Part shown: in pieces, positions 1-64,000 of the stretch
Numbering within the stretch: position 1 is the stretch's first letter
Layout: every line of letters begins with the position of its first letter
NCBI RefSeq assembly: GCF_017355785.1
Contig: NZ_JAFEWE010000004.1
Location: forward strand, 372,001-436,000
DNA: 64,000 nucleotides
Direction of reading: 5' to 3'
Origin: Desertivirga arenae
GTDB taxonomy: Bacteria > Bacteroidota > Bacteroidia > Sphingobacteriales > Sphingobacteriaceae
Made by a program: the position numbers and the translations under genes
The notes under the pieces: generated by a model
Databases searched by the model: none
The model's input: only the letters and a program-made list of their open reading frames with translations
Told to the model about the DNA's origin: nothing

Positions 1-425
1 GCAAACCTTATCTTGTTAACTTTCCCCATCATATATCATTAAGTCACTCATTTGACTATGCAGCAGTAATTATCAGCGAAGACAAGCCAGTAGGCATTGA
101 CATAGAATTAGTTAAAACCAAAATTGAACGTGTAGCTGGCAAGTTCCTGGTAAACGAGGAGCTTAATTTTATAGATCCTGAAAAAAGAATAGAACATCTT
201 TACATCTGCTGGTGTGCAAAAGAAGCTGTCTATAAGTTACAGGGTAAGAAAACAGTTTCATTCAGAGACAATATTCGCCTCCAGCAATTTGAGTGTCAGG
301 AGGAGGGAAGTTTAACTGCTATACTGGAGGCAGATCAGGAATGCAGAAGCTTCGACGTACATTACGAGGCTTTTAAGGATTACATGATTGGTTATGTTAC
401 CGGTTGTAAAGAGCTGGTTTCTTAA
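1..425 (+). CDS. 4'-phosphopantetheinyl transferase family protein (5' truncated by window)
   Basis: An open frame enters at the window edge (codons in phase from base 3) and stops at TAA 423-425, giving about 140 C-terminal residues. It carries the two signatures of the Sfp/AcpS superfamily: GIDIE, whose acidic residues bind magnesium, and CWCAKEAVYK, matching the W-x-x-K-E-A-x-x-K motif. Family members move phosphopantetheine from CoA to a serine of acyl or peptidyl carrier proteins. The start codon lies outside the window. lipB follows within a few bases, so the two are probably co-transcribed; both modify acyl-carrying proteins. The exact carrier-protein substrate cannot be told from this fragment. 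Confidence 0.85.
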   Translation, partial: KPYLVNFPHHISLSHSFDYAAVIISEDKPVGIDIELVKTKIERVAGKFLVNEELNFIDPEKRIEHLYICWCAKEAVYKLQGKKTVSFRDNIRLQQFECQEEGSLTAILEADQECRSFDVHYEAFKDYMIGYVTGCKELVS

Positions 426-428
426 TAA

Positions 429-1139
429 TTGAATGAAGTGGAACAAAATAAGAAGGTTTTTTTTCAGGACTGGGGCGTTATTGACTATAAAGAAGCCTGG
501 GATAAGCAGGAAGAGGTATTAAGCTCAATAGTTAATCAGAAGACAGAAAATCGTGTAAGCGGAGTGCATACCCCCACACATAATTATCTATTCTTCGTAG
601 AACATCCGCATGTTTATACTTTAGGTAAAAGCGGAAAGCCTGAAAATTTGCTAATGGATGAACATGGCTTGGAAGATAAGCAGGCCACTTATTATAAGAT
701 CAATCGTGGCGGCGATATTACTTACCATGGTCCTGGTCAGATCGTTGGATATCCTATACTAGATTTAGAAAACTTCTTTACTGATATCCACCTCTACTTG
801 CGAACTCTTGAGGAAGCTATTATACAAACATTGGCACATTACGGGATTGAGTCAGGAAGGTATGAAGGCTATACCGGTGTCTGGCTTGACGCAGATAATG
901 ACAAAGCAAGAAAGATTTGCGCAATGGGAGTAAGATGCAGTCGCTGGGTAACTATGCATGGCTTTGCATTTAATGTCAATGCAGACTTGGCATACTTCAA
1001 AAATATAGTGCCCTGCGGGATAGATGATAAGGACGTAACTTCAATGGAAAGGGAGCTAGGTAGAAAAATGGATATTGAAGAGGTAAAAGTGGTTTTGAAA
1101 AGTAAAATTGCAGGCTTGTTTGGAATGACATTACTATAA
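429..1139 (+). CDS. lipB: Octanoyl-[acyl-carrier-protein]:protein octanoyltransferase LipB
   Basis: LipB moves octanoate from ACP to lysines of lipoyl domains, the first step of de novo lipoate synthesis in the cytoplasm. The 236-residue product has the family core: RGGDITYHGPGQ (residues 93-104), a conserved lysine in KICAMGVR (K162), HGFAFNV (177-183), and the thioester cysteine in PCGIDD (C196). Length is normal for the family. The start is uncertain: TTG 429 gives the longest frame and GTG 438 is an alternative; there is no ATG in frame before the conserved region. It begins 3 bases after the upstream stop, suggesting an operon. lipA is not in the window. Confidence 0.95.
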   Translation: MNEVEQNKKVFFQDWGVIDYKEAWDKQEEVLSSIVNQKTENRVSGVHTPTHNYLFFVEHPHVYTLGKSGKPENLLMDEHGLEDKQATYYKINRGGDITYHGPGQIVGYPILDLENFFTDIHLYLRTLEEAIIQTLAHYGIESGRYEGYTGVWLDADNDKARKICAMGVRCSRWVTMHGFAFNVNADLAYFKNIVPCGIDDKDVTSMERELGRKMDIEEVKVVLKSKIAGLFGMTLL

Positions 1140-1640
1140 TCAATCTTCGTCGTCAAAATCCCAATCTACACCGCCCCAATCGTCAGAGTCAATATCCCTT
1201 ACTTCTGTCTGGACCATCTTAACCTCAAAGTTATCCTTTGGATCAACTAGAAAGCGGATACCCCAGTCATCTTTATAATCATTTGTGCTATTGAAGGTTC
1301 TGATCCACTTTATAAATTCCAAACGAAACTCCTCTACACAATTCCTAACAAGCTGCACATAGTCATTATGATTTATTTTTAGGAGTCGTGCAAATAAAAC
1401 AGCTTCAAACATTTCTCTCACTGCAAATTTAATTCGAATAGCGTTTTCCATTTTAAGAGAGTAAAGTTCTGATGCTTCCGCTCCTGAAATTTTAACTACT
1501 ATCAGCATAGCATTACCTACTATCTGACCTTGCAGATCCCTTCGTTGTTCGTTCTCTTTCAGGTATTCAGCAATATGTTCTGCCAGGGTGAGCAGTTCCT
1601 TTGCTTTTTTATAGACTGGCAAATTCTTGATTTCATCCAT
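1140..1640 (-). CDS. Conserved hypothetical protein, helical, four-helix-bundle-like
   Basis: I do not recognise a characterised homologue. The frame is open from 1703, but the ATG at 1640 (MDEIKNLPVYKKAKELL) is the more natural start, because the extra 21 residues look like untranslated leader and a TAnnnTTTG-like promoter element falls inside them. The product is about 166 residues, mainly amphipathic helix, and resembles the small four-helix-bundle (S23-like/Avd-like) proteins common in Bacteroidota. It ends in a very acidic tail rich in D and W. No signal peptide or membrane segment is seen. Its stop codon abuts the lipB stop, so the genes converge with no spacer. Confidence 0.7.
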   Translation of the reverse strand: MDEIKNLPVYKKAKELLTLAEHIAEYLKENEQRRDLQGQIVGNAMLIVVKISGAEASELYSLKMENAIRIKFAVREMFEAVLFARLLKINHNDYVQLVRNCVEEFRLEFIKWIRTFNSTNDYKDDWGIRFLVDPKDNFEVKMVQTEVRDIDSDDWGGVDWDFDDED

Positions 1641-1757
1641 CTTTGGCAAACAATATAAGTATCTTTTGATAAAACCCGAATGATTTAAGTTGATGGATAA
1701 CAAAGCTTCTCCTGCCTAACTATTCATTATAAGCATTGAACAGCAAGAACATAATTC

Positions 1758-1765
1758 TATCTTTG
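1758..1765 (+). promoter_or_regulatory. Bacteroidota -7 promoter element of purD
   Basis: TATCTTTG matches TAnnTTTG exactly. A TTG at 1736-1738 lies 19 bases upstream, in the place of the -33 element. Only five bases (cagcc) separate the box from the purD ATG, so transcription should start at or next to the start codon (leaderless mRNA). Confidence 0.65.
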
Positions 1766-1770
1766 CAGCC

Positions 1771-3045
1771 ATGAATATTCTTTTACTTGGTTCTGGCGGA
1801 AGAGAAAGTGCTTTTGCCTGGAAGATTTCTCAGAGTCCTTTACTTGGTCAGTTATACATAGCGCCGGGAAATGCAGGAACAGGGGCTTACGGAAAGAACG
1901 TAAATATCAAGGTTACCGATTTTAAGGCAATCAAAGACTTTGTGCTGAAAAACTCCATTCAGCTGGTACTTGTGGGGCCTGAGGAACCACTAGTAAAAGG
2001 CATTCACGACTTTTTTCTTGCTGATGACGAATTAAGGACCATCCCTGTTGTTGGGCCACGTGAGGAAGGTGCCAGATTGGAGGGAAGTAAAAACTTCTCT
2101 AAAGCCTTTATGCGCCGCCATAACATTCCTACCGCAGCATCTGCTACTTTCACCAAGGCAAGCCTTTCGGATGGACTTTCTTACCTTGAAACGCATCCGC
2201 TCCCTGTAGTACTAAAGGCAGATGGTTTGGCTGCAGGTAAAGGGGTCTTGATATGTCAGACGATAGAGGAAGCGCAAACTGAATTAGTTGCTATGTTACA
2301 GGATGCGAAGTTCGGCGAAGCAAGCAGCAGTGTTGTGATCGAACAGTTCCTGTCAGGAATTGAACTTTCAGTATTTGTTTTGACCGATGGTAAGTCTTAT
2401 AAAATATTACCTGAGGCAAAAGATTATAAAAGGATAGGAGAAGGTGATACAGGTTTAAATACCGGAGGAATGGGATCTATTTCTCCTGTGCCTTTTGCCG
2501 ATGCTGAGTTTATGAAGAAGGTGGAGGATCAGATCATCAAACCTACCGTTCACGGGCTAAAAATGGACCTTATTCCTTACCAGGGATTCATCTTTATCGG
2601 TTTGATGAATTGCGGAGGAGAACCATTTGTAATTGAATATAACGTTAGAATGGGCGATCCGGAAACGGAAAGTGTTATGCCTAGAATTGAAAGTGATTTC
2701 GTAGATCTGCTTTTGGGCGTGGCGAACGGAAATCTTGAGGAAAAGGAACTAATAGTTTCATCTAAAACTGCAGCAACGGTTATGCTGGTGGCAAGTGGTT
2801 ATCCAGGAGAATATTTAAAGGGTAAAGTAATTACCGGAACTGAAAATGTGAGAGGCTCCAGTGTCTTTCATGCAGGTACTATTTTGGAAGATGGGATGGT
2901 TAAAACAGCAGGCGGGCGTGTATTGGCAGTTACTGCACTCAGTGATACCATGTTTGATGCGGTACAACAAGCAGTTACTGATGCTGGAAGGATCTACTGG
3001 GATGGCCGCTACTTCAGGACAGATATTGGGTTCGATTTGCTATAA
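1771..3045 (+). CDS. purD: Phosphoribosylamine--glycine ligase (GARS)
   Basis: PurD joins glycine to 5-phosphoribosylamine with ATP, the second step of purine synthesis. At 424 residues it is full length. Visible features are the N-terminal MNILLLGSGGRESA nucleotide-fold motif, VGPEEPLV (about 68-75), the ATP-grasp lysine region VLKADGLAAGKGV (about 148-160), GGMGSISP (about 228-235) and the metal-binding EYNVRMGDPETE. The start ATG at 1771 is fixed by the N-terminal motif and sits five bases after a promoter box. The gene is monocistronic, ending in a strong hairpin at 3062-3099. Other pur genes are absent from the window. Confidence 0.97.
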   Translation: MNILLLGSGGRESAFAWKISQSPLLGQLYIAPGNAGTGAYGKNVNIKVTDFKAIKDFVLKNSIQLVLVGPEEPLVKGIHDFFLADDELRTIPVVGPREEGARLEGSKNFSKAFMRRHNIPTAASATFTKASLSDGLSYLETHPLPVVLKADGLAAGKGVLICQTIEEAQTELVAMLQDAKFGEASSSVVIEQFLSGIELSVFVLTDGKSYKILPEAKDYKRIGEGDTGLNTGGMGSISPVPFADAEFMKKVEDQIIKPTVHGLKMDLIPYQGFIFIGLMNCGGEPFVIEYNVRMGDPETESVMPRIESDFVDLLLGVANGNLEEKELIVSSKTAATVMLVASGYPGEYLKGKVITGTENVRGSSVFHAGTILEDGMVKTAGGRVLAVTALSDTMFDAVQQAVTDAGRIYWDGRYFRTDIGFDLL

Positions 3046-3061
3046 GAGCCTTTTAGTTAAA

Positions 3062-3099
3062 AAGAAAGGGGCAAGCGTTTCATCGCTTGCCCCTTTCTT
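3062..3099. terminator. Bidirectional intrinsic terminator between purD and the TlpA-like gene
   Basis: A perfect 16-bp stem (3062-3077 with 3084-3099) closes a six-base loop, tttcat. The arm ends are A-rich on one side and T-rich on the other, so it can act on both strands between these convergent genes. Confidence 0.85.
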
Positions 3100-3121
3100 A
3101 TATGCAGTCACTGAGTCGTCT

Positions 3122-4255
3122 TTATTTAAAAAGATCTGACAAAAAGCTTTGTAGTTCTTCTCCCCGAAGGTTCTTAGCTATTATTTTTCCACTTGGGTCT
3201 ATCAGGAAATTTTGAGGGATTGAGCGGATGCCATATTTAACAGCAGCCTCATTATTCCAGAATTTTAGATCAGATACGTGCGTCCAGGTAAGCTTATCAT
3301 TGTCTATTGCTCTTAGCCAGGCTTCTTTTCCATTTTCCCTGTCTAACGAAACGCTAAGGATGGTAAAATTCTTATCCTTATAGGTGTTAAAAGCCTTTAC
3401 CACGTTTGGATTCTCCTGACGACAAGGTCCACACCATGAAGCCCAGAAATCAAGTAATACGTATTTTCCTCTGAAACCGGAAAGTTTAACAAGCTTTCCC
3501 TGAGGATCAGCCTGAGTAAAATCTATTGCCATAGCACCGATGGAAGTTCGTTTGCTATTATCAAGCGCCTTTTTAAAAGCCGCTGCTTCACGGCTCTCTC
3601 TAATAGAAGGCGAAAGCGAATTGAAAATAGCTTCTACTTCAGGTCCTTCAGGGCTTTGTCCGGCGATGGTATAGAGGGCCATAAAGCTTATAAAGCTGTC
3701 GGGATTCTCTTTGATGAATTTTTTATTTATTTCAGCACGTTCCTGTTGATAACCATCATAGCGCGATTGCAAGCCCTGGAGAAATTCTTCGGATGTTTTT
3801 TTTTCAGGCGCTGCATTTTCGTACTCACGGTTCAGTTCCACGATTTTTTCGTTAACTGATTTCAGCAATTTTGAATACCGTTGCCCATCTTCATTTATTC
3901 GAGTACCTGTAGCAACAGCCTTGGATAGAGAATCTGCGCTTTTTAATACTGTAGTTCCTTCAACAAGGTAGACAGGTAGCACATCTATTTTTGTTTTTCG
4001 GTTAAGATTTCCAATGCCAACACCTTTATAATCCAGAACGAGTGTAGCATAGGTAATTAGATCAGTGGTTCCCGAAAATGAAAAGGCTCCGTCCTTTAAA
4101 AGAGCAGAGTCTGCTACTTGCGCCCCTTCCTTACTATAAGTAAGAAAAACCTTGGCAGGAGAACCGATGTTTGCAATCTTTCCCTGTATTTTAAAGTTCT
4201 GCTGGGCCTGCAAAAAAAGCGGACTAAGCAACAGTGTAAAGATGAGTTTCTTCAT
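3122..4255 (-). CDS. Exported TlpA/ResA-like thiol-disulfide oxidoreductase with N-terminal DUF4369 domain
   Basis: The protein has a Sec signal peptide (MKKLIFTLLLSPLFLQAQ), a DUF4369-like beta domain (about 20-105), a helical charged middle section (about 115-230), and a C-terminal thioredoxin domain with the redox pair WCGPC (C275, C278) and a cis-proline loop SIPQNF. This architecture is very common in Bacteroidota and works in the periplasm, reducing disulfides or supporting cytochrome c maturation or redox stress; the precise partner is unknown. It lies 18 bases downstream of the arginase-fold gene on the same strand, so the two may share a transcript. Confidence 0.9.
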   Translation of the reverse strand: MKKLIFTLLLSPLFLQAQQNFKIQGKIANIGSPAKVFLTYSKEGAQVADSALLKDGAFSFSGTTDLITYATLVLDYKGVGIGNLNRKTKIDVLPVYLVEGTTVLKSADSLSKAVATGTRINEDGQRYSKLLKSVNEKIVELNREYENAAPEKKTSEEFLQGLQSRYDGYQQERAEINKKFIKENPDSFISFMALYTIAGQSPEGPEVEAIFNSLSPSIRESREAAAFKKALDNSKRTSIGAMAIDFTQADPQGKLVKLSGFRGKYVLLDFWASWCGPCRQENPNVVKAFNTYKDKNFTILSVSLDRENGKEAWLRAIDNDKLTWTHVSDLKFWNNEAAVKYGIRSIPQNFLIDPSGKIIAKNLRGEELQSFLSDLFK

Positions 4256-4273
4256 TTTAAATAGAATTATTAA

Positions 4274-5455
4274 TTAAACCAGCTTCTGGTAGGTTCGCCA
4301 CCATAAGTCTGGCATCTCTCCTGAAACGGCAATTTGGTAATCTTCGTACTGGCAGGGTACTAAATGATACCGTTCGTTTCCTGAAACTCCGGTAGGGTAG
4401 GGTACTTGCATCCACCACCGGTCGGATTTTTTACTTTTTACGAAAACCAACTCATGACTGTTGTCTTTCAGAGAGGCTCTGTAGATTAAGTATTGCGATT
4501 TTGGTTGGAGAGGAAAGTCTTTTTTGCGATGATAGAAGCCATCAATGAAATACCATAGCATTTGCCCCAGCAGCATAGCTGTTTGTCCATTCTTGTCATA
4601 TGCAGGATTAAATTCATAAAATCCAATAGAGCTTAGTTTATCGCTCATTCCCGCATACCGGCAGATCTGACACGCATCCTCACCGTAGAATCCATTTGGA
4701 GTGGCATTGGCATTTGCCGGAGCATCTGATGCTCGAATAGCAGAAATGTCAAAACTAATTAAGCTAGCATTTCTGATTATAGGTTCCGCTAATGGCATAT
4801 TTCCTACAAACTCTCCCAAACGGTGTACGTCAAAAAGCAACTTTTCCATTACCCTTAAGCTCTCCTGGTTAACAAAATAAGTTTGGTAACCTATGTTGCT
4901 AAAATTAAACAGGAAGTTCGGTTGGTGGAGGAAGATCTTGTTAAGATATGCACTTGATTTTGTCTCAAGGCTTTCCGACTCTACAGAGTCGTCCAGGTCG
5001 AACTTGGGGTCTATAACCACCAGGTCGACTTTCTGCTCAAGATCTTCATATGCTATATATTGAGCATAGGTTAAATCCTGTCCACCTCCTATTATGATGG
5101 GAAGAATATCTTTTTTAATTAGCTCAGATACCGAAGTTTTTAAGGCAATATAAGTATCTGTAATGCTGTGTCCGGCCTTTATGTTCCCAAGATCTACTAT
5201 GCGGGTCGAGTAAGGGCCTTCGTAGAGACTATATAGCTTTTCACGAATATAGTCTGGAGATAGGCCGGTCCCCCGATTATTTATAGCATTTCTGTCTTCT
5301 AAAACGCCAATTATTGCAATGTCAAATTTCTCTCCCTCTAAATCAGGGAATTCATTTGAGAAAATTTCCACCTTACTGCCCAACTGACCGGAAAAAAAGT
5401 TTTCCGGACTAAATTTATTCACGTCAACAGGTGAAAAAAAATCTGCTAAAGACAT
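4274..5455 (-). CDS. Arginase/formimidoylglutamase-fold protein with degenerate metal site
   Basis: The 393-residue product follows the ureohydrolase (arginase, agmatinase, formimidoylglutamase) fold, but its manganese ligands are eroded. Where the family has GGxH the protein has GGGQ (123-126). Where it has DxHxD it has DPKFD (149-153). Where it has SxDxD it has SFDIS (234-238). So three of the six usual ligands (two His and one Asp) are replaced by Q, K and S. I infer it is not an ordinary manganese-dependent hydrolase. Homologues in Bacteroidota are often named formimidoylglutamase, but no hut genes are near. It has a C-terminal extension of about 100 residues. No signal peptide is seen, so it should be cytoplasmic. 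Confidence 0.75.
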   Translation of the reverse strand: MSLADFFSPVDVNKFSPENFFSGQLGSKVEIFSNEFPDLEGEKFDIAIIGVLEDRNAINNRGTGLSPDYIREKLYSLYEGPYSTRIVDLGNIKAGHSITDTYIALKTSVSELIKKDILPIIIGGGQDLTYAQYIAYEDLEQKVDLVVIDPKFDLDDSVESESLETKSSAYLNKIFLHQPNFLFNFSNIGYQTYFVNQESLRVMEKLLFDVHRLGEFVGNMPLAEPIIRNASLISFDISAIRASDAPANANATPNGFYGEDACQICRYAGMSDKLSSIGFYEFNPAYDKNGQTAMLLGQMLWYFIDGFYHRKKDFPLQPKSQYLIYRASLKDNSHELVFVKSKKSDRWWMQVPYPTGVSGNERYHLVPCQYEDYQIAVSGEMPDLWWRTYQKLV

Positions 5456-5552
5456 CTGTTTTTTTAGGGGATTAGTACTTTAAGTTTATTGGGAATTTTC
5501 ACAGGCTCTTACAAGCATCTCCCTTAATAGCTCAAATATCAACTTTATTAAA

Positions 5553-5560
5553 TACTTTTG
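5553..5560 (+). promoter_or_regulatory. -7 promoter element of the SDR gene
   Basis: TACTTTTG is an exact TAnnTTTG match, 25 bases before the ATG at 5586. No clear -33 TTTG is visible. Confidence 0.5.
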
Positions 5561-5585
5561 AAAGCATTTTCAAATTTTACGCCGG

Positions 5586-6557
5586 ATGATACTGGTAACA
5601 GGCGCAACAGGTTTCCTGGGTTCAGAATTAGTTAAACAACTTGTTAATAGTGGTAAAGCTGTTCGTGCCCTAAAACGCAGCACCTCCCGGATTCCTGAAA
5701 TTTTAGAACCTTATACTGAAATTGAGTGGGTTACTGCTGATATCGTAGATTATTTCTCGCTGGAAGAGGCTTTTCAAGGAATTACCAGGGTTTATCATTG
5801 TGCTGCTCTTGTTTCTTTTGATCCTGCTTATAAAAAACAATTATTAAAAATAAACAAGGAAGGCACCGCCCATATCGTAAACCTGGCTCTTGATCATGGT
5901 GTGGAGAAACTTGTTCATGTCAGCTCGGTTTCAGCTTTAGGCGCACCCAAAAAAGAAGATGTAATCACAGAAAGCTCCCAATGGGAATTCGACGGTACCC
6001 AAAATGGATACTCCATCTCTAAATATGAAAGCGAAATGGAGGTCTGGCGGGGAATTTCGGAAGGCTTAGATGCTGTGATAGTTAATCCATCGCTTATCCT
6101 GGGTGAGAATGCGGGAACAAAGGGAACCGGACAACTATTTCAGATGATAAAAAGGGGCCTGAAATTTTACACCAATAATATGGTAGGGATCGTAGACGTG
6201 GTAGATGTGGCTAATGCAATGATCCGACTAATGGATAGTGAAATTTCGGGAGAAAGGTTTATTCTTAATGCCTGTAATGTAACTTCTAAAGAACTTTTTA
6301 CAGAAGCGGCTAAAAGTATGGCTGTAAAGCCACCATCTATAGAAGCAAAGCCCTGGATGCTTGAACTAGCATGGAGAGGTGCGAACTTGCTATCTTTATT
6401 TACTGGGAAGAATTACTCTCTCACCCGAGATAGTGCACGTAGTTCTACCAAAGTTAGAAAGTATTCTAATAAGAAGATCCTGAAAGCTTTTCCTGACTTT
6501 ACTTATAAACCTTATAATAAAACCCTAGAAGAAATTGCCAGTAAATTAAATAGATAA
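5586..6557 (+). CDS. NAD(P)-dependent epimerase/dehydratase (extended SDR, DFR-like)
   Basis: An extended short-chain dehydrogenase of 323 residues. The Rossmann dinucleotide motif TGATGFLG is at residues 5-12, the catalytic serine region HVSSVSALG at about 111-119, and the catalytic YxxxK at Y142/K146 (YSISK). The overall pattern is that of dihydroflavonol-4-reductase-like or 3-beta-HSD-like SDRs that act on nucleotide sugars, sterol-like or hydroxy-ketone substrates. The true substrate cannot be assigned. The gene has its own promoter box and is followed after about 60 bases by the phosphoserine phosphatase fusion, which also has its own box, so they may be separate units. Confidence 0.88.
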   Translation: MILVTGATGFLGSELVKQLVNSGKAVRALKRSTSRIPEILEPYTEIEWVTADIVDYFSLEEAFQGITRVYHCAALVSFDPAYKKQLLKINKEGTAHIVNLALDHGVEKLVHVSSVSALGAPKKEDVITESSQWEFDGTQNGYSISKYESEMEVWRGISEGLDAVIVNPSLILGENAGTKGTGQLFQMIKRGLKFYTNNMVGIVDVVDVANAMIRLMDSEISGERFILNACNVTSKELFTEAAKSMAVKPPSIEAKPWMLELAWRGANLLSLFTGKNYSLTRDSARSSTKVRKYSNKKILKAFPDFTYKPYNKTLEEIASKLNR

Positions 6558-6568
6558 TATTCTATTGT

Positions 6569-6576
6569 TACATTTG
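6569..6576 (+). promoter_or_regulatory. -7 promoter element of the phosphoserine phosphatase fusion gene
   Basis: TACATTTG matches TAnnTTTG exactly and lies 41 bases before the ATG at 6618. Confidence 0.5.
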
Positions 6577-6617
6577 CAGCAAATTTTATTTCGGTACCAA
6601 ACCGTTCCATAAACATA

Positions 6618-7910
6618 ATGAAGAATTTTTACATTATAGACTTCGATAGCACCTTTACGCAAGTTGAAGCATTGGATGAGCTAGTGCGTATTTCCTTAAA
6701 GGATCATCCTGAAAGCGAAAGGATTTATAAAGAAATTGAAGATTTAACGAATGCTGCAATGGAGGGACGTTTGTCCTTCCGCGAAAGTTTATCAGGAAGG
6801 GTAAAACTTCTTCATGCTAACCAGGAGCATTTGAAACTTTTGGTAAGCCGTTTAAAGAAGAAGGTTTCTGCATCTTTCTCACGTAACCGCGCGTTCTTCA
6901 AAAAGCACGCTGACGATGTACTTATTGTTTCCGGTGGTTTTAAAGAATTTATAACTCCTGTAGTTCTTCCATATGGCATCAAACAAGAGAATATCTACGC
7001 AAATACTTTCCAATTCGACGAGGATGGTAATATTATCGGATATGATGAGGAGAATCCCCTTTCTATGGAGGGTGGTAAAGTGAAGTTGCTTCGCGAGCTG
7101 AACCTTCAGGGAAATATCTATGGTATTGGGGACGGTTACTCCGACTTTCAATTAAAGGAGTCTGGTCTTATCCAAAAGTTTTATGCTTACACTGAAAATA
7201 TATCACGTAAAAGCGTAACAGAAAAGGCAGATCATATCACGCCTAGCTTTGACGAGTTTCTATATGTGAATAAATTACCCAGTGCTATTTCTTATCCCAA
7301 GAACCGTATCCTCTGTCTTATTGTAGGAAACGTTCCTGAAGAGGCAATTAACGTTCTTAAAAAAGATGGATTCTCTATAAGACATAAAGATACCTTTGAA
7401 GAAAAGTATGTGGCTGATGTAGGGATGTTGCTACTTGGAGATGGCGAAACTGTTCCGGATTCAGTGCTGGAAAGAGCGGTAAAGCTGAAAACCCTGGGCT
7501 ATCTTGGAAATAGCCGTCTTCAGTTATCTCATGATATTGCAACGGAAATGGGGATTGTGGTATTTGATGATTATAAGAATAATCCAAGGAACGTCAAGTT
7601 CATTCCAAAGCGAATGGCCGATTTCATAAACAATGGCGATACCCACTTAAGTGGAAACTTCCCTAATCTCCAATTACCTAAAGTTAAGGATGCACATCGT
7701 TTGATCCATATCCACAGTAACGTTCCTGGTATCATGGCTCAGATCAACCAGGTGTATGCACGTCACAACATTAACATTCTGGGGCAGTTCCTAAGAACGA
7801 ATCCTCAGATCGGTTATGTTATTACCGATGTGAGTGCGCAATACGATAGCCAGGTTTTAAAAGAACTCAAGGAGATAGATCACACAATAAAGTTTAGAGT
7901 ACTGTATTAA
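6618..7910 (+). CDS. serB: Phosphoserine phosphatase (HAD-IB) fused to SerA-derived region and ACT domain
   Basis: Residues 1 to about 215 are a SerB-type HAD phosphatase: DFDST (8-12), SGG (105-107), GGKVKLL with the conserved lysine (152-158), and GDGYSD (171-176). Residues about 228-327 match the substrate-binding domain of D-3-phosphoglycerate dehydrogenase (SerA). The sequence then jumps directly to the SerA C-terminal part, FINNGDTH (336-343) and HRLIHIHSNVPG (360-371), followed by an ACT domain (to 430). The SerA NAD-binding Rossmann domain is missing exactly between these parts. I infer a phosphatase whose SerA relic and ACT domain act as a sensor, perhaps for serine. The CLC transporter gene follows by 9 bases, so they are co-transcribed. 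Confidence 0.85.
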   Translation: MKNFYIIDFDSTFTQVEALDELVRISLKDHPESERIYKEIEDLTNAAMEGRLSFRESLSGRVKLLHANQEHLKLLVSRLKKKVSASFSRNRAFFKKHADDVLIVSGGFKEFITPVVLPYGIKQENIYANTFQFDEDGNIIGYDEENPLSMEGGKVKLLRELNLQGNIYGIGDGYSDFQLKESGLIQKFYAYTENISRKSVTEKADHITPSFDEFLYVNKLPSAISYPKNRILCLIVGNVPEEAINVLKKDGFSIRHKDTFEEKYVADVGMLLLGDGETVPDSVLERAVKLKTLGYLGNSRLQLSHDIATEMGIVVFDDYKNNPRNVKFIPKRMADFINNGDTHLSGNFPNLQLPKVKDAHRLIHIHSNVPGIMAQINQVYARHNINILGQFLRTNPQIGYVITDVSAQYDSQVLKELKEIDHTIKFRVLY

Positions 7911-7919
7911 TTGTAGCCT

Positions 7920-9182
7920 ATGTTGCCCAAAGGTCTGCCTGATTTATTGCTTTTTACCTTTAAATGGTTAGGGCTGGCAACTTTGGTAGGAATTCTAGCA
8001 GGCAGTGCCTCTGCCTTATTCTTAATTTCTTTAGCAGAAGCAACTAGCATACGCCAGGAAAACTCCTGGCTTTTTTATTTTCTACCGGTCGCAGGCCTTT
8101 TGGTAGGACTAATCTATTATTATTTGGGGAAAGATGTGGAGAAAGGGAACAACCAAATAATTGATGAAGTTATTGAGCCCCAACAAAAGATCTCCTGGCG
8201 GATGGCTCCTTTAGTTCTCATCGGAACCTTATTAACTCACGTTGCAGGAGGCTCAGCAGGTAGGGAAGGGACGGCTGTGCAAATGGGTGGCTCTCTCGCT
8301 GATCAGCTGAATCACTTTTTTCAATTTAGTCTATCAGATAGAAGAACTTTGCTGGTTTGTGGTGTTAGTGCTGGGTTTGCTTCGGTTTTTGGTACTCCTC
8401 TCGCTGGAACAGTGTTCGCTCTTGAAGTATATATTATTGGAAAGATGCGCTACGAGTCGCTTATACCGGCCTTATTTGCAGCCATTACTGGTGATTTTAT
8501 CTGCAAGTTATGGGGGGCACATCACACGCATTACCATATCAGTTCCTCTACAGAACTTACTGTAATACCCTTCCTGCTTGCTATTGCAGCCGGGCTTATT
8601 TTTGCTTTGGGCGGTTGGCTGTTTACAAATGCAATCCCCTTTTTTAAACAATTCTTTAATAAGGTCTCTTTCCCGCCACTCAGACCTTTTGTTGGTGGCA
8701 TTATTCTGGTAGTTCTTTTCTTAGTTATAGATAAAGGTCGCTTTGCTGGTTTAGGAGTGGAGACAATCGTTGAAAGTTTTAGCCGTCGCCAGCCACTCTA
8801 TTTTTTCCTGCTGAAAATCCTTCTGACAAGCCTGACATTGGCTAGTGGGTTTAAGGGAGGAGAAGTTACACCACTGTTCTTTGTCGGAGCAACCTTGGGT
8901 AGTGCTATAGCCCTTTTTATTCCTTTACCTGCTGACTTATTAGCAGCAATGGGCTTTGTAGCAGTTTTTGCAGCAGCAGCTAACACCCCTTTAGCTTGTA
9001 TCCTGATGGGTATAGAGTTGTTCGGAAGCGAGCACAGCATTTTCATTGCAATAGCCTGTATTATTGCATATCTTTTTTCCGGACATACCGGTATTTATTC
9101 ATCTCAGCAGGTAGGTTCCCCAAAACACGCTATATGGGGACTACATAAACGAAAACGATTGAAGGATTTAAATAGTAATTAG
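7920..9182 (+). CDS. CLC-family anion transporter, probable fluoride/proton antiporter type
   Basis: A polytopic membrane protein of 420 residues with the CLC signatures. GREGT at 114-118 contains the gating glutamate E116. GGEVTP at 313-318 replaces the chloride-type GxFxP; an E-x-T at this place is a feature I associate with the CLC-F fluoride clade. The helix-D motif is GNNQI (76-80), not GSGIP, again unlike chloride CLCs. I therefore favour fluoride export over chloride transport, by inference. No C-terminal CBS domains are present. The start ATG follows the upstream stop by 9 bases; the 3' end overlaps queD by 4 bases on the opposite strand. No room exists for a fluoride riboswitch just upstream. 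Confidence 0.8.
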   Translation: MLPKGLPDLLLFTFKWLGLATLVGILAGSASALFLISLAEATSIRQENSWLFYFLPVAGLLVGLIYYYLGKDVEKGNNQIIDEVIEPQQKISWRMAPLVLIGTLLTHVAGGSAGREGTAVQMGGSLADQLNHFFQFSLSDRRTLLVCGVSAGFASVFGTPLAGTVFALEVYIIGKMRYESLIPALFAAITGDFICKLWGAHHTHYHISSSTELTVIPFLLAIAAGLIFALGGWLFTNAIPFFKQFFNKVSFPPLRPFVGGIILVVLFLVIDKGRFAGLGVETIVESFSRRQPLYFFLLKILLTSLTLASGFKGGEVTPLFFVGATLGSAIALFIPLPADLLAAMGFVAVFAAAANTPLACILMGIELFGSEHSIFIAIACIIAYLFSGHTGIYSSQQVGSPKHAIWGLHKRKRLKDLNSN

Positions 9183-9535
9183 GCACCCTCATATATAATA
9201 CCTGAACCAGGAGTTTCTTTAAGTTCAATGCGTTTTAATCCTGGCAGGTTAGCACTTACCTTATTCCACAGCCATATAGCCAGCATTTCACTTGTTGGAT
9301 TATTTAACCCTTCAACTTCATTCAGAAGGTTATGGTCCAGTAATTCAATAACTGGGGATACTGCGTTCTTTAGATCATTAAAATCAATTATCCAACCCAA
9401 CATAGGGTCAGGCTTTCCCTCTACAAAAACTTTTAATGTATAAGTGTGGCCGTGAAGGTTGGCGCATTTATGTCCTGCAGGTACCCTCGGTAAGTAATGT
9501 GCAGAGTCGAATGTGAATGTTTTATATAATAGCAT
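9179..9535 (-). CDS. queD: 6-carboxy-5,6,7,8-tetrahydropterin synthase QueD (PTPS family)
   Basis: QueD converts dihydroneopterin triphosphate to 6-carboxytetrahydropterin on the way to queuosine. The 118-residue protein shows the zinc histidines FDSAH (H13) and LHGHTY (H28, H30), the catalytic cysteine in GHKCANLHGH (C24), LDHNLLN, and the pterin-anchoring glutamate in LKETPGSG. The length is typical. A PTPS making 6-pyruvoyl-tetrahydropterin is possible but less likely in a bacterium. A near-match -7 box (CAACTTTG, one base off) lies eight bases before the ATG on the minus strand. queC, queE and queF are not nearby. Confidence 0.93.
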   Translation of the reverse strand: MLLYKTFTFDSAHYLPRVPAGHKCANLHGHTYTLKVFVEGKPDPMLGWIIDFNDLKNAVSPVIELLDHNLLNEVEGLNNPTSEMLAIWLWNKVSANLPGLKRIELKETPGSGIIYEGA

Positions 9536-9771
9536 ATTGCCTGCAAAGTTGAATGCTTGCAGGGGGACGAAAAATGATAGCAGTCACAAATTTACTTCTT
9601 CAGATAAGTCATCTGAAGTTGCTAGTTTAGCATAAAGAACTGTCATGAACAAAGCCTTTTAATAGAGAGGCAATTTAGCTGACCCTTCTCAAGCCCTTAA
9701 AAAACAGTTTAGAGTTTCGATAAAAAACTGTTAATTTGTAGATTGTTGTCTCAAATAGCAAAAAGATCGTT

Positions 9772-10836
9772 GTGACTGATACACTTGATATAAAAATTAC
9801 CAAAACTACAGCTTCCCGTTTATCTCAAACAGATTTTAGTGATTTGCCTTTCGGGAAGATCTTCTCTGATCATATGTTTGTTGCAGACTATGAAGACGGA
9901 GAATGGAAGAACTTTCAAATTGTCCCTTTTGGAGACCTAGGTTTTAGTCCTGCTATTTCCAGTCTTCACTATGGCCAGACATTCTTTGAAGGTTTGAAAG
10001 CTTTTAAACAACAAGACGGGAGTGTAGTTACTTTCAGGCCTTATAAAAACGCCGAACGTTTTAATAAGTCAGCTGAGCGGATGTGTATGCCCTCGTTGCC
10101 TGAAGATATTTTCGTTAAAAGTATTGCTGCTCTTGTAGATGTAGATCGTGATTGGGTGCCAACGGCTCCACAAACCTCCCTTTACATCCGTCCTTTTATG
10201 TTCGCTACAGACCCTTACCTGGGAGTAGCTCCATCGAAAACATATAAGTACATGGTACTCACCTGTCCGGTTGGTGCTTATTTTTCAAAGCCCTTAAAGG
10301 TTAAGATAGAAACGAAATATTCCCGTTCAAGTGAAGGTGGTTTTGGTTATGCAAAGGCTGCCGGTAATTATGCTGGTTCCTTGTTCCCTGCTATGGAGGC
10401 ATTGAAAGAGGGTTTTGATCAATTGATTTGGACTGACGCTAAAGATCATGCATTTATCGAAGAACTTGGTGCTGCAAACGTAATGTTCATGGTTAACGGT
10501 ACTTTGGTAACTCCTTCTACCCGCGATACAATTCTTAAAGGTGTAACCCGCGATACAGTTTTACAACTTGCTAACAAGTGGGGCGTTCCTGTTGACGAAA
10601 GAAGAGTTTCTGTGGAAGAAATAGTTGAAGGGTTAAAAAGTGGTTCGTTAACGGAAGCATTCGGAGTGGGCACTGCTGCTACCGTGACATCTATTGCGAC
10701 TATTGGATATGAAGGACAACTTTATCATCTTCCAGATCCGGCTAAAGCTGAGTTTTCGACGAAAGCACTTAAAACACTAACGGATATGCGCTACGGTCTC
10801 GTGCCGGATGACTTCGGTTGGAATTATAAAATATAA
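9772..10836 (+). CDS. ilvE: Branched-chain amino acid aminotransferase
   Basis: A class-IV PLP aminotransferase of 354 residues that interconverts Leu, Ile, Val and their 2-oxo acids with glutamate/2-oxoglutarate. The PLP lysine is K195 in YAKAAGNYAGS; the conserved FIEELGAANVMF block and the G-T-A-A-T cofactor-phosphate loop near residue 303 follow. Length and N-terminal layout are those of the BCAT-2 (larger) subgroup. The start is GTG at 9772; no in-frame ATG precedes the conserved part. About 236 noncoding bases lie upstream, with only a weak TTAATTTG box near 9731. A hairpin terminator follows the stop codon. Confidence 0.95.
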   Translation: MTDTLDIKITKTTASRLSQTDFSDLPFGKIFSDHMFVADYEDGEWKNFQIVPFGDLGFSPAISSLHYGQTFFEGLKAFKQQDGSVVTFRPYKNAERFNKSAERMCMPSLPEDIFVKSIAALVDVDRDWVPTAPQTSLYIRPFMFATDPYLGVAPSKTYKYMVLTCPVGAYFSKPLKVKIETKYSRSSEGGFGYAKAAGNYAGSLFPAMEALKEGFDQLIWTDAKDHAFIEELGAANVMFMVNGTLVTPSTRDTILKGVTRDTVLQLANKWGVPVDERRVSVEEIVEGLKSGSLTEAFGVGTAATVTSIATIGYEGQLYHLPDPAKAEFSTKALKTLTDMRYGLVPDDFGWNYKI

Positions 10837-10838
10837 AG

Positions 10839-10864
10839 AAATGGCCCCTTACCGGGCCATTTTT
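10839..10864 (+). terminator. Intrinsic terminator of ilvE
   Basis: A 9-bp stem (aaatggccc, 10839-10847, with 10854-10862) with loop cttacc and a run of five T. The hairpin overlaps the last codons of the convergent AsmA-like gene, so one sequence both terminates ilvE and encodes the KMAR tail of its neighbour. Confidence 0.8.
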
Positions 10865-12663
10865 GCTGTACGTCTGTCTTTTCTTCTTACCTTCCTCTTC
10901 CCTCTTATCCGGTCTCTTTCATCAGGCGACTTTTGATTAAAGCTCCTAAATTGATCAACCAATTCTTGTTCTCTTTCCTGACTAAGTCCAATAGTTTCTC
11001 TTAAACCCGTGTAAATGCTTTGCCACATGAAACCAAAGAATGCGATTGAATCAGGCCGGGAGTAATTTATTTGTCCAATCCTTACTATGCCATTAGAAGA
11101 TGGATTTGCCTCTTTCAGTAATACATTATTTGCCACCAAAGAGCGGAGCATTTGTTTATGTAATACTTTGTTGCTGTCAATCCTTAATAGTCCAATGTTC
11201 AAATCCTTATATTTTAATATGAGCTTACCTTTTGCATTCCTGTAGTTAGCATTTACGGAAAAGCTTGCCCCACTTATTTTGCCAGCATTAATGCGGAGTA
11301 GTGCTAATGGGCGACTTAAAAGATTGAAGTTTTTAGCATTCATAGCCGAGAGCTGTCCTGAATAATTGTAGCTGTACATGGGGGAGAGTAAGTTGAAGTT
11401 CAATTTTAAACTAAGCTTACTCTTACCATAAAAGAGCATAGAAAATTTGCTTCTTGCCCAGGGATGCTTTCTTAAATTACTTGAATCGTTACTAAAGTTA
11501 TAAATAGACGCATTTATCTTATTAAAGAATACTTTGCCTCTGCGTGCGGTCACCGGGGTGTATTCCGAATAAGTAATAGCCGAGTTTAAAATACTAACAG
11601 TGTCAATAGTAGTATTTAGTACTAACCTTTGTAGTGCCAGCTGTGGAAAGTTTTTTCCCCGGTCATACTCTGGCCTTTTATTTCGCAGATCGAGAAAAAC
11701 ATTGAGATTAGCATTAGATAAAGTTAGAGATGATGCTCTCAATTGACGCTTAGTTACTAATCGTTTAAAATCTATATTTAGTAATTGAGCCGCATTTAAA
11801 GTGAGATGCATTCGTGCTTTACGTTCTTTTACATGCTTGTAGAACTCCATGTCGGGATACCGTGGGCTTATCTGCAAACCCCTTACAAGTGCATATCGGG
11901 CGGAAGAAGATATCGAGAGGTCATTAAAGGTAATGTTATATAGCTTATCGCGACTTACATATTCATGCTTTTTAATCCTGACAAAGATTTCTTTGGTGAA
12001 ATAAAAACGCGATTTGTCCTGCTCACTCAGTGAGTCTATCAGCAGGTCTTTTATATTTATTGAAAGGTTTTTGACGCCGTCTATTTCAGGCTTACCTGAA
12101 CTTCTGTCAATGTATTGAAAGTTAATGTTGTCGAAAATGATCTCCTCCATTTTTATAACTTTTAAATACTTCGAGAGGCGTTGCCAGGTGCTTCTTTTAT
12201 CTTCCGGCTCGTTATTGTCGTTCCTTGGGTTTTGGTAGTAAACCTTAACAACCGGACGGTCTATATGCAAGGTTTTTAAATGCAACTCCCTGTCAAAATA
12301 CACTTGGATAGGATGAGCTTTTTTTAATGTAAGACTTGCAATTCTTATAGAATAAAGGTGAGTGGGGTGCAAATTCTGCTTTAATAGTTTTTGATAGGTC
12401 GAATCATTAGGTCTGAACTCGACATTGTCGATTTTAATACTGCCCGCAAATGGATTTAAGTGAATTCCCGAAAAGCTAATGCTATACAAGCCATTTGTCG
12501 AGGTCTTTACAGTTTCCTTTAAGCGCATTGCCACAATGGGCTCTAGTTTTATGGATAGATAGAGCAAAGCAGAGAACAATACAAAAAGGAATGCAAGGAC
12601 GAGACCTATTACCACTTTAAAACGCCTTGAAAATTTAAATTGCCGCTTTTCTGTACTTATCAT
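10849..12663 (-). CDS. AsmA-like envelope protein, one N-terminal transmembrane segment
   Basis: A 604-residue protein with a short basic cytoplasmic N-terminus, one transmembrane helix (about 17-38) and a long beta-rich extracytoplasmic part without cysteines or enzyme motifs. The early sequence (SGIHLNPFAGSIKIDNVEF) has the repeated beta-strand style of the AsmA/DUF748 superfamily, whose members are bridge-like lipid-transfer or outer-membrane biogenesis proteins anchored in the inner membrane. That function is family knowledge and inference here. The C-terminus is strongly basic (RGKRKVRRKDRR). It is a single gene on its strand, diverging from miaB, with about 180 bp between them. Confidence 0.7.
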   Translation of the reverse strand: MISTEKRQFKFSRRFKVVIGLVLAFLFVLFSALLYLSIKLEPIVAMRLKETVKTSTNGLYSISFSGIHLNPFAGSIKIDNVEFRPNDSTYQKLLKQNLHPTHLYSIRIASLTLKKAHPIQVYFDRELHLKTLHIDRPVVKVYYQNPRNDNNEPEDKRSTWQRLSKYLKVIKMEEIIFDNINFQYIDRSSGKPEIDGVKNLSINIKDLLIDSLSEQDKSRFYFTKEIFVRIKKHEYVSRDKLYNITFNDLSISSSARYALVRGLQISPRYPDMEFYKHVKERKARMHLTLNAAQLLNIDFKRLVTKRQLRASSLTLSNANLNVFLDLRNKRPEYDRGKNFPQLALQRLVLNTTIDTVSILNSAITYSEYTPVTARRGKVFFNKINASIYNFSNDSSNLRKHPWARSKFSMLFYGKSKLSLKLNFNLLSPMYSYNYSGQLSAMNAKNFNLLSRPLALLRINAGKISGASFSVNANYRNAKGKLILKYKDLNIGLLRIDSNKVLHKQMLRSLVANNVLLKEANPSSNGIVRIGQINYSRPDSIAFFGFMWQSIYTGLRETIGLSQEREQELVDQFRSFNQKSPDERDRIRGKRKVRRKDRRTAKMAR

Positions 12664-12817
12664 TCTTAAATCACCCTTGTGACCGTCTAAACATACGTTT
12701 TTTATTCAGGGTTTTATGGTGGGGGAAATATCAAAAACTATTTTAGGAGCAAATTGGAACTTGTTTTATTGCAAAAAATACATAATCTGCCAACCTGTCA
12801 TTTAATGAAATGTTTTG

Positions 12818-12825
12818 TACTTTTG
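12818..12825 (+). promoter_or_regulatory. -7 promoter element of miaB operon
   Basis: TACTTTTG matches TAnnTTTG exactly, 20 bases before the miaB ATG. The spacer upstream holds no clear TTTG at -33. Confidence 0.55.
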
Positions 12826-12845
12826 GTTCCTAAAATTTTTTAAAG

Positions 12846-14267
12846 ATGTTCAATACGCAGGTAAGTGAAAAAGAGCACGATGAAGCAAGGCAGGGTGAAG
12901 CGTTGATGCTGGAGAATAAAACAGAAAAGAATGATGCACGGAGGCTATATATCGAAAGCTACGGTTGCGCAATGAATTTTTCTGATAGTGAGATTGTTGC
13001 TTCTATCATGATGGATATGGGATTTCAAACCACTTCTGACTATAAAGAGGCAGATGTAGTTTTTATCAATACCTGTTCTATTCGCGAAAATGCTGAGCAG
13101 CGTGTTCGTAATCGTCTGAAAGAATTTACAAGTGTAAAAGTTAAAAATCCTGGGCTAATAGTGGGTGTGCTCGGTTGCATGGCAGAGCGTTTAAAGGCTA
13201 AGTTCCTTGAAGAGGAAAAGCTGGTAGATGTAGTTGTGGGTCCAGATGCTTATCGTGACCTCCCGAATTTGATAGATAAGGTTGATGATGGAAATAAAGC
13301 AGTAAATGTTCTGTTATCCCGCGAGGAGACTTATGCAGATGTTAGCCCTGTTCGTTTAAATTCCAATGGAATAAGTGCTTTCATTTCAATTATGAGAGGT
13401 TGCGACAATATGTGCTCTTTCTGCGTGGTTCCATTTACGAGAGGAAGGGAGCGGAGCCGTGATGCTTACTCAATAGTTAAAGAAGCAGAGGATCTTTATG
13501 ACCAGGGTTATCGCGAAGTCACTTTATTGGGTCAAAATGTCGATTCATACAAATGGAGCAGCGAAGATGGTTCTGATTCGGTGAACTTTGCTCAGTTGTT
13601 GGAAAGGGTGGCACTTGTTAGTCCCGAACTGAGGGTGCGTTTCTCAACTTCACATCCAAAAGATATTACAGACGAAGTTCTGTTTACTATGAGCAAGTAT
13701 GAAAATATCTGTAAGTACATTCACCTGCCTGTACAATCCGGGAATTCTCGTATTCTTGATATTATGAACCGGACCTACGATAGAGAATGGTATAAAGGAA
13801 GGGTAGATGCTATTCGCCGCATTCTTCCTGGCTGTGCTATTTCAACCGACATAATTGCAGGGTTCTGTACAGAAACAGAAGAAGAACATCAGGATACATT
13901 AAGCATGATGGATTATGTAGTGTATGACTATGCTTATATGTTCATGTATTCAGAACGCCCCGGGACATTGGCGGCAAAACGTTTTGAAGACGATATCCCG
14001 GAAGAAGTTAAGAAGCGTCGCTTAACCGAGATCGTTGACAAGCAACAACAGCATTCTCACCGGAATATGCTGGCGCAGGTAGGAAAAGTTCAGAAGGTTT
14101 TGATAGATGGCTACTCAAAGAAATCCAAAAACGATTATGCGGGTAGAAACGACCTGAATGCAACTGTTATTTTCCCAGTGGATGAAAGATTTAAGCCAGG
14201 AGAATACGTAAATGTGCTTGTCGAGAGATGTACAACAGCTACGCTTATTGGCAAAATAGCGGAGTAA
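12846..14267 (+). CDS. miaB: tRNA-2-methylthio-N6-dimethylallyladenosine synthase MiaB
   Basis: MiaB is a radical-SAM enzyme that adds a methylthio group to isopentenyl-adenosine 37 of tRNAs. The protein (473 residues) has the UPF0004 domain with its three auxiliary-cluster cysteines C41 ([10 protein letters not shown]), C77 (NTCSIR) and C111 (LGCMAE), the radical-SAM cluster C186/C190/C193 ([10 protein letters not shown]), the [11 protein letters not shown] block typical of MiaB, and a C-terminal TRAM domain. The first 30 residues are a charged extension. It leads a run with a sigma-54 activator, lptE, an acidic protein and secG on the same strand with short gaps, so read-through is likely. 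Confidence 0.96.
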
Positions 14268-14291
14268 TTAGTTCGGACCTAGCATCTAACA

Positions 14292-15539
14292 ATGGACATT
14301 CAAGATATTAAAAATCGCTTTGGTATTATTGGCAACTCCCCCCTGCTAAACAGGGCTATAGACATAGCACGGCAAGTAGCTCCAACAGATATTTCTGTTC
14401 TCATTACCGGGGAGAGTGGAAGCGGTAAGGAAGTTTTTTCTCATATTATACATCACTTAAGTGCAAGGAAGCATGGTGCTTTTATTGCTGTAAACTGTGG
14501 TGCTATTCCTGAAGGGACCATTGATTCAGAACTATTTGGTCATGAGAAGGGTTCATTCACCGGAGCCCATGAAGCTCGTAAGGGATATTTTGAGGTGGTT
14601 AATGGTGGAACAATATTCCTCGATGAAGTTGCCGAACTTCCATTAGGAACTCAAGCTCGTCTTTTGCGGGTACTTGAAACAGGGGAATATTTACGAGTTG
14701 GGTCTTCTAAGGTTCAGAAAACAGATGTTCGCGTTATTGCCGCAACTAATGTAGATGTTTATGACGCGGTGAGGAATGGCAAGTTCAGGGAAGACCTTTA
14801 TTATCGTTTAAATACTGTTCCGCTTAAAATTCCTGCCTTACGCGAGCGAAAGGAGGATATTTATCTTTTGTTCAGAAAGTTTATATCAGACTTTACCAAT
14901 AAATACCGGAGTCCATCGGTTCAACTGGATTCAGAGGCTCAACAAATGATAGTAAATTATAGCTGGCCTGGTAATGTGAGACAACTTAAGAATATTGCGG
15001 AGCAAATTGCAGTTTTAGAAAAGGATCGCAATTTGACTGGTCAGAATATTTTGAACTATATTCCTCAGGAAAATCCTCAGTCTAATTTACCAATGAGGGT
15101 AAGTCAGGACAAAAAGGAAGACTTCTCTGAGCGAGACATTCTTTACAAAGTCTTGTTTGACATGAAGAGAGATATGGTGGAGTTGAAGAAGCTAGTGGCA
15201 GAGATCATACAAAATGGAGGCAACACTGCAGCCCTTTCAGCCAATCCTAATCTCGTGAAACAGCTTTACGGCGATGTAGAATTAGTGATGCCTGAAGTTC
15301 AGCAACAAGCTGCACCTACCATAACTATACATCATCCAGACCAGGCTCCTAAAAGCGATTATGATATTGCTCATCATACAGAGGAAGCGGAAGAATCTTT
15401 ATCCCTTATAGACAAGGAATCAGACCTTATTAAAAAAGCCCTTAAAAAGCACAAAGGGAAACGTAAATTAGCTGCACAGGAACTTGGGATCTCTGAACGA
15501 ACCCTATACCGCAAAATAAAAGAATTAAACTTGAGTTAG
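14292..15539 (+). CDS. Sigma-54-dependent transcriptional activator, AAA+ plus Fis-type HTH
   Basis: A 415-residue bacterial enhancer-binding protein with no N-terminal receiver or sensor domain. The AAA+ module begins almost at once: Walker A GESGSGKE (40-47), the sigma-54 contact loop GSFTGA (87-92, normally GAFTGA), Walker B TIFLDEVAEL (107-116) and the ESR-type second region FREDLYYRLN. A low-complexity linker (about 260-370) precedes a Fis-like helix-turn-helix, KRKLAAQELGISERTLYRKI. Lacking a sensory domain, it is PspF-like and is probably controlled by a partner protein or by its level. It sits just upstream of lptE (8-base gap), suggesting envelope-related control; this is inference. 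Confidence 0.93.
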   Translation: MDIQDIKNRFGIIGNSPLLNRAIDIARQVAPTDISVLITGESGSGKEVFSHIIHHLSARKHGAFIAVNCGAIPEGTIDSELFGHEKGSFTGAHEARKGYFEVVNGGTIFLDEVAELPLGTQARLLRVLETGEYLRVGSSKVQKTDVRVIAATNVDVYDAVRNGKFREDLYYRLNTVPLKIPALRERKEDIYLLFRKFISDFTNKYRSPSVQLDSEAQQMIVNYSWPGNVRQLKNIAEQIAVLEKDRNLTGQNILNYIPQENPQSNLPMRVSQDKKEDFSERDILYKVLFDMKRDMVELKKLVAEIIQNGGNTAALSANPNLVKQLYGDVELVMPEVQQQAAPTITIHHPDQAPKSDYDIAHHTEEAEESLSLIDKESDLIKKALKKHKGKRKLAAQELGISERTLYRKIKELNLS

Positions 15540-15547
15540 TAAGCTGA

Positions 15548-16057
15548 ATGAAAAATCTTAAGAAACTTCTATTAGTAATAGCACCGCTAACTTTGGTCCT
15601 TTCAGGCTGTTGGATATACAGTTTTTCAGGAGCTTCCATTCCTTTAAACATGAAGACTGTAAATGTTGTCTTTTTTGAGAACAATGCACCGATTGTGGTT
15701 CCAAACTTAAGTACTCTGTTCACAGAGGCTTTGAAAACACGGATACGGAATCAATCATCTTTAACAGTCGTCAGGGGAGATGATGCAGACGGAACATTTG
15801 AAGGACGTATCACGGATTATAGTATTAAACCTGTAGCTATTACAGGGAACGATCGTTCAGAGGCAACTCGATTAACGATCACGGTAAGTGTGAAATACAC
15901 TAATAAGTTAGTGGCCGAACAGAGCTTTGAGCAGTCTTTCAGTCGTTTCAAAGATTTTCAGGGAAGTAATTTAACTCCTGTAGAGCAGGCATTAATAGCT
16001 GACATTAACAGACAGCTTACTGAGGATATTTTTAACAGGGCATTTGCGAACTGGTAA
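15548..16057 (+). CDS. lptE: LptE-family outer-membrane lipoprotein
   Basis: A 169-residue lipoprotein with signal peptide and lipobox VLSGC (C21). The body, with YSFSGASIPLNMKTVNV followed by an FFEN...LSTLFTEALKTRI stretch, matches the Bacteroidota LptE family. LptE plugs the LptD barrel and helps insert lipopolysaccharide in the outer membrane. The gene lies between the sigma-54 activator and the large acidic protein with gaps of 8 and 30 bases, so it is part of the miaB-secG run. lptD is not in the window. Confidence 0.85.
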   Translation: MKNLKKLLLVIAPLTLVLSGCWIYSFSGASIPLNMKTVNVVFFENNAPIVVPNLSTLFTEALKTRIRNQSSLTVVRGDDADGTFEGRITDYSIKPVAITGNDRSEATRLTITVSVKYTNKLVAEQSFEQSFSRFKDFQGSNLTPVEQALIADINRQLTEDIFNRAFANW

Positions 16058-16087
16058 TAACAATTCATCGATTTAAATTATAACATA

Positions 16088-17896
16088 GTGGCACAACCTG
16101 GTATTATCGGAGAACAAGAATTTGCGAGATTAATCAGCACTCAGGATAATTTTTCCGCGCTGGACTTGCAAACTATTGAAAGATTAATTGCAAGGTACCC
16201 CTATTGCCAGGCCTTTTACTATGTTAAGGCTGCCGCTTTAAAAAGATTAAGGTCTGAAGATCTGGATGCGAATTTGCAGCTGTCTTCAGCCTACAGCGGT
16301 AATAGAGAGTTACTTTTCAGATATGTAGAAAAATCAGGGGAGCTTCAAAGGTTATTTTTTGCGCCTCTTTCTGAAGAACCAACTGAAACTTCTGCACTAC
16401 TTTCTCTTTCTGAATTATCAGACTACGGTGATCTATCATCCGCCGATTCAGAAAATATACAAAATGAGGAGCACTTGCCTGGGAATGTGGCGGTTGAGCA
16501 GGAAGAACAGGAAGCAGATGTTGATGATGACGGTACTTTGACTTTGTTGGCTGATTCTATTCCCCCGGATAATGAAATTTCTGGAAGTGATTGCATCCAG
16601 GTTGCACCAGATGATGCGGTAGTTGAGGAAATAGCAGATGATGAAACAGGAGGTGAGGAGGAGTTAGAGGCTCCGGCAATCGGAGAAAGAGAAGTTGACC
16701 CTGAACTTCAGCTTTTGAACGAGGAGGAGCCCGCACATAGTGAAGTGGTGGACATCCATGCCGAAGTTCAAGATGCAGCTGATCCTGGACAGTCAATAGT
16801 TGATGATGATTATCAGGCTTCTCAAGACATTGATGAGGAGGTTTTTGAAGAAATATCTGAGGTGAATGAGCTTGATACCTCTCCTGTTTATCAGGAACAA
16901 GAATTGGAGGCAGACACTGATCTTGTAAAGGAGGAGGAAGAAGAGAATTATGCCCTTTCATCAAATGAGAGTTCAACCTCAATCTCCTTAGATGTTACTC
17001 CGGTTGTTATTGCTCCGCTTATAGTTCCAACCATAGGCACCGATATTGAAACAGTAATACCAGATCTTGATCTTCCGGATTTTTCTGACTATAAAGAAGA
17101 AGTAATTGAAGACCAGGAGGAGGAGTTCCATGTAGAACATGCAGAGGATCAACTTCCGGTTGAGGAAGTAAGTGCCTCCGCTGAAGAAATTCCGCAGGAA
17201 AGACTTATCGTAGACAGCATTGCGGCCAAAGATTATTTTGTTTTTGATCGCTCTGTTGCCGATCCGTTAAAACAAGAAAACCGGGAGACAAGAGAGCCCG
17301 TCTTAACTGAGCCGGTTGCAGAGTTTGTACCACCAGTTGCAGCGCAGGCAAATGAGTATAAATTGGTCGAGCCAGAGAAGGAACAGGATGACGTTTCAAA
17401 GTATGACGATGATACTTTGCCTTTCACTTTCCGGTGGTGGCTTCATAAGACCAGAAAGGAATATGATATAAATTATCAGCCTTATATTTCTTCCCATAAA
17501 ATGACTGCCGCTGCCCCTGTAGACACCGCATTAAATCAGCAGATCATTGAAAGTATCTTCCATGCACAGCCTGAATTGAATACTTTTCCTGAGGAACCTC
17601 AGATAAGCTATTCGCTTTCCGGCAAGAAGAGGGAGGATGCACTTATAGAACGTTTCATAACTGAGGAGCCCCACATCAAGCCTCCTCCTGCTAATAAATT
17701 AGATACAGAAAATAAAGCAAAGAAAAGTTCTGAAGATAATCTGGACCTGGTTTCTGAGACTTTGGCTAAAATCTATATTGATCAAATGCTTTTTCACAAA
17801 GCGATAGATACTTACAAAAAATTAAGTTTGAAATTCCCAGAAAAAAGCACGTACTTTGCCGCTCAAATTTCTGAATTAGAAAAGAAAATCAATTAA
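16088..17896 (+). CDS. Large acidic protein with C-terminal TPR-like motif, function unknown
   Basis: A 602-residue protein from a GTG start at 16088 (the codon before it in frame is a stop). It has three parts: an N-terminal helical region (about 1-90) with RYPYCQAFYYVKAAALKRL, a long disordered stretch (about 100-400) extremely rich in Glu and Asp with many EEE and DDD runs, and a C-terminal region with a TPR-like helix pair (about 550-602, YIDQMLFHKAIDTYKKLSLKFPEKS). There is no signal peptide or membrane helix, so it should be cytoplasmic. It lies between lptE and secG. I do not assign a function; the neighbours hint at envelope biogenesis or secretion. Confidence 0.75.
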   Translation: MAQPGIIGEQEFARLISTQDNFSALDLQTIERLIARYPYCQAFYYVKAAALKRLRSEDLDANLQLSSAYSGNRELLFRYVEKSGELQRLFFAPLSEEPTETSALLSLSELSDYGDLSSADSENIQNEEHLPGNVAVEQEEQEADVDDDGTLTLLADSIPPDNEISGSDCIQVAPDDAVVEEIADDETGGEEELEAPAIGEREVDPELQLLNEEEPAHSEVVDIHAEVQDAADPGQSIVDDDYQASQDIDEEVFEEISEVNELDTSPVYQEQELEADTDLVKEEEEENYALSSNESSTSISLDVTPVVIAPLIVPTIGTDIETVIPDLDLPDFSDYKEEVIEDQEEEFHVEHAEDQLPVEEVSASAEEIPQERLIVDSIAAKDYFVFDRSVADPLKQENRETREPVLTEPVAEFVPPVAAQANEYKLVEPEKEQDDVSKYDDDTLPFTFRWWLHKTRKEYDINYQPYISSHKMTAAAPVDTALNQQIIESIFHAQPELNTFPEEPQISYSLSGKKREDALIERFITEEPHIKPPPANKLDTENKAKKSSEDNLDLVSETLAKIYIDQMLFHKAIDTYKKLSLKFPEKSTYFAAQISELEKKIN

Positions 17897-17907
17897 ATAC
17901 AGAAGAT

Positions 17908-18240
17908 ATGTTTTACGTACTTATCGTTATAGCAATTGTTATTTGTGTAGTTCTTGGCCTGTTTATTCTTATACAGGAGCCAAAGGGTGGAGGCTTATCT
18001 TCTGGGTTTGCTGGTTCAAACAATATTATGGGAGTTCAACGTACATCTGATATCCTTGAAAAAGGTACCTGGGTATTAGTTATTTCTCTAATGGTAGTTG
18101 TTTTAATGATAAACGTAGTTATTCCGAAAGCTGGTGCAGGATCAGGTTCAGAAGAATTACAGAATCAGATCAAAGCTCCTGCTACTACTGCTCCAATCGC
18201 TCCAGCTTTTCCAAAAGCTACAGATACAACTAAGAAATAA
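17908..18240 (+). CDS. secG: Preprotein translocase subunit SecG
   Basis: SecG is a small accessory subunit of the SecYEG channel. The 110-residue product has two membrane helices (about 2-22 and 53-73) joined by the conserved loop IQEPKGGGLSSGFAGSNNIMG, and a low-complexity Ala/Pro/Thr C-terminal tail. The length and loop are diagnostic. It starts 11 bases after the acidic protein gene and is followed by a terminator, so it ends the operon that begins near miaB. secA is also in this window, about 3.6 kb downstream. Confidence 0.95.
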   Translation: MFYVLIVIAIVICVVLGLFILIQEPKGGGLSSGFAGSNNIMGVQRTSDILEKGTWVLVISLMVVVLMINVVIPKAGAGSGSEELQNQIKAPATTAPIAPAFPKATDTTKK

Positions 18241-18269
18241 TATTAGATATTTTATCAACCGAATAAGCC

Positions 18270-18298
18270 AGGGTCTTCTGAAAAGAAGGCCCTTTTTT
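18270..18298 (+). terminator. Intrinsic terminator after secG
   Basis: A 10-bp stem with one G-T pair (18270-18279 with 18284-18293), loop gaaa, followed by a T-rich tail. Confidence 0.75.
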
Positions 18299-18303
18299 GT
18301 TGT

Positions 18304-18328
18304 CTGACAATCCACTGACAAGCTGACA
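18304..18328. repeat. Three direct CTGACA repeats upstream of groES
   Basis: CTGACA occurs at 18304-18309, 18315-18320 and 18323-18328, between the secG terminator and groES. The spacing (11 and 8 bases) suggests a possible regulator site, but that is inference. No CIRCE-like inverted repeat is found in the groES leader. Confidence 0.35.
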
Positions 18329-18468
18329 TCCCTACATTAAATGCTGGTTAACGAAGTATTAAAGGAGGTGAAAAATTGACAAGGTGTACGGCAAAAATTG
18401 CAGTAATTAGGCTTTGGCATAATAAGTGACGGTTAGCGAACAGAAAATAAAATATACATATTTAAACT

Positions 18469-18744
18469 ATGGCATTAAATATTAAACCGATCGCAGATAG
18501 AGTAGTAGTTGAAGCTGCTCCTGCAGAAGAAAAAACAGCATCAGGTATCTATATCCCTGACACAGCTAAAGAGAAACCTCAAAGAGGAACTGTAGTTGCC
18601 GTTGGTGATGGCAAAAAAGATGAGCCTTTAACTGTTAAAGTTGGTGACCAAGTTTTATATGGCAAATATGCCGGTACTGAAATTACCTATGATGGTAGAG
18701 AGTACTTAATTATGCGTGAGGCTGACATTTACGCAGTTCTTTAA
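18469..18744 (+). CDS. groES: Co-chaperonin GroES
   Basis: GroES caps the GroEL ring during protein folding. At 91 residues the protein is full length. It starts with [26 protein letters not shown]-type sequence, contains the mobile loop around residues 16-32, and has the conserved [14 protein letters not shown] and YLIMREADI blocks. A leader of about 230 bases separates it from secG, and groEL follows after 100 bases, so the two form the usual heat-shock pair. No HrcA/CIRCE site is visible. Confidence 0.97.
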
Positions 18745-18786
18745 TCTAATGACAGAAGGATTGAAGGAATGAAGGGTTGATTCTAT

Positions 18787-18811
18787 CATTCATTCATTCA
18801 CTCATTCACTT
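18787..18811. repeat. CATT/CACT tetranucleotide microsatellite between groES and groEL
   Basis: The spacer holds an imperfect run of CATT units (cattcattcattcactcatt), preceded by a partly complementary gaatgaag-type stretch near 18767, which could form a weak hairpin. Slippage could vary the spacer length. Confidence 0.5.
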
Positions 18812-18841
18812 ATTCAAACTCATCATTAATTCATTTATTAA

Positions 18842-20482
<1,641 letters not shown>

Positions 20483-20502
20483 GATCATAAAGCTTTAAAT
20501 AT

Positions 20503-20536
20503 AAAAAGCCCCGGAGCATTGCTCCGGGGCTTTTTT
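20503..20536 (+). terminator. Strong intrinsic terminator of groESL
   Basis: A perfect 15-bp stem (20503-20517 with 20521-20535) closes a three-base loop (att) and runs into six T. Confidence 0.92.
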
Positions 20537-20587
20537 GTTGGAAAAAACCTTTGTTCAAAATAGTACCTGATTTTCTTTGAGTTTATA

Positions 20588-20698
20588 TTGATTCAATAGT
20601 AAGTCTGTAGTGAGTCCATACTTTTTAGAGTTTTTACGGACTCACTACAGACTCATTATGGACTCACTATGGACTTATCATTAACTCTACTGAATCAA
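20588..20698. repeat. Long imperfect palindrome with 11-bp tandem repeats
   Basis: The gap 20483-20823 (341 bases) holds, after the groEL terminator, a large inverted repeat. The core arms are perfect 16-mers: agtctgtagtgagtcc at 20602-20617 and its complement at 20638-20653. An outer pair, ttgattcaatag (20588-20599) and ctactgaatcaa (20687-20698), pairs with one mismatch. The right side contains four imperfect tandem 11-mers based on ggactcactat from 20638 to about 20681. There is no T-run. It may be a MITE-like or REP-like repeat or a regulatory element; I cannot tell which. The rest of the gap shows no gene. Confidence 0.75.
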
Positions 20699-20823
20699 GG
20701 TACCCATTTGTAGGAGGGCGATTTTCATCTTTTAGCTTCTGATTGTATGTTCGTTCTCATAATTCAAACATTGTTTTCGTTAATTTGTCATTCATACCTT
20801 TAATACAAATATCAGATCCTTAA

Positions 20824-21624
20824 ATGGCACAAGTACCCGCAGATAATCGTCCTCTGGAGCAAAGAGCAATAGATTTCATTACTAATCATGGTCCCGATTT
20901 CCTCAGTGCGCTTGTGGTACTGGTCGTTGGTTTGTGGCTGATTAAGATCGCTAGAAGGTTACTCGCGACAGCGATGGAGAAGCGGGAGCTGGACCCGTCT
21001 TTGCAGCCCTTTTTAAAAAGCATTATTATTATATCTCTCCAGGTCCTGTTGATTATTTGTGTAATGCAGATTGCTGGCTTGCAATTAACGATCTTTACGA
21101 CGGTAATCGGAGCATTTGGTGTTGCAGCCGGTCTTGCTCTATCCGGAACTTTGCAGAACTTCGCAAGCGGTGTTCTAATCCTGATTCTCAAGCCCTTTCG
21201 TGTTGGTGATAATATTATTGCTCAGGGGCAGGAAGGAACGGTTCATTCCATCGAGATCTTTTATACTGTGGTGACTACTTTTGACAATAAGACAGTTATT
21301 ATTCCGAATAGCAAGTTATCGAACGAGATTATCATAAATACCAGCCGTGAGGGTAAACGCAGGCTCGATGTGGAAATAAAGGTTGGGTATAGTACAGATT
21401 TCAAAATGATCTACCCGGTAGTTGAAGATACCCTTAAGGAGTTCGGGGGCATTATGCCATCTCCGGCACCACGTATAGGAGTGGGAACCTTAGAAGGCGA
21501 CGGCTATAAAGTATTGCTAAATGTATGGGTGCCCGCACATGGATTCACAGATATGAAGCTCAAGATTCAGGAAAGGTTGATTGATAAAATTAAGACGGCC
21601 GAGATCAAACTGCCCGGCATGTAA
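20824..21624 (+). CDS. Small-conductance mechanosensitive channel (MscS family)
   Basis: A 266-residue protein with three N-terminal membrane helices and the MscS beta domain. The pore helix GAFGVAAGLALSGTLQNFAS (about 99-118) is the family's hallmark, followed by ILKPFRVGDNI and the VTTFDNKTVIIPNSKL block. Such channels open under membrane tension to release solutes at osmotic downshock. The length is close to that of E. coli MscS. The gene is flanked by the palindromic repeat and by a 194-bp gap before secA, so it looks monocistronic. Confidence 0.95.
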   Translation: MAQVPADNRPLEQRAIDFITNHGPDFLSALVVLVVGLWLIKIARRLLATAMEKRELDPSLQPFLKSIIIISLQVLLIICVMQIAGLQLTIFTTVIGAFGVAAGLALSGTLQNFASGVLILILKPFRVGDNIIAQGQEGTVHSIEIFYTVVTTFDNKTVIIPNSKLSNEIIINTSREGKRRLDVEIKVGYSTDFKMIYPVVEDTLKEFGGIMPSPAPRIGVGTLEGDGYKVLLNVWVPAHGFTDMKLKIQERLIDKIKTAEIKLPGM

Positions 21625-21655
21625 GACTAAACTTATTCTATCACAGGCAAAATTC

Positions 21656-21688
21656 TTGTCATTTTTTAACGTTAAAGTATATAATTTG
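21656..21688 (+). promoter_or_regulatory. Candidate promoter of secA
   Basis: TTGTCA (21656-21661) is followed after 18 bases by TATAAT running into TTG (21680-21688). This reads both as a sigma-70-like promoter and as a near match to TAnnTTTG. It implies a leader of about 125 bases. Confidence 0.4.
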
Positions 21689-21818
21689 GCGTAATTAATT
21701 TTTGGGCTTCAAATACTTATAATTCATTTATTAATCTAATTTTGCAATCCATGCCATAATGGCTTAAAAGTGCTGATGGCGTAGTTGTTGCTGAATAAGG
21801 ATTTTTACAGAAATAATC

Positions 21819-24800
21819 ATGTTAGGATTTTTAAATAAAATATTCGGAAGTAAATCTGAACGCGATATAAAGCAGATACAACCTATAGTTGAACAGATTA
21901 AAGCTGAATATGCAAAGCTTATCAATATTAGCGATGATGAGTTGAGAAACCGGACTTTTGAATTTAAAGCTCGTATCGCCGACGCTTTGGCTTCAATAGA
22001 TAAAGAGGTAGAAGAGCTAAAAGCTAAAGCGGAAGACACGTCAGATATTCACGAAAAGACTGAAATATATGACGAGGTAGACCGACTTGGTAAGGAAAGA
22101 GATAAGGAGCTGGAGAAAGTGCTTATGGAGATACTTCCTCAGGCTTTTGCTGTTGTTAAGGAAACTGCCCGTCGTTTTACAGAAAATAAAACGATCCAGG
22201 TTACTGCAACAGACTTCGATCGTGAGTTAGCAGCAAGAAAACCTAACGTTAAAATAGAAGGCGATAAAGCAATACACCATAACACCTGGATCGCTGCGGG
22301 TAATGAAGTTACCTGGAATATGATCCACTACGATGTTCAGCTGATAGGTGGTATCGTATTGCATCAGGGTAAGATCTCTGAAATGGCTACGGGTGAGGGT
22401 AAGACATTAGTAGGAACACTTCCTGCTTACCTGAACGCTCTGTCTGGACAAGGTGTACATATCGTAACCGTGAATGACTATCTTGCTCGTCGTGACTCTG
22501 AATGGAATGGTCCCTTGTTCGAGTTTCACGGTTTAACTGTTGATTGTATCGATAAGCACCAGCCAAATTCTGAGCAACGCCGTAAAGCGTACATGGCAGA
22601 TATTATCTTCGGTACGAACAATGAATTCGGCTTCGATTACCTGAGGGATAACATGACCAATACACCTGAGAGCTTAGTTCAGCGTAAGTTGCATTTTGCC
22701 ATGGTGGATGAGGTAGATTCAGTGTTGATTGATGATGCCCGTACTCCTTTGATTATTTCTGGTCCTGTTCCACGTGGCGATGAGCATGAATTTTATGTTT
22801 TAAAACCAAGGATCGAGCGTTTGGTAAACGCTCAGAAAAATTATATTACTTCAGTTTTAAATGAGGCCAAGAAGCAAATCAACGAAGGAAAAACCTCAGC
22901 AACAGATGGTGGTTTAGCTTTATTCCGTGCATTCCGTGGTTTGCCTAAAAACAAGGCCCTGATTAAGTTCTTAAGCGAACCGGGAGTTAAGCAAATCCTG
23001 ACTAAGACAGAGAATTATTATATCCAGGATCATGGAAGGGAGATGCCCAAAGCTGACGCTGAATTATTCTTCGTGATCGATGAGAAACATAATTCTGTTG
23101 AGCTAACTGAAAAGGGTATTGAGCTGATCACAGCATCGGGTGAAGATGCGCATTTCTTTGTAATGCCAGATGTTGGTTCTGAGATCGCTGAAATAGAGAA
23201 ATCTAATCTTCCTGCGGAAGAAAAAATTGCAAGGAAAGATGAGTTAATGCGTGATTTCTCTATCAAGTCTGAGCGTATCCACTCTGTAAATCAACTTTTA
23301 AAAGCATATACTTTATTTGAGCGTGATGTCGAGTACATTATCGATGAAGGTAAGGTTAAAATTGTAGACGAGCAGACTGGCCGTATCATGGATGGCCGCC
23401 GTTACTCTGATGGTCTCCATCAGGCAATTGAGGCTAAAGAAAACGTGAAGGTTGAGGATGCTACTCAAACTTACGCGACGATCACTCTTCAAAATTACTT
23501 CAGAATGTACCATAAGCTGGCTGGTATGACCGGTACAGCTACTACTGAGGCTGGAGAGCTTTGGCAGATCTATAAATTAGACGTTGTCGAGATTCCAACG
23601 AACGTTGAGAAGAAACGTAAGGACATGGAGGATAAGGTGTATCGTACCATGCGTGAGAAGTATAATGCAGTAGTTGAAGAAATTACAGCACTAACTCAAG
23701 CAGGAAGGCCAGTTCTGGTAGGTACAACTTCGGTTGAGATCTCTGAATTGTTAAGCCGTATGCTTAAACTTCGAGGGATTAAGCACAACGTGTTAAATGC
23801 GAAATTGCATCAGCGTGAGGCTGACATCGTAGCTGAAGCGGGCCAGGCAGGTACAGTTACGATTGCCACCAACATGGCTGGTCGTGGTACCGACATTAAG
23901 TTAGGAGCTGGCGTTAAAGAAGCTGGAGGTCTGGCCATCGTAGGAACAGAGCGTCATGAGTCCCGTCGTGTAGACAGGCAGTTGCGCGGTCGTGCGGGAC
24001 GTCAGGGAGATCCAGGTTCCTCTCAGTTCTTTGTATCGCTTGAGGATAACCTAATGCGTTTATTTGGATCTGAAAGGATATCGAATATAATGCTTCGTAT
24101 GGGAATTGAAGAAGGGGAAGTGATCCAGCATTCAATGATCACCAAGTCCATCGAGCGTGCACAACGGAAGGTGGAAGAGAATAACTTCGGTATCCGTAAG
24201 CGTTTGCTGGAGTATGACGACGTAATGAATTCTCAGCGGACGGTAGTCTACGCGAAACGTAAGAACGCTTTATTTGGAGAGCGACTTTCTGTTGATATAA
24301 ATAACACTATTTTTGATACTGTAGAAGATGTTGTAACAGAATATAAGGAGACAAATAACTTCGAAGGATTCCAATTGGAAATGCTGAGAGTGTTCTCTTT
24401 TGATGCAGAAATTTCGGATAGAGACTTTGCTGATAATAATATTGCAAAGCTAACCGAGCTTGTTTTCTCTAAAGTTGCTGAATATTACGAGCGTAAGAAT
24501 CAGGCTATCGGTCAACAGGCGATGCCAGTGCTTACCCAGGTTTACGAAGAGCGTGGTCAGTATATAGAGAATATCATTATTCCTTTTACCGACGGTATTA
24601 GAGGAGTTCAAGTGGCAGCCAACTTAAGGAAGGCTGTAGAAAGCGGAGGTAGAGAGGTAACTACTGCATTCGAAAAAACAGTTGTTCTTGCTTTGATTGA
24701 CGACGCCTGGAAAGAACATTTACGGGATATGGACGAATTGAAGCAGTCAGTTCAGAACGCTGTGTATGAACAGAAGGATCCCTTGGTGATCTATAAGGTG

Positions 24801-25133
24801 GAGGCTTTCAATTTGTTCCGTCAAATGCTTGTATCAGTAAATAAGGATGTGGTTAGCTTCCTTTTCAGAGGAGGAATTCCGGTACAAGAATCAGAAGAAG
24901 TTCATGAAGCTCAGCCTGAACCTCAGCAGGACATGTCAAAATTAAAAGTCTCTAAGCCAGAGCTGGCTGCAGTAGATGCTTCAACAAATAATTTTTCAGA
25001 CGAATTCGAAGATACAAGAGAGTTAGAGAAACCAACTCCAGTAAGAGCAGAGCAAAAGATAGGTCGTAATGATCCCTGCCCTTGTGGAAGTGGTAAAAAA
25101 TATAAGAATTGTCATGGTGCTGGTTTAGATTAA
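21819..25133 (+). CDS. secA: Preprotein translocase ATPase SecA
   Basis: SecA drives secretory proteins through SecYEG using ATP. The product has 1104 residues, longer than the E. coli protein (901) because of insertions typical of Bacteroidota, including one around residues 345-480. Walker A is MATGEGKT (189-196), the DEAD-like box with [12 protein letters not shown] is near 300-315, and [15 protein letters not shown] marks the second helicase domain. The C-terminus (about 1082-1104) is the zinc/SecB-binding motif [18 protein letters not shown]. The amidohydrolase gene follows 6 bases after the stop. Confidence 0.98.
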
Positions 25134-25139
25134 GAATCG

Positions 25140-26324
25140 ATGCTTAAAGATAAAATCCAGGCACTTGCTCAAGATATACATGGCGATGTTGTCAAACATC
25201 GCCGCCATCTTCATGCTAATCCAGAGCTTTCCTTTGAGGAATATCAGACGTCAGCTTATATCAAGTCGGCGCTTGATGAGTTAGGTATAGAATGGACAGC
25301 TATGGCAAATACCGGCATAGTAGGCATTATTAAAGGAGCTGTTCCTTCGGAGGCGGTCGTCGCTTTGCGTGCTGATATGGATGCTTTACCAATAAAAGAA
25401 GCAAACGATGTTCCCTATCGCTCTAAGAATGAAGGAGTAATGCACGCTTGTGGCCATGATGTACACAGCTCGTCGCTCCTGGGAACAGCAAAGATCCTCC
25501 AAAGCCTTAGGTCTGACTTCGCCGGAACTATAAAACTGATTTTTCAGCCGGCAGAAGAAAAGCTTCCTGGCGGAGCAAGCTTAATGATAAAGGAAGGTGT
25601 TCTTGAGAATCCAAAGCCCCAGGCTGTGATCGGACAACATGTTATGCCTCTGATCGATGCTGGAAAAATTGGTATCCGATCTGGGAAATACATGGCTTCG
25701 ACTGATGAGCTATATGTTACTGTAACAGGTAAAGGTGGTCATGGCGCTCAACCGCAGCAGAACATAGATCCTGTAGTTATCACTTCGCATATCATCATTG
25801 CCTTACAACAGGTCGTAAGTCGTTTTGCTGATCCTAAATTGCCAACCGTTTTATCCTTTGGTAAAATAATAGCAAATGGAGCAACGAATGTAATTCCTAA
25901 CGAAGTTTATCTTGAAGGAACATTCCGCACGTTGAATGAAGAATGGCGTGCCGAAGCTCATCAAAGGATGAAAAAGATGGCAGAGGGAATTGCGGAAAGT
26001 ATGGGTGCTTCTTGTGAGTTTAAGATTGTTAACGGCTATCCATTTCTTGTGAATGAAGAAGCTTTAACGGCTCAGGTACGTGGTTTTGCTGAGAATTATT
26101 TAGGTAAAGAAAATGTAGAAGACCTGGACATCTGGATGGCTGCAGAAGACTTTGCTTACTATTCCCAGGCTGCTGATGCCTGCTTTTATCGCTTAGGTAT
26201 CCGGAATGAAGCAAGGGGAATAACCTCCTCCGTTCATACTCCTACTTTTGATATTGATGAAACTGCCCTCGCTACCAGTACCGGTTTAATGGCTTATATT
26301 GCACTTAAGCGCTTGGGGAATTAG
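25140..26324 (+). CDS. M20 family amidohydrolase (N-acyl-amino-acid hydrolase/aminoacylase type)
   Basis: A 394-residue metallohydrolase of the M20D (IAA-amino-acid hydrolase, hippurate hydrolase) group. Visible motifs are RHLHANPELSFEE at the N-terminus, LRADMDALPI with a metal aspartate, MHACGHDVHSS (about 101-111) with cysteine and histidine ligands, and FQPAEE with the catalytic glutamate. The dimerisation-domain block GKGGHGAQPQ follows. It should cleave the amide bond of N-acyl amino acids; the acyl group cannot be predicted. It lies 6 bases after secA, so it is probably co-transcribed, though no functional link is evident. Confidence 0.92.
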   Translation: MLKDKIQALAQDIHGDVVKHRRHLHANPELSFEEYQTSAYIKSALDELGIEWTAMANTGIVGIIKGAVPSEAVVALRADMDALPIKEANDVPYRSKNEGVMHACGHDVHSSSLLGTAKILQSLRSDFAGTIKLIFQPAEEKLPGGASLMIKEGVLENPKPQAVIGQHVMPLIDAGKIGIRSGKYMASTDELYVTVTGKGGHGAQPQQNIDPVVITSHIIIALQQVVSRFADPKLPTVLSFGKIIANGATNVIPNEVYLEGTFRTLNEEWRAEAHQRMKKMAEGIAESMGASCEFKIVNGYPFLVNEEALTAQVRGFAENYLGKENVEDLDIWMAAEDFAYYSQAADACFYRLGIRNEARGITSSVHTPTFDIDETALATSTGLMAYIALKRLGN

Positions 26325-26454
26325 TATAGTAGTTACCCAGGCATATATTATTACTGCTCTATTCGGATTCCTAAGCCAATAATCATTAAGGACTTGTCGC
26401 GAAACTTTTGTTCTTCTCGTTGAGGAATCGAAACATTAAATTGAAGCTTTAATT

Positions 26455-27405
26455 ATGACAAGAATTCTAGTTGTTGTCTTTTTTCTATGTGTTTGTGCGT
26501 TTTCTGGCTCTGCTCAGCAAATAAAGCGATTCAATCCCGATACAGTTATTACTATCACCCTTGATTCACCCGTTGTGATCCGTGCGGCAAGGTTAAGCAC
26601 TCAAACCTTTATCAATAAGATCCTTAATGATACGAGCTTTTATCAGGCCTTCCGGGATATGATGCATTACAGCTTTACTGCAGAAAATCGGATTTTCACC
26701 TACGATAAAAAGAACAAGGTTGAAGGTAAAATATACCGTAAGATCTATCATAACAATCAGGGGCCTTACAAGATGCAATTTCTAACTAAACAGGATAGTG
26801 GCAAGATTTTCAAAAAGAATGGTAAGTATCAACTTTATACAGTAGAGATGTTTGATTACATCTTTATGAATGCTTATAACAGCGATTTTATCGCTTCTAT
26901 GGATGCTCCGGCTGTTAAAGGTAAAGGTTCGAACGAATCATATAAGGATAAGTTGAAGACGTTAATCTTTCGTCCTGGCCATCCTATTAAAGGCATACCT
27001 TTCATTGGAAACAAGACAGCAATATTCACCCCCAACATGAGGCAGTATTATGATTATGCATTTTCTAGCGCCATGTATTTAGATACTATTCCTGTTTACC
27101 GTTTTAAGGTTAGTGTAAAGCCTGGTCTTTCCGGATGGACTAAGGACGATTTAATGATCAAGGAACTGGTTACAATATTTGACAAGAGGGACTTGCGAAT
27201 ACTTGGACGTTACATCGACATGAAATGGGATAATCTAGCTTTCGACTTTGATGTTCAAATGAATATCGAAATGGCCCCTTTCAAAAACGGTGAAACACTA
27301 CTTCCTACCAAGATCACCTATCAGGGAAACTGGGACATTGCTTTCAAAAAACAGGAAAGAGCAAGCTTTTTGATTCTTCACAAAGGGTACAAGAAGGAGA
27401 AATAG
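26455..27405 (+). CDS. Secreted conserved hypothetical protein
   Basis: A 316-residue protein with a clear Sec signal peptide (MTRILVVVFFLCVCAFSGSAQ). The mature part is basic and aromatic, with no cysteines, lipobox or transmembrane strand at the C-terminus. I see no catalytic motif. It resembles the many Bacteroidota secreted proteins in which a beta-rich body follows a TQTFINKIL-type amphipathic start, but I cannot name a family. The gene stands alone between secA/amidohydrolase and a converging gene. The start ATG is supported by the signal peptide. Confidence 0.7.
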   Translation: MTRILVVVFFLCVCAFSGSAQQIKRFNPDTVITITLDSPVVIRAARLSTQTFINKILNDTSFYQAFRDMMHYSFTAENRIFTYDKKNKVEGKIYRKIYHNNQGPYKMQFLTKQDSGKIFKKNGKYQLYTVEMFDYIFMNAYNSDFIASMDAPAVKGKGSNESYKDKLKTLIFRPGHPIKGIPFIGNKTAIFTPNMRQYYDYAFSSAMYLDTIPVYRFKVSVKPGLSGWTKDDLMIKELVTIFDKRDLRILGRYIDMKWDNLAFDFDVQMNIEMAPFKNGETLLPTKITYQGNWDIAFKKQERASFLILHKGYKKEK

Positions 27406-27426
27406 TGAAAAGCTTATTATTAATAC

Positions 27427-28182
27427 CTAGTTCCCTGTTATATATAAGGGGGTAAGCCAAAACTGATTTACTTTAAACTGCTGTATGGTAATTGGACTTA
27501 GTGTCTTGTTATAGTTGAAAGGATCATAAATCAGGCCTGATATGGGGTTAAACCTACCCCACTGTTCTGAATTATCTCTTGGGGAAAAACCTAAACCGTA
27601 GATCACTGAATTTAAAAGGCTCTTGGTTCTATATGTTTTCATGCCCAAATAGGTCTTACGACTGATGTACGATTTGGGTTTGGTTAATGCGGGCTTTCCT
27701 GTATTGTAAAAAGTTCCGGCTTCTCCAGCATAAAATTCTGTATCAGTTGAATCTATTCGTTCAATCCCGCCAGTTATCTTATCGTTACTTATTACCATTG
27801 TTACAATTATAGAAGCCAAACGTTCTGGAACTGAATTAGTCGACGCGGGTTTCCAACCTTTAAAGTTGTTTAATTGATGTGCTATATTTTGCACAAGTAT
27901 AGTATTGTTTGTATCGGTATGACTCAGAACTCTCCCCTGACCGATCGAATCAATTAATAATTGAAATTTCACGATACCTTTGGTTTTATTGATATAATTA
28001 TGAGTTGAGATAAATTTAAGAAGACCGGAAAACTGAGCGCTGTCTGCTGTAGCTTTTATATCCCCGCAATCCATGCAAAAACCAGAATCGGAAACATTCT
28101 TAGTTAATTTTGGAAACAGAGCCTGAGAAAAAACGGTGCTGAAAAGTATTGAAAAAAGAAAGGTCGTGATAAGATTTTTCAT
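27427..28182 (-). CDS. Secreted hypothetical protein with TonB-C-like region
   Basis: A 251-residue exported protein with a signal peptide (MKNLITTFLFSILFSTVFSQ). Residues about 68-128 (GIVKFQLLIDSIGQGRVLS ... NFKGWKPA) follow the pattern of the TonB C-terminal domain: a beta strand, an aliphatic helix and the K-x-W-x-P-A ending. No transmembrane anchor or proline-rich linker is present, so it is not a standard TonB. A CxxC pair (CMDCGD) lies near residues 37-40. The C-terminal half is unknown. It converges with the previous secreted gene, 21 bases away. Confidence 0.6.
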   Translation of the reverse strand: MKNLITTFLFSILFSTVFSQALFPKLTKNVSDSGFCMDCGDIKATADSAQFSGLLKFISTHNYINKTKGIVKFQLLIDSIGQGRVLSHTDTNNTILVQNIAHQLNNFKGWKPASTNSVPERLASIIVTMVISNDKITGGIERIDSTDTEFYAGEAGTFYNTGKPALTKPKSYISRKTYLGMKTYRTKSLLNSVIYGLGFSPRDNSEQWGRFNPISGLIYDPFNYNKTLSPITIQQFKVNQFWLTPLYITGN

Positions 28183-28295
28183 ACGATAAAAATATTATTT
28201 TAAAATGAATATTTTCTTCTTTCTCTAGTTTTCTCCCTTGTCTGTCTCTATCAAGAATAGGAAAGATAAAATGGAGTTAAACGAATTCATGTTGC

Positions 28296-28303
28296 TATTT
28301 TTG
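28296..28303 (+). promoter_or_regulatory. -7 promoter element of dnaG
   Basis: TATTTTTG matches TAnnTTTG exactly, about 95 bases upstream of the preferred dnaG start at 28398. Confidence 0.5.
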
Positions 28304-28397
28304 CATTGCATATTTCCTGGTCAAAATAATTGTTAAACAGCAATTTTATTTATTGGCATGTTCAACTTTACCAGGAAGTGGATTAAGAAATGCGCTG

Positions 28398-30428
28398 ATG
28401 ATTGCTAAGGAAACCGTAGATAAGATATTGCAGGCTGTTCGTATAGAGGATGTTGTTGGGGAATTTGTACATCTTAAGAAACGAGGGACCAGTCTTATCG
28501 GCAACTGTCCGTTCCATAATGAGAAGACTCCTTCCTTTAATGTGTCGGTTAATAAAGGGATTTATAAGTGCTTTGGATGTGGAAAGGGGGGAGATTCTGT
28601 TCGCTTCATTATGGAACACGAAAAGTACTCTTACCCGGAGGCCCTAAAGTTCCTGGCGAATAAATACAATATTGAAATAGAGGAGATCGAAGCATCTCCT
28701 GAACAGCAGGCCGCCGACAATCGCCGGGAAAGTTTGTACATCATCTCTTCCTTTGCCGCTAAGTTCTTCTCTGAAACCATGTGGGAGACTTCGGAAGGGC
28801 AAACCATAGGGTTGGGGTATTTCAAGGAAAGAGGGTTCAGGGATGATATTATTAAAAAATTTGAACTTGGCTTTTCACCCGACAGTTGGGATGCTTTGAT
28901 CGAAAGTTCCAAGCGGGAAGGCTTTAATGAGGAGTTCCTGGAAACCGTCGGACTGGCAATCCGAAATGATAAAGGGAAGTTATACGATCGCTTCCGTGGA
29001 CGGGTTATGTTCCCCATCCATAATATTAGTGGTCGAATTATAGGATTCGGAGGACGAACTTTAGTCACTGACAAAAAAGTTCCTAAATACGTTAACTCTC
29101 CTGAAAGCGAAATATATCATAAGTCAAATGTCCTTTACGGCCTTTTTCAAGCAAAGAAGGTTATACGTGATCTGGATAATTGCTACCTGGTAGAAGGATA
29201 TGCAGACGTACTTTCAGTTCACCAGGCTGGAATAGAAAATGTTGTCGCTTCTTCCGGTACTTCTCTGACAACAGAGCAGATTCGTCTTATTTCCAGATTT
29301 ACCAAAAACGTCACGATTCTCTATGATGGTGATGCTGCTGGTATAAAAGCTTCTCTTCGCGGACTTGACATGATCCTGGAGGAAGGACTGGATGTAAAGG
29401 TAGTTTCGTTCCCTGATGGCCATGATCCCGACTCTTATGTTCAGCAGGTTGGAAGCTCTCAGTTCAAAACGTATATTGAGAAAAACCAGAAGGACTTCAT
29501 ACTTTATAAGACAAGTATCCTGCTTAAAGACGCAGCTAATGATCCCATTAAAAAGGCCGGAGTTATTCACGATGTAGTAGAGAGTATCGCCAAAATACCT
29601 GACGATATTAAAGCTTCGGTGTTTATCAGGGAGTGTAGCTTCTTATTACAAATAGAAGAGCGGGTATTGATTGCAGAGCTAAATAAGCTACGCATGGGGC
29701 GGCTGAAACGGGATAATAAGAGTGATAACGGTTCTTCTCAGGGTTATCAGTCTTCAAATCAGTTTTCCCCATCCCCTTATCCGCAAACGTCATATCCTCC
29801 AACTCAGTATCCAACAGATCAGTACCCGCCAGATCAATATCCTCCTGATGAGTTACCTCCTCCTGATGAAATTTTGTTTGCTACTGAAAAGGCGGTGGAG
29901 ACAGAAGAGCTGCAGGAAAAAGAAATCATCAGGCTGCTATTAAATTACGGTCACGAGCTGGTGCATTGGGATGATATCACAGATACTTATATTGCTCCTT
30001 ACGTAATATCAAATCTTGCAGACGTTACGTTTGATAGTCCTGTTTGTGCCAGGATCCTTCAGGAATACAATGATTTTATGGAGCGTGGGGAATTGCCTAC
30101 CGTTCAAGATTTTATTCATCATAGAGACCAGCAGATTTCTGATTTGGCCATTTCGCTGGTTTCCTCTCCTTATGCATTAAGTGAAAATTGGCGGGAAAGC
30201 AGAAAGATCTATGTTAAGCACGAGTCGGAAAATATGAGGGGTACAATTCTAGGAGGTATATTTCACCTCAAAAAGAAGAAAGTGGATAAGATATTGAAGA
30301 ATATTCGCGAGGAGATTCAAAAAGAAACCGACGAAGATAACCAGGTAATATTGATGCAGCGTTACATGAGAGTGAAGGAAATAGAAAAGGGAATATCAAC
30401 GTTTTTAGGTTCTGTAGTTGTGAAATAA
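28398..30428 (+). CDS. dnaG: DNA primase DnaG
   Basis: DnaG synthesises RNA primers at the replication fork. I choose ATG 28398 (MIAKETVDKILQAVRIEDVV), because the longer frame from TTG 28353 adds residues unlike the family's conserved N-terminus. The 676-residue product has the CHC2 zinc finger (CPFH at 37-40, C58 and C61 in KCFGCGKGGD), the core TOPRIM domain with YLVEGYADVLS, SSGTSLT and ILYDGDAAG, and a C-terminal helicase-binding region. Between them (about 435-485) is a Pro/Tyr/Gln-rich linker of QYPPD-like repeats. yraN starts directly after the stop codon. Confidence 0.96.
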   Translation: MIAKETVDKILQAVRIEDVVGEFVHLKKRGTSLIGNCPFHNEKTPSFNVSVNKGIYKCFGCGKGGDSVRFIMEHEKYSYPEALKFLANKYNIEIEEIEASPEQQAADNRRESLYIISSFAAKFFSETMWETSEGQTIGLGYFKERGFRDDIIKKFELGFSPDSWDALIESSKREGFNEEFLETVGLAIRNDKGKLYDRFRGRVMFPIHNISGRIIGFGGRTLVTDKKVPKYVNSPESEIYHKSNVLYGLFQAKKVIRDLDNCYLVEGYADVLSVHQAGIENVVASSGTSLTTEQIRLISRFTKNVTILYDGDAAGIKASLRGLDMILEEGLDVKVVSFPDGHDPDSYVQQVGSSQFKTYIEKNQKDFILYKTSILLKDAANDPIKKAGVIHDVVESIAKIPDDIKASVFIRECSFLLQIEERVLIAELNKLRMGRLKRDNKSDNGSSQGYQSSNQFSPSPYPQTSYPPTQYPTDQYPPDQYPPDELPPPDEILFATEKAVETEELQEKEIIRLLLNYGHELVHWDDITDTYIAPYVISNLADVTFDSPVCARILQEYNDFMERGELPTVQDFIHHRDQQISDLAISLVSSPYALSENWRESRKIYVKHESENMRGTILGGIFHLKKKKVDKILKNIREEIQKETDEDNQVILMQRYMRVKEIEKGISTFLGSVVVK

Positions 30429-30785
30429 ATGGCTGCCCACAATGATCTAGGAACTAAAGGCGAAGCACTCGCTAAATCTTATCTTGAAGATAAGGGTTAT
30501 CGGATCCTGGAGATAAATTGGGTGTATGCAAGGGCTGAAGTTGATATAATAGCTTATCATGATAAAAGGATCATTTTTGTGGAAGTTAAAACGAGAACTT
30601 CGGTAGATTATGGTCAGCCCGAAGAATTTGTGGGGTATGCTAAGGAGCGAAATTTAAAAAGAGCTGCAGAGCAGTATATTTACTGGAAGAATTTTAACGG
30701 AGAGATCCGTTTTGATATAATTGCAATACTATTTAACAAACTGGGTGAACACACGCTGCGTCATATTGAAGACGCTTTCTGGTAG
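30429..30785 (+). CDS. YraN family protein (UPF0102), endonuclease-like
   Basis: A 118-residue cytoplasmic protein of the YraN/UPF0102 family. It carries the PD-(D/E)xK nuclease-like pattern: GEALAKSYLEDKGYRIL, then ARAEVDIIAYHD with the aspartate, and FVEVKTRTS with the E-x-K. The ATG is immediately after the dnaG stop, so the two are translationally coupled. The family's cellular role is not settled; its closeness to dnaG fits a DNA-related task, which is inference. Confidence 0.9.
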   Translation: MAAHNDLGTKGEALAKSYLEDKGYRILEINWVYARAEVDIIAYHDKRIIFVEVKTRTSVDYGQPEEFVGYAKERNLKRAAEQYIYWKNFNGEIRFDIIAILFNKLGEHTLRHIEDAFW

Positions 30786-30796
30786 AGAACACTAAT

Positions 30797-31834
30797 ATGA
30801 GAAAATTATATATCGCTCTTCTTTGCGCTGGCATTCTTGCAGCTTGTTCAAAGAAAGAAAACAAGTCCGTCTATTTTTTATCGCCTGAAGAAGGAACTAA
30901 TGTTTCCCTTGGGAAAACCATCGCTCTTAAACTAGACATCGAGGCGGGATCATTTGATTCAATTCAATATCTGGTTGACACGATTAACGCGGGAAGCAGG
31001 AAAGATACAACCCCCGTTGATTTCGCCACAACAAACAGTACTTTGGGTACTCATATTATCACCGCAAAAGTTTTTAAAGGAGGTGCTGCTGAAGAGGTCA
31101 CCACGAACATTGTAGTTCTTCCCTCTGCGGCTCCTGTTAAATACAGCTATTCTGTTGTTAATACTTTTCCTCATGATACCTCTTCATTTACGGAAGGTTT
31201 GGAATATAAAGACGGAGTAATCTATGAAAGTGATGGATTGAAGGGCGAGTCAACCTTGAGGATTGCTAGTTTAGAAACAGGTAAAGTTATTAAGAAGATA
31301 GATCTCGCACCTCAATATTTTGCAGAGGGAATTACGGTTATTGATGATAAGATAATCCAGATTACTTACCAGGAAGGTGTAGGCTTTGTGTACGATAAAC
31401 GCACTTTGCAGAAGTTGAAGGAGTTTCCTTATCAGGCAGGAAGAGAGGGCTGGGGCTTGGCATTTGACGGTAATAAGGTCCTTAATTCAGATGGAACAAA
31501 TAACATATACTATTTAAGTAAGGATACTTATCAAAAGGAGAAAACCCTGGAGGTTTACGACAATAAAGGAGCTGTCAAAAACCTGAATGAGCTTGAGTTC
31601 ATTGAGGGTAGAATATTCGCTAATGTATGGATGACGAACAGGATTGTGATCATTAATCCTGCTAATGGTGCTGTAGAAGCTGAACTTGATATGTCAAGCC
31701 TTTATCCCGAAGCAGATGATATTAATTCTGACGCAGTTCTTAACGGCATTGCATGGGATGAAAAAGGCCGGAGATTATTTGTAACAGGCAAGAAGTGGGA
31801 TAAACTTTTCGAGATAAAAATAAAGAAGGACTAA
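30797..31834 (+). CDS. Glutaminyl-peptide cyclotransferase (glutamine cyclotransferase) lipoprotein
   Basis: A 345-residue lipoprotein with signal peptide and lipobox ILAAC (C17). After a beta-sandwich-like N-terminal part (about 20-110) comes a five-bladed propeller of the glutamine cyclotransferase family, which turns N-terminal glutamine of proteins into pyroglutamate. Typical blocks are FPHDTSSFTEGLEYKDG, ESTLRIASLETGKV, GREGWGLAFDG and LNELEFIEGRIFANVW. It probably acts on exported proteins on the envelope's periplasmic or outer face. The gene is 11 bases after yraN, so it is likely in the dnaG operon, and ends in a terminator that overlaps its stop codon. Confidence 0.9.
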   Translation: MRKLYIALLCAGILAACSKKENKSVYFLSPEEGTNVSLGKTIALKLDIEAGSFDSIQYLVDTINAGSRKDTTPVDFATTNSTLGTHIITAKVFKGGAAEEVTTNIVVLPSAAPVKYSYSVVNTFPHDTSSFTEGLEYKDGVIYESDGLKGESTLRIASLETGKVIKKIDLAPQYFAEGITVIDDKIIQITYQEGVGFVYDKRTLQKLKEFPYQAGREGWGLAFDGNKVLNSDGTNNIYYLSKDTYQKEKTLEVYDNKGAVKNLNELEFIEGRIFANVWMTNRIVIINPANGAVEAELDMSSLYPEADDINSDAVLNGIAWDEKGRRLFVTGKKWDKLFEIKIKKD

Positions 31835-31847
31835 GCCTTCTTTATTT
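31818..31847. terminator. Bidirectional terminator between the cyclotransferase and Rieske genes
   Basis: A perfect 12-bp stem (31818-31829 with 31836-31847) closes a six-base loop that includes the TAA of the cyclotransferase gene. A- and T-rich arms allow it to work on both strands. Confidence 0.8.
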
Positions 31848-32286
31848 AACTCTTTGTTGCTGTGAGGGTTGTGCCGGTAAGCGAAGTCGAATAGATCTTC
31901 AAGGCTCTAACAGTTCCGCCTCCCAATGGCTGTGAAAGCACTGTCCCATTTGATCCAAAAGTGGCTTTGTGATTGTCGCATTCAATTTTATTCGATTGCC
32001 AGTTTAAATTTCCGCCTTGGTGTGGACATATTGCTTCTGTTGCAACAAAAGCTGAAGTTTCAGAACCTGCGGCTATTCGTATAAATAGCACACCATTAAC
32101 AGTTTTCTGGCTTCCGACACTAGCAAGGGTAGAAATGTCGACACTAGACGTATTGCCGTTATTATTATTCCCTCCCGGAGCAGGTTCATCCTCGCTGCCA
32201 CCTTTACTACAAGCGGTAAAGCAAGATCCTGTACATACCAATGCAAGACCTATTCCCAATGATTTTAAAAATTCGTCTCTTTCCAT
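31846..32286 (-). CDS. Rieske-type [2Fe-2S] protein, exported, probable lipoprotein
   Basis: A 146-residue protein with an N-terminal export signal and a cysteine at 26 (FTAC) that could be lipidated; Asn/Gly-rich linker residues (about 27-48) follow. The Rieske cluster ligands are CPHQG (C87, H89) and CDNHKATFG (C103, H106). The second box lacks the disulfide cysteines of bc1-type Rieske proteins, so it is closer to the low-potential ferredoxin-like type. It presumably carries electrons in the periplasm. It is the last gene of the sigma/anti-sigma/YceI/DUF5777 operon; the gap to the gene before it is 10 bases. Confidence 0.88.
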   Translation of the reverse strand: MERDEFLKSLGIGLALVCTGSCFTACSKGGSEDEPAPGGNNNNGNTSSVDISTLASVGSQKTVNGVLFIRIAAGSETSAFVATEAICPHQGGNLNWQSNKIECDNHKATFGSNGTVLSQPLGGGTVRALKIYSTSLTGTTLTATKS

Positions 32287-32296
32287 AGTTTGTCGT

Positions 32297-33220
32297 TTAA
32301 TAGATTTTCGAGTTTATGTCCGGGTTTTTTGATTTGTGCAAACTGAAGTTTCTTGACATGGTGAAGCCAAAGCGTACTCCTCCATCGGTCCAGGATTTCA
32401 GAGTGTTAGGTAGGAAATTGTTTTCGAGGATAAATGGAGAATTCATGAAGTTTAAAGCAAAGACATGGCCGCCTGTTTCAATCTCTAAGCCGAGGCCTAA
32501 AGGGTTGTAATAGGTGTTGGTTAATTTATCTGAGCGGGATATTGTTGACCATTGATAATCTGCGATGAGGGAAAACCTTTTATTCAGCTTTAATCTTCCA
32601 GCAATACCTGCAACAAACATTCCTTTTTCATCTACTGGATCCGTTACTACAGATCTTACGAGATAGCCGGGAGACAGTTGAAGGGATAGGATATTCGAGA
32701 ATTTCCGGGCAATTAATGCCTGAAAAATGAAAGAGCTTCTCTCGCCTGTATTTTTAAACTCGTTGTTTTTATCCTCGCGGGTTACCCATGCTCCTTGTGC
32801 AAAAGCAGTAGCACTGATAGGAACGGTTTTACTTTGCTGGAGCACCTTATGCTTCAGAAAAAGATTATAAGTTTCGTCCTGCTTGCTTCTGCCTATCCCA
32901 AGGGTAAACCGGTCGGTAACCCCATAGTCAAACCCAATGTAAAGATCCGTAGCAACATCAAGTCCATAAAGCGTATGAGAACCACCAAAGTCGCCGCCAA
33001 TGTCGCCAAATCGATGTCCGATCAGTAAATTCAGATCGTACTTTTTTTGTGTTTCAGTGGACTGAGAAAGAACAATGCGAGTTGACTTAAACGTTGCATT
33101 TACAGACTCATTACTACTCTTATCTGTCATTTGATTGAGTAAGGAATCAGTTTCCTGAGCTGCAACAGAGGATGAAATAGTCAGGAACACCAAAAGTGAC
33201 TTAAGATTTCTAGAGATCAT
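32297..33220 (-). CDS. DUF5777-family outer-membrane beta-barrel protein
   Basis: A 307-residue protein with a signal peptide (to SSVAAQ, about residue 22) and a body of alternating amphipathic strands ending with an aromatic strand, as in small outer-membrane barrels. The block LNLLIGHRFGDIGGDFGGSHTLYGLD is characteristic of the DUF5777 family, which has no known function. Its gene begins one base upstream of the YceI stop, in an operon with Rieske and YceI proteins, which suggests a link to electron or quinone handling in the envelope. That link is inference. Confidence 0.8.
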   Translation of the reverse strand: MISRNLKSLLVFLTISSSVAAQETDSLLNQMTDKSSNESVNATFKSTRIVLSQSTETQKKYDLNLLIGHRFGDIGGDFGGSHTLYGLDVATDLYIGFDYGVTDRFTLGIGRSKQDETYNLFLKHKVLQQSKTVPISATAFAQGAWVTREDKNNEFKNTGERSSFIFQALIARKFSNILSLQLSPGYLVRSVVTDPVDEKGMFVAGIAGRLKLNKRFSLIADYQWSTISRSDKLTNTYYNPLGLGLEIETGGHVFALNFMNSPFILENNFLPNTLKSWTDGGVRFGFTMSRNFSLHKSKNPDINSKIY

Positions 33221-33221
33221 A

Positions 33222-33785
33222 TTATTTAGTTACTTGGTTTAAGGTAGCATCTATATCAACGGCAATTACTTCGGCTATTTTGGTCATCACCAGTTTGGGA
33301 ATCTTTATATTATGATCCGCACATGCGACGTTAAAGTTGGATAACAGCTGCACTTTTCCATCTTTCACCCTTAGTTTCCCATTTATTGTTCTCTGTTTAT
33401 CCACACCATGCATAGACAAGTTACCTGAAGCTGATACATTATATTCACCATCCCTGGAGAAGTCCAGATCTTGGTTTATTTTACCTTTAAAGCGGGCCAT
33501 AGGGAACTTATCACTTTCCAAATAGTTCTCATTGAAGTGTTCCTGCATAAGACCCTTCTCAAACTGAAAACTTTTTACCGCAACCTGAAACGCAATTTCT
33601 CCAGTTTTGGATATAAGTACTGCTGCTCCCTTATTCGATACTGCTTTTATATCCTCGATGGGAGTAGAGGAAAAGAACTTAATCTTAGCATTGCTCGTAC
33701 TATAGTTAACCTGGGCTTTTAATAAAGAAGGGAATAGCAGACTGAATAGGAGAGCTGCTCTTTTAATGTTTTTTAGTTGTTCCAT
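33222..33785 (-). CDS. YceI family periplasmic protein
   Basis: A 187-residue exported protein (signal peptide ending near SLLKAQ, residue 25) of the YceI family, an eight-stranded lipocalin-like barrel that binds isoprenoid quinones or similar long-chain lipids. Visible pieces are NYSTSNAKIKFFSSTPIEDI, MQEHFNENYLESDKFPMARFKG and GNLSMHGVDKQRTINGKL, all typical. It overlaps the anti-sigma/barrel gene by 23 bases and is one base from the DUF5777 gene. Ligand identity is not shown by the sequence; the neighbouring Rieske protein makes a quinone attractive. Confidence 0.88.
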   Translation of the reverse strand: MEQLKNIKRAALLFSLLFPSLLKAQVNYSTSNAKIKFFSSTPIEDIKAVSNKGAAVLISKTGEIAFQVAVKSFQFEKGLMQEHFNENYLESDKFPMARFKGKINQDLDFSRDGEYNVSASGNLSMHGVDKQRTINGKLRVKDGKVQLLSNFNVACADHNIKIPKLVMTKIAEVIAVDIDATLNQVTK

Positions 33786-34989
33786 AAGTCATAGTTAAGC
33801 TTATACCGCTCGATTTTAATTTGACTTTTCCTTCGCCCACTCCTCCAAGCGGTAATTTAACGTAAGGCTCAAGTCCAAAGCGAATATTTTGATTAGTTGA
33901 TTTAAAGGTGTATCTACCAGAAATGCTTGCTACTCCAAAATAGCTTTGATTGGCGTTAGTCTTTTTTAACAGAAAGTCGTTCACTCCAGATTCCGGCGTA
34001 TATTCGAACAGGTATTTCTCTTTAAGCATTAGGTAAGATGAAAGGCCTCCAGTAAGAGAAATGCTCCTGTTCTTTAAGGACCATACGGGAACAGACAGTT
34101 GCAGCGGAATCTCAAGAACATTACAAGAAGCATCAATATTGTATATTTCGCTGGCGCGTGCAGGATTTCTAAGAGCATAATCAAGAGCTTCCGCATCGTA
34201 TTTTTTAACCCCATAACGAGCGCCAGTGCTAAAGGTCAAATTTTTCCAATTAACATTAATCAGAAGGCCAACGTTTAAATCCCCTCTTTTACCTGCCAGC
34301 GACCGTGTAGAACTAAAATCTGGTCCGGCTGAAAAAGTGAAACCAAGTGAAGGCTTCAACAGCTTGCTTTTCGGCGGTTGGGAAGAATCTAAAGGACGCG
34401 TTGTTTTAACTTGCCTTTCAGGAATTGATAACTCAGAATTGGAAACGACACCCTCTGCTGTCATAACCAGAAGATCAAGATGATGCAAAGTGTCTCCACC
34501 CGTAGTTGAATAGGTATTATTTATTGATCTACTATCAGCTGGATCTACACTATTGAAAGAATCCCCTCCATGTGAAGACTGCTTTTGAACTTTTAAGTCT
34601 GTAGGTGTTTTACTGTGGACTGCTATTGCAGACGGATCTTCGCCTTGTCTTTGAGATACTTTAGATCTGGATCTATTAGTATTTGCAGGGTTAGTAGCTC
34701 TATTGTCCTTGACGCTAATGTTAGGTTTAACAGCTATAGAAACAGAATCTACAGGTTTCGTTTTCCTGGCAGTGATAGAATCTTGGTTTCCATCATATAA
34801 AAATATGCCTCCTGCAAGAAATAACAGAGTACATGCAGCTATACTTAAATTCCTTAGAAAGATAATACGATCCTTCTTACGGAGTTTTTTCTCCATAAGA
34901 ACCCAGGCCTCTTCTTCAAATTCATAGTCGAAGTTTTGCGACTTTTCTTTGAAGAGCCTGTCGAATTCGTTATCTGACATATCTTTCAT
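33763..34989 (-). CDS. Anti-sigma-like protein with C-terminal outer-membrane-barrel-like domain
   Basis: A 408-residue protein in three parts. A charged cytoplasmic N-terminus (about 1-40, SDNEFDRLFKEKSQNFDYEF then EEEAWVLMEKKLRKKDR) has the anti-sigma style of Bacteroidota. One membrane helix covers about 43-64. A long Ser/Thr/Asn-rich linker (about 70-215) leads to a beta-rich C-terminal domain (about 218-408) that looks like a PorT/OMP_b-brl barrel. Lying 6 bases downstream of an ECF sigma gene, it probably holds that sigma factor at the inner membrane. How a barrel-like domain works on an inner-membrane-anchored protein is unclear. Confidence 0.75.
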   Translation of the reverse strand: MKDMSDNEFDRLFKEKSQNFDYEFEEEAWVLMEKKLRKKDRIIFLRNLSIAACTLLFLAGGIFLYDGNQDSITARKTKPVDSVSIAVKPNISVKDNRATNPANTNRSRSKVSQRQGEDPSAIAVHSKTPTDLKVQKQSSHGGDSFNSVDPADSRSINNTYSTTGGDTLHHLDLLVMTAEGVVSNSELSIPERQVKTTRPLDSSQPPKSKLLKPSLGFTFSAGPDFSSTRSLAGKRGDLNVGLLINVNWKNLTFSTGARYGVKKYDAEALDYALRNPARASEIYNIDASCNVLEIPLQLSVPVWSLKNRSISLTGGLSSYLMLKEKYLFEYTPESGVNDFLLKKTNANQSYFGVASISGRYTFKSTNQNIRFGLEPYVKLPLGGVGEGKVKLKSSGISLTMTYGTTKKH

Positions 34990-34995
34990 CAGCTA

Positions 34996-35553
34996 CTAAT
35001 ATTGTTCTTTGATCTGTGCTCCTACTGTTTCTTTCAGCATTTCCTTTAATTGTTGCCGGGCTTTGAATAAATTTGATTTAGATGTTCCTACCGAGATTGA
35101 CAGCAATTTTGAAATCTCCTCGTGATTATAGCCGTCTATCACAAACAGATTGAACACGGTACGATAACTTATTGACAGTCTTTGAACCAGTTTTATAAGA
35201 TCATTGTAATTCAACTTCGATAATATGTTCTCTGTGTCCTCTGAGTCGTGATTATTATTTAACTCTTCCATTTTAAGCCGTTTTATTCTTGCCCTGTAGT
35301 GATCAATAGAGGTATTAATCATAATGGTGCTAAGCCAGGATTGGAATGGGCGACTTTCATCTACCTTGCTGATACTGTTGAATACTTTTAAAAAACCATC
35401 GTTGACCATCTCAATGGCCTCTTCTTTATTTTCAGAATAGCGCAAACAGATCTTCATAGAAAAACCGAAGAAGAGCTTGTACAACTCTTTCTGGCTTTTT
35501 CTATCATTTGCTTTACAGCCTGTTAAAATTTTCTGAAAGTAAATAGGATCCAT
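34996..35553 (-). CDS. ECF-family RNA polymerase sigma factor
   Basis: A 185-residue sigma-70 factor with only regions 2 and 4. Region 2 spans about 15-85 (LYKLFFGFSMKICLRYSENK ... VNDGFLKVFNSI, PFQSWLSTIMINTSIDHYRA) and region 4 about 118-175 (SYRTVFNLFVIDGYNHEEIS, then KLLSISVGTSKSNLFKARQQ). It heads a five-gene operon with anti-sigma-like, YceI, DUF5777 and Rieske genes. A GGCAACC and CGTA pair upstream could be an autoregulated promoter. It is expected to direct transcription of this operon and perhaps others. Confidence 0.93.
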   Translation of the reverse strand: MDPIYFQKILTGCKANDRKSQKELYKLFFGFSMKICLRYSENKEEAIEMVNDGFLKVFNSISKVDESRPFQSWLSTIMINTSIDHYRARIKRLKMEELNNNHDSEDTENILSKLNYNDLIKLVQRLSISYRTVFNLFVIDGYNHEEISKLLSISVGTSKSNLFKARQQLKEMLKETVGAQIKEQY

Positions 35554-35580
35554 TGATTATTTACCCAATATATCGAGAAG

Positions 35581-35607
35581 TACGGTGATGTAGAAGCAGG
35601 GGTTGCC
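35581..35607 (-). promoter_or_regulatory. Candidate ECF-type promoter of the sigma/anti-sigma/YceI/DUF5777/Rieske operon
   Basis: On the minus strand GGCAACC (+ strand 35601-35607) is followed after 16 bases by CGTA (35581-35584). AAC ... CGT spaced 16-17 bases is the common pattern of ECF promoters. It lies 28-54 bases upstream of the sigma gene's start codon. No TAnnTTTG box is seen here. Inferred from pattern only. Confidence 0.4.
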
Positions 35608-35649
35608 TGAGGGGTAAATTATTTTTGGAAGAATAGGATAGGTAGTAAA

Positions 35650-35680
35650 TAAAAAAGGGAAGCGCTGCTTCCCTTTTTTA
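35650..35680 (-). terminator. Intrinsic terminator of pgi
   Basis: A perfect 14-bp stem (35650-35663 with 35667-35680), loop gct, directly after the pgi stop codon on the minus strand, with A-rich/T-rich arms. Confidence 0.85.
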
Positions 35681-35683
35681 ATA

Positions 35684-37330
35684 TTATCTCCAGTTTTTGT
35701 ACTGGTTGATCAAACCGTTTGTGGATGAATCATGGCTTGAAATTGGATTGGAACTCTGAAGTTCGGGTAAAATAGTGCTAGCAAGCTGTTTACCCAGCTC
35801 GACACCCCATTGATCAAAGCTGAACACATTCCATATGATCCCTTGAACAAAAATCTTATGCTCATACATGGCGATTAAAGCGCCAAGGCTTTCAGGAGTT
35901 ATCTGTTTCAGAAGAAAAGAGTTGGTTGGTCGATTTCCTTCAAAAACCTTGAAAGGAGCTAGTCGCTCGATCTCAGCCTCTGATTTTCCTGCCGCTTTCA
36001 ATTCAGCTACAACTTCCTCATAGGTTTTTCCATTCATCAAAGCTTCTGTTTGAGCAAAGAAATTAGAAAGAAGCAGGGTATGATGAGCTCCGATTTTGTT
36101 ATGAGATTGAGCAGGTGCGATAAAATCACAAGGAATAAGTTTTGTTCCCTGATGAATTAATTGATAGAAGGCATGTTGTCCATTTGTTCCTGGCTCGCCC
36201 CAGATAATAGGTCCCGTTTGATACTCAATTACTTCACCTGCTCTGTCTACACATTTTCCATTACTTTCCATATCTCCCTGCTGGAAATAGGCAGCAAAAC
36301 GGTGAAGGTACTGGTCATAAGGAAGAATGGCATGACTTTCAGCTTCGAAGAAGTTATTATACCAGATGCCTAACATGGCAAGGACTACAGGAATGTTTTG
36401 TTCGAAGTCTGTTTCCCGGAAATGTTTGTCCATCGCATGTGCTCCGCCAAGAAGTGCTTTGAAGTTTTCGAAGCCGATACCCAATGCTATGGAAGTGCCA
36501 ATTGCACTCCAAAGTGAATATCGTCCACCTACCCAATCCCAGAACTCGAACATATTATTTATGTCGATACCGAAAGCAGAAACGGCTGTTGCGTTAGTAG
36601 AAAGTGCCGCGAAATGTTTCGCAACATCTTCTTCCTGAGCTCCTTCCTGTAAGAACCAATTCCTTGCTGAATGGGCATTCGCCATGGTTTCCTGGGTAGT
36701 GAAGGTCTTTGATGCAACAAGGAAAAGAGTTGTTTCGGGGTTAACTTTCTTTAATGTTTCTGCTATATGGGTGCCGTCTACATTAGAAACGAAGTGTAGG
36801 TTAAGATGCGTTTTATACGGCTTAAGAGCCTCTGTTACCATTACTGGTCCGAGGTCAGAGCCACCGATGCCGATGTTTACAACATCAGTGATCGTTTTAC
36901 CGGTATAGCCCTTCCAGTCACCTGAAAGAACAGAGTTAACAAACCTTTCAATTTTCTCAAGAACAGCGTTAATATCAGGCATAACGTCAGCTCCATCTAC
37001 CAATATTGGAGTGTTGCTTTGATTACGAAGGGCAACATGTAATACAGAACGTCCTTCCGTTTCATTAATCTTATCACCAGTAAACATCGCTTCAATTGCG
37101 TCTTTCAATCCGCATTCTTTCGCTAGCTGAACCAGAAGAGCAACCGTTTTGTCGTTTATCCTATTTTTTGAATAATCTAAAAGGATATCATTGAACTGAA
37201 TGGAAAACTTTTCAAAGCGGGAAGGGTCTTCAGCAAAAAGTTCACGCAGATGTTTGTCACTAATTTCAACTAAATGATCTGACAGATATTTGTAAGCTTG
37301 AGTTTGTGTGAAGTTAACGGTAGGAAGCAT
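35684..37330 (-). CDS. pgi: Glucose-6-phosphate isomerase
   Basis: Pgi interconverts glucose 6-phosphate and fructose 6-phosphate in glycolysis and gluconeogenesis. The protein is 548 residues, the normal long form. Family signatures are visible: [20 protein letters not shown] with the phosphate-binding glycines, [13 protein letters not shown], the [18 protein letters not shown] block, [19 protein letters not shown] with the active-site histidine region, and the C-terminal QWGVELGK with the catalytic lysine. A TAnnTTCG box (minus strand, near 37352-37359) lies about 20 bases before the start. The gene is a single unit with its own terminator. Confidence 0.98.
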
Positions 37331-37403
37331 TTTTTAAGTTTTTTTAGCGAAGATATAATTCCTGTATTAAACACAACAGGAATTATTTTTAAATAATAAA
37401 ATG

Positions 37404-38126
37404 TTATAGTTTGTCACCTTTTTTAATTGCACAGCCACTTAGAGGTTTATCACCGATGACAATGATTGCTGAGTATTTATAATTCCTGTCAGACATTCCA
37501 TCATTACAATTTTCTTTTTTGATGGTAATTTCCGCTGTTCCCTCGTCATTACTGGTTTTATATAAATAGTTTCCATCACTTATTTGCGGCTTTCTGTAGG
37601 AGAATCTGTACGCTTTGCCGGCTGCAACATCTTTAATGGCAATAATATTTTCGTCAGGTATAATCTCAAGGGACCAGAAGGGCTCGGTACCCAGTGCGAT
37701 AAATTCATAATTATAGCATTCGGAATCGAACGACTTCGGTTTTACCTCTTTTACTTCGGACACGATGATGGTATCCCTGCCATTTGTTATGGCAGGTTTT
37801 ATTATTCCCGATATTTTTGCAATAGAACTTTCGTATGAGTAGGAGAGGGCTACCTGGTTCTTTTGATAATTACTTTTAAGAAGCTCGTTCTCGTCGTTAA
37901 GGATAAAGATCTTCCCTGAGCAATCAATTAAAAGTTCGTTATCCTGAACAGGAAGGTATCTGCCAGCAAATTGTTGATTGATAATAGAAGGCCTTCCAGC
38001 GGTATCTGAATAAGTTGTATCTTCAGAAATATTGAGGGCGGCAATAGTGCCAGGAGGATTGGGGTTAGATTTACAACCCATAATTGCAAGAGCTATAGAA
38101 AAATAGAAGGGCTTTAGATATCTCAT
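37404..38126 (-). CDS. COG3650-like lipoprotein of unknown function
   Basis: A 240-residue lipoprotein: signal peptide, then AIMGC (C18). The C-terminal half (about 140-240) contains GTEPFWSLEI, SDGNYLYKT and a final MSDRNYKYSAIIVIG ... LSGCA stretch, which together are the marks of the COG3650 uncharacterised family. The two cysteines C207 and C232 approximately could form a disulfide. The N-terminal half (DNELLIDCSGKIFIL) is less typical. No function is known. The gene diverges from prfB, whose start is 70 bases away. Confidence 0.7.
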   Translation of the reverse strand: MRYLKPFYFSIALAIMGCKSNPNPPGTIAALNISEDTTYSDTAGRPSIINQQFAGRYLPVQDNELLIDCSGKIFILNDENELLKSNYQKNQVALSYSYESSIAKISGIIKPAITNGRDTIIVSEVKEVKPKSFDSECYNYEFIALGTEPFWSLEIIPDENIIAIKDVAAGKAYRFSYRKPQISDGNYLYKTSNDEGTAEITIKKENCNDGMSDRNYKYSAIIVIGDKPLSGCAIKKGDKL

Positions 38127-38183
38127 TAAAGCTCAAACAGGTTTAAAACTTATTCGGTTTCCAAAAACTTTATTGCTTTTAAC

Positions 38184-38191
38184 TACTTTTG
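38184..38191 (+). promoter_or_regulatory. -7 promoter element of prfB
   Basis: TACTTTTG matches TAnnTTTG exactly. Five bases (cagct) separate it from the prfB ATG at 38197, so the mRNA should be leaderless. Confidence 0.6.
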
Positions 38192-38196
38192 CAGCT

Positions 38197-39274
38197 ATGA
38201 CCAAAGAACAACTATTGGATTTAAGGGACAGAGCAGAGTCCCTGAGGAGGCATCTTTGACATCGAACGGAAGCTCGATGAATTACGCCTTGAACAAGAAT
38301 TTACTACTACTGAGGGATTTTGGGATAAGCCAAAGGACGCTGAAAAAGTTCTTCATGCAATAAAGACTAAGAAGGTTTGGACTGATGGATATGCAGACGT
38401 TACCTCAGCGATTGAAGATGTTGCGGTGATGTTTGATTTTTATCAAGCAGGAGAAGCTAGTCAGGAAGACCTTAAGGAACAATACGAAATAGCCTTAAAG
38501 AAGCTTGAAGAACTTGAGTTCAAAAATATGCTCAGTTCAGAAGAGGATCAGCTTAACGCAGTAATGCAGATTACCGCAGGTGCAGGAGGAACAGAAAGTT
38601 GCGACTGGGCCCAGATGCTGATGCGTATGTATATCATGTGGGGGGAAAAGAATGGCTATAAGGTTACTGAACAGGATTTTCAGGAAGGAGATGTAGCCGG
38701 GGTGAAATCAGTTACCTTGCAATTTGAGGGTGAGTTCTCTTACGGATATCTGAAGGGAGAGAACGGGGTACATCGCTTAGTAAGGATCTCTCCTTTTGAT
38801 GCCAACGCGAAACGTCATACTTCTTTTGCATCAGTTTATGTTTATCCCCTGGTAGATGATACTATTGAGATTGACATTAACCCTTCTGATATTGAATTTG
38901 AAACTTTCAGATCTGGAGGTGCCGGAGGACAAAATGTGAACAAAGTGGAAACAGCTGTACGTTTGTATCATAAACCTTCTGGTATTATTATCAAAAATCA
39001 GGAATCCAGATCGCAGTTACAGAATAAGGAAAATGCTATTCGCTTGTTGAAATCTCAATTATATGAAGCCGAAATGCGTAAGAAGCGGGAAACTGTAGCC
39101 GCAATTGAAGGCTCCAAAAAGAAGATTGAATGGGGTTCTCAGATCCGGAACTATGTACTTCATCCGTATAAGCTGGTGAAAGATCTTCGAACAAATTATG
39201 AGACTTCAAATGCCCAAGCTGTGCTCGATGGGGATTTGAATGACTTCCTGAAAGCATATTTGATGGAATTCTAA
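38197..39274 (+). CDS. prfB: Peptide chain release factor 2, expressed through a programmed +1 frameshift
   Basis: RF2 releases peptides at UAA and UGA. The frame starts at ATG 38197 and meets TGA at 38257 after 20 codons; the ribosome must slip +1 at CTTTGAC to continue ([14 protein letters not shown]...), giving about 358 residues. The C-terminal part has the stop-reading tripeptide SPF (198-200) and the catalytic GGQ (243-245, in [15 protein letters not shown]). Without the shift, only the piece from an internal ATG at 38426 would be seen. The slip makes RF2 regulate its own synthesis: low RF2 means slow UGA reading and more shifting. Confidence 0.96.
38245..38260 (+). promoter_or_regulatory. 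RF2 programmed frameshift signal
   Basis: An internal Shine-Dalgarno-like AGGAGG (38245-38250) lies three bases before CTTTGAC (38254-38260), where TGA (38257-38259) is the in-frame stop. The spacing matches the classic RF2 site, and the C after TGA makes termination weak. Confidence 0.93.
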
Positions 39275-39281
39275 ATTATTT

Positions 39282-39323
39282 GTAGTGTAGGTAGAAGGGA
39301 ATCAGGCTTCTGACCTACACTGC
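39282..39323. terminator. Hairpin between prfB and the convergent SirB1-like gene
   Basis: Arms agtgtaggt (39284-39292) and acctacact (39313-39321), plus inner agaag/cttct, form a bulged stem with no clear T-run. It probably ends transcription from both sides, but is weaker evidence than the other terminators. Confidence 0.5.
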
Positions 39324-39334
39324 ATTCATCAACC

Positions 39335-40198
39335 CTACTTTTCTCTCTCCACAACAGAAAGAAGCTCCTCGATCTCCTTCACCTTCTGGTCATAGCCAAG
39401 TTTCGTATAAGATGCAATAAGATTCCTTAAGATCCTGCGAACGATATCTTCATTTCTACAAGGCTCATAAAAAGTGCTTTCCGGTTTTAAATTAAGTTGC
39501 TTCAAAAATGAATCAACATCACGCTTGCCAAAAATGAACCCTTTGTTGAAAGCGTTTATGTAAAAGAGTACACTATCTTGGCCGTATTCGTTCGATTCAT
39601 CTACATAGCCAAGAATAAAGTGTTGCGGGAGATTAACCCCATAGATCGGAATGTCCAACTTTTGAGCGATAATAGAATATATGGCAGCCAGTGAGATTTG
39701 ATTCCCTTTCTTGCTCTCCAAAACCTGGCTTATATAGGAGTTCTGTGGATCCTGGTGATTAGTTGTGTTCCCGGAGAACCCGTAAATGCCGTAGAGAACG
39801 TGGTTGATGAGCTTTACTTTCTCTACAGGACTTGATTCATATAAAAGTTGAAGCCAAATCTCGCGCTTAATATCCTCAATTTGATTGATGATCCTTTGTG
39901 GATCGAGATCAGGATATTGATATTTGTTAATAATAATAACTCCCTGAAGTAAATCGAACGCCCCTCCGAGGTACCAAAGTTCAAGTTCTCTTTTAACATT
40001 GGTAAATTGAATCTTATGAATGAGATCCTCCAATCGGTTTTGTAACAAAGCATCGAATGATTGTTCCCATGCAGATTCGAGGTATTCTATAACTTCTGTT
40101 CCATAAGACAGGAGCTTGTCTTCCACATGTTCGGATATCTCTTTATCAGGGTCGTCTAATAATTTGACAAGTGATTCTATTTCTTTTGGATTTATCAT
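39335..40198 (-). CDS. SirB1-like transglutaminase-fold protein
   Basis: A 287-residue cytoplasmic protein. The first 90 residues are helical and HEAT-like (SLVKLLDDPDKEISEHVEDKL). The rest is the SirB1/transglutaminase-like family: LNHVLYGIYGFSGN-type region, KKGNQISLAAIYSIIAQKL (compare the family's RxGNPISL), and GVNLPQHFILGY with the conserved histidine. The catalytic-type cysteine usual in transglutaminases is not obvious in the KKGNQISL box, so enzymatic activity is doubtful. Its function is not known. It lies between convergent prfB and the divergent methyltransferase, as a single gene. Confidence 0.8.
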   Translation of the reverse strand: MINPKEIESLVKLLDDPDKEISEHVEDKLLSYGTEVIEYLESAWEQSFDALLQNRLEDLIHKIQFTNVKRELELWYLGGAFDLLQGVIIINKYQYPDLDPQRIINQIEDIKREIWLQLLYESSPVEKVKLINHVLYGIYGFSGNTTNHQDPQNSYISQVLESKKGNQISLAAIYSIIAQKLDIPIYGVNLPQHFILGYVDESNEYGQDSVLFYINAFNKGFIFGKRDVDSFLKQLNLKPESTFYEPCRNEDIVRRILRNLIASYTKLGYDQKVKEIEELLSVVEREK

Positions 40199-40374
40199 AG
40201 TGTATGCATGCTTTAGATCCTACACTTATTAAGCTTAAAGCAGAGCCTAATGCTATAAAACGCGGTTTTGGCAACCACTTACATAAATATAAATAAATTT
40301 CGGGGCTGAAAAGTTTTTAAGGCTGATTTTGAAGGGAATTAGGTATAAATAGCAGTTTGAAGCTCTTAAAATCT

Positions 40375-40382
40375 TACTTTTG
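40375..40382 (+). promoter_or_regulatory. -7 promoter element of the methyltransferase gene
   Basis: TACTTTTG matches TAnnTTTG exactly, with TTTG at 40356-40359 fifteen bases earlier. Five bases (agcca) separate it from the ATG at 40388, so the transcript should be leaderless. Confidence 0.6.
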
Positions 40383-40387
40383 AGCCA

Positions 40388-41173
40388 ATGATAAATACCC
40401 AGCTACTTAAATCTTTTATTAAACACAGACTTAAAGCTAAAACCCGCCATGGCATCCATTCGCCTTTTGTGTATAAATTGGTGGATGAAATAATTTATAA
40501 TTATTCCTTCCAGGATGCGTATAAGGAGGTTGAGTCTCTGCGCAAGGAACTGCTGAAAGATGAGCGTTTTATCAGGATAACAGATTTAGGAGCCGGATCT
40601 CATGTGAATAATAACAAGCAGAAGCAGGTAAGGCAAATTGCAAAGAATGCGTTGAAACCGGCTAAGCTGGCACAGCTAATTTACCGGCTTGCTCAGGAAA
40701 GAAAGCCTCGTAATATTGTTGAGCTCGGCACCTGTCTTGGCCTGACTACTTCTTACCTCGCAAAAGCAGCCCCGGATGCGAAAGTTATAAGTATTGAAGG
40801 ATGTCCGGAAACAGCAAAAGTGGCGTCCGAAAACCTTCAAAAACTTCATGCCTCCAATACGCAACTCCTTACTGGCAACTTCGATATAGTACTGCCGACT
40901 GTTATTGATGCTGCAGATAAATTGGACTTTGTATTTGTTGATGGTAATCATCGTAAGGAGGCAACTCTAAATTACTTTAAGTGGTGCCTGCCTAAGGTTA
41001 ATGAAAATACGCTCCTTGTTTTTGATGATATTTACTGGAGTAAGGGTATGGAGGAAGCCTGGGAAGAGATAAAGGCTCATCCTCAGGTAACAGTAACAGT
41101 TGACCTTTTCTGGATAGGCTTAGTCTATTTTAAGAAGGGTCAGCAGAAAGAGCATTTCTATATTAAGTACTAA
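40388..41173 (+). CDS. Class I SAM-dependent methyltransferase (O-methyltransferase-like)
   Basis: A 261-residue protein with the Rossmann-like SAM fold. Motif I is VELGTCLGLTTSYLAKAAP, the acidic SAM-ribose residue is in VISIEGCPETAKVA, and FVFVDGNHRKEATLNYF and LLVFDDIYWSKGMEEAW (D-D metal-type residues) follow, as in the catechol/caffeoyl-CoA O-methyltransferase branch. The substrate is unknown. A basic N-terminal segment of about 70 residues precedes the fold. The gene overlaps the end of the convergent BamA-like gene by 4 bases. Confidence 0.85.
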   Translation: MINTQLLKSFIKHRLKAKTRHGIHSPFVYKLVDEIIYNYSFQDAYKEVESLRKELLKDERFIRITDLGAGSHVNNNKQKQVRQIAKNALKPAKLAQLIYRLAQERKPRNIVELGTCLGLTTSYLAKAAPDAKVISIEGCPETAKVASENLQKLHASNTQLLTGNFDIVLPTVIDAADKLDFVFVDGNHRKEATLNYFKWCLPKVNENTLLVFDDIYWSKGMEEAWEEIKAHPQVTVTVDLFWIGLVYFKKGQQKEHFYIKY

Positions 41174-42303
41174 AACGCTTCTCCGAAAGATAAATAAAAA
41201 CCTTGCTGTCTTTTCTCGTTTGCACGTTTTTCACCGAATGCGTAATCAAACCTTAGCGTTGTTCCGCCTTTAGGGCTTATGAAGTATCTGAATCCTGCAC
41301 CGAGGGATGGTTTAAGAGCACCTAAAGAAAGTCCATTGATGGCATATACTGTTCCATAACCAAGAAATGCAGCGGCTCCTACCCTTGGAATAAATCTGTA
41401 CCTGAATTCGCTCTGGGCTGCCAGTAAGTTTTGGTCACGATATCTGCCTGTATAGTAACCTCTCATCACCTGATCATTGCCTAACTGTGGTAAAAGATAG
41501 AAAGGAGGCCTGCTTCCCTGAAGTGTTTGATAATTTAGATTAAAACCGAGGGTTGCTTTTGGATTATAGCTTTTGAATGTTCTGAAATCTACTTTAAATA
41601 GACTGCCAGTAAAATTAGCTCCCCCAAAAAAGTCGGGAGCAAAAGAATAATTCACCTTTATATAGGTACCTTTTGTTGTATAGGTATTTGTGTTCCTCGA
41701 GTCGATTATCTGTGATAATCCTGCGAACAATACATCCCCTCCATCTTTATCGTGCAGGGCCAGGTCTGTGGAGTATAATCCTCCTTCTTCTTTATCAGAA
41801 TAAGAGTAGTGTTCGTAATTGAGGGTTGCTCCTGTGTATATTCCCCGCTTTAATCTTTTCTCTACTTCTCCGCCAACTCTAAGTAATTTTTGTGTGATTA
41901 CATCTTCGTTTGATTTTTGTGTATTATTTCCAATGCCGTAAAAATTGAAAGGAAAGTTCCGGTATTTGATGTCGGCTGTGTAATGAAATCTATTTCCAGG
42001 CGACCAGATATCCGGTTTCAATGCGAAGTGGGTTTGCTTTTTTGTAGTTATTGAGGCTAAACCCGATATTGTTGAGTTACGTGTTAAGGTGTCTGCCTTA
42101 TCGGTATAGAAAGAAGTTAAAGTTACAAGTCCGAACTGCCAGCCTGTTTCCTGCGAATACGCTACAGCCGGTAATGCCAGGGAATAACCTTTTCTACCGC
42201 TACTATCTCCTTGAGCAAGAAGTTTGTCAGTCAGTTTCCTTTGGGAATAGGAATTTGTAACAACCAATAAAAGTATAAACGCTAAAAGTATTTTGCTTTT
42301 CAT
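41170..42303 (-). CDS. BamA/TamA-family (Bac_surface_Ag) outer-membrane protein
   Basis: A 377-residue outer-membrane barrel with a signal peptide (to TNSYSQ, residue 20) and no POTRA domains. The C-terminal half has VMRGYYTGRYRDQNLLAAQSE, corresponding to the conserved strand/loop with an (V/I)RGY motif, and ends in an aromatic strand (GFYLSFGEAF). Such POTRA-less proteins in Bacteroidota are of unknown function; membrane-protein assembly or lipid handling is family inference. A TATCTTCG box lies 12 bases upstream of the ATG on the minus strand. Confidence 0.82.
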   Translation of the reverse strand: MKSKILLAFILLLVVTNSYSQRKLTDKLLAQGDSSGRKGYSLALPAVAYSQETGWQFGLVTLTSFYTDKADTLTRNSTISGLASITTKKQTHFALKPDIWSPGNRFHYTADIKYRNFPFNFYGIGNNTQKSNEDVITQKLLRVGGEVEKRLKRGIYTGATLNYEHYSYSDKEEGGLYSTDLALHDKDGGDVLFAGLSQIIDSRNTNTYTTKGTYIKVNYSFAPDFFGGANFTGSLFKVDFRTFKSYNPKATLGFNLNYQTLQGSRPPFYLLPQLGNDQVMRGYYTGRYRDQNLLAAQSEFRYRFIPRVGAAAFLGYGTVYAINGLSLGALKPSLGAGFRYFISPKGGTTLRFDYAFGEKRANEKRQQGFYLSFGEAF

Positions 42304-42379
42304 TTTACGGCACGAAGATAGCTATTAGGGAGATTATTCATCTAATTTTCAGTTTAACCGATAAGCTTATTAAAAATAT

Positions 42380-42387
42380 TATTTTTG
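42380..42387 (+). promoter_or_regulatory. -7 promoter element of the deoxyhypusine-synthase-like gene
   Basis: TATTTTTG matches TAnnTTTG exactly, 22 bases before the ATG at 42410. Confidence 0.55.
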
Positions 42388-42409
42388 CAACAATTTTAAA
42401 AATACAACT

Positions 42410-43384
42410 ATGAGCAGAGGACCTATTTCCCAGTTTATCGAACATAATTACCGCCACTTCAATGCAGCGGCTTTAGTTGATGCAGCTAAAGGATACGAAG
42501 CACATCTTGAAGAAGGGGGTAAAATGATGATTACTCTTGCTGGTGCAATGAGTACTGCAGAACTGGGTATTTCATTAGCTGAAATGATCCGTCAGGGTAA
42601 AGTTGATATTATTTCATGTACAGGAGCTAACCTTGAAGAAGATATCATGAACCTTGTAGCGCATTCTCATTACAAGCGTGTTCCTAACTACAGAGATCTA
42701 AGTCCTCAAGAGGAGTGGGACTTATTGGAGAATGGATATAATCGTGTTACTGACACCTGTATTCCTGAAGAGGAAGCGTTTCGTCGTATTCAGCGTCACA
42801 TCCATAAGATTTGGAAAGATGCAGAGGACAGTGGCGAAAGATACTTCCCGCACGAATACATGTATAAGCTTTTGCTAAGTGGCGTGATGAAGGAGAATTA
42901 CGAAATTCCTGAGGAACATAGCTGGATGATTGCTGCGGCAGAGAGAAACCTTCCTATCATCGTACCGGGATGGGAGGATAGCACAATGGGTAATATCTTC
43001 GCTTCCTATGTAATTAAAGGAGAGCTTAAAGCAAGTACTATGAAAAGTGGTATTGAGTACATGGCCTGGCTTGCAGATTGGTACCGTGGTAACAGTAGCG
43101 GAAAGGGGATAGGCTTCTTCCAAATTGGAGGTGGTATTGCAGGTGATTTCCCAATATGTGTTGTTCCAATGCTATATCAGGATCTGGAGATGCATGAAAT
43201 ACCTTTCTGGAGCTATTTCTGCCAGATTTCGGACTCAACAACCTCTTATGGTTCGTATTCTGGAGCTGTTCCAAATGAGAAGATCACCTGGGGTAAGCTT
43301 GATATTACAACGCCTAAATTCATTGTAGAATCAGATGCAACGATAGTGGCTCCACTAATCTTTGCCTGGATATTAAGACAATAA
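42410..43384 (+). CDS. Deoxyhypusine synthase-like protein
   Basis: A 324-residue member of the deoxyhypusine synthase family, which uses NAD and spermidine to transfer a butylamine group. The active-site lysine is retained: SGAVPNEKITWGKLD (K296) lines up with the eukaryotic SGAxPDExxSWGK block. Other conserved parts are LAGAMSTAELG, CTGANLEEDI and GWEDSTMGN, the last two lining the NAD and spermidine sites. Bacteria have no eIF5A, so the real acceptor must differ; a homospermidine-synthase-like reaction is one option. It is a single gene with its own promoter box and terminator. Confidence 0.9.
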   Translation: MSRGPISQFIEHNYRHFNAAALVDAAKGYEAHLEEGGKMMITLAGAMSTAELGISLAEMIRQGKVDIISCTGANLEEDIMNLVAHSHYKRVPNYRDLSPQEEWDLLENGYNRVTDTCIPEEEAFRRIQRHIHKIWKDAEDSGERYFPHEYMYKLLLSGVMKENYEIPEEHSWMIAAAERNLPIIVPGWEDSTMGNIFASYVIKGELKASTMKSGIEYMAWLADWYRGNSSGKGIGFFQIGGGIAGDFPICVVPMLYQDLEMHEIPFWSYFCQISDSTTSYGSYSGAVPNEKITWGKLDITTPKFIVESDATIVAPLIFAWILRQ

Positions 43385-43440
43385 TAAATTATAAAGGAAA
43401 TTGCAAAATGGAATTTTGAAAAAAAAATCCCCGACCATGC

Positions 43441-43480
43441 AAAAAATGCTTTAACACCTAAGTTAAAGCATTTTTTTTAT
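43441..43480 (+). terminator. Intrinsic terminator after the deoxyhypusine-synthase-like gene
   Basis: A perfect 15-bp stem (43441-43455 with 43462-43476), loop acctaa, followed by T residues. Confidence 0.88.
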
Positions 43481-43545
43481 TGTTTAGAATGATTATAAAT
43501 TGATAATACAGGTCATGCCAGTGTCATCGGTCACTGAATAAATTA

Positions 43546-43553
43546 TACTTTTG
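43546..43553 (+). promoter_or_regulatory. -7 promoter element of the ActABCDEF-CoxBA operon
   Basis: TACTTTTG matches TAnnTTTG exactly, 66 bases before the actA ATG. It is the only such box seen upstream of the respiratory operon. Confidence 0.6.
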
Positions 43554-43619
43554 TCATCCGAAAATGTGACGTAAAGCATTTTTAGTTTACACTCAATTTT
43601 TTTATCGTAAAATATAAAT

Positions 43620-44942
43620 ATGAGAAGCATCTCATTGGTTTTTAGAAGAATTGCACAATCTTTACTTTTAGTTTCAACCCTAAGTTTTGGTTTCCAGCAA
43701 GCTAACGCACAGGCTCCTGCAGGGGGTGCTGCTCCGGCAGCCTCGTCTGGTGGCGGTGACGCAGCTGCAGGTGCAGCGTTGTTTAAACAAAAATGTACCT
43801 CATGTCACGCACTTGACCGTCAGGTTGTAGGACCTGCTCTTAAAGGCATAAATGGAAAGCACAGCAAAGAGTGGTTACACAAGTGGATTAAGAACTCACA
43901 AGCACTTGTTGCTTCAGGTGATGCAGAAGCTGTTAAGGTATTTAATGAATACAACAAGACAGTAATGACTCCGTTCCCAGAGTTATCTGATGCTGACGTT
44001 GACAACATCTTAGCTTATGTAGAAGTTGGAGAAACAGCTAAACCTGGTGGTGAAGCTGGAGCCGCAGCTGGTACAGGAGCCGAAGGTGAAGCTAAAAAAG
44101 AAGGTATCAGCAATTTAATGCTAGGCGGACTTATCCTTATCGTGGTAGTAGCCCTATTGGTAATTGTTGTATTGAACAGAGTTATCAAAACGCTGGACCG
44201 TATCATCCTTCAGAAACAAGGTGTGCTGCCAGAAGGTGAAGTTCTTGAAGAGTCTACAGCGGTTCGTTTCAGAAGACTTGCTAAGAATAAGAAGTTCGTT
44301 TTCTTTGTGATCATCTTGTTAGTTGCGCTATTTGGTTCACTTGGCTGGAAAGCAATGTGGAATACTGGTGTTCATACCGGTTATCAGCCAACGCAGCCCA
44401 TCAAGTATTCTCACCAATTGCACGCAGGTACTTTGAAGATAGATTGTCAATACTGTCACTTTAGTGCGTATAAATCTAAAAATGCGGCTATTCCATCTTT
44501 GAACGTTTGTATGAACTGTCACAATTACGTAACAGCAAGCGACAAGTACAACGGGGAGATTTCTCCTGAGATTTCTAAGATCTATAAAGCCTTAGATTAC
44601 GATCCACAAACTAAAAAATACGGTAACAATCCAAAGCCAATCCAGTGGATCCGTGTTCATAATCTTCCTGATTTTGCATACTTCAACCACTCTCAGCACG
44701 TAACTGTAGCTGGTGTTCGTTGCCAGGAATGTCACGGTCCTATCCAAACAATGCCAGAGGTTTATCAATACTCTCCTCTAACCATGAAATGGTGTATCAA
44801 TTGCCACCGTACAAGAGAAGTTAACTCTAAAGGCAATGCTTATTATGACAAAGTGTTAAAGGTCCACGATCAGCTGAAGAAGGGTGAGAAGGTTACACCA
44901 GCTGTGCTTGGTGGTCTTGAGTGTGGTAAATGTCATTATTAA
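43620..44942 (+). CDS. actA: Alternative complex III subunit A, multiheme cytochrome c with fused monoheme domain
   Basis: A 440-residue exported and membrane-bound cytochrome of the quinol:cytochrome c oxidoreductase. It has a signal peptide (to about residue 30), an N-terminal class-I cytochrome c domain with CTSCH (C59-H63), two membrane helices (about 162-188 and 225-245), and a C-terminal pentaheme region with CQYCH (about 276), CMNCH, CQECH, CINCH and CGKCH (C-terminal). So six CxxCH sites are present. Family knowledge describes ActA as pentaheme; here a monoheme domain is added at its N-terminus. It is the first gene of the act-cox operon. Confidence 0.92.
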   Translation: MRSISLVFRRIAQSLLLVSTLSFGFQQANAQAPAGGAAPAASSGGGDAAAGAALFKQKCTSCHALDRQVVGPALKGINGKHSKEWLHKWIKNSQALVASGDAEAVKVFNEYNKTVMTPFPELSDADVDNILAYVEVGETAKPGGEAGAAAGTGAEGEAKKEGISNLMLGGLILIVVVALLVIVVLNRVIKTLDRIILQKQGVLPEGEVLEESTAVRFRRLAKNKKFVFFVIILLVALFGSLGWKAMWNTGVHTGYQPTQPIKYSHQLHAGTLKIDCQYCHFSAYKSKNAAIPSLNVCMNCHNYVTASDKYNGEISPEISKIYKALDYDPQTKKYGNNPKPIQWIRVHNLPDFAYFNHSQHVTVAGVRCQECHGPIQTMPEVYQYSPLTMKWCINCHRTREVNSKGNAYYDKVLKVHDQLKKGEKVTPAVLGGLECGKCHY

Positions 44943-44983
44943 TAATTATTTAAGAACTTACGTATACAGTTTATATAGCTTAA

Positions 44984-47900
44984 ATGGAAAGCAATAAAAA
45001 ATACTGGAAAGGTTTAGAAGAACTGCAACAAACTCCTGAATTTGTAGAAAGTAGTAAGAACGAATTTGCAGAGTCATTGCCAATTGAAGAAGTACTGAGT
45101 GAAGCGGGTTTAAAAACTGTTACTCCTCGTCGTGACTTCTTGAAGGCTTTAGGATTTGGTGTTGGTGCAGTTTCTTTGGCCGCTTGTCAAAAAGCTCCGG
45201 TACATAAGTCAATTCCTTATCTTGTTAAGCCAGAGGAAGTAACTCCTGGTGTTCCAAATTTCTACGCTTCAAGTTTTAACGGCTACGGTATCTTAGTTAA
45301 AACCCGTGAAGGTCGTCCTATTAAGATTGAAGGTAATCCATCATGTGTTTTAGGTGAAGGTAAATTAGATGCAGTTGCTCAAGCTTCTCTTTTAGATCTT
45401 TACGATGTAGCGAAACTAAAAGGCCCACGTTTAAAAGGAGAGGACAATACATCATGGGATGACCTAGATAAGTTTGTTCGCGCCGGGTTGAATCAGGCGT
45501 CTGGCAAACAGATCAGAATCATATCCTCAACTATCAACGGTCCTTCAGCTAAGGGAGTTATAGCTGATTTCATTGCGAAATACCCTAATACTAAACATAT
45601 TCAGGCCGATGCGGTATCTTATTCAGGTATTATTCAGGCTAACCAAAGCAGCTTTGGTAAAGCAGTAGTTCCTCACTACTACTTCGACAGAGCGGACGTT
45701 ATCGTAAGTTTTGGTGCTGATTTCCTTGGTACATGGGTTTCTCCTCTTGAATTTAACCGTCAATGGGTTAAAAAGAGGAACATGGCGTCTTTGAAAAATA
45801 AAAAGATGTCTCGTCACATTCAGGTTGAGTCTGGCCTTTCCCTTACAGGGATGAATGCTGATGCACGTATCCCGGTTAGACCTTCTGATGAGAATTTAGC
45901 TTTAATTAATTTATATAACGCCTTGGGTGGTGCTGTTCCTGCTCAAAAGCTAGCTAGTCCTAAAGCGGAAAAGGCAATTGCCTTAGCTGCAAAAGAACTA
46001 TCAGCTGCAAAGGGAAGAGCTCTAGTTGTGAGTGGATCAAATGATGTAGCTGTTCAAACTATCGTAAATGGTATTAATAGCCTTCTTGGTAGTTATGGTA
46101 CTACGATAGACATCGCTAATCCTTCCTACCAATATTCAGGAAATGAAGCTGACCTGGTAACGTTCGTAAAAGAAGCAAACGCAGGTCAGATCGGCGCTGT
46201 GTTCTTTATGAACTCCAATCCTGCTTATAGTTTTCCTAATGCAAAGGAGTTTAGTGAGGCATTGAGCAAAATAGCATTAAAAGTTTCTTTTGCAGATCGT
46301 GCAGATGAGACAGCTAGTTTGTGTGATGCAATTGCCCCTTCTCCTAATTATTTGGAGACCTGGAATGATTATAATCCGGTGGCTGGTTATTATACTATAG
46401 TACAGCCAACTATTAACCCGGTATATAATACCCGCCAGCCAGAGCAAAGCTTATTGATCTGGTCTGATAATGCTACAAAGAACTATTATCAGTACGTTAA
46501 GGCAACATGGGAGAAGAACATACTACCACAGGCTGGTCTAACCTGGAGACAACTTCTGCAAAAAGGTGTAGTTGCTTTACCAGCTGCTGCAGGTGCAGGA
46601 GCAGCATTTGCGGGTAATGTTGCAGGTGCAGCTCAAACAATAGTTTCAGCAAGCGGAACATTAAACAAGGGGGGAGAGAAAACTCTTCAACTTAGTTTGT
46701 ATCCATCAGTTGCTCTTCGGGATGGTAATTATGCAAATAATGCATGGTTACAGGAACTTCCTGATCCGGTTTCAAAGGTTACCTGGGATAACTATGTTGC
46801 CATCAATCCTAAGCACGCAGATGAATTAGGTTTCCATGAGTTTGAAAATGTTGTTGTTAAAGCAGGAGATCGTTCAATTGAACTTCCTTTACTTTTCCAA
46901 CCTGGTCAGGCAAAAGGAACTATTTCTATCGCATTAGGTTATGGGCGTACTCATACTGGTAAAGTTGGAAATGAAGTAGGTAGAAATGCATATCCTTTCT
47001 TAACATTTGAAAGAGGAACTTTCCAGACTGCAACTTCAGTAGAAATAGAGAGGGGCTCTGGAAGAAATGAATTAGCACAAACTCAGACACACCATACCTT
47101 TGAAGGTCGTAATGTAATTCAGGAGACTTCATTCAAAGACTACGTTAATAATCCTCACGCTGGTAGCAGCAAACACGGAGAGCACAAAGATTACGATCTA
47201 TGGCCAGAGCATAAGCAAATTGGACATAGCTGGGTTATGGCTATCGACTTAAATGCTTGTACAGGTTGTGGTGCTTGTGTTGTTGCTTGTAATGTTGAAA
47301 ATAACGTTCCTGTAGTAGGTAAGGATGAGGTTCGCCGTCGTCGTGAAATGCACTGGTTACGTATCGACCGTTACTATAGCGTTCAGGCTGAAGGTAGATC
47401 AATTACAGAAGAAAAAGAACTTGAGGATCTTGAGGACGATTTTGAAAATGTAACAGTTGTTAACCAACCAATGCTTTGTCAGCATTGTGACCACGCTCCT
47501 TGTGAAACTGTTTGTCCGGTTATCGCTACGATGCACTCTTCAGATGGACTAAACCATATGGCTTATAACCGTTGTGTTGGTACTCGTTACTGTGCAAACA
47601 ACTGTCCATACAAAGTTCGTCGTTTTAACTGGTTCAACTATTGGAACGATTCACGTTTCGATAACTACATGAATAACGAGTTTACGCAATTAGTACTTAA
47701 CCCAGATGTTACTACCCGTTTCCGTGGTGTAATGGAGAAATGTACAATGTGTTTACAACGAATCCAAGCTGGAAGATTACAAGCTAAAATTGAAAAACGC
47801 CCATTACGCGATTTGGAAATTCAGACTGCTTGTCAGCAAACCTGCCCTACAAATGCAATCATTTTCGGGGATGCTAACGATCCTAACTCTGAAGTTCGTA

Positions 47901-48001
47901 AAGCATTAGGAAACGAGCGTACGTACTATGTATTAGAGGAAATTAATACAAAGCCAGGTGTTGGTTATCAAACAAAAGTTAGAAATACATTAGAAGCTTA
48001 A
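44984..48001 (+). CDS. actB: Alternative complex III subunit B, molybdopterin-like and iron-sulfur fusion
   Basis: A 1005-residue periplasm-facing subunit. The N-terminus has a twin-arginine motif TPRRDFLKALGFGVG (R49, R50) and a lipobox-like SLAAC (C68), so export by Tat and lipidation are both possible. Residues about 70-730 resemble the molybdopterin oxidoreductase fold, which in ACIII lacks the cofactor. The C-terminal part holds ferredoxin-like cluster boxes CTGCGACVVAC, CQHCDHAPCETVCP, CVGTRYCANNCPYK and CTMC ... CQQTCP. It conducts electrons between the quinol site and the hemes. Confidence 0.95.
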   Translation: MESNKKYWKGLEELQQTPEFVESSKNEFAESLPIEEVLSEAGLKTVTPRRDFLKALGFGVGAVSLAACQKAPVHKSIPYLVKPEEVTPGVPNFYASSFNGYGILVKTREGRPIKIEGNPSCVLGEGKLDAVAQASLLDLYDVAKLKGPRLKGEDNTSWDDLDKFVRAGLNQASGKQIRIISSTINGPSAKGVIADFIAKYPNTKHIQADAVSYSGIIQANQSSFGKAVVPHYYFDRADVIVSFGADFLGTWVSPLEFNRQWVKKRNMASLKNKKMSRHIQVESGLSLTGMNADARIPVRPSDENLALINLYNALGGAVPAQKLASPKAEKAIALAAKELSAAKGRALVVSGSNDVAVQTIVNGINSLLGSYGTTIDIANPSYQYSGNEADLVTFVKEANAGQIGAVFFMNSNPAYSFPNAKEFSEALSKIALKVSFADRADETASLCDAIAPSPNYLETWNDYNPVAGYYTIVQPTINPVYNTRQPEQSLLIWSDNATKNYYQYVKATWEKNILPQAGLTWRQLLQKGVVALPAAAGAGAAFAGNVAGAAQTIVSASGTLNKGGEKTLQLSLYPSVALRDGNYANNAWLQELPDPVSKVTWDNYVAINPKHADELGFHEFENVVVKAGDRSIELPLLFQPGQAKGTISIALGYGRTHTGKVGNEVGRNAYPFLTFERGTFQTATSVEIERGSGRNELAQTQTHHTFEGRNVIQETSFKDYVNNPHAGSSKHGEHKDYDLWPEHKQIGHSWVMAIDLNACTGCGACVVACNVENNVPVVGKDEVRRRREMHWLRIDRYYSVQAEGRSITEEKELEDLEDDFENVTVVNQPMLCQHCDHAPCETVCPVIATMHSSDGLNHMAYNRCVGTRYCANNCPYKVRRFNWFNYWNDSRFDNYMNNEFTQLVLNPDVTTRFRGVMEKCTMCLQRIQAGRLQAKIEKRPLRDLEIQTACQQTCPTNAIIFGDANDPNSEVRKALGNERTYYVLEEINTKPGVGYQTKVRNTLEA

Positions 48002-48031
48002 TTGAATCATAGTTAAGATTTATAAAAGATT

Positions 48032-49495
48032 ATGGCAGGTCATAACGAATCAATATTAAGGGAACCATTAATCACAGGTGAGAATATAACCTATTCTCAG
48101 ATCACTGAAGATATTCTGGCTCCTGTTGAAAATAAACCAAATAAAGCCTGGTGGATCGGTTTTAGTATTGCAGTCTTTTTCGCCCTTGTTTGGGTAGTTA
48201 CTATCAGCTACACTTTCTGGGTAGGTCTTGGATCATGGGGACTTAATAAAACCGTAGGTTGGGCTTGGGATATCACCGGTTTCGTATGGTGGGTAGGTAT
48301 TGGTCACGCAGGAACACTTATTTCTGCAGTATTATTACTCTTCCGTCAAAACTGGCGTAACTCGATCAACCGTTCTGCAGAGGCGATGACAATCTTTGCT
48401 GTTATTTGTGCGGCCACTTATATCTTCGCTCACATGGGTCGTCCATGGTTAGCATATTGGGTTTTCCCTTTGCCAAACCAATTTGGCTCTCTATGGGTGA
48501 ATTTTAACTCGCCGCTTGTATGGGACGTATTTGCAATATCAACATATTTCTCTGTATCATTAGTATTCTGGTATACAGGTTTACTACCGGATATTGCTAC
48601 TATCCGTGACAGAGCAACTGGTGTACGTCGTCGTGTTTATTCTATCCTTTCTTTCGGATGGGCTGGTTCAGTGAAAAACTGGCAGAGATTTGAAGCTGTG
48701 TCTTTAATCCTGGCAGGTGTTTCTACTCCCCTTGTACTTTCCGTGCACACCATCGTATCCTTTGACTTTGCAACTTCATTAGAACCAGGTTGGCATACAA
48801 CCATCTTCCCTCCATACTTCGTTGCAGGGGCGATCTTCTCAGGGTTTGCCATGGTACAAACACTTTTGCTTATTGCCCGTAAGGTGATGAAGTGGGAGAA
48901 TTATATCACGATGTTCCACATAGAATCAATGAACAAGATCATTACGGTTACTGGTTCCATTGTGGGTGTGGCTTATCTAACTGAGTTATTCATCGCTTGG
49001 TATTCAGGAGTTGAGTATGAGCAATATGCTTTCTTAAATCGTATCAGTGGTCCTTACTGGTGGGCATACTGGAGCATGATGACCTGTAACGTAATCTCTC
49101 CTCAGTTATTCTGGTTTAAAAAGATCCGTACGAGCATCTGGGCTTCCTGGTTACTATCTATTGTAGTGAACATTGGTATGTGGTTTGAGCGTTTCGTAAT
49201 TATCGTAACTTCTCTTCACCGTGACTATATTCCTTCCAGCTGGGTAATGTTCTACCCTTCTGCAGTAGATGTTCTACTCTTTGTAGGTTCAATTGGAGTA
49301 TTTTTTACATTATTCCTTCTGTTCTTACGTGTACTTCCTGGTATTGCGATGGCAGAGGTGAAATTGATCCTTAAATCTGCTAGTGATCAGTCTAAACAGA
49401 AGCTGATCCGTGAAGGAAAAGTTAAGCCAGAGCAGGCAGAAGAATACCTTCAGTCTCTGGAGAAATATGATAGTGTAGATTACTTAAAAGTTTAA
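48032..49495 (+). CDS. actC: Alternative complex III subunit C, NrfD/PsrC-like membrane protein
   Basis: A 487-residue integral membrane protein with about ten helices, of the NrfD/PsrC (polysulfide reductase) family, carrying one of the two quinol sites of ACIII. Blocks such as FVWWVGIGHAGTLISAVLLL and HMGRPWLAYWVFPLPNQFG are typical. It follows actB by 30 bases and precedes actD by 7. The tail after the last helix (about 445-487) is charged and cytoplasmic. Confidence 0.95.
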   Translation: MAGHNESILREPLITGENITYSQITEDILAPVENKPNKAWWIGFSIAVFFALVWVVTISYTFWVGLGSWGLNKTVGWAWDITGFVWWVGIGHAGTLISAVLLLFRQNWRNSINRSAEAMTIFAVICAATYIFAHMGRPWLAYWVFPLPNQFGSLWVNFNSPLVWDVFAISTYFSVSLVFWYTGLLPDIATIRDRATGVRRRVYSILSFGWAGSVKNWQRFEAVSLILAGVSTPLVLSVHTIVSFDFATSLEPGWHTTIFPPYFVAGAIFSGFAMVQTLLLIARKVMKWENYITMFHIESMNKIITVTGSIVGVAYLTELFIAWYSGVEYEQYAFLNRISGPYWWAYWSMMTCNVISPQLFWFKKIRTSIWASWLLSIVVNIGMWFERFVIIVTSLHRDYIPSSWVMFYPSAVDVLLFVGSIGVFFTLFLLFLRVLPGIAMAEVKLILKSASDQSKQKLIREGKVKPEQAEEYLQSLEKYDSVDYLKV

Positions 49496-49502
49496 GTTAA
49501 TA

Positions 49503-50039
49503 ATGAGCAACACAAAATATATTTTAGGTCATTTTGAAGATCCTGATGACATGATGCACGGGATCGAGAAGTTACAGGAGAATAACGTTAAGATATATGA
49601 CGTATATACTCCAATGCCTATCCACGGTATCGAAGACAAACTTGGATACAAACGTTCTCGTTTGCCAATTGCAGCATTTTGCTTCGGTATCACTGGTACT
49701 CTTGTTGGTTTTTCAATGATATATTATATGCTGGTTTACGACTGGCCGATGAATATAGGTGGTAAACCACCCTTTGCAATGCCGGATTTTGTTCCAATTT
49801 GTTTTGAGCTTACCATCCTTTTCGCTTCATACGGAATGATGTTTACATTTTTCTATGCAAATCATTTCTTCCCGGGAAGGGCTCCAAGAGTTATGGATTT
49901 GAGAGCGACTAACGATCGTTTTATAATTGCTATCGATGCTCAGGCAAATCCATATCCAGATAAGATTAATAGTTTGTTAAACGAAGCAGGTGCGATCGAA
50001 ATATTGCACAACGAAAGGAAGTATGTTAGTTATGAATAA
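49503..50039 (+). CDS. actD: Alternative complex III subunit D (DUF3341)
   Basis: A 178-residue protein of the DUF3341 family, with a soluble N-terminal part beginning SNTKYILGHFEDPDDMMHG, two central membrane helices (about 58-82 and 98-120), and a soluble C-terminus. It is the ACIII subunit that contacts the ActC and ActF core. Its last 8 bases overlap the actE start region, so translation is likely coupled. Confidence 0.94.
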   Translation: MSNTKYILGHFEDPDDMMHGIEKLQENNVKIYDVYTPMPIHGIEDKLGYKRSRLPIAAFCFGITGTLVGFSMIYYMLVYDWPMNIGGKPPFAMPDFVPICFELTILFASYGMMFTFFYANHFFPGRAPRVMDLRATNDRFIIAIDAQANPYPDKINSLLNEAGAIEILHNERKYVSYE

Positions 50040-50619
50040 GCTCAGGATATTAGGTATAACCTTTTTTACAGCTGCGGTAGCATCTGTTATTTCTTCCTGT
50101 GGAGATAATAAGGAACCTGGACTAGAGTTTGCCAGGAATATGTATGACCCTATCGCGTATAATTACGATTCTCCAAACAAGAATTTTGCTAACGGTCAGA
50201 CAGCACAGATCCCACCTGCCGGAACTGCTCCTGTTGGGTATGATAAGGTAATGGATGATTATCCAAATACTATCGAAGGTTATCTTGCTGCGAGTGCAAA
50301 TCTTAGAAACCCAGTTGCGAGAACAACCGAGACTTTGGAACAAGGAAAGACATTGTACTTGCACATGTGTTCGCATTGCCATGGTAAAACAGGTCAGGGT
50401 GACGGATCAATTATTAAATTGGAGAAGTTCCCGCCACCTCCTTCCTACTCTACTGGTAATTCGTCTAGGGGTGGTGCCATGAAAGATCTTACTGATGGAA
50501 AGATCTTCCACACGATCACTTACGGATTAAACCTTATGGGGCCACACCGTACGCAGCTTTCACCTACTGAAAGATGGAAAATTGTAATGTACGTTCATGA
50601 ATTGCAAAAAGTGCAATAG
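50032..50619 (+). CDS. actE: Alternative complex III subunit E, monoheme cytochrome c lipoprotein
   Basis: The start is ATG 50032 (MNKLRILGITFFTAAVASVI), which gives a proper lipoprotein signal with lipobox VISSC (C23); earlier in-frame codons inside actD give no signal sequence. The 195-residue protein carries one heme site, CSHCH, in a GKTLYLHMCSHCHGKTGQG context, and a methionine ligand candidate in YGLNLMGPH. It is the membrane-tethered cytochrome of ACIII that passes electrons towards the oxidase. An AGGA-type site at about 50016 precedes it. Confidence 0.94.
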   Translation: MNKLRILGITFFTAAVASVISSCGDNKEPGLEFARNMYDPIAYNYDSPNKNFANGQTAQIPPAGTAPVGYDKVMDDYPNTIEGYLAASANLRNPVARTTETLEQGKTLYLHMCSHCHGKTGQGDGSIIKLEKFPPPPSYSTGNSSRGGAMKDLTDGKIFHTITYGLNLMGPHRTQLSPTERWKIVMYVHELQKVQ

Positions 50620-50636
50620 TAAATTGTAATAGCCAA

Positions 50637-51863
50637 ATGGGAAATCATAATCATACACATAATTTCAGTCAACAATTTGAATTCGCAGGGAAAGCAAAAT
50701 CCTGGAGTTTAATTGCCATTGTCATAGGCGTTATTGCAATTGCCTATGGTTTTTTACTTGATCCACACGAGGAACATGCGCAGCGCACATTTGCGAACCT
50801 GTTGTTAATGGGATATTATTTTACCTGCGTTTGTGCCGCTGGTGCCTTCTTTTTAGCATTGCAATTCGTGGCACAGGCTGGCTGGTCTGCAGGATTGTTA
50901 CGCGTTCCGCAAGCATTTGCAAGAGTGTTGCCAATTGCCGCTGTAGTATTAGTAGTTATCGTAGCTGCAGGCTTACTTACTCATAATTTGTACGAGCAGT
51001 GGCACCCCTCACATCATGAAGGAGCCGAAGGTGAACATGGAATAACCGGATCTAAAGCTACATTTCTTAGCGTACCTTTCTTTTTAGTTCGCCAGGTAGT
51101 ATTTTTAGGTATCTATAGTATTTTCGCCGTATTACTTGCACGTTTTTCAAGTAATGAAGATACAGAAGGAGGCCTAAGTAATTATAATAAGAGCTTTAAA
51201 TATTCTGCTATATTTCTGGTGATCTTCGGTTTTACTACCCCTATATGGTCATTTGATACGATCATGTCACTTGAAGCACACTGGTTCTCTACAATGTTTG
51301 GCTGGTATAATTTCGCCGCAATGTGGGTTAGTGGTCTATGTGCTATTACCTTAACAGTGATCTTATTGAAAAAGTCTGGTTATTTAAGCTGGGTAAATCA
51401 AAATCACTTACATGATCTGGGTAAGTTTATCTTTGCATTCTCTATCTTCTGGACTTATGTATGGTTCGCCCAATTCCTATTGATCTGGTACGCTAACATG
51501 CCTGAAGAGACTGTATATTTCTACAAAAGATGGGAACCTAGCTATAAACCTTGGTTCTGGTTAAACATAGTAATAAACTTCCTGTCTCCGGTTCTTATAT
51601 TAATGACCCGCGACGCAAAGCGTCAAACAGCAGTTCTTACGTTTGTTTGTATCCTACTATTATGCGGACACTGGCTGGACTATTATATGATGATCATGCC
51701 TGGAACTATGGAAGAACATCATACTTTCGGAATAACTGAGATTGGTATCGCTTTAGGTTTCGCTGGACTATTTGCTTACCTGATGTTAACTAGACTGGCA
51801 GAAAGGCCGTTGGTGGCAAAGAATCATCCATTCCTGGAGGAAAGCTTACATCACCACATATAG
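50637..51863 (+). CDS. actF: Alternative complex III subunit F, NrfD-like membrane protein
   Basis: A 408-residue membrane protein with about ten helices, paralogous to actC and the second NrfD-like subunit of ACIII. Both ends are His-rich: MGNHNHTHNF at the start and EESLHHHI at the end. A central periplasmic loop (about 117-140) is also rich in histidine and glutamate. It starts 17 bases after actE and precedes coxB by 11, so quinol dehydrogenase and oxidase genes form one operon. Confidence 0.94.
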   Translation: MGNHNHTHNFSQQFEFAGKAKSWSLIAIVIGVIAIAYGFLLDPHEEHAQRTFANLLLMGYYFTCVCAAGAFFLALQFVAQAGWSAGLLRVPQAFARVLPIAAVVLVVIVAAGLLTHNLYEQWHPSHHEGAEGEHGITGSKATFLSVPFFLVRQVVFLGIYSIFAVLLARFSSNEDTEGGLSNYNKSFKYSAIFLVIFGFTTPIWSFDTIMSLEAHWFSTMFGWYNFAAMWVSGLCAITLTVILLKKSGYLSWVNQNHLHDLGKFIFAFSIFWTYVWFAQFLLIWYANMPEETVYFYKRWEPSYKPWFWLNIVINFLSPVLILMTRDAKRQTAVLTFVCILLLCGHWLDYYMMIMPGTMEEHHTFGITEIGIALGFAGLFAYLMLTRLAERPLVAKNHPFLEESLHHHI

Positions 51864-51874
51864 CGGAACTAATA

Positions 51875-53233
51875 ATGAAATTTACTAATTACGTATTTGT
51901 AGATAAAAAAATGGGGTTTAATAAATTTTTTAAGATCGGGGCTTTACTTACAATGCTTTTACTATGTGTATTAGCTTTAAGTTCGCCTGTATCTGCACAG
52001 CAACCCGGAGCTAATGTTGCACCTGCGGATACTGTTGCTGCTGATACTTCAAAGAATATCAATTCAAATATTGGTTCTATTGGTGATACTCCAAGTGATG
52101 TGACCATATCAACTAGTGTAGAAGATGATACAGAATTAGCTGATCTGGAAGCAGCGCAGACGAGAGATAATTCAGGTGTGTACAAGTCTGCCTACTATTA
52201 CGTGCTATTGTTCGTGCTGGTATGTGTATTCCTGGGAATCATTGGTAAAGTTCTGAGGGTATATGAACTTAGCCGTGAAGTTCAAGGCAAAAAAGGTGGC
52301 GTGAACTGGAATTTATTCCAAAGCGTTTTGTTCCTTCTGTTCTTAATAGGAGGGTTATATGGCACTTATTGGAGTTATAGCTATTGGGGAAATATATCTA
52401 CTGCTGCAGCGGCCTCTGAGCACGGTGTTACTCTTGATAGTATGATGTATACTACTATAGCTATTACAACATTTGTGTTTGTTATTACTCAGATCCTGCT
52501 TTTTGTATTCGCATTTAAGTATACAGGATCAAACAAACGTAAAGCTTATTTTTATCCTCACAATAATGCGATTGAACGTCTTTGGACAATCATTCCTGCA
52601 TTAGTATTGACCGGTTTGGTAGTTTTCGGGTTTTTCACCTGGAGAAAGATCACTAATCCGTCTGAAGACGCGATTAAAAATGCGTTGAGCCTTGAGGTTA
52701 CTGGCGAGCAGTTTAAATGGAATGTTAGATATGCTGGCTCTGACAACCAGTTAGGCAAGAGGAACTATAAGCTAACTTCTGCTACCAACTCACTTGGTAT
52801 TGATTTTAAAGATCCTAAGAGCTGGGATGATAAATTAGGAAGCGAAATTGTACTTCCCGTAAATAAACCGGTAAGGGTTACGATTAACTCTAAAGATATT
52901 CTTCACAGTTTTTATATGCCTGAATTCAGGGTTCAAATGAATGCTGTACCTGGTATGCCTACTTATTTCCAGTTTACTCCAACAATTACAACGCAGCAAA
53001 TGCGTGAGAAAACAAATAATCAGGCATTTAACTACATTCTTTTGTGTGCTAAAATCTGTGGTGCGGGGCACTATAATATGCAATATAAAGTTAGAGTAGT
53101 GGATCAGAAAGAATACGAAGAGTGGTTAGCAAAACAATCTTTGTTCTTTACTGATGATGTGAAAAAGGAATTACAGTCGGCTCAAAGCACTTCAGGAACT
53201 TCTGTAAATAATAAATTAGCTATTAACAATTAG
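51875..53233 (+). CDS. coxB: Cytochrome c oxidase subunit II with extra N-terminal membrane helices
   Basis: A 452-residue CuA-bearing subunit. The CuA ligands are in LCAKICGAGHYNM (about 390-402), with the upstream histidine in DILHSFYMPEF (about 344). Canonical subunit II has two membrane helices; here a signal-like helix (about 19-42) is followed by four further hydrophobic segments (about 104-130, 145-165, 190-213 and 232-252) before the CuA domain. No heme-binding CxxCH is fused to it, so it takes electrons from a separate cytochrome or directly from the ACIII cytochromes. Confidence 0.94.
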   Translation: MKFTNYVFVDKKMGFNKFFKIGALLTMLLLCVLALSSPVSAQQPGANVAPADTVAADTSKNINSNIGSIGDTPSDVTISTSVEDDTELADLEAAQTRDNSGVYKSAYYYVLLFVLVCVFLGIIGKVLRVYELSREVQGKKGGVNWNLFQSVLFLLFLIGGLYGTYWSYSYWGNISTAAAASEHGVTLDSMMYTTIAITTFVFVITQILLFVFAFKYTGSNKRKAYFYPHNNAIERLWTIIPALVLTGLVVFGFFTWRKITNPSEDAIKNALSLEVTGEQFKWNVRYAGSDNQLGKRNYKLTSATNSLGIDFKDPKSWDDKLGSEIVLPVNKPVRVTINSKDILHSFYMPEFRVQMNAVPGMPTYFQFTPTITTQQMREKTNNQAFNYILLCAKICGAGHYNMQYKVRVVDQKEYEEWLAKQSLFFTDDVKKELQSAQSTSGTSVNNKLAINN

Positions 53234-53253
53234 AATTAGAGATAAAGCAAGAT

Positions 53254-55137
53254 ATGTCAAGCACAGCAATTCATCATACTTTAGAGCATTCTGGGCATGG
53301 ACATGATGATCATGGACATCATCATGAAACATTCTTGACTAAGTATATTTTTAGTCAGGATCACAAAATGATTGCTAAACAGTTCTTGATCACCGGTATT
53401 ATTATGGGTGTGATAGGAATGTTTCTTTCAATCTTATTCCGTATCCAGTTAGGCTGGCCAGATCAAAGCTTTCCGCTGTTAGAAACTTTTCTTGGTAAAT
53501 GGGCTGAGGGAGGAAGGATTAAACCTGATTTTTACCTTGCATTAGTTACCATCCATGGTACAATCATGGTATTCTTTGTATTAACTGCTGGTTTAAGTGG
53601 TACGTTCAGTAACCTTCTTATTCCCTTGCAGCTTGGAGCCAGAGATATGGCATCTCCGTTCCTTAACATGTTATCTTATTGGTTCTTCTTCATTGCCAGT
53701 GTAATCATGATGTCTTCTTTCTTTATTGAAAGTGGACCGGCAAGTGCAGGTTGGACAATTTATCCTCCATTATCTGCAGTGCCTCAGGCAATAGCAGGTT
53801 CTGGTTTGGGGATGACTTTATGGTTGATCAGTATGGTATTCTTTATTGCTTCTTCGTTAATGGGAGCACTAAATTATATCAGTACAATATTGAATATGCG
53901 TACAAAGGGTATGGACCTTTGGAAAATGCCACTCACTATTTGGGCTCTTTTCCTTACAGCTATCCTTGGTGTTCTTTCTTTCCCTGTTCTTGTAGCAGGT
54001 GTAGTTCTGTTAATATTTGACCGTAGCTTTGGTACAAGTTTCTACCTTTCAGACCTGGTAATTCAGGGTCAGGTAATGCCTCAGCAAGGTGGTAGTCCAA
54101 TTTTGTTCCAGCATTTGTTCTGGTTCTTAGGTCACCCTGAGGTATACATCGTAATTATGCCTGCTTTAGGTATTACTTCAGAGGTAATTGCAACAAACTC
54201 TCGTAAGCCTATCTTCGGTTACCATGCGATGGTTTATTCTTTAATTGGTATTACCATCCTTTCTTTTATCGTGTGGGGACACCATATGTTCGTTACAGGT
54301 ATGAATCCTTTCCTTGGTGGGGTGTTTATGATCACTACTTTGATCATTGCAGTTCCTTCAGCGGTAAAGACGTTCAATTATCTTGCAACATTGTGGCGTG
54401 GTAACATCCGTTTCACTCCAGCAATGATGTTTGCAATCGGACTTGTTTCGTTCTTCATCTCAGGAGGTTTAACAGGTATTTTCTTAGGAAATGCCGCGTT
54501 AGATATCAATCTCCACGATACATATTTCGTTGTTGCTCACTTCCACCTGGTAATGGGTTCTGCAGCTATCTTCGGAATGCTTTGTGGTGTTTATCACTGG
54601 TTCCCTAAGATGTTTGGAAGAATGATGGACGATAAGTTAGGTTACCTTCATTTCTGGTTAACTTTCATTGGCGCCTATCTAGTATTTTTCCCTATGCACT
54701 TTATGGGATTGGATGGTGTTCCTCGTCGTTATTATGCATTCACTGAGTTTGAATTCATGAAGGAATGGTTAACTGTAAATACCTTCGTTTCATGGGCTGC
54801 TATTGTTGCTGCTTTAGGTCAGATCGCTTTCCTTTGGAACTTCTTTAATTCAATTTTCAACGGAAAGAAAGCTACACAAAATCCTTGGCAGTCAAATACA
54901 TTAGAGTGGACTACTCCTGTAGAACATATTCACGGAAACTGGCCAGGTGAAATACCGTCAGTATACCGTTGGCCATATGATTATAGTAAGCCAGGACATG
55001 ATGAAGATTTCATTCTTCAAACTACTCCTTTCTCTGAAACAATGAGCTCTAACCTTCCTCATGATTTTGAGGGAAATGCAGAAGCTGAGCGGATTCAGTT
55101 AGAGTGGGAGAGACAGCATCAGGCAGAGAAAGTTTAA
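53254..55137 (+). CDS. coxA: Cytochrome c oxidase subunit I
   Basis: A 627-residue heme-copper oxidase catalytic subunit that reduces oxygen to water and pumps protons. Active-site motifs are FLGHPEVYIVIMPA (CuB His about 294 and the cross-linked Tyr about 298), WGHHMFVTGM with the two CuB histidines, and HDTYFVVAHFHLVMG with heme ligands. The N-terminus is a His-rich stretch (about residues 6-26, HHTLEHSGHGHDDHGHHHET) before the first helix, which could bind metal. It is the last gene before the terminator at 55153. Confidence 0.97.
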   Translation: MSSTAIHHTLEHSGHGHDDHGHHHETFLTKYIFSQDHKMIAKQFLITGIIMGVIGMFLSILFRIQLGWPDQSFPLLETFLGKWAEGGRIKPDFYLALVTIHGTIMVFFVLTAGLSGTFSNLLIPLQLGARDMASPFLNMLSYWFFFIASVIMMSSFFIESGPASAGWTIYPPLSAVPQAIAGSGLGMTLWLISMVFFIASSLMGALNYISTILNMRTKGMDLWKMPLTIWALFLTAILGVLSFPVLVAGVVLLIFDRSFGTSFYLSDLVIQGQVMPQQGGSPILFQHLFWFLGHPEVYIVIMPALGITSEVIATNSRKPIFGYHAMVYSLIGITILSFIVWGHHMFVTGMNPFLGGVFMITTLIIAVPSAVKTFNYLATLWRGNIRFTPAMMFAIGLVSFFISGGLTGIFLGNAALDINLHDTYFVVAHFHLVMGSAAIFGMLCGVYHWFPKMFGRMMDDKLGYLHFWLTFIGAYLVFFPMHFMGLDGVPRRYYAFTEFEFMKEWLTVNTFVSWAAIVAALGQIAFLWNFFNSIFNGKKATQNPWQSNTLEWTTPVEHIHGNWPGEIPSVYRWPYDYSKPGHDEDFILQTTPFSETMSSNLPHDFEGNAEAERIQLEWERQHQAEKV

Positions 55138-55152
55138 TTCACATAAAAGCAT

Positions 55153-55202
55153 AAATTGGGGTATCTGCCGTAAGATGAATCTTACAGATACCCCAATTTT
55201 TT
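55153..55202 (+). terminator. Intrinsic terminator after coxA
   Basis: A perfect 15-bp outer stem (55153-55167 with 55185-55199), with an inner short stem and a T run. It separates the act-cox operon from ctaA, 10 bases further on. Confidence 0.87.
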
Positions 55203-55212
55203 ATCCAGAAAC

Positions 55213-56280
55213 ATGTATAGAAGCGGCGAGAGAAGGTTTTTAATAATTAATCATATTACTATTATTTCTCTTTTCGTTCTGATACTTGCAGGTGGCGTAG
55301 TAAGAAGCTCGGGCTCGGGTATGGGTTGTCCGGACTGGCCTAAGTGCTTCGGTAAACTTGTTCCTCCTACCGATGTATCCCAGTTACCTCCAGACTATCA
55401 GGAGAAGTATGTTGGGCAGCGGATTAAGAAGAATGAAAAGTTTGCGCGTACCCTTGATGTTTTTGGCTTCTCTGATCTCGCCGACCGACTAAGAGCAGAT
55501 AAGAGTATTCTTGAACCAGAGTCTTTTAATGCTTCGAAAACCTGGACAGAGTACATTAACAGACTAATAGGTGCGCTAACAGGTGTGTTTTTACTTGCTT
55601 GTGCAGTGCTTTCGTTAGTCTATCTTAAGGTTAAAAAAAGGATCTTTTTCTTAAGTTTCTTCAATCTGATCCTCGTAGTATTTCAAGCGTGGTTGGGTTC
55701 TATCGTGGTGTCAACGAATCTTGTGGCCTGGATAGTAACCGTGCATATGCTAATAGCCATAGCTATTCTGGCTATCAGTATATACACTTATTATTACGCC
55801 AGGGTTCTTAGGGATAGAATGTTGCTGGCAAATAAAGCAGCAGGTAATTTGAGGTCTTTCGCGATAGGAGCTTTGGTGCTTACTGTTCTTCAGATCACTT
55901 TCGGAACTGAGGTGAGGGAGGCTGTAGATGAAGTAGCAGGATCTATGAATTACCTTAACAGATCAGAATGGGTTGCAAAGGGAGATCTCATCTATATTTT
56001 TCATAGCAATTTGGCCATTCTAATTTTCGGGTTAAACGTTGTGATGCTGGTATTAATGAGAAGGAAGTATTTGGGCAACAGTTATCAGTTTAAGTTCATT
56101 GTGTATATATTTTTTCTGATACTTGCACAATTGATAACTGGTATTACTTTAGCCTATCTTGCTTTGCCTCCGATTGCTCAGGCTGCTCATATTTTGCTTG
56201 CAAGTCTTACCTTCGGAGCTCAGTTCTATTTGCTTCTGATATTGAAACAGAATAAAATGTATAAGAAATCTTTTGTGTAG
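55213..56280 (+). CDS. ctaA: Heme A synthase (CtaA/Cox15)
   Basis: A 355-residue membrane protein with about eight helices that oxidises heme O to heme A for the oxidase. The N-terminal conserved part RSSGSGMGCPDWPKCFGKLVP contains the two cysteines of the outer loop, and NRLIGALTGVFLLAC carries a signature asparagine-arginine pair. Heme-ligand histidines are present, such as VTVHMLIAIAIL and IFHSNLAIL. It starts 10 bases after the coxA terminator, so it may start a second unit or receive read-through. Confidence 0.95.
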   Translation: MYRSGERRFLIINHITIISLFVLILAGGVVRSSGSGMGCPDWPKCFGKLVPPTDVSQLPPDYQEKYVGQRIKKNEKFARTLDVFGFSDLADRLRADKSILEPESFNASKTWTEYINRLIGALTGVFLLACAVLSLVYLKVKKRIFFLSFFNLILVVFQAWLGSIVVSTNLVAWIVTVHMLIAIAILAISIYTYYYARVLRDRMLLANKAAGNLRSFAIGALVLTVLQITFGTEVREAVDEVAGSMNYLNRSEWVAKGDLIYIFHSNLAILIFGLNVVMLVLMRRKYLGNSYQFKFIVYIFFLILAQLITGITLAYLALPPIAQAAHILLASLTFGAQFYLLLILKQNKMYKKSFV

Positions 56281-56284
56281 TAAG

Positions 56285-57166
56285 GTGAGTGAGGAAAGTT
56301 TTATTTCGGATTTTAAGAAACTTATTAAATTAAGACTTACGTTCTTAGTGGTTTTTTCTGCTTCTATTTCTTTTTTAATAGGGAATAAGCAGCAGGACGA
56401 ATCTATTAACTGGATTAACTGGCTTATTTTAACCGTTGGCGGTTTTTTAGTTACAGGGGCAGCAAATGGTTTCAATGAAATTATCGAGAAGGACCTTGAT
56501 AAGTTGATGAAAAGGACTAGTGACAGGCCAATCCCATCCGGAAGGATGACTACTGGGCAGGCATTAGTTTTAAGTTTGTTTATGGGCATAGCTGGAACAT
56601 TAATTCTGGTACGTCTTAACTTTCTTACCGGCGTTTTGTCGGTGTTTTCTATATTACTTTATGCGTTCCTTTACACTCCTTCGAAACGAAAGTCTCCAAT
56701 TGCTGTTTTCATAGGAGCATTTCCAGGAGCTTTGCCACCATTGATTGGATATTTTGCTGCATTTGATCGTCCACAAATTTCTTGGATACCGATCATCTTA
56801 TTTCTTATTCAGTTTGTATGGCAGTTTCCACACTTCTGGGCAATTGCCTGGGTATTGGACGATGATTATAAGAAGGCAGGCTTCAGACTTTTACCGACAA
56901 CTCAAAGGGATAGAGTAAGCGGCTTGATGACATGGCTGTCGACTATTGTTTTGATCCCGGTAAGCTTGATACCAACAATTATGGGGTTTGGTGGATGGAT
57001 AATTGGTGGAGTGTCCTTGATCCTGGGCTTAATATTTTGCTGGTTCGGTTTTATGCTCTACCGAAATTTAGACATAAAGTCGGCACAAAAAGTAATGTTT
57101 GGCTCTTTTTTCTATCTTCCGGTGGTACAGCTAGTGTTGTTGTTTGATTTTAACAGGATATTATGA
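56285..57166 (+). CDS. ctaB: Protoheme IX farnesyltransferase (heme O synthase)
   Basis: CtaB attaches a farnesyl tail to heme b, giving heme O, the substrate of CtaA. The likely start is GTG 56285 (VSEESFISDFKKLIKLRLTF); a longer frame from TTG 56273 overlaps the ctaA stop. The prenyltransferase motif NEIIEKDLDKLMKRTSDRP is present with the polar/acidic residues expected, and WQFPHFWAIAWVLDDDYKKA provides the second acidic motif. Seven to nine helices follow. The coxC gene overlaps its stop codon by 4 bases. Confidence 0.95.
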   Translation: MSEESFISDFKKLIKLRLTFLVVFSASISFLIGNKQQDESINWINWLILTVGGFLVTGAANGFNEIIEKDLDKLMKRTSDRPIPSGRMTTGQALVLSLFMGIAGTLILVRLNFLTGVLSVFSILLYAFLYTPSKRKSPIAVFIGAFPGALPPLIGYFAAFDRPQISWIPIILFLIQFVWQFPHFWAIAWVLDDDYKKAGFRLLPTTQRDRVSGLMTWLSTIVLIPVSLIPTIMGFGGWIIGGVSLILGLIFCWFGFMLYRNLDIKSAQKVMFGSFFYLPVVQLVLLFDFNRIL

Positions 57167-57753
57167 CGGCTATTACAATGAAAAATTCATTTGAACAAGA
57201 CAGAGTAAATCTTCGGCCAAAGAAGTTTCTAATGTGGTTGTTTATAATCACATCATTCATGTTGTTTGCTGCCTTAACCAGTGGCTTTATCGTTTATACT
57301 GCTGGCGACCCTTCGAGGGGAATAAAAATGCTTCTTCCATCTGTATTTAACTACAGCTCTGTAGCAATCATTTTGAGTAGTATAACTATGCATTTAGCCT
57401 ATAAGTCTGCCAAAGAACTAAAATTTAGCAGTCAGAGATTATATCTTTTATTGACGCTGGCTCTTGGAGTGATATTTTTTGTTCTTCAAGTGAGCGCATG
57501 GAAGTCATTTATAGCTTCTGGTGTTTATTTTGTAAACCCGAATGCTTCACAGTCTTTCTTGTATGTACTTACTGGAACTCACCTTCTTCATATAGTAGGA
57601 GGTTTAGCTGTTCTAATTAACGCCTACAGAGGAAGTGTTAAAAATATAGTTCAATACCGAAACTTGTTCAAGATGGAGTTAGCCTCTATTTTCTGGCATT
57701 TTCTGGATATACTATGGATTTATTTATATGTTTTCTTACTTTTGAACCAATAA
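57163..57753 (+). CDS. Cytochrome c oxidase subunit III family protein, copy 1
   Basis: A 196-residue membrane protein with five helices, matching the heme-copper oxidase subunit III family (GTHLLHIVGGLAVLI, the conserved T-x-x-H-x-x-H block, and a final WHFLDILWIYLYV). It starts with the ATGA overlap of ctaB; ATG 57178 is another possible start. It is followed by a second, better-matching subunit III 10 bases later, so the locus has two paralogous subunits. Confidence 0.88.
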   Translation: MTAITMKNSFEQDRVNLRPKKFLMWLFIITSFMLFAALTSGFIVYTAGDPSRGIKMLLPSVFNYSSVAIILSSITMHLAYKSAKELKFSSQRLYLLLTLALGVIFFVLQVSAWKSFIASGVYFVNPNASQSFLYVLTGTHLLHIVGGLAVLINAYRGSVKNIVQYRNLFKMELASIFWHFLDILWIYLYVFLLLNQ

Positions 57754-57763
57754 CGTAATATTA

Positions 57764-58468
57764 ATGAATACTACTACTGTATCAAAATTAGACGAAGTAA
57801 AAACAGGTCCGTGGGACGGTGGTACGTCGCCTGTTAACGTAGAATATGGAAAGATAATGATGTGGTTTTTTCTACTATCAGATGCTTTTACATTCTCTGC
57901 ATTTTTGATTTATTATGGAGCGCAAAGATTTAGCAAATTAACATGGCCTGATCCTGATAAAGTATTTCAATCAATCCCCGGGGTAACTGATCATGGAGCA
58001 CCGTTGGTGTTTGTAGGTATCATGACCTTCATTCTTATCATGAGTTCTGTAACGATGGTATTGGCTGTGGAAGCTGGCCACCGCGGGGCTAAGAAAGAAG
58101 TGGTAGGATGGATGATCGCTACAATTATTGGTGGATTAATGTTCCTTGGTTGTCAAGCTCTAGAATGGACCCATCTACATCATGAAGGATTTTGGTGGGG
58201 ATCGGTTCCGCATGCAGAAACTTTGAAAGAAATTGGTGGTGATCATGTAAGTGTACTGCAGTTTGCTAACTTATTTTTCACAATCACTGGATTTCATGGA
58301 TTTCACGTTTTCAGTGGTGTTCTTATCAATATTATCATTCTTTTGATGACCCTTGGTAATGTGTTCGAAAAGCGCGGCACTTACCTGATGGTAGAGAAAG
58401 TTGGTTTATACTGGCACTTCGTAGACCTTGTTTGGGTATTCGTATTTACATTCTTTTATCTTGTTTAA
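57764..58468 (+). CDS. Cytochrome c oxidase subunit III family protein, copy 2
   Basis: A 234-residue membrane protein with five helices. MWFFLLSDAFTFSAFLIYYG, ALEWTHLHHEGFWWG and TGFHGFHVFSGVLINI, ending in YWHFVDLVWVFVFTFFYL, are the subunit III conserved blocks. The E-W-T-H patch and the loop HLHHEGFWWG are extra polar features. The two CoxIII copies differ strongly, so they probably occupy different positions or oxidase forms. Confidence 0.9.
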   Translation: MNTTTVSKLDEVKTGPWDGGTSPVNVEYGKIMMWFFLLSDAFTFSAFLIYYGAQRFSKLTWPDPDKVFQSIPGVTDHGAPLVFVGIMTFILIMSSVTMVLAVEAGHRGAKKEVVGWMIATIIGGLMFLGCQALEWTHLHHEGFWWGSVPHAETLKEIGGDHVSVLQFANLFFTITGFHGFHVFSGVLINIIILLMTLGNVFEKRGTYLMVEKVGLYWHFVDLVWVFVFTFFYLV

Positions 58469-58487
58469 TCATTAATTAGAATACAAA

Positions 58488-58838
58488 ATGGCTCACGAGC
58501 ATCACTCACATACAGAAGGTCATCACGAAGAACATGCGTCGATGACTAAAGGAAAGATTTGGCAAGTGTTTTTTTACTTGCTAGGTATTACTATCGTTGA
58601 ATTTGTTATCGCGTTAGTGCTTAAACCTAAGATGGGTTTAAGTGATGGAATTACTAACTTTACCTATATTGCACTAACTCTTCTTAAGGCTTATTACATT
58701 GTTGCATACTTCATGCACTTGAAGTTTGAGAAGTATGCATTCATTACCAGTATAGTAATTTCGTTAATATTTATAGTTTATTTTATAGTATTATTACTTA
58801 CAGAAGGTTCTTACCTTAATGTCCATATGCCTCACTAG
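58488..58838 (+). CDS. Cytochrome c oxidase subunit IV family protein
   Basis: A 116-residue protein with three membrane helices after a His-rich N-terminus (MAHEHHSHTEGHHEEHASM, residues 1-19). The TLLKAYYIVAYFMHLKFEKY block is typical of the prokaryotic cytochrome c oxidase subunit IV (CoxIV/caa3-IV) family. It is thought to stabilise the oxidase. The N-terminal histidines may bind copper or other metals, by analogy with those of CoxA; this is inference. Confidence 0.88.
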   Translation: MAHEHHSHTEGHHEEHASMTKGKIWQVFFYLLGITIVEFVIALVLKPKMGLSDGITNFTYIALTLLKAYYIVAYFMHLKFEKYAFITSIVISLIFIVYFIVLLLTEGSYLNVHMPH

Positions 58839-58841
58839 TGA

Positions 58842-59543
58842 ATGGCTAATAATAGATCTTCTATAAAAAAAATATTAATCCTGGTATCCATACTTGCGGT
58901 ACCAGGATTTTTATATTTTCTACTTCAGGAAAAGGGCAAAAACAGATATAGACCTCTAAGCTTTTTTGGCCCCAAACATGTAGCCTCTACGTTTCATACA
59001 AGGAGGGGTGTCAAGATCCCGGACACGGTTTATCATACGATTAGTGATTTCAAGCTTATTGATCAGCAGGGTGACAGTATTGGACTTCCTGCAGACACAG
59101 CTCAAATCACTGTTGTTAATTTCTTCTTCAGCCGTTGTCAAACGGTTTGTCCTGTCGTAAATCTACAGCTTAAGCGGGTTGTTGATGAATATAGAAATAA
59201 TCCACTAATTAAGTTTTATTCTATTAGTGTGGATCCGGAGTATGATAATCCTTCTGTTCTGGCAAAGTACGCGTTAAACCAAGGCGCCTCAGTTGGTAAA
59301 TGGATGTTTTTAACGGGAGATAAAGCAATGATACACCAACTTGCCAGGAAAGACTTTCTGGTAGATGTTCTTGATACCGGAAAGCCGGTTAATATTAATC
59401 ATAGTTCTATGCTGATTTTGGTTGATCCAAAAAAGCGCATCAGGGGGTATTATGATGGTACCAATAAAGAGCAGGTGGACAAACTCTTAGATGAGATCAA
59501 AGTTCAAATTGCTGAAGAACTTAGAAAAGTAGCATATCAATAA
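58842..59543 (+). CDS. SCO1/SenC family copper chaperone
   Basis: A 233-residue protein anchored by one N-terminal membrane helix (about 9-28) with a thioredoxin-like periplasmic domain. The copper site is FSRCQTVCP (C99, C103) with the conserved histidine near VNINHSSMLI (about 185). Sco proteins deliver copper to the CuA site of CoxB. Its place after subunit IV, 3 bases apart, fits this assembly function. Confidence 0.94.
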   Translation: MANNRSSIKKILILVSILAVPGFLYFLLQEKGKNRYRPLSFFGPKHVASTFHTRRGVKIPDTVYHTISDFKLIDQQGDSIGLPADTAQITVVNFFFSRCQTVCPVVNLQLKRVVDEYRNNPLIKFYSISVDPEYDNPSVLAKYALNQGASVGKWMFLTGDKAMIHQLARKDFLVDVLDTGKPVNINHSSMLILVDPKKRIRGYYDGTNKEQVDKLLDEIKVQIAEELRKVAYQ

Positions 59544-59556
59544 TCCACTTAATAGT

Positions 59557-60096
59557 ATGAATGATAAATCAGTGTTACGAATCGTAACAGGCATTTCTAT
59601 ATTTGTTTTTCTTGTTGTGTTGGTTCTTCAGGCTAAGGTATTAACTATTTTTCCTCAGGGACAGGAGTTTCCTTCCTGGGTATACTTTCTTCCAAAGTTA
59701 AATGCCATCTTAAATGGTACCTGTAGTGTTTTACTTATCATTTCATTGCTTCAAATCCGCCAGAGAAATATCAGGGCCCATAAAATCCTTAACGTTATAA
59801 CATTCGTACTTTCCTCATTATTCCTGGTTTCCTATATAATTTTTCATGCTACCGGAATTAAAACAACTTATGGTGGAGAAGGAGGGGTTAGATATCTTTA
59901 TTATTTCATATTAATAACACACATTATACTTGCTGCAGTTGTTCTTCCGTTAGTATTACTGAGCTTTTATAGTGGCTTACTAATGAATGTAGAGCGTCAT
60001 CGTAAATTGGTGCGCTGGAGTTTTCCTATCTGGCTTTACGTTACTGTAACCGGGGTAATTGTGTACATTATGATATCTCCATACTATAGCTTTTAA
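59557..60096 (+). CDS. DUF420 family membrane protein (CtaM-like oxidase assembly)
   Basis: A 179-residue protein with about five membrane helices of the DUF420 family, members of which (CtaM) are required for heme A-containing oxidase activity in Firmicutes. Conserved features are LPKLNAILNGTCSVLLI, RQRNIRAHKILNVITF and HIILAAVVLPLVLL, ending with VERHRKLVRWSFPIWLYV. Histidines in these segments may bind copper or heme. It sits 13 bases after Sco in the oxidase assembly operon. Confidence 0.88.
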   Translation: MNDKSVLRIVTGISIFVFLVVLVLQAKVLTIFPQGQEFPSWVYFLPKLNAILNGTCSVLLIISLLQIRQRNIRAHKILNVITFVLSSLFLVSYIIFHATGIKTTYGGEGGVRYLYYFILITHIILAAVVLPLVLLSFYSGLLMNVERHRKLVRWSFPIWLYVTVTGVIVYIMISPYYSF

Positions 60097-60107
60097 TAGA
60101 TCTTGAA

Positions 60108-60383
60108 ATGAAAGTTGTGAAATTGTTTGTAGTTGTTCTTGTTTTCCTTTCAACATTGGCAATAGTACCAGATGCATACTCTCAGTGTGCTATGTGTACA
60201 ATGAATGCAGAAAATTCTGTCCAGCATGGTAACACACAGGGTAAGGGACTCAATAATGGTATCTTATATCTTTTAGCTGCACCCTACCTGGCTGTAGCAG
60301 CTGTTGGGTTTTTATGGTATAAAAAATACCGGCGTAAGAATGTGAACATCCATATCAGGGACGAGAAAATAAATCTTAACTGA
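60108..60383 (+). CDS. Small membrane protein with exported CxxC motif, unknown function
   Basis: A 91-residue protein. After a signal peptide or anchor (residues 1-25) comes an extracytoplasmic CAMCTMNAENSV with the pair C27/C30, then a second membrane helix (about 51-71, GILYLLAAPYLAVAAVGFLW) and a basic tail. I cannot name a characterised family. Its place between DUF420 and DUF983 genes in the oxidase assembly operon, and the exposed CxxC, suggest a role in copper or thiol handling during oxidase assembly; that is inference. Confidence 0.75.
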   Translation: MKVVKLFVVVLVFLSTLAIVPDAYSQCAMCTMNAENSVQHGNTQGKGLNNGILYLLAAPYLAVAAVGFLWYKKYRRKNVNIHIRDEKINLN

Positions 60384-60388
60384 AGGAG

Positions 60389-60772
60389 ATGGCAACATCT
60401 AAGTTTGAAGCAGTTGCTCAGGCCAAGTGTCCGAAATGCAGGAGGGGAAAGATTTTCTTGGGACCTGTCTATTCTTTTCGGGGACAAAAGATGAATGAAC
60501 ATTGTCCCAACTGCGGAATGAAGTATGAGGTTGAGCCAGGTTATTTCTATGCGGCTATGTATGTGAGTTATGCTTTAAATGTAGCAGAGATCGTTTCAAC
60601 AGCAATACTTACTTACTATTTTAGTGGCAATAGCGAGAATCCTATGCTTTACATCGGAACCATTTTTACTGTCATTTTTTTATTTGCTCCTTTCAATTAT
60701 CGGTATTCAAGAGTTATTTTGCTACATTGGCTTTCGCCTAAAGTAAAGTACAATTCAGAATACGATAAGTAA
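60389..60772 (+). CDS. DUF983 family protein
   Basis: A 127-residue protein with an N-terminal zinc-ribbon (CPKCRRG C14/C17; CPNCG C39/C42) followed by two membrane helices (about 55-78 and 85-105). The block VEPGYFYAAMYVSYALNVAEI is the DUF983 signature. DUF983 genes are often found beside heme-copper oxidase assembly genes; the biochemical role is not defined. It starts 5 bases after the small CxxC gene and overlaps none. Confidence 0.87.
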   Translation: MATSKFEAVAQAKCPKCRRGKIFLGPVYSFRGQKMNEHCPNCGMKYEVEPGYFYAAMYVSYALNVAEIVSTAILTYYFSGNSENPMLYIGTIFTVIFLFAPFNYRYSRVILLHWLSPKVKYNSEYDK

Positions 60773-61435
60773 ATGATCTTACCTGCGACACTAGATTTCC
60801 TGGAAAAACTAAGAGAGAATAACAACCGCGAATGGTTTAAACAGAACAAACAACTTTATGAGGAATCTCATAGGAACGTTTACCAGTTTTCAGCGGAAAT
60901 TATTAAATCTCTTTCCCAACTTGATTCGACCATACCCGATCAGCTTGATCCTAAAGATTGTGTTATGCGGATATACAGGGATATCAGATTCAGCAAAGAT
61001 AAGTCGCCTTATAAATTAAATTTCGGTATAGGTATTTCTGCGAAGGGGAAGAATTTTGACGGCCCTGGCTATTACCTGCATATAGAACCAGGGAAATGTT
61101 TTGTAGGGGGAGGTGCCTGGCATCCAACAACGGAACTCCTTAAGTCTGTCCGGCAGGAAATTGATTATAACAGTTCGGACTGGCATGAGATCATTGATTC
61201 ATCAGACTTTAAGAAAACATTTAATGAACTGAGTGCAGAAGACAAGCTTCAAACAGCTCCTAAAGGTTATCCATCTGACCATCCGGATATTGAATACCTT
61301 AAACTGAAAAGTTTTATTGCTGCTCGAAATCTTAAGGATAAGGAAGTTATGTCGACCTCAGCAGCAGCGATAGTAACAGAAACTTTCGAAAAATTATATC
61401 CTCTAATTGTTTTTTTGAGAAACGCTAATGCTTAA
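60773..61435 (+). CDS. DUF2461 family protein
   Basis: A 220-residue cytoplasmic protein of the DUF2461/TIGR02453 family, recognised by LEKLRENNNREWFKQNKQLY near the start and MRIYRDIRFSKDKSPYKLNF (about 64-83), then GKCFVGGGAWHPTTE. The family has no known function. The ATG follows the DUF983 stop directly, so it is probably translated from the same mRNA, although no link with respiration is evident. Confidence 0.88.
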   Translation: MILPATLDFLEKLRENNNREWFKQNKQLYEESHRNVYQFSAEIIKSLSQLDSTIPDQLDPKDCVMRIYRDIRFSKDKSPYKLNFGIGISAKGKNFDGPGYYLHIEPGKCFVGGGAWHPTTELLKSVRQEIDYNSSDWHEIIDSSDFKKTFNELSAEDKLQTAPKGYPSDHPDIEYLKLKSFIAARNLKDKEVMSTSAAAIVTETFEKLYPLIVFLRNANA

Positions 61436-61444
61436 TATTGTACT

Positions 61445-62278
61445 ATGATGAGATGGTTTTTTACAGCTTTTGTAGCTGCTGTTTGTTTAAGCTCCTGTGT
61501 GGTAATGTCCACCAAAAAATATAAATCTCTTTTAGCCGACAAAGATTCTCTTACAACCGGGTGGAATAAAGCAAATGTGAAGATTGAGAGTTTGCAAGAA
61601 GAAATTACTCGGTTAAAGGCTGACACAGCTGATTTACATGGAAGAATTTCAGAACTAGAGGCGAAGTTTTCAGGACTAGATAAAAATTACGCAACATTAC
61701 GGGCAAATAGTTCTTCGGAGATCAATAAGCTAGCAGCCGACCTGCAGAAAAGGGAAGCTCGCCTGAAAGAAGTTGAAGATGTTTTAAGAAAGCGTGATGA
61801 AGCAACCAATGCGTTACGGGATAAACTTCAGAAAGCGCTACTTGGATTTCAACAGAGTGGACTTACTGTTGAGATTAGAAATGGAAAGGTTTACGTTTCG
61901 CTTTCAGATAAACTTCTATTTGATACGGGCAGCATTGTCATAGATGATAAAGGTAAACAAGCATTAACCGAGCTGGCCAAGGTTCTTAAATCTCAACCTG
62001 AGATTAATATTGCTGTTGAGGGCCATACAGACAATCAGAAGGTAGCGAACCTGGGTCAGATAAAAGACAACTGGGATTTGAGTGTTCTCAGAGCTACTTC
62101 AGTTGTGAGGTTTTTAACGGACGTGGAGAAAATTGACAGCAAAAGGTTAACGGCTACCGGAAAGGGTCAGTACCAGCCTCTGGCTTTAAGCAACTCGGCT
62201 GAAGATAGGAGTAAGAACAGACGCATCGAAATCGTTCTCTCTCCAAAGCTTGATGAGTTATATGATTTAATCAAATAA
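61445..62278 (+). CDS. OmpA-family lipoprotein with coiled coil
   Basis: A 277-residue outer-membrane lipoprotein with lipobox CLSSC (C18 from the ATG at 61445). A coiled coil (about 30-135) precedes a C-terminal OmpA-like peptidoglycan-binding domain (about 150-270) with VEGHTDNQKVANLGQIKDNW and LSVLRATSVVRFL, whose aspartate and arginine contact diaminopimelate. It ties the outer membrane to the cell wall. The gene ends in a 20-bp terminator stem. The next ATG at 61448 is an equal alternative start. Confidence 0.93.
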   Translation: MMRWFFTAFVAAVCLSSCVVMSTKKYKSLLADKDSLTTGWNKANVKIESLQEEITRLKADTADLHGRISELEAKFSGLDKNYATLRANSSSEINKLAADLQKREARLKEVEDVLRKRDEATNALRDKLQKALLGFQQSGLTVEIRNGKVYVSLSDKLLFDTGSIVIDDKGKQALTELAKVLKSQPEINIAVEGHTDNQKVANLGQIKDNWDLSVLRATSVVRFLTDVEKIDSKRLTATGKGQYQPLALSNSAEDRSKNRRIEIVLSPKLDELYDLIK

Positions 62279-62290
62279 ATGCAGCTATAA

Positions 62291-62333
62291 TAGAAAAGGG
62301 CTGTAGCTTCACAGAAGCTACAGCCCTTTTCTA
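62291..62333. terminator. Strong bidirectional terminator between the OmpA-family gene and rfbC
   Basis: A perfect 20-bp stem (62291-62310 with 62314-62333) around a three-base loop, aca, with A/T-rich ends, between convergent genes. Confidence 0.92.
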
Positions 62334-62350
62334 TTAATTAATCCTGTGAA

Positions 62351-62899
62351 TTAAAAAGGACTTACAAAGTCTTTAAAAGCGGGTAATAATTTATCTTTTT
62401 CTGATAAAATAGCCTCTTCAGGCTTGATGCCCCAGTCTATATCCAAGTCAGTGTCATTCCAAATCACACCTATTTCGGAAGCTTTATCGTAAAGGTTAGT
62501 GACCTTATAAGTGAATATCGTATTGTCTTCAAGAGTAACAAAGCCGTGTAGAAATCCCGGGGGGACCCAGAACATCCTAAAATTTTCTGCACTTAGCTCA
62601 ATACTTACATGCTGGCCATAGGTTGGTGAATTTCTTCTGATATCCACAGCTACATCAATTACTTTTCCCTGAATAACCCGTACCAGTTTTCCCTGTGCGA
62701 AAGGATCTGCTTGCCCGTGTAAACCTCTTAATGTGCCTTTTTGAGAGAACGACTGGTTATCCTGAACAAATTCTGCATGGATACCCGCGTCAGCAAAGAT
62801 CTTCTTGTTGTAACTCTCGTAGAAATAGCCTCGGTCATCTTTCCAAACTTTGGGCTCAATAATTACTAATCCCTCAATTGCTGTTGGTATAATATTCAT
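62351..62899 (-). CDS. rfbC: dTDP-4-dehydrorhamnose 3,5-epimerase
   Basis: A 182-residue cupin enzyme that makes dTDP-4-keto-L-rhamnose in dTDP-rhamnose synthesis. Conserved blocks are VWKDDRGYFYESY (18-30), the catalytic-histidine box TLRGLHGQ (H61; many relatives have LRGLHYQ or LRGLHFQ), KLVRVIQGKVIDVAVDIR, WVPPGFLHGF and YKVTNLYD with the catalytic tyrosine region. The other rml genes are not in the window. The DUF4286 gene is upstream by 2 bases on the same strand, so they may form a unit. Confidence 0.95.
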   Translation of the reverse strand: MNIIPTAIEGLVIIEPKVWKDDRGYFYESYNKKIFADAGIHAEFVQDNQSFSQKGTLRGLHGQADPFAQGKLVRVIQGKVIDVAVDIRRNSPTYGQHVSIELSAENFRMFWVPPGFLHGFVTLEDNTIFTYKVTNLYDKASEIGVIWNDTDLDIDWGIKPEEAILSEKDKLLPAFKDFVSPF

Positions 62900-62901
62900 T
62901 A

Positions 62902-63204
62902 TTAGTCGATAAATTCCATTAAAGTGGAAAAGGAAACAAACTTGTTAGTGAAGTGCAGTGCCTGCTTATCCATGAGCAAAGCGAATTGATTCTGCTGAAA
63001 AGATTGGTAAGAACCGATATCATCAAGAATAAATTGCAGACAATAAGTAACACCTTCATTGGGTGAATCAAGAACTTTTAGAAGGCGATTGGAAGCAATC
63101 AGATTGCTTGACATTGCTTCGGGAATAAATATTTCTTTAATCCACGATATCCACTCATCGTTTATACTGTCATCGATGATGACAGTAATATTAAACAAAA
63201 CCAT
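62902..63204 (-). CDS. DUF4286 family protein
   Basis: A 100-residue protein of the DUF4286 family, recognised by MVLFNITVIIDDSINDEWISW followed by HFTNKFVSFSTLMEF. The sequence suggests a ferredoxin-like alpha/beta fold without enzyme motifs. It is cytoplasmic, small and of unknown function, and common in Bacteroidota. A TATCTTCG box (one base from TAnnTTTG) ends four bases before the ATG on the minus strand, so its mRNA may be leaderless. rfbC follows closely. Confidence 0.82.
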   Translation of the reverse strand: MVLFNITVIIDDSINDEWISWIKEIFIPEAMSSNLIASNRLLKVLDSPNEGVTYCLQFILDDIGSYQSFQQNQFALLMDKQALHFTNKFVSFSTLMEFID

Positions 63205-63231
63205 GCTGCGAAGATAAAGCTAAGATCCCTG

Positions 63232-64000
63232 TTAACCAATAGCATCACCTCTTAAGTTTCGGAAGCGCTTACGAGCTTCCGAAGCTAATATACTTCCTGG
63301 GAAGTCGGTAATTATTTTCTGATAGCATTGTTTCGCCTTCTCCTTATCCTGTAACTGGTTTTCGTAAATATCCCCCATCATAAACCACGCGTCGTCGGCC
63401 CAAAGATCAAAGCTATGGTTAACGGTAATAAGCTGCAATTGCTTTAGGGCCTCTTGGACTTCTTGTTGTTTCAAAAATATCTTTGCTTTGGTCATCAAGA
63501 TATCATCCTCGAGTGAGTTTCCCGGATACAACTTTTGAATGCTGTCTAAAACCACTAATGCCTCTTGGCTATCATTCTTAAAAGCAAGCAGGTCTGCATA
63601 AGCGAATTTCTTTAATGCATTTGTATCTGCTCCCGTTGCCGTATTTTCCTGAATTAGAAGGCTGAGGTTCAGAGCATCATTAGCTGTGAGTTGAGAGGTA
63701 GAACTTTTTAACACATCTAGCTGGGCTTTTGCCCAATTAAACTCTCCCTGGTAATAGGATAGTCTGGCTCCTTTGAACTTAGCTTCCTGCCCATTTGGTT
63801 CGTTAGGAAACTCCTTTTCTACCTGTCCATAAATGAGTGCTGCCTCCCATGGTTCATTATTTAAAACATAGACATCTCCAAGATCTAGCTTTACTAAAGC
63901 AACTAAGGCAGGAGGAAGTGCTGGCATTTTCAATGCATTTTCAAGGAGTTTTTCAGCGTCAACAAGTTTATGGAGATAAAAGGCCTGTAGGTTTGCCAAC
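63232..64000 (-). CDS. TPR-repeat protein (N-terminus truncated by window edge)
   Basis: The C-terminal 255 residues of a protein that continues past the right edge of the window; the start codon is outside. Its sequence is a series of tetratricopeptide repeats, for example ALIYGQVEKEFPNEPNGQEA, LVVLDSIQKLYPGNSLEDDI and AKQCYQKIITDFPGSILASE. This is the YbgF/BamD-like style of helical repeats in larger envelope or gliding-related TPR proteins of Bacteroidota. The precise function cannot be told from the fragment. It lies 27 bases upstream of the DUF4286 gene on the same strand. Confidence 0.85.
   Translation of the reverse strand, partial: LANLQAFYLHKLVDAEKLLENALKMPALPPALVALVKLDLGDVYVLNNEPWEAALIYGQVEKEFPNEPNGQEAKFKGARLSYYQGEFNWAKAQLDVLKSSTSQLTANDALNLSLLIQENTATGADTNALKKFAYADLLAFKNDSQEALVVLDSIQKLYPGNSLEDDILMTKAKIFLKQQEVQEALKQLQLITVNHSFDLWADDAWFMMGDIYENQLQDKEKAKQCYQKIITDFPGSILASEARKRFRNLRGDAIG

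Follow-up and report, generated by a model that had tools for sequence, protein, structure and literature searches.

The window, meaning the whole 64,000-nucleotide stretch of Desertivirga arenae DNA that was analysed, carries a compact unit of five minus-strand open reading frames, all present as the sequence-only reading had listed them, which encode in turn a sigma factor, an anti-sigma-barrel protein, a YceI protein, a DUF5777 protein and a Rieske protein (Table 1). The distances proposed between successive genes, running from sigma to Rieske, were 6, -23, 1 and 10 bases, and these are borne out by the ORF coordinates. No cytochrome b561 gene was found among the genes flanking the operon, nor does the operon itself encode cytochrome b561, NrfD or another partner that would face the quinone.

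Table 1. Features of the operon, listed from its upstream limit to its end
Feature	Position	Strand	Evidence and remarks
Terminator-like hairpin	35650..35680	.	14-pair stem between the phosphoglucose isomerase and sigma genes; upstream limit of the unit
Operon promoter GGCAACC-N16-CGTACT (-35/-10 of the cognate ECF sigma)	35579..35607	-	Motif shared with homologous sigma upstreams
ECF sigma factor, ECF21/Das-like, 185 aa	34996..35553	-	Pfam Sigma70_r2/r4_2, 42.9/48.4 bits
Anti-sigma-barrel protein, Dma-type	33763..34989	-	Alignment, AlphaFold model, barrel match, Dma homology
YceI-family lipocalin-like protein, exported, 187 aa	33222..33785	-	Pfam YceI, 46.6 bits
DUF5777 outer-membrane barrel, 12 strands, 307 aa	32297..33220	-	Pfam PF19089, 266.6 bits
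Rieske [2Fe-2S] lipoprotein, 146 aa	31846..32286	-	Pfam Rieske, 28.5 bits; lipobox Cys26; ligands C87, H89, C103, H106
Terminator-like hairpin	31818..31847	.	12-pair stem at the unit's end; overlaps the end of the convergent glutamine cyclotransferase gene

The regulatory pair and its promoter

The sigma factor, which contains regions 2 and 4, is encoded directly beside the anti-sigma gene. No Pfam family matches the anti-sigma-barrel protein; an alignment of 36 homologues and an AlphaFold model divide it into an N-terminal domain, one transmembrane helix, a disordered tether and a C-terminal barrel resembling the OmpA/NspA type (Z 16.8/16.7). When compared with two DUF4943-containing Bacteroides operons, judged dma2-like by their published neighbours such that the identity of these loci is itself inferred, the sigma profile matched the sigma gene at 1e-37 to 1e-42, and the anti-sigma profile matched the Dma homologues at 1e-11 to 1e-14. 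By adjacency, architecture and homology to das2/dma2-type genes, the pair is assigned to the Bacteroidota ECF21/Dma (dual membrane-spanning anti-sigma) family, which is already known, and includes the sigma/anti-sigma pairs Das1-Dma1 and Das2-Dma2 of Bacteroides thetaiotaomicron (PMC13088901). The Dma-type protein would bind and inhibit its cognate sigma factor. The earlier suggestion of a possibly undescribed module does not extend to its regulatory half; it is the output of the pair, comprising YceI, DUF5777 and the redox lipoprotein, that appears undescribed, with no description of the module found in the literature searched.

The ECF-like promoter previously proposed upstream of the operon is real. 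The motif GGCAACC-N16-CGT(A/G) is near-invariant ahead of the sigma gene, with the exact 16-nt spacing common to 38 homologous sigma upstreams, and when the motif is relaxed it matches 43 of 57 upstreams, where shuffles yield 4.75. None of the Bacteroides dma2-type sigma genes examined has the GGCAACC-N16-CGT promoter ahead of it. There are two strict matches in the window's 6.19 Mb genome, one being the operon promoter, and the other, on contig C9, being dropped as it lies inside a coding gene. A further copy, with one -35 mismatch, precedes a PF03640 lipoprotein gene encoded elsewhere in the same genome, and the predicted regulon also takes in this lipoprotein. Three genomes have the sigma pair apart from the redox genes, and there the promoter occurs at both places; where these genes are unlinked, it stands ahead of the sigma gene, the PF03640 lipoprotein gene and/or the YceI or cytochrome operon. 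This pairing of promoters upholds the suggestion that the envelope module is of redox type and has a sigma factor of its own, and it is very probable that a co-regulated module exists.

Conservation of the structural genes

DUF5777 neighbourhoods were compared at 178 places, drawn from partly overlapping samples of 99 and 79 loci. The same five-gene order recurs at 14/99 and 24/79 of these loci (30 of them distinct), which is far from chance. To this extent the five families do co-occur, but the evolutionary unit, and the conserved core predicted from these neighbourhoods, is YceI and DUF5777 together with a single redox lipoprotein, c-type cytochromes being the commonest, with the five-gene set as such being, across the sampled loci, a Sphingobacteriaceae arrangement. 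YceI adjoins DUF5777 in 77 of 99 loci. The lipoprotein slot is occupied by a c-type cytochrome in 83 of the 178 neighbourhoods and by a Rieske protein in 72, where the L053 lipoprotein is taken as a c-type cytochrome and L027 is taken with the cytochromes, and the two types occur together at only one locus. Only three changes are needed to explain their distribution on the DUF5777 tree, which can be read as independent cytochrome-to-Rieske replacements. The cytochrome partners are mostly mono- or diheme, and genes for NrfD, a 4Fe-4S protein/ferredoxin and cytochromes c lie in related DUF5777 clusters. This slot probably represents a one-electron redox function.

The window's Rieske protein, for which the Pfam cut-off is 20.3 bits, contains both the CxH and CxxH cluster-ligand motifs, and across 20 aligned members, this one included, neither the lipobox cysteine nor any of the four ligands varies. 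Among solved structures its profile finds Rieske proteins of the PetC type (5e-21 for the best; best PDB match 5cxm). In place of the bc1/b6f disulfide pair (CxHxGC ... CxCH) it reads CPHQGG ... CDNH, and both disulfide cysteines are kept only in L113 and L117. In a divergent lineage (L044 and L058), C-x6-H replaces C-x2-H in the second ligand motif.

The YceI protein scores above the curated Pfam cut-off of 23.7 bits, placing it within the family, and among solved structures its profile finds other YceI proteins, the best at 3e-10. The ligands of YceI proteins are not predictable from sequence. The DUF5777 protein is modelled as a 12-strand barrel (pLDDT 88.6) resembling KdgM, FapF and NanC (Z 17), and a profile search of solved structures returned no match; nor did the literature searched hold any paper, and hence any published function, for this family. 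Because the search patterns partly create the motif invariance in L124-L203, conservation was re-measured on a family-model sample. H69, H252 and R290 are invariant (97/97), and the strongly conserved residues are mainly charged, with both basic and acidic positions in the barrel, meaning a lipid port is no better a fit than an ion or anion pore.

A proposed role at the outer membrane

The reading we prefer, in which electron transfer and protection are the inferred functions, would begin with the Dma-type anti-sigma spanning both membranes and holding the ECF21-type sigma factor. An outer-membrane signal would free the sigma factor, which would then transcribe its own operon from GGCAACC-N16-CGT(A/G), as well as the distant PF03640 lipoprotein gene. 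YceI would act as a carrier of isoprenoid quinone or a similar lipid, as would be expected by analogy with the YceI proteins in which ubiquinone-8 occurs (PMC9113575); the lipoprotein, Rieske here and heme c in most relatives, would swap single electrons with this cargo; and the 12-strand barrel would serve as an outer-membrane port or docking partner. During oxidative or envelope damage, this arrangement would probably maintain some lipid-soluble antioxidant or electron shuttle of the outer membrane in its reduced form. The unit envisaged earlier as periplasmic is, given the predicted barrel and the lipoprotein, outer-membrane associated and not solely periplasmic. Taken whole, as a dedicated envelope-stress regulon for outer-membrane electron transfer with a protective purpose like that of BcnA-LcoA, the proposal is almost, but not quite, evenly poised, whereas the role in handling quinones or lipid radicals is put forward more tentatively. 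A fuller version, in which interchangeable Rieske and c-heme lipoproteins recharge a pool of quinone bound to YceI, DUF5777 exposes this pool to quench outer-leaflet radicals or oxidants, and a two-membrane anti-sigma sensing outer-membrane damage switches the whole on, would constitute a previously unrecognised Bacteroidota system, and is unlikely in all these details.

The same genes could be arranged into a transport module, with DUF5777 a small-substrate channel, YceI a periplasmic carrier, and the lipoprotein sensing redox state or modifying a solute or lipid substrate. The similarity of the barrel to the substrate-specific channels KdgM, NanC, FapF and COG4313, its conserved charged residues, and the lipids bound in known YceI structures all fit this explanation, yet there are no linked metabolic enzymes or inner-membrane transporter, and a one-electron cofactor persists even where an unrelated protein has taken over the slot, a sign that the module needs the redox function as such; transport is rather unlikely. 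Less probable again is a porin-cytochrome type conduit, passing electrons from the redox lipoprotein through the DUF5777 barrel to external acceptors. An outer-membrane barrel beside a redox lipoprotein, the NrfD, ferredoxin and cytochromes c of related clusters, and the acidic residues that follow the lipobox in several lipoproteins, and could mean surface export, are consistent with such a conduit, but a KdgM/NanC/FapF-like barrel of only 12 strands is far smaller than barrels of the MtrB type, which enclose a multiheme cytochrome, and its partners hold one or a few hemes, or a single Rieske cluster.

Rieske clusters and c-hemes could instead serve sensing or structure. In the extreme case, the Rieske domain would bind no cluster, leaving a purely structural lipoprotein, as its low Pfam score and the altered motif of the L044 and L058 lineage might suggest; this is very improbable given the invariant ligands, the strength of the match to PetC-type proteins, and the filling of the same slot elsewhere by another redox protein. 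Alternatively, the locus might mainly regulate vesiculation or surface remodelling, as Dma1/Dma2 do in Bacteroides, in which case the redox genes would be minor passengers. Both the sigma and the anti-sigma are homologous to their counterparts in a dma2-type pair, and deletion of dma1 or dma2 increases OMV output in B. thetaiotaomicron (PMC13088901). However, the published dma2 operon partners, DUF4943 and DUF4858 (PMC13088901), differ from the window's genes, and promoter matches near known genes in the genomes searched are concentrated on the redox module, with the remainder roughly as frequent as matches to the reversed control pattern, such that this explanation has little likelihood.

Comparison with known systems

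Dma-type sigma switches are a recent discovery with few well-known targets beyond Bacteroides, and the oxidative defence of the Bacteroidota outer membrane is poorly described. In this locus, sequence by itself is enough to identify the promoter, the sigma gene and a small predicted regulon. A role in envelope redox chemistry also becomes testable for DUF5777, since beside it and YceI an iron-sulfur lipoprotein has repeatedly replaced a heme lipoprotein. As in the Das/Dma systems, the sigma gene and its detectably homologous anti-sigma (N-terminal domain, transmembrane helix, long disordered tether and 8-strand barrel) head the operon, whereas YceI, DUF5777 and the redox lipoprotein follow in place of DUF4943/DUF4858. 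The Rieske protein shares an exported CxH...CxxH domain with stand-alone proteins of the PetC/b6f type, but is a lipoprotein without a transmembrane anchor, lies outside any bc/b6f complex, and lacks the disulfide cysteines of bc1-type clusters. DUF5777 is like the 12-strand channels KdgM, NanC, FapF and COG4313 in barrel size and fold, but differs in having no sequence similarity to any solved structure, and in its linkage to redox lipoproteins and YceI. Mtr-type conduits, by contrast, place a barrel of >20 strands around a multiheme cytochrome, where this module has a 12-strand model and single-cluster or mostly mono/diheme partners.

A published functional parallel is the Burkholderia BcnA-LcoA system, in which the YceI protein BcnA, together with a cytochrome b561, shields membranes from lipid peroxyl radicals (PMC9113575). 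Both systems encode a YceI-family lipocalin with a redox protein, and both have a link to envelope stress. They differ in that the partner of BcnA is a membrane cytochrome b561, rather than a Rieske or c-type lipoprotein, and in that the module described here, a putative counterpart in function, adds an outer-membrane barrel and ECF21/Dma control.

Regulatory half and predicted regulon

An ORF check of the window confirmed the lengths and spacing of the five minus-strand genes proposed by the sequence-only reading, and terminator-like hairpins lie at both boundaries of the unit (table). Four of the five products, namely the sigma factor and the YceI, DUF5777 and Rieske proteins, were assigned a Pfam family, whereas the anti-sigma-barrel protein encoded by the second gene matched none. 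Also without a Pfam match is a lipoprotein-like ORF of 240 aa adjoining phosphoglucose isomerase.

Feature coordinates (window positions unless a locus is named)
Feature	Position	Strand	Basis
Terminator-like hairpin, one boundary	35650-35680
Terminator-like hairpin, other boundary	31818-31847
GGCAACC-N16-CGT(A/G) promoter of the operon	35607-35579	minus	motif match
DUF5777 gene	32297-33220	minus
Lipoprotein-like ORF	37404-38126
PF03640 lipoprotein gene, contig C12	L258:1387-2253
Distant-clade DUF5777 cluster	L112:6371-11449		Pfam-tested
Distant-clade DUF5777 cluster	L080:5840-12044		assigned from gene order
Rieske-like lipoprotein	L044:8093-8527
Rieske-like lipoprotein	L058:6734-7177

In an alignment of 36 homologues, the anti-sigma-barrel protein begins with a helical domain, followed by a transmembrane helix, a long tether of hypervariable sequence and, at the C-terminus, a barrel; this is the plan published for dual membrane-spanning anti-sigma (Dma) proteins. 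Its AlphaFold model has helices up to residue 72, disorder from approximately 73 to 205, and an eight-stranded barrel at 214-403 resembling OmpA (Z 16.8) and NspA (Z 16.7). Dma1 and Dma2 have been described, with their ECF21 sigma factors, in Bacteroides thetaiotaomicron, DUF4943 being a reported neighbour of dma2 (PMC13088901). Profile searches against two Bacteroides-like loci, picked by the presence of a DUF4943 neighbour, matched their sigma factors at 1e-37 to 1e-42, and their anti-sigma proteins at 1e-11 to 1e-14. Judged by this plan and these matches, the regulatory half of the operon is a member of the known ECF21/Dma family. Hence the suggestion that the module might be undescribed fails for its regulator, but appears to hold for the regulon, the promoter, the alternation of Rieske and cytochrome proteins and the link with DUF5777, of which we found no description in the literature searched, subscription papers being partly covered.

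A motif common to the regions upstream of 57 homologous sigma genes is GGCAACC-N16-CGT(A/G), a loose form of which occurs in 43, versus 4.75 (maximum 12) in shuffles; with GCAACC required, exactly 16 nt separate the boxes in 38 of 42 matches. The 6.19 Mb genome of the window has two matches to the strict pattern, the second of which was dropped as a promoter because it is intragenic. In genomes G043, G034 and G068, the sigma pair is unlinked from the redox genes. Here the motif stands upstream of the redox operon in each, of the sigma gene in G034 and G068, and of a PF03640 (Lipoprotein_15) gene divergent from the sigma gene in G043 and G068. PF03640 and CHRD proteins are also recurrent additional members of DUF5777 neighbourhoods. 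In the window's genome, contig C12 carries a PF03640 lipoprotein gene whose start is preceded, at approximately 38 nt, by a copy of this promoter that deviates at one -35 position, keeps the 16-nt spacing and has CGTAAT as its second box. Because this gene carries the operon's motif, a two-operon regulon is predicted, with the gene as the second sigma target.

Distribution and the redox lipoprotein

DUF5777 was present in 94/151 sampled family genomes, 98/247 sampled phylum genomes and none of 14 control genomes. The five families co-occur in exactly this order at 30 distinct loci, in Pedobacter, Mucilaginibacter, Daejeonella, Arcticibacter, Pararcticibacter and further relatives. Of 99 DUF5777 neighbourhoods, 77 have YceI nearby and 30 have a sigma/anti-sigma pair within six genes. 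The operon is accessory within the window's genus, as the congeners G001 and G002 lack both DUF5777 and any close anti-sigma copy. Flavobacteriaceae loci from Gillisia, Christiangramia, Zunongwangia and Salegentibacter (L128, L129, L149, L158, L160, L161, L163-L165, L167) combine YceI and DUF5777 with a Rieske protein, the sigma pair being absent from most of them; on the tree their DUF5777 falls within the clade of the Pedobacter type, and their output genes were likely acquired by horizontal transfer without the regulator.

The third core member, a redox lipoprotein, was a c-type cytochrome alone at 60 of the first 99 loci, a Rieske protein alone at 23, both at one and neither at 15. Among 79 loci of a second sample, drawn from named genomes and sharing some loci with the first, the corresponding counts were 23, 49, zero and seven; cytochromes were called from CxxCH-type motifs, with Pfam support in the examples tested. 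A tree built from 163 DUF5777 proteins requires only three changes of state, the simplest reading being three independent cytochrome-to-Rieske replacements, a direction suggested because cytochromes surround each Rieske clade, within the limits of a midpoint-rooted FastTree phylogeny. Such repeated replacement supports the redox nature of this slot. Two Rieske-like lipoproteins (L044 and L058) have a second ligand motif of C-x6-H (e.g. CSQQDAAH), versus the usual C-x2-H.

A distant DUF5777 clade clusters with a 4Fe-4S protein, NrfD, a soluble cytochrome c and a cytochrome lipoprotein, these genes being identified by Pfam in L112, and by size and order in L080 and others; L080 additionally has a YceI-domain lipoprotein. 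These clusters read as electron-transport operons and thus give a second connection between DUF5777 and electron transport.

Output proteins and proposed function

The component proteins belong to known families. DUF5777 was predicted with high confidence (pLDDT 88.6) to be a 12-stranded outer-membrane barrel, closest in structure to KdgM, FapF, NanC and COG4313 (Z 16.5 to 17.6), and a profile search of solved structures found no sequence relative. The strongest rival explanation is a transport module. The barrel is not large enough for an Mtr-type conduit, which makes that reading unlikely. Across 97 family-model matches, H69, H252 and R290 are invariant, and many basic residues almost so. 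The protein also has a conserved EIETGGHVF turn; strand counting would put ETGGH at the end of strands 10 and 11 that faces the periplasm, where it might serve for docking; together with H69, H252 and R290, the turn possibly marks a docking or metal site.

In the Rieske protein, itself a lipoprotein, alignment shows the cluster ligands to be invariant, and profile searches match it to PetC-type Rieske proteins. Unlike bc1 Rieske proteins, it lacks the disulfide cysteines, and hence its potential is likely lower. Its N-terminus looks like a degenerate Tat motif, and TatC was found in the genome. The YceI protein matches solved YceI structures.

The preferred reading of the module is framed by its nearest functional precedent, the Burkholderia BcnA-LcoA system, in which a YceI protein and cytochrome b561 limit lipid peroxidation (PMC9113575). 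The module would carry out chemistry of a similar kind at the outer membrane, where the DUF5777 barrel would act as a port or anchor; we infer the quinone, which way electrons flow, and protection as the module's role. Whereas BcnA-LcoA employs cytochrome b561, the lipoprotein would substitute for it as the electron carrier.
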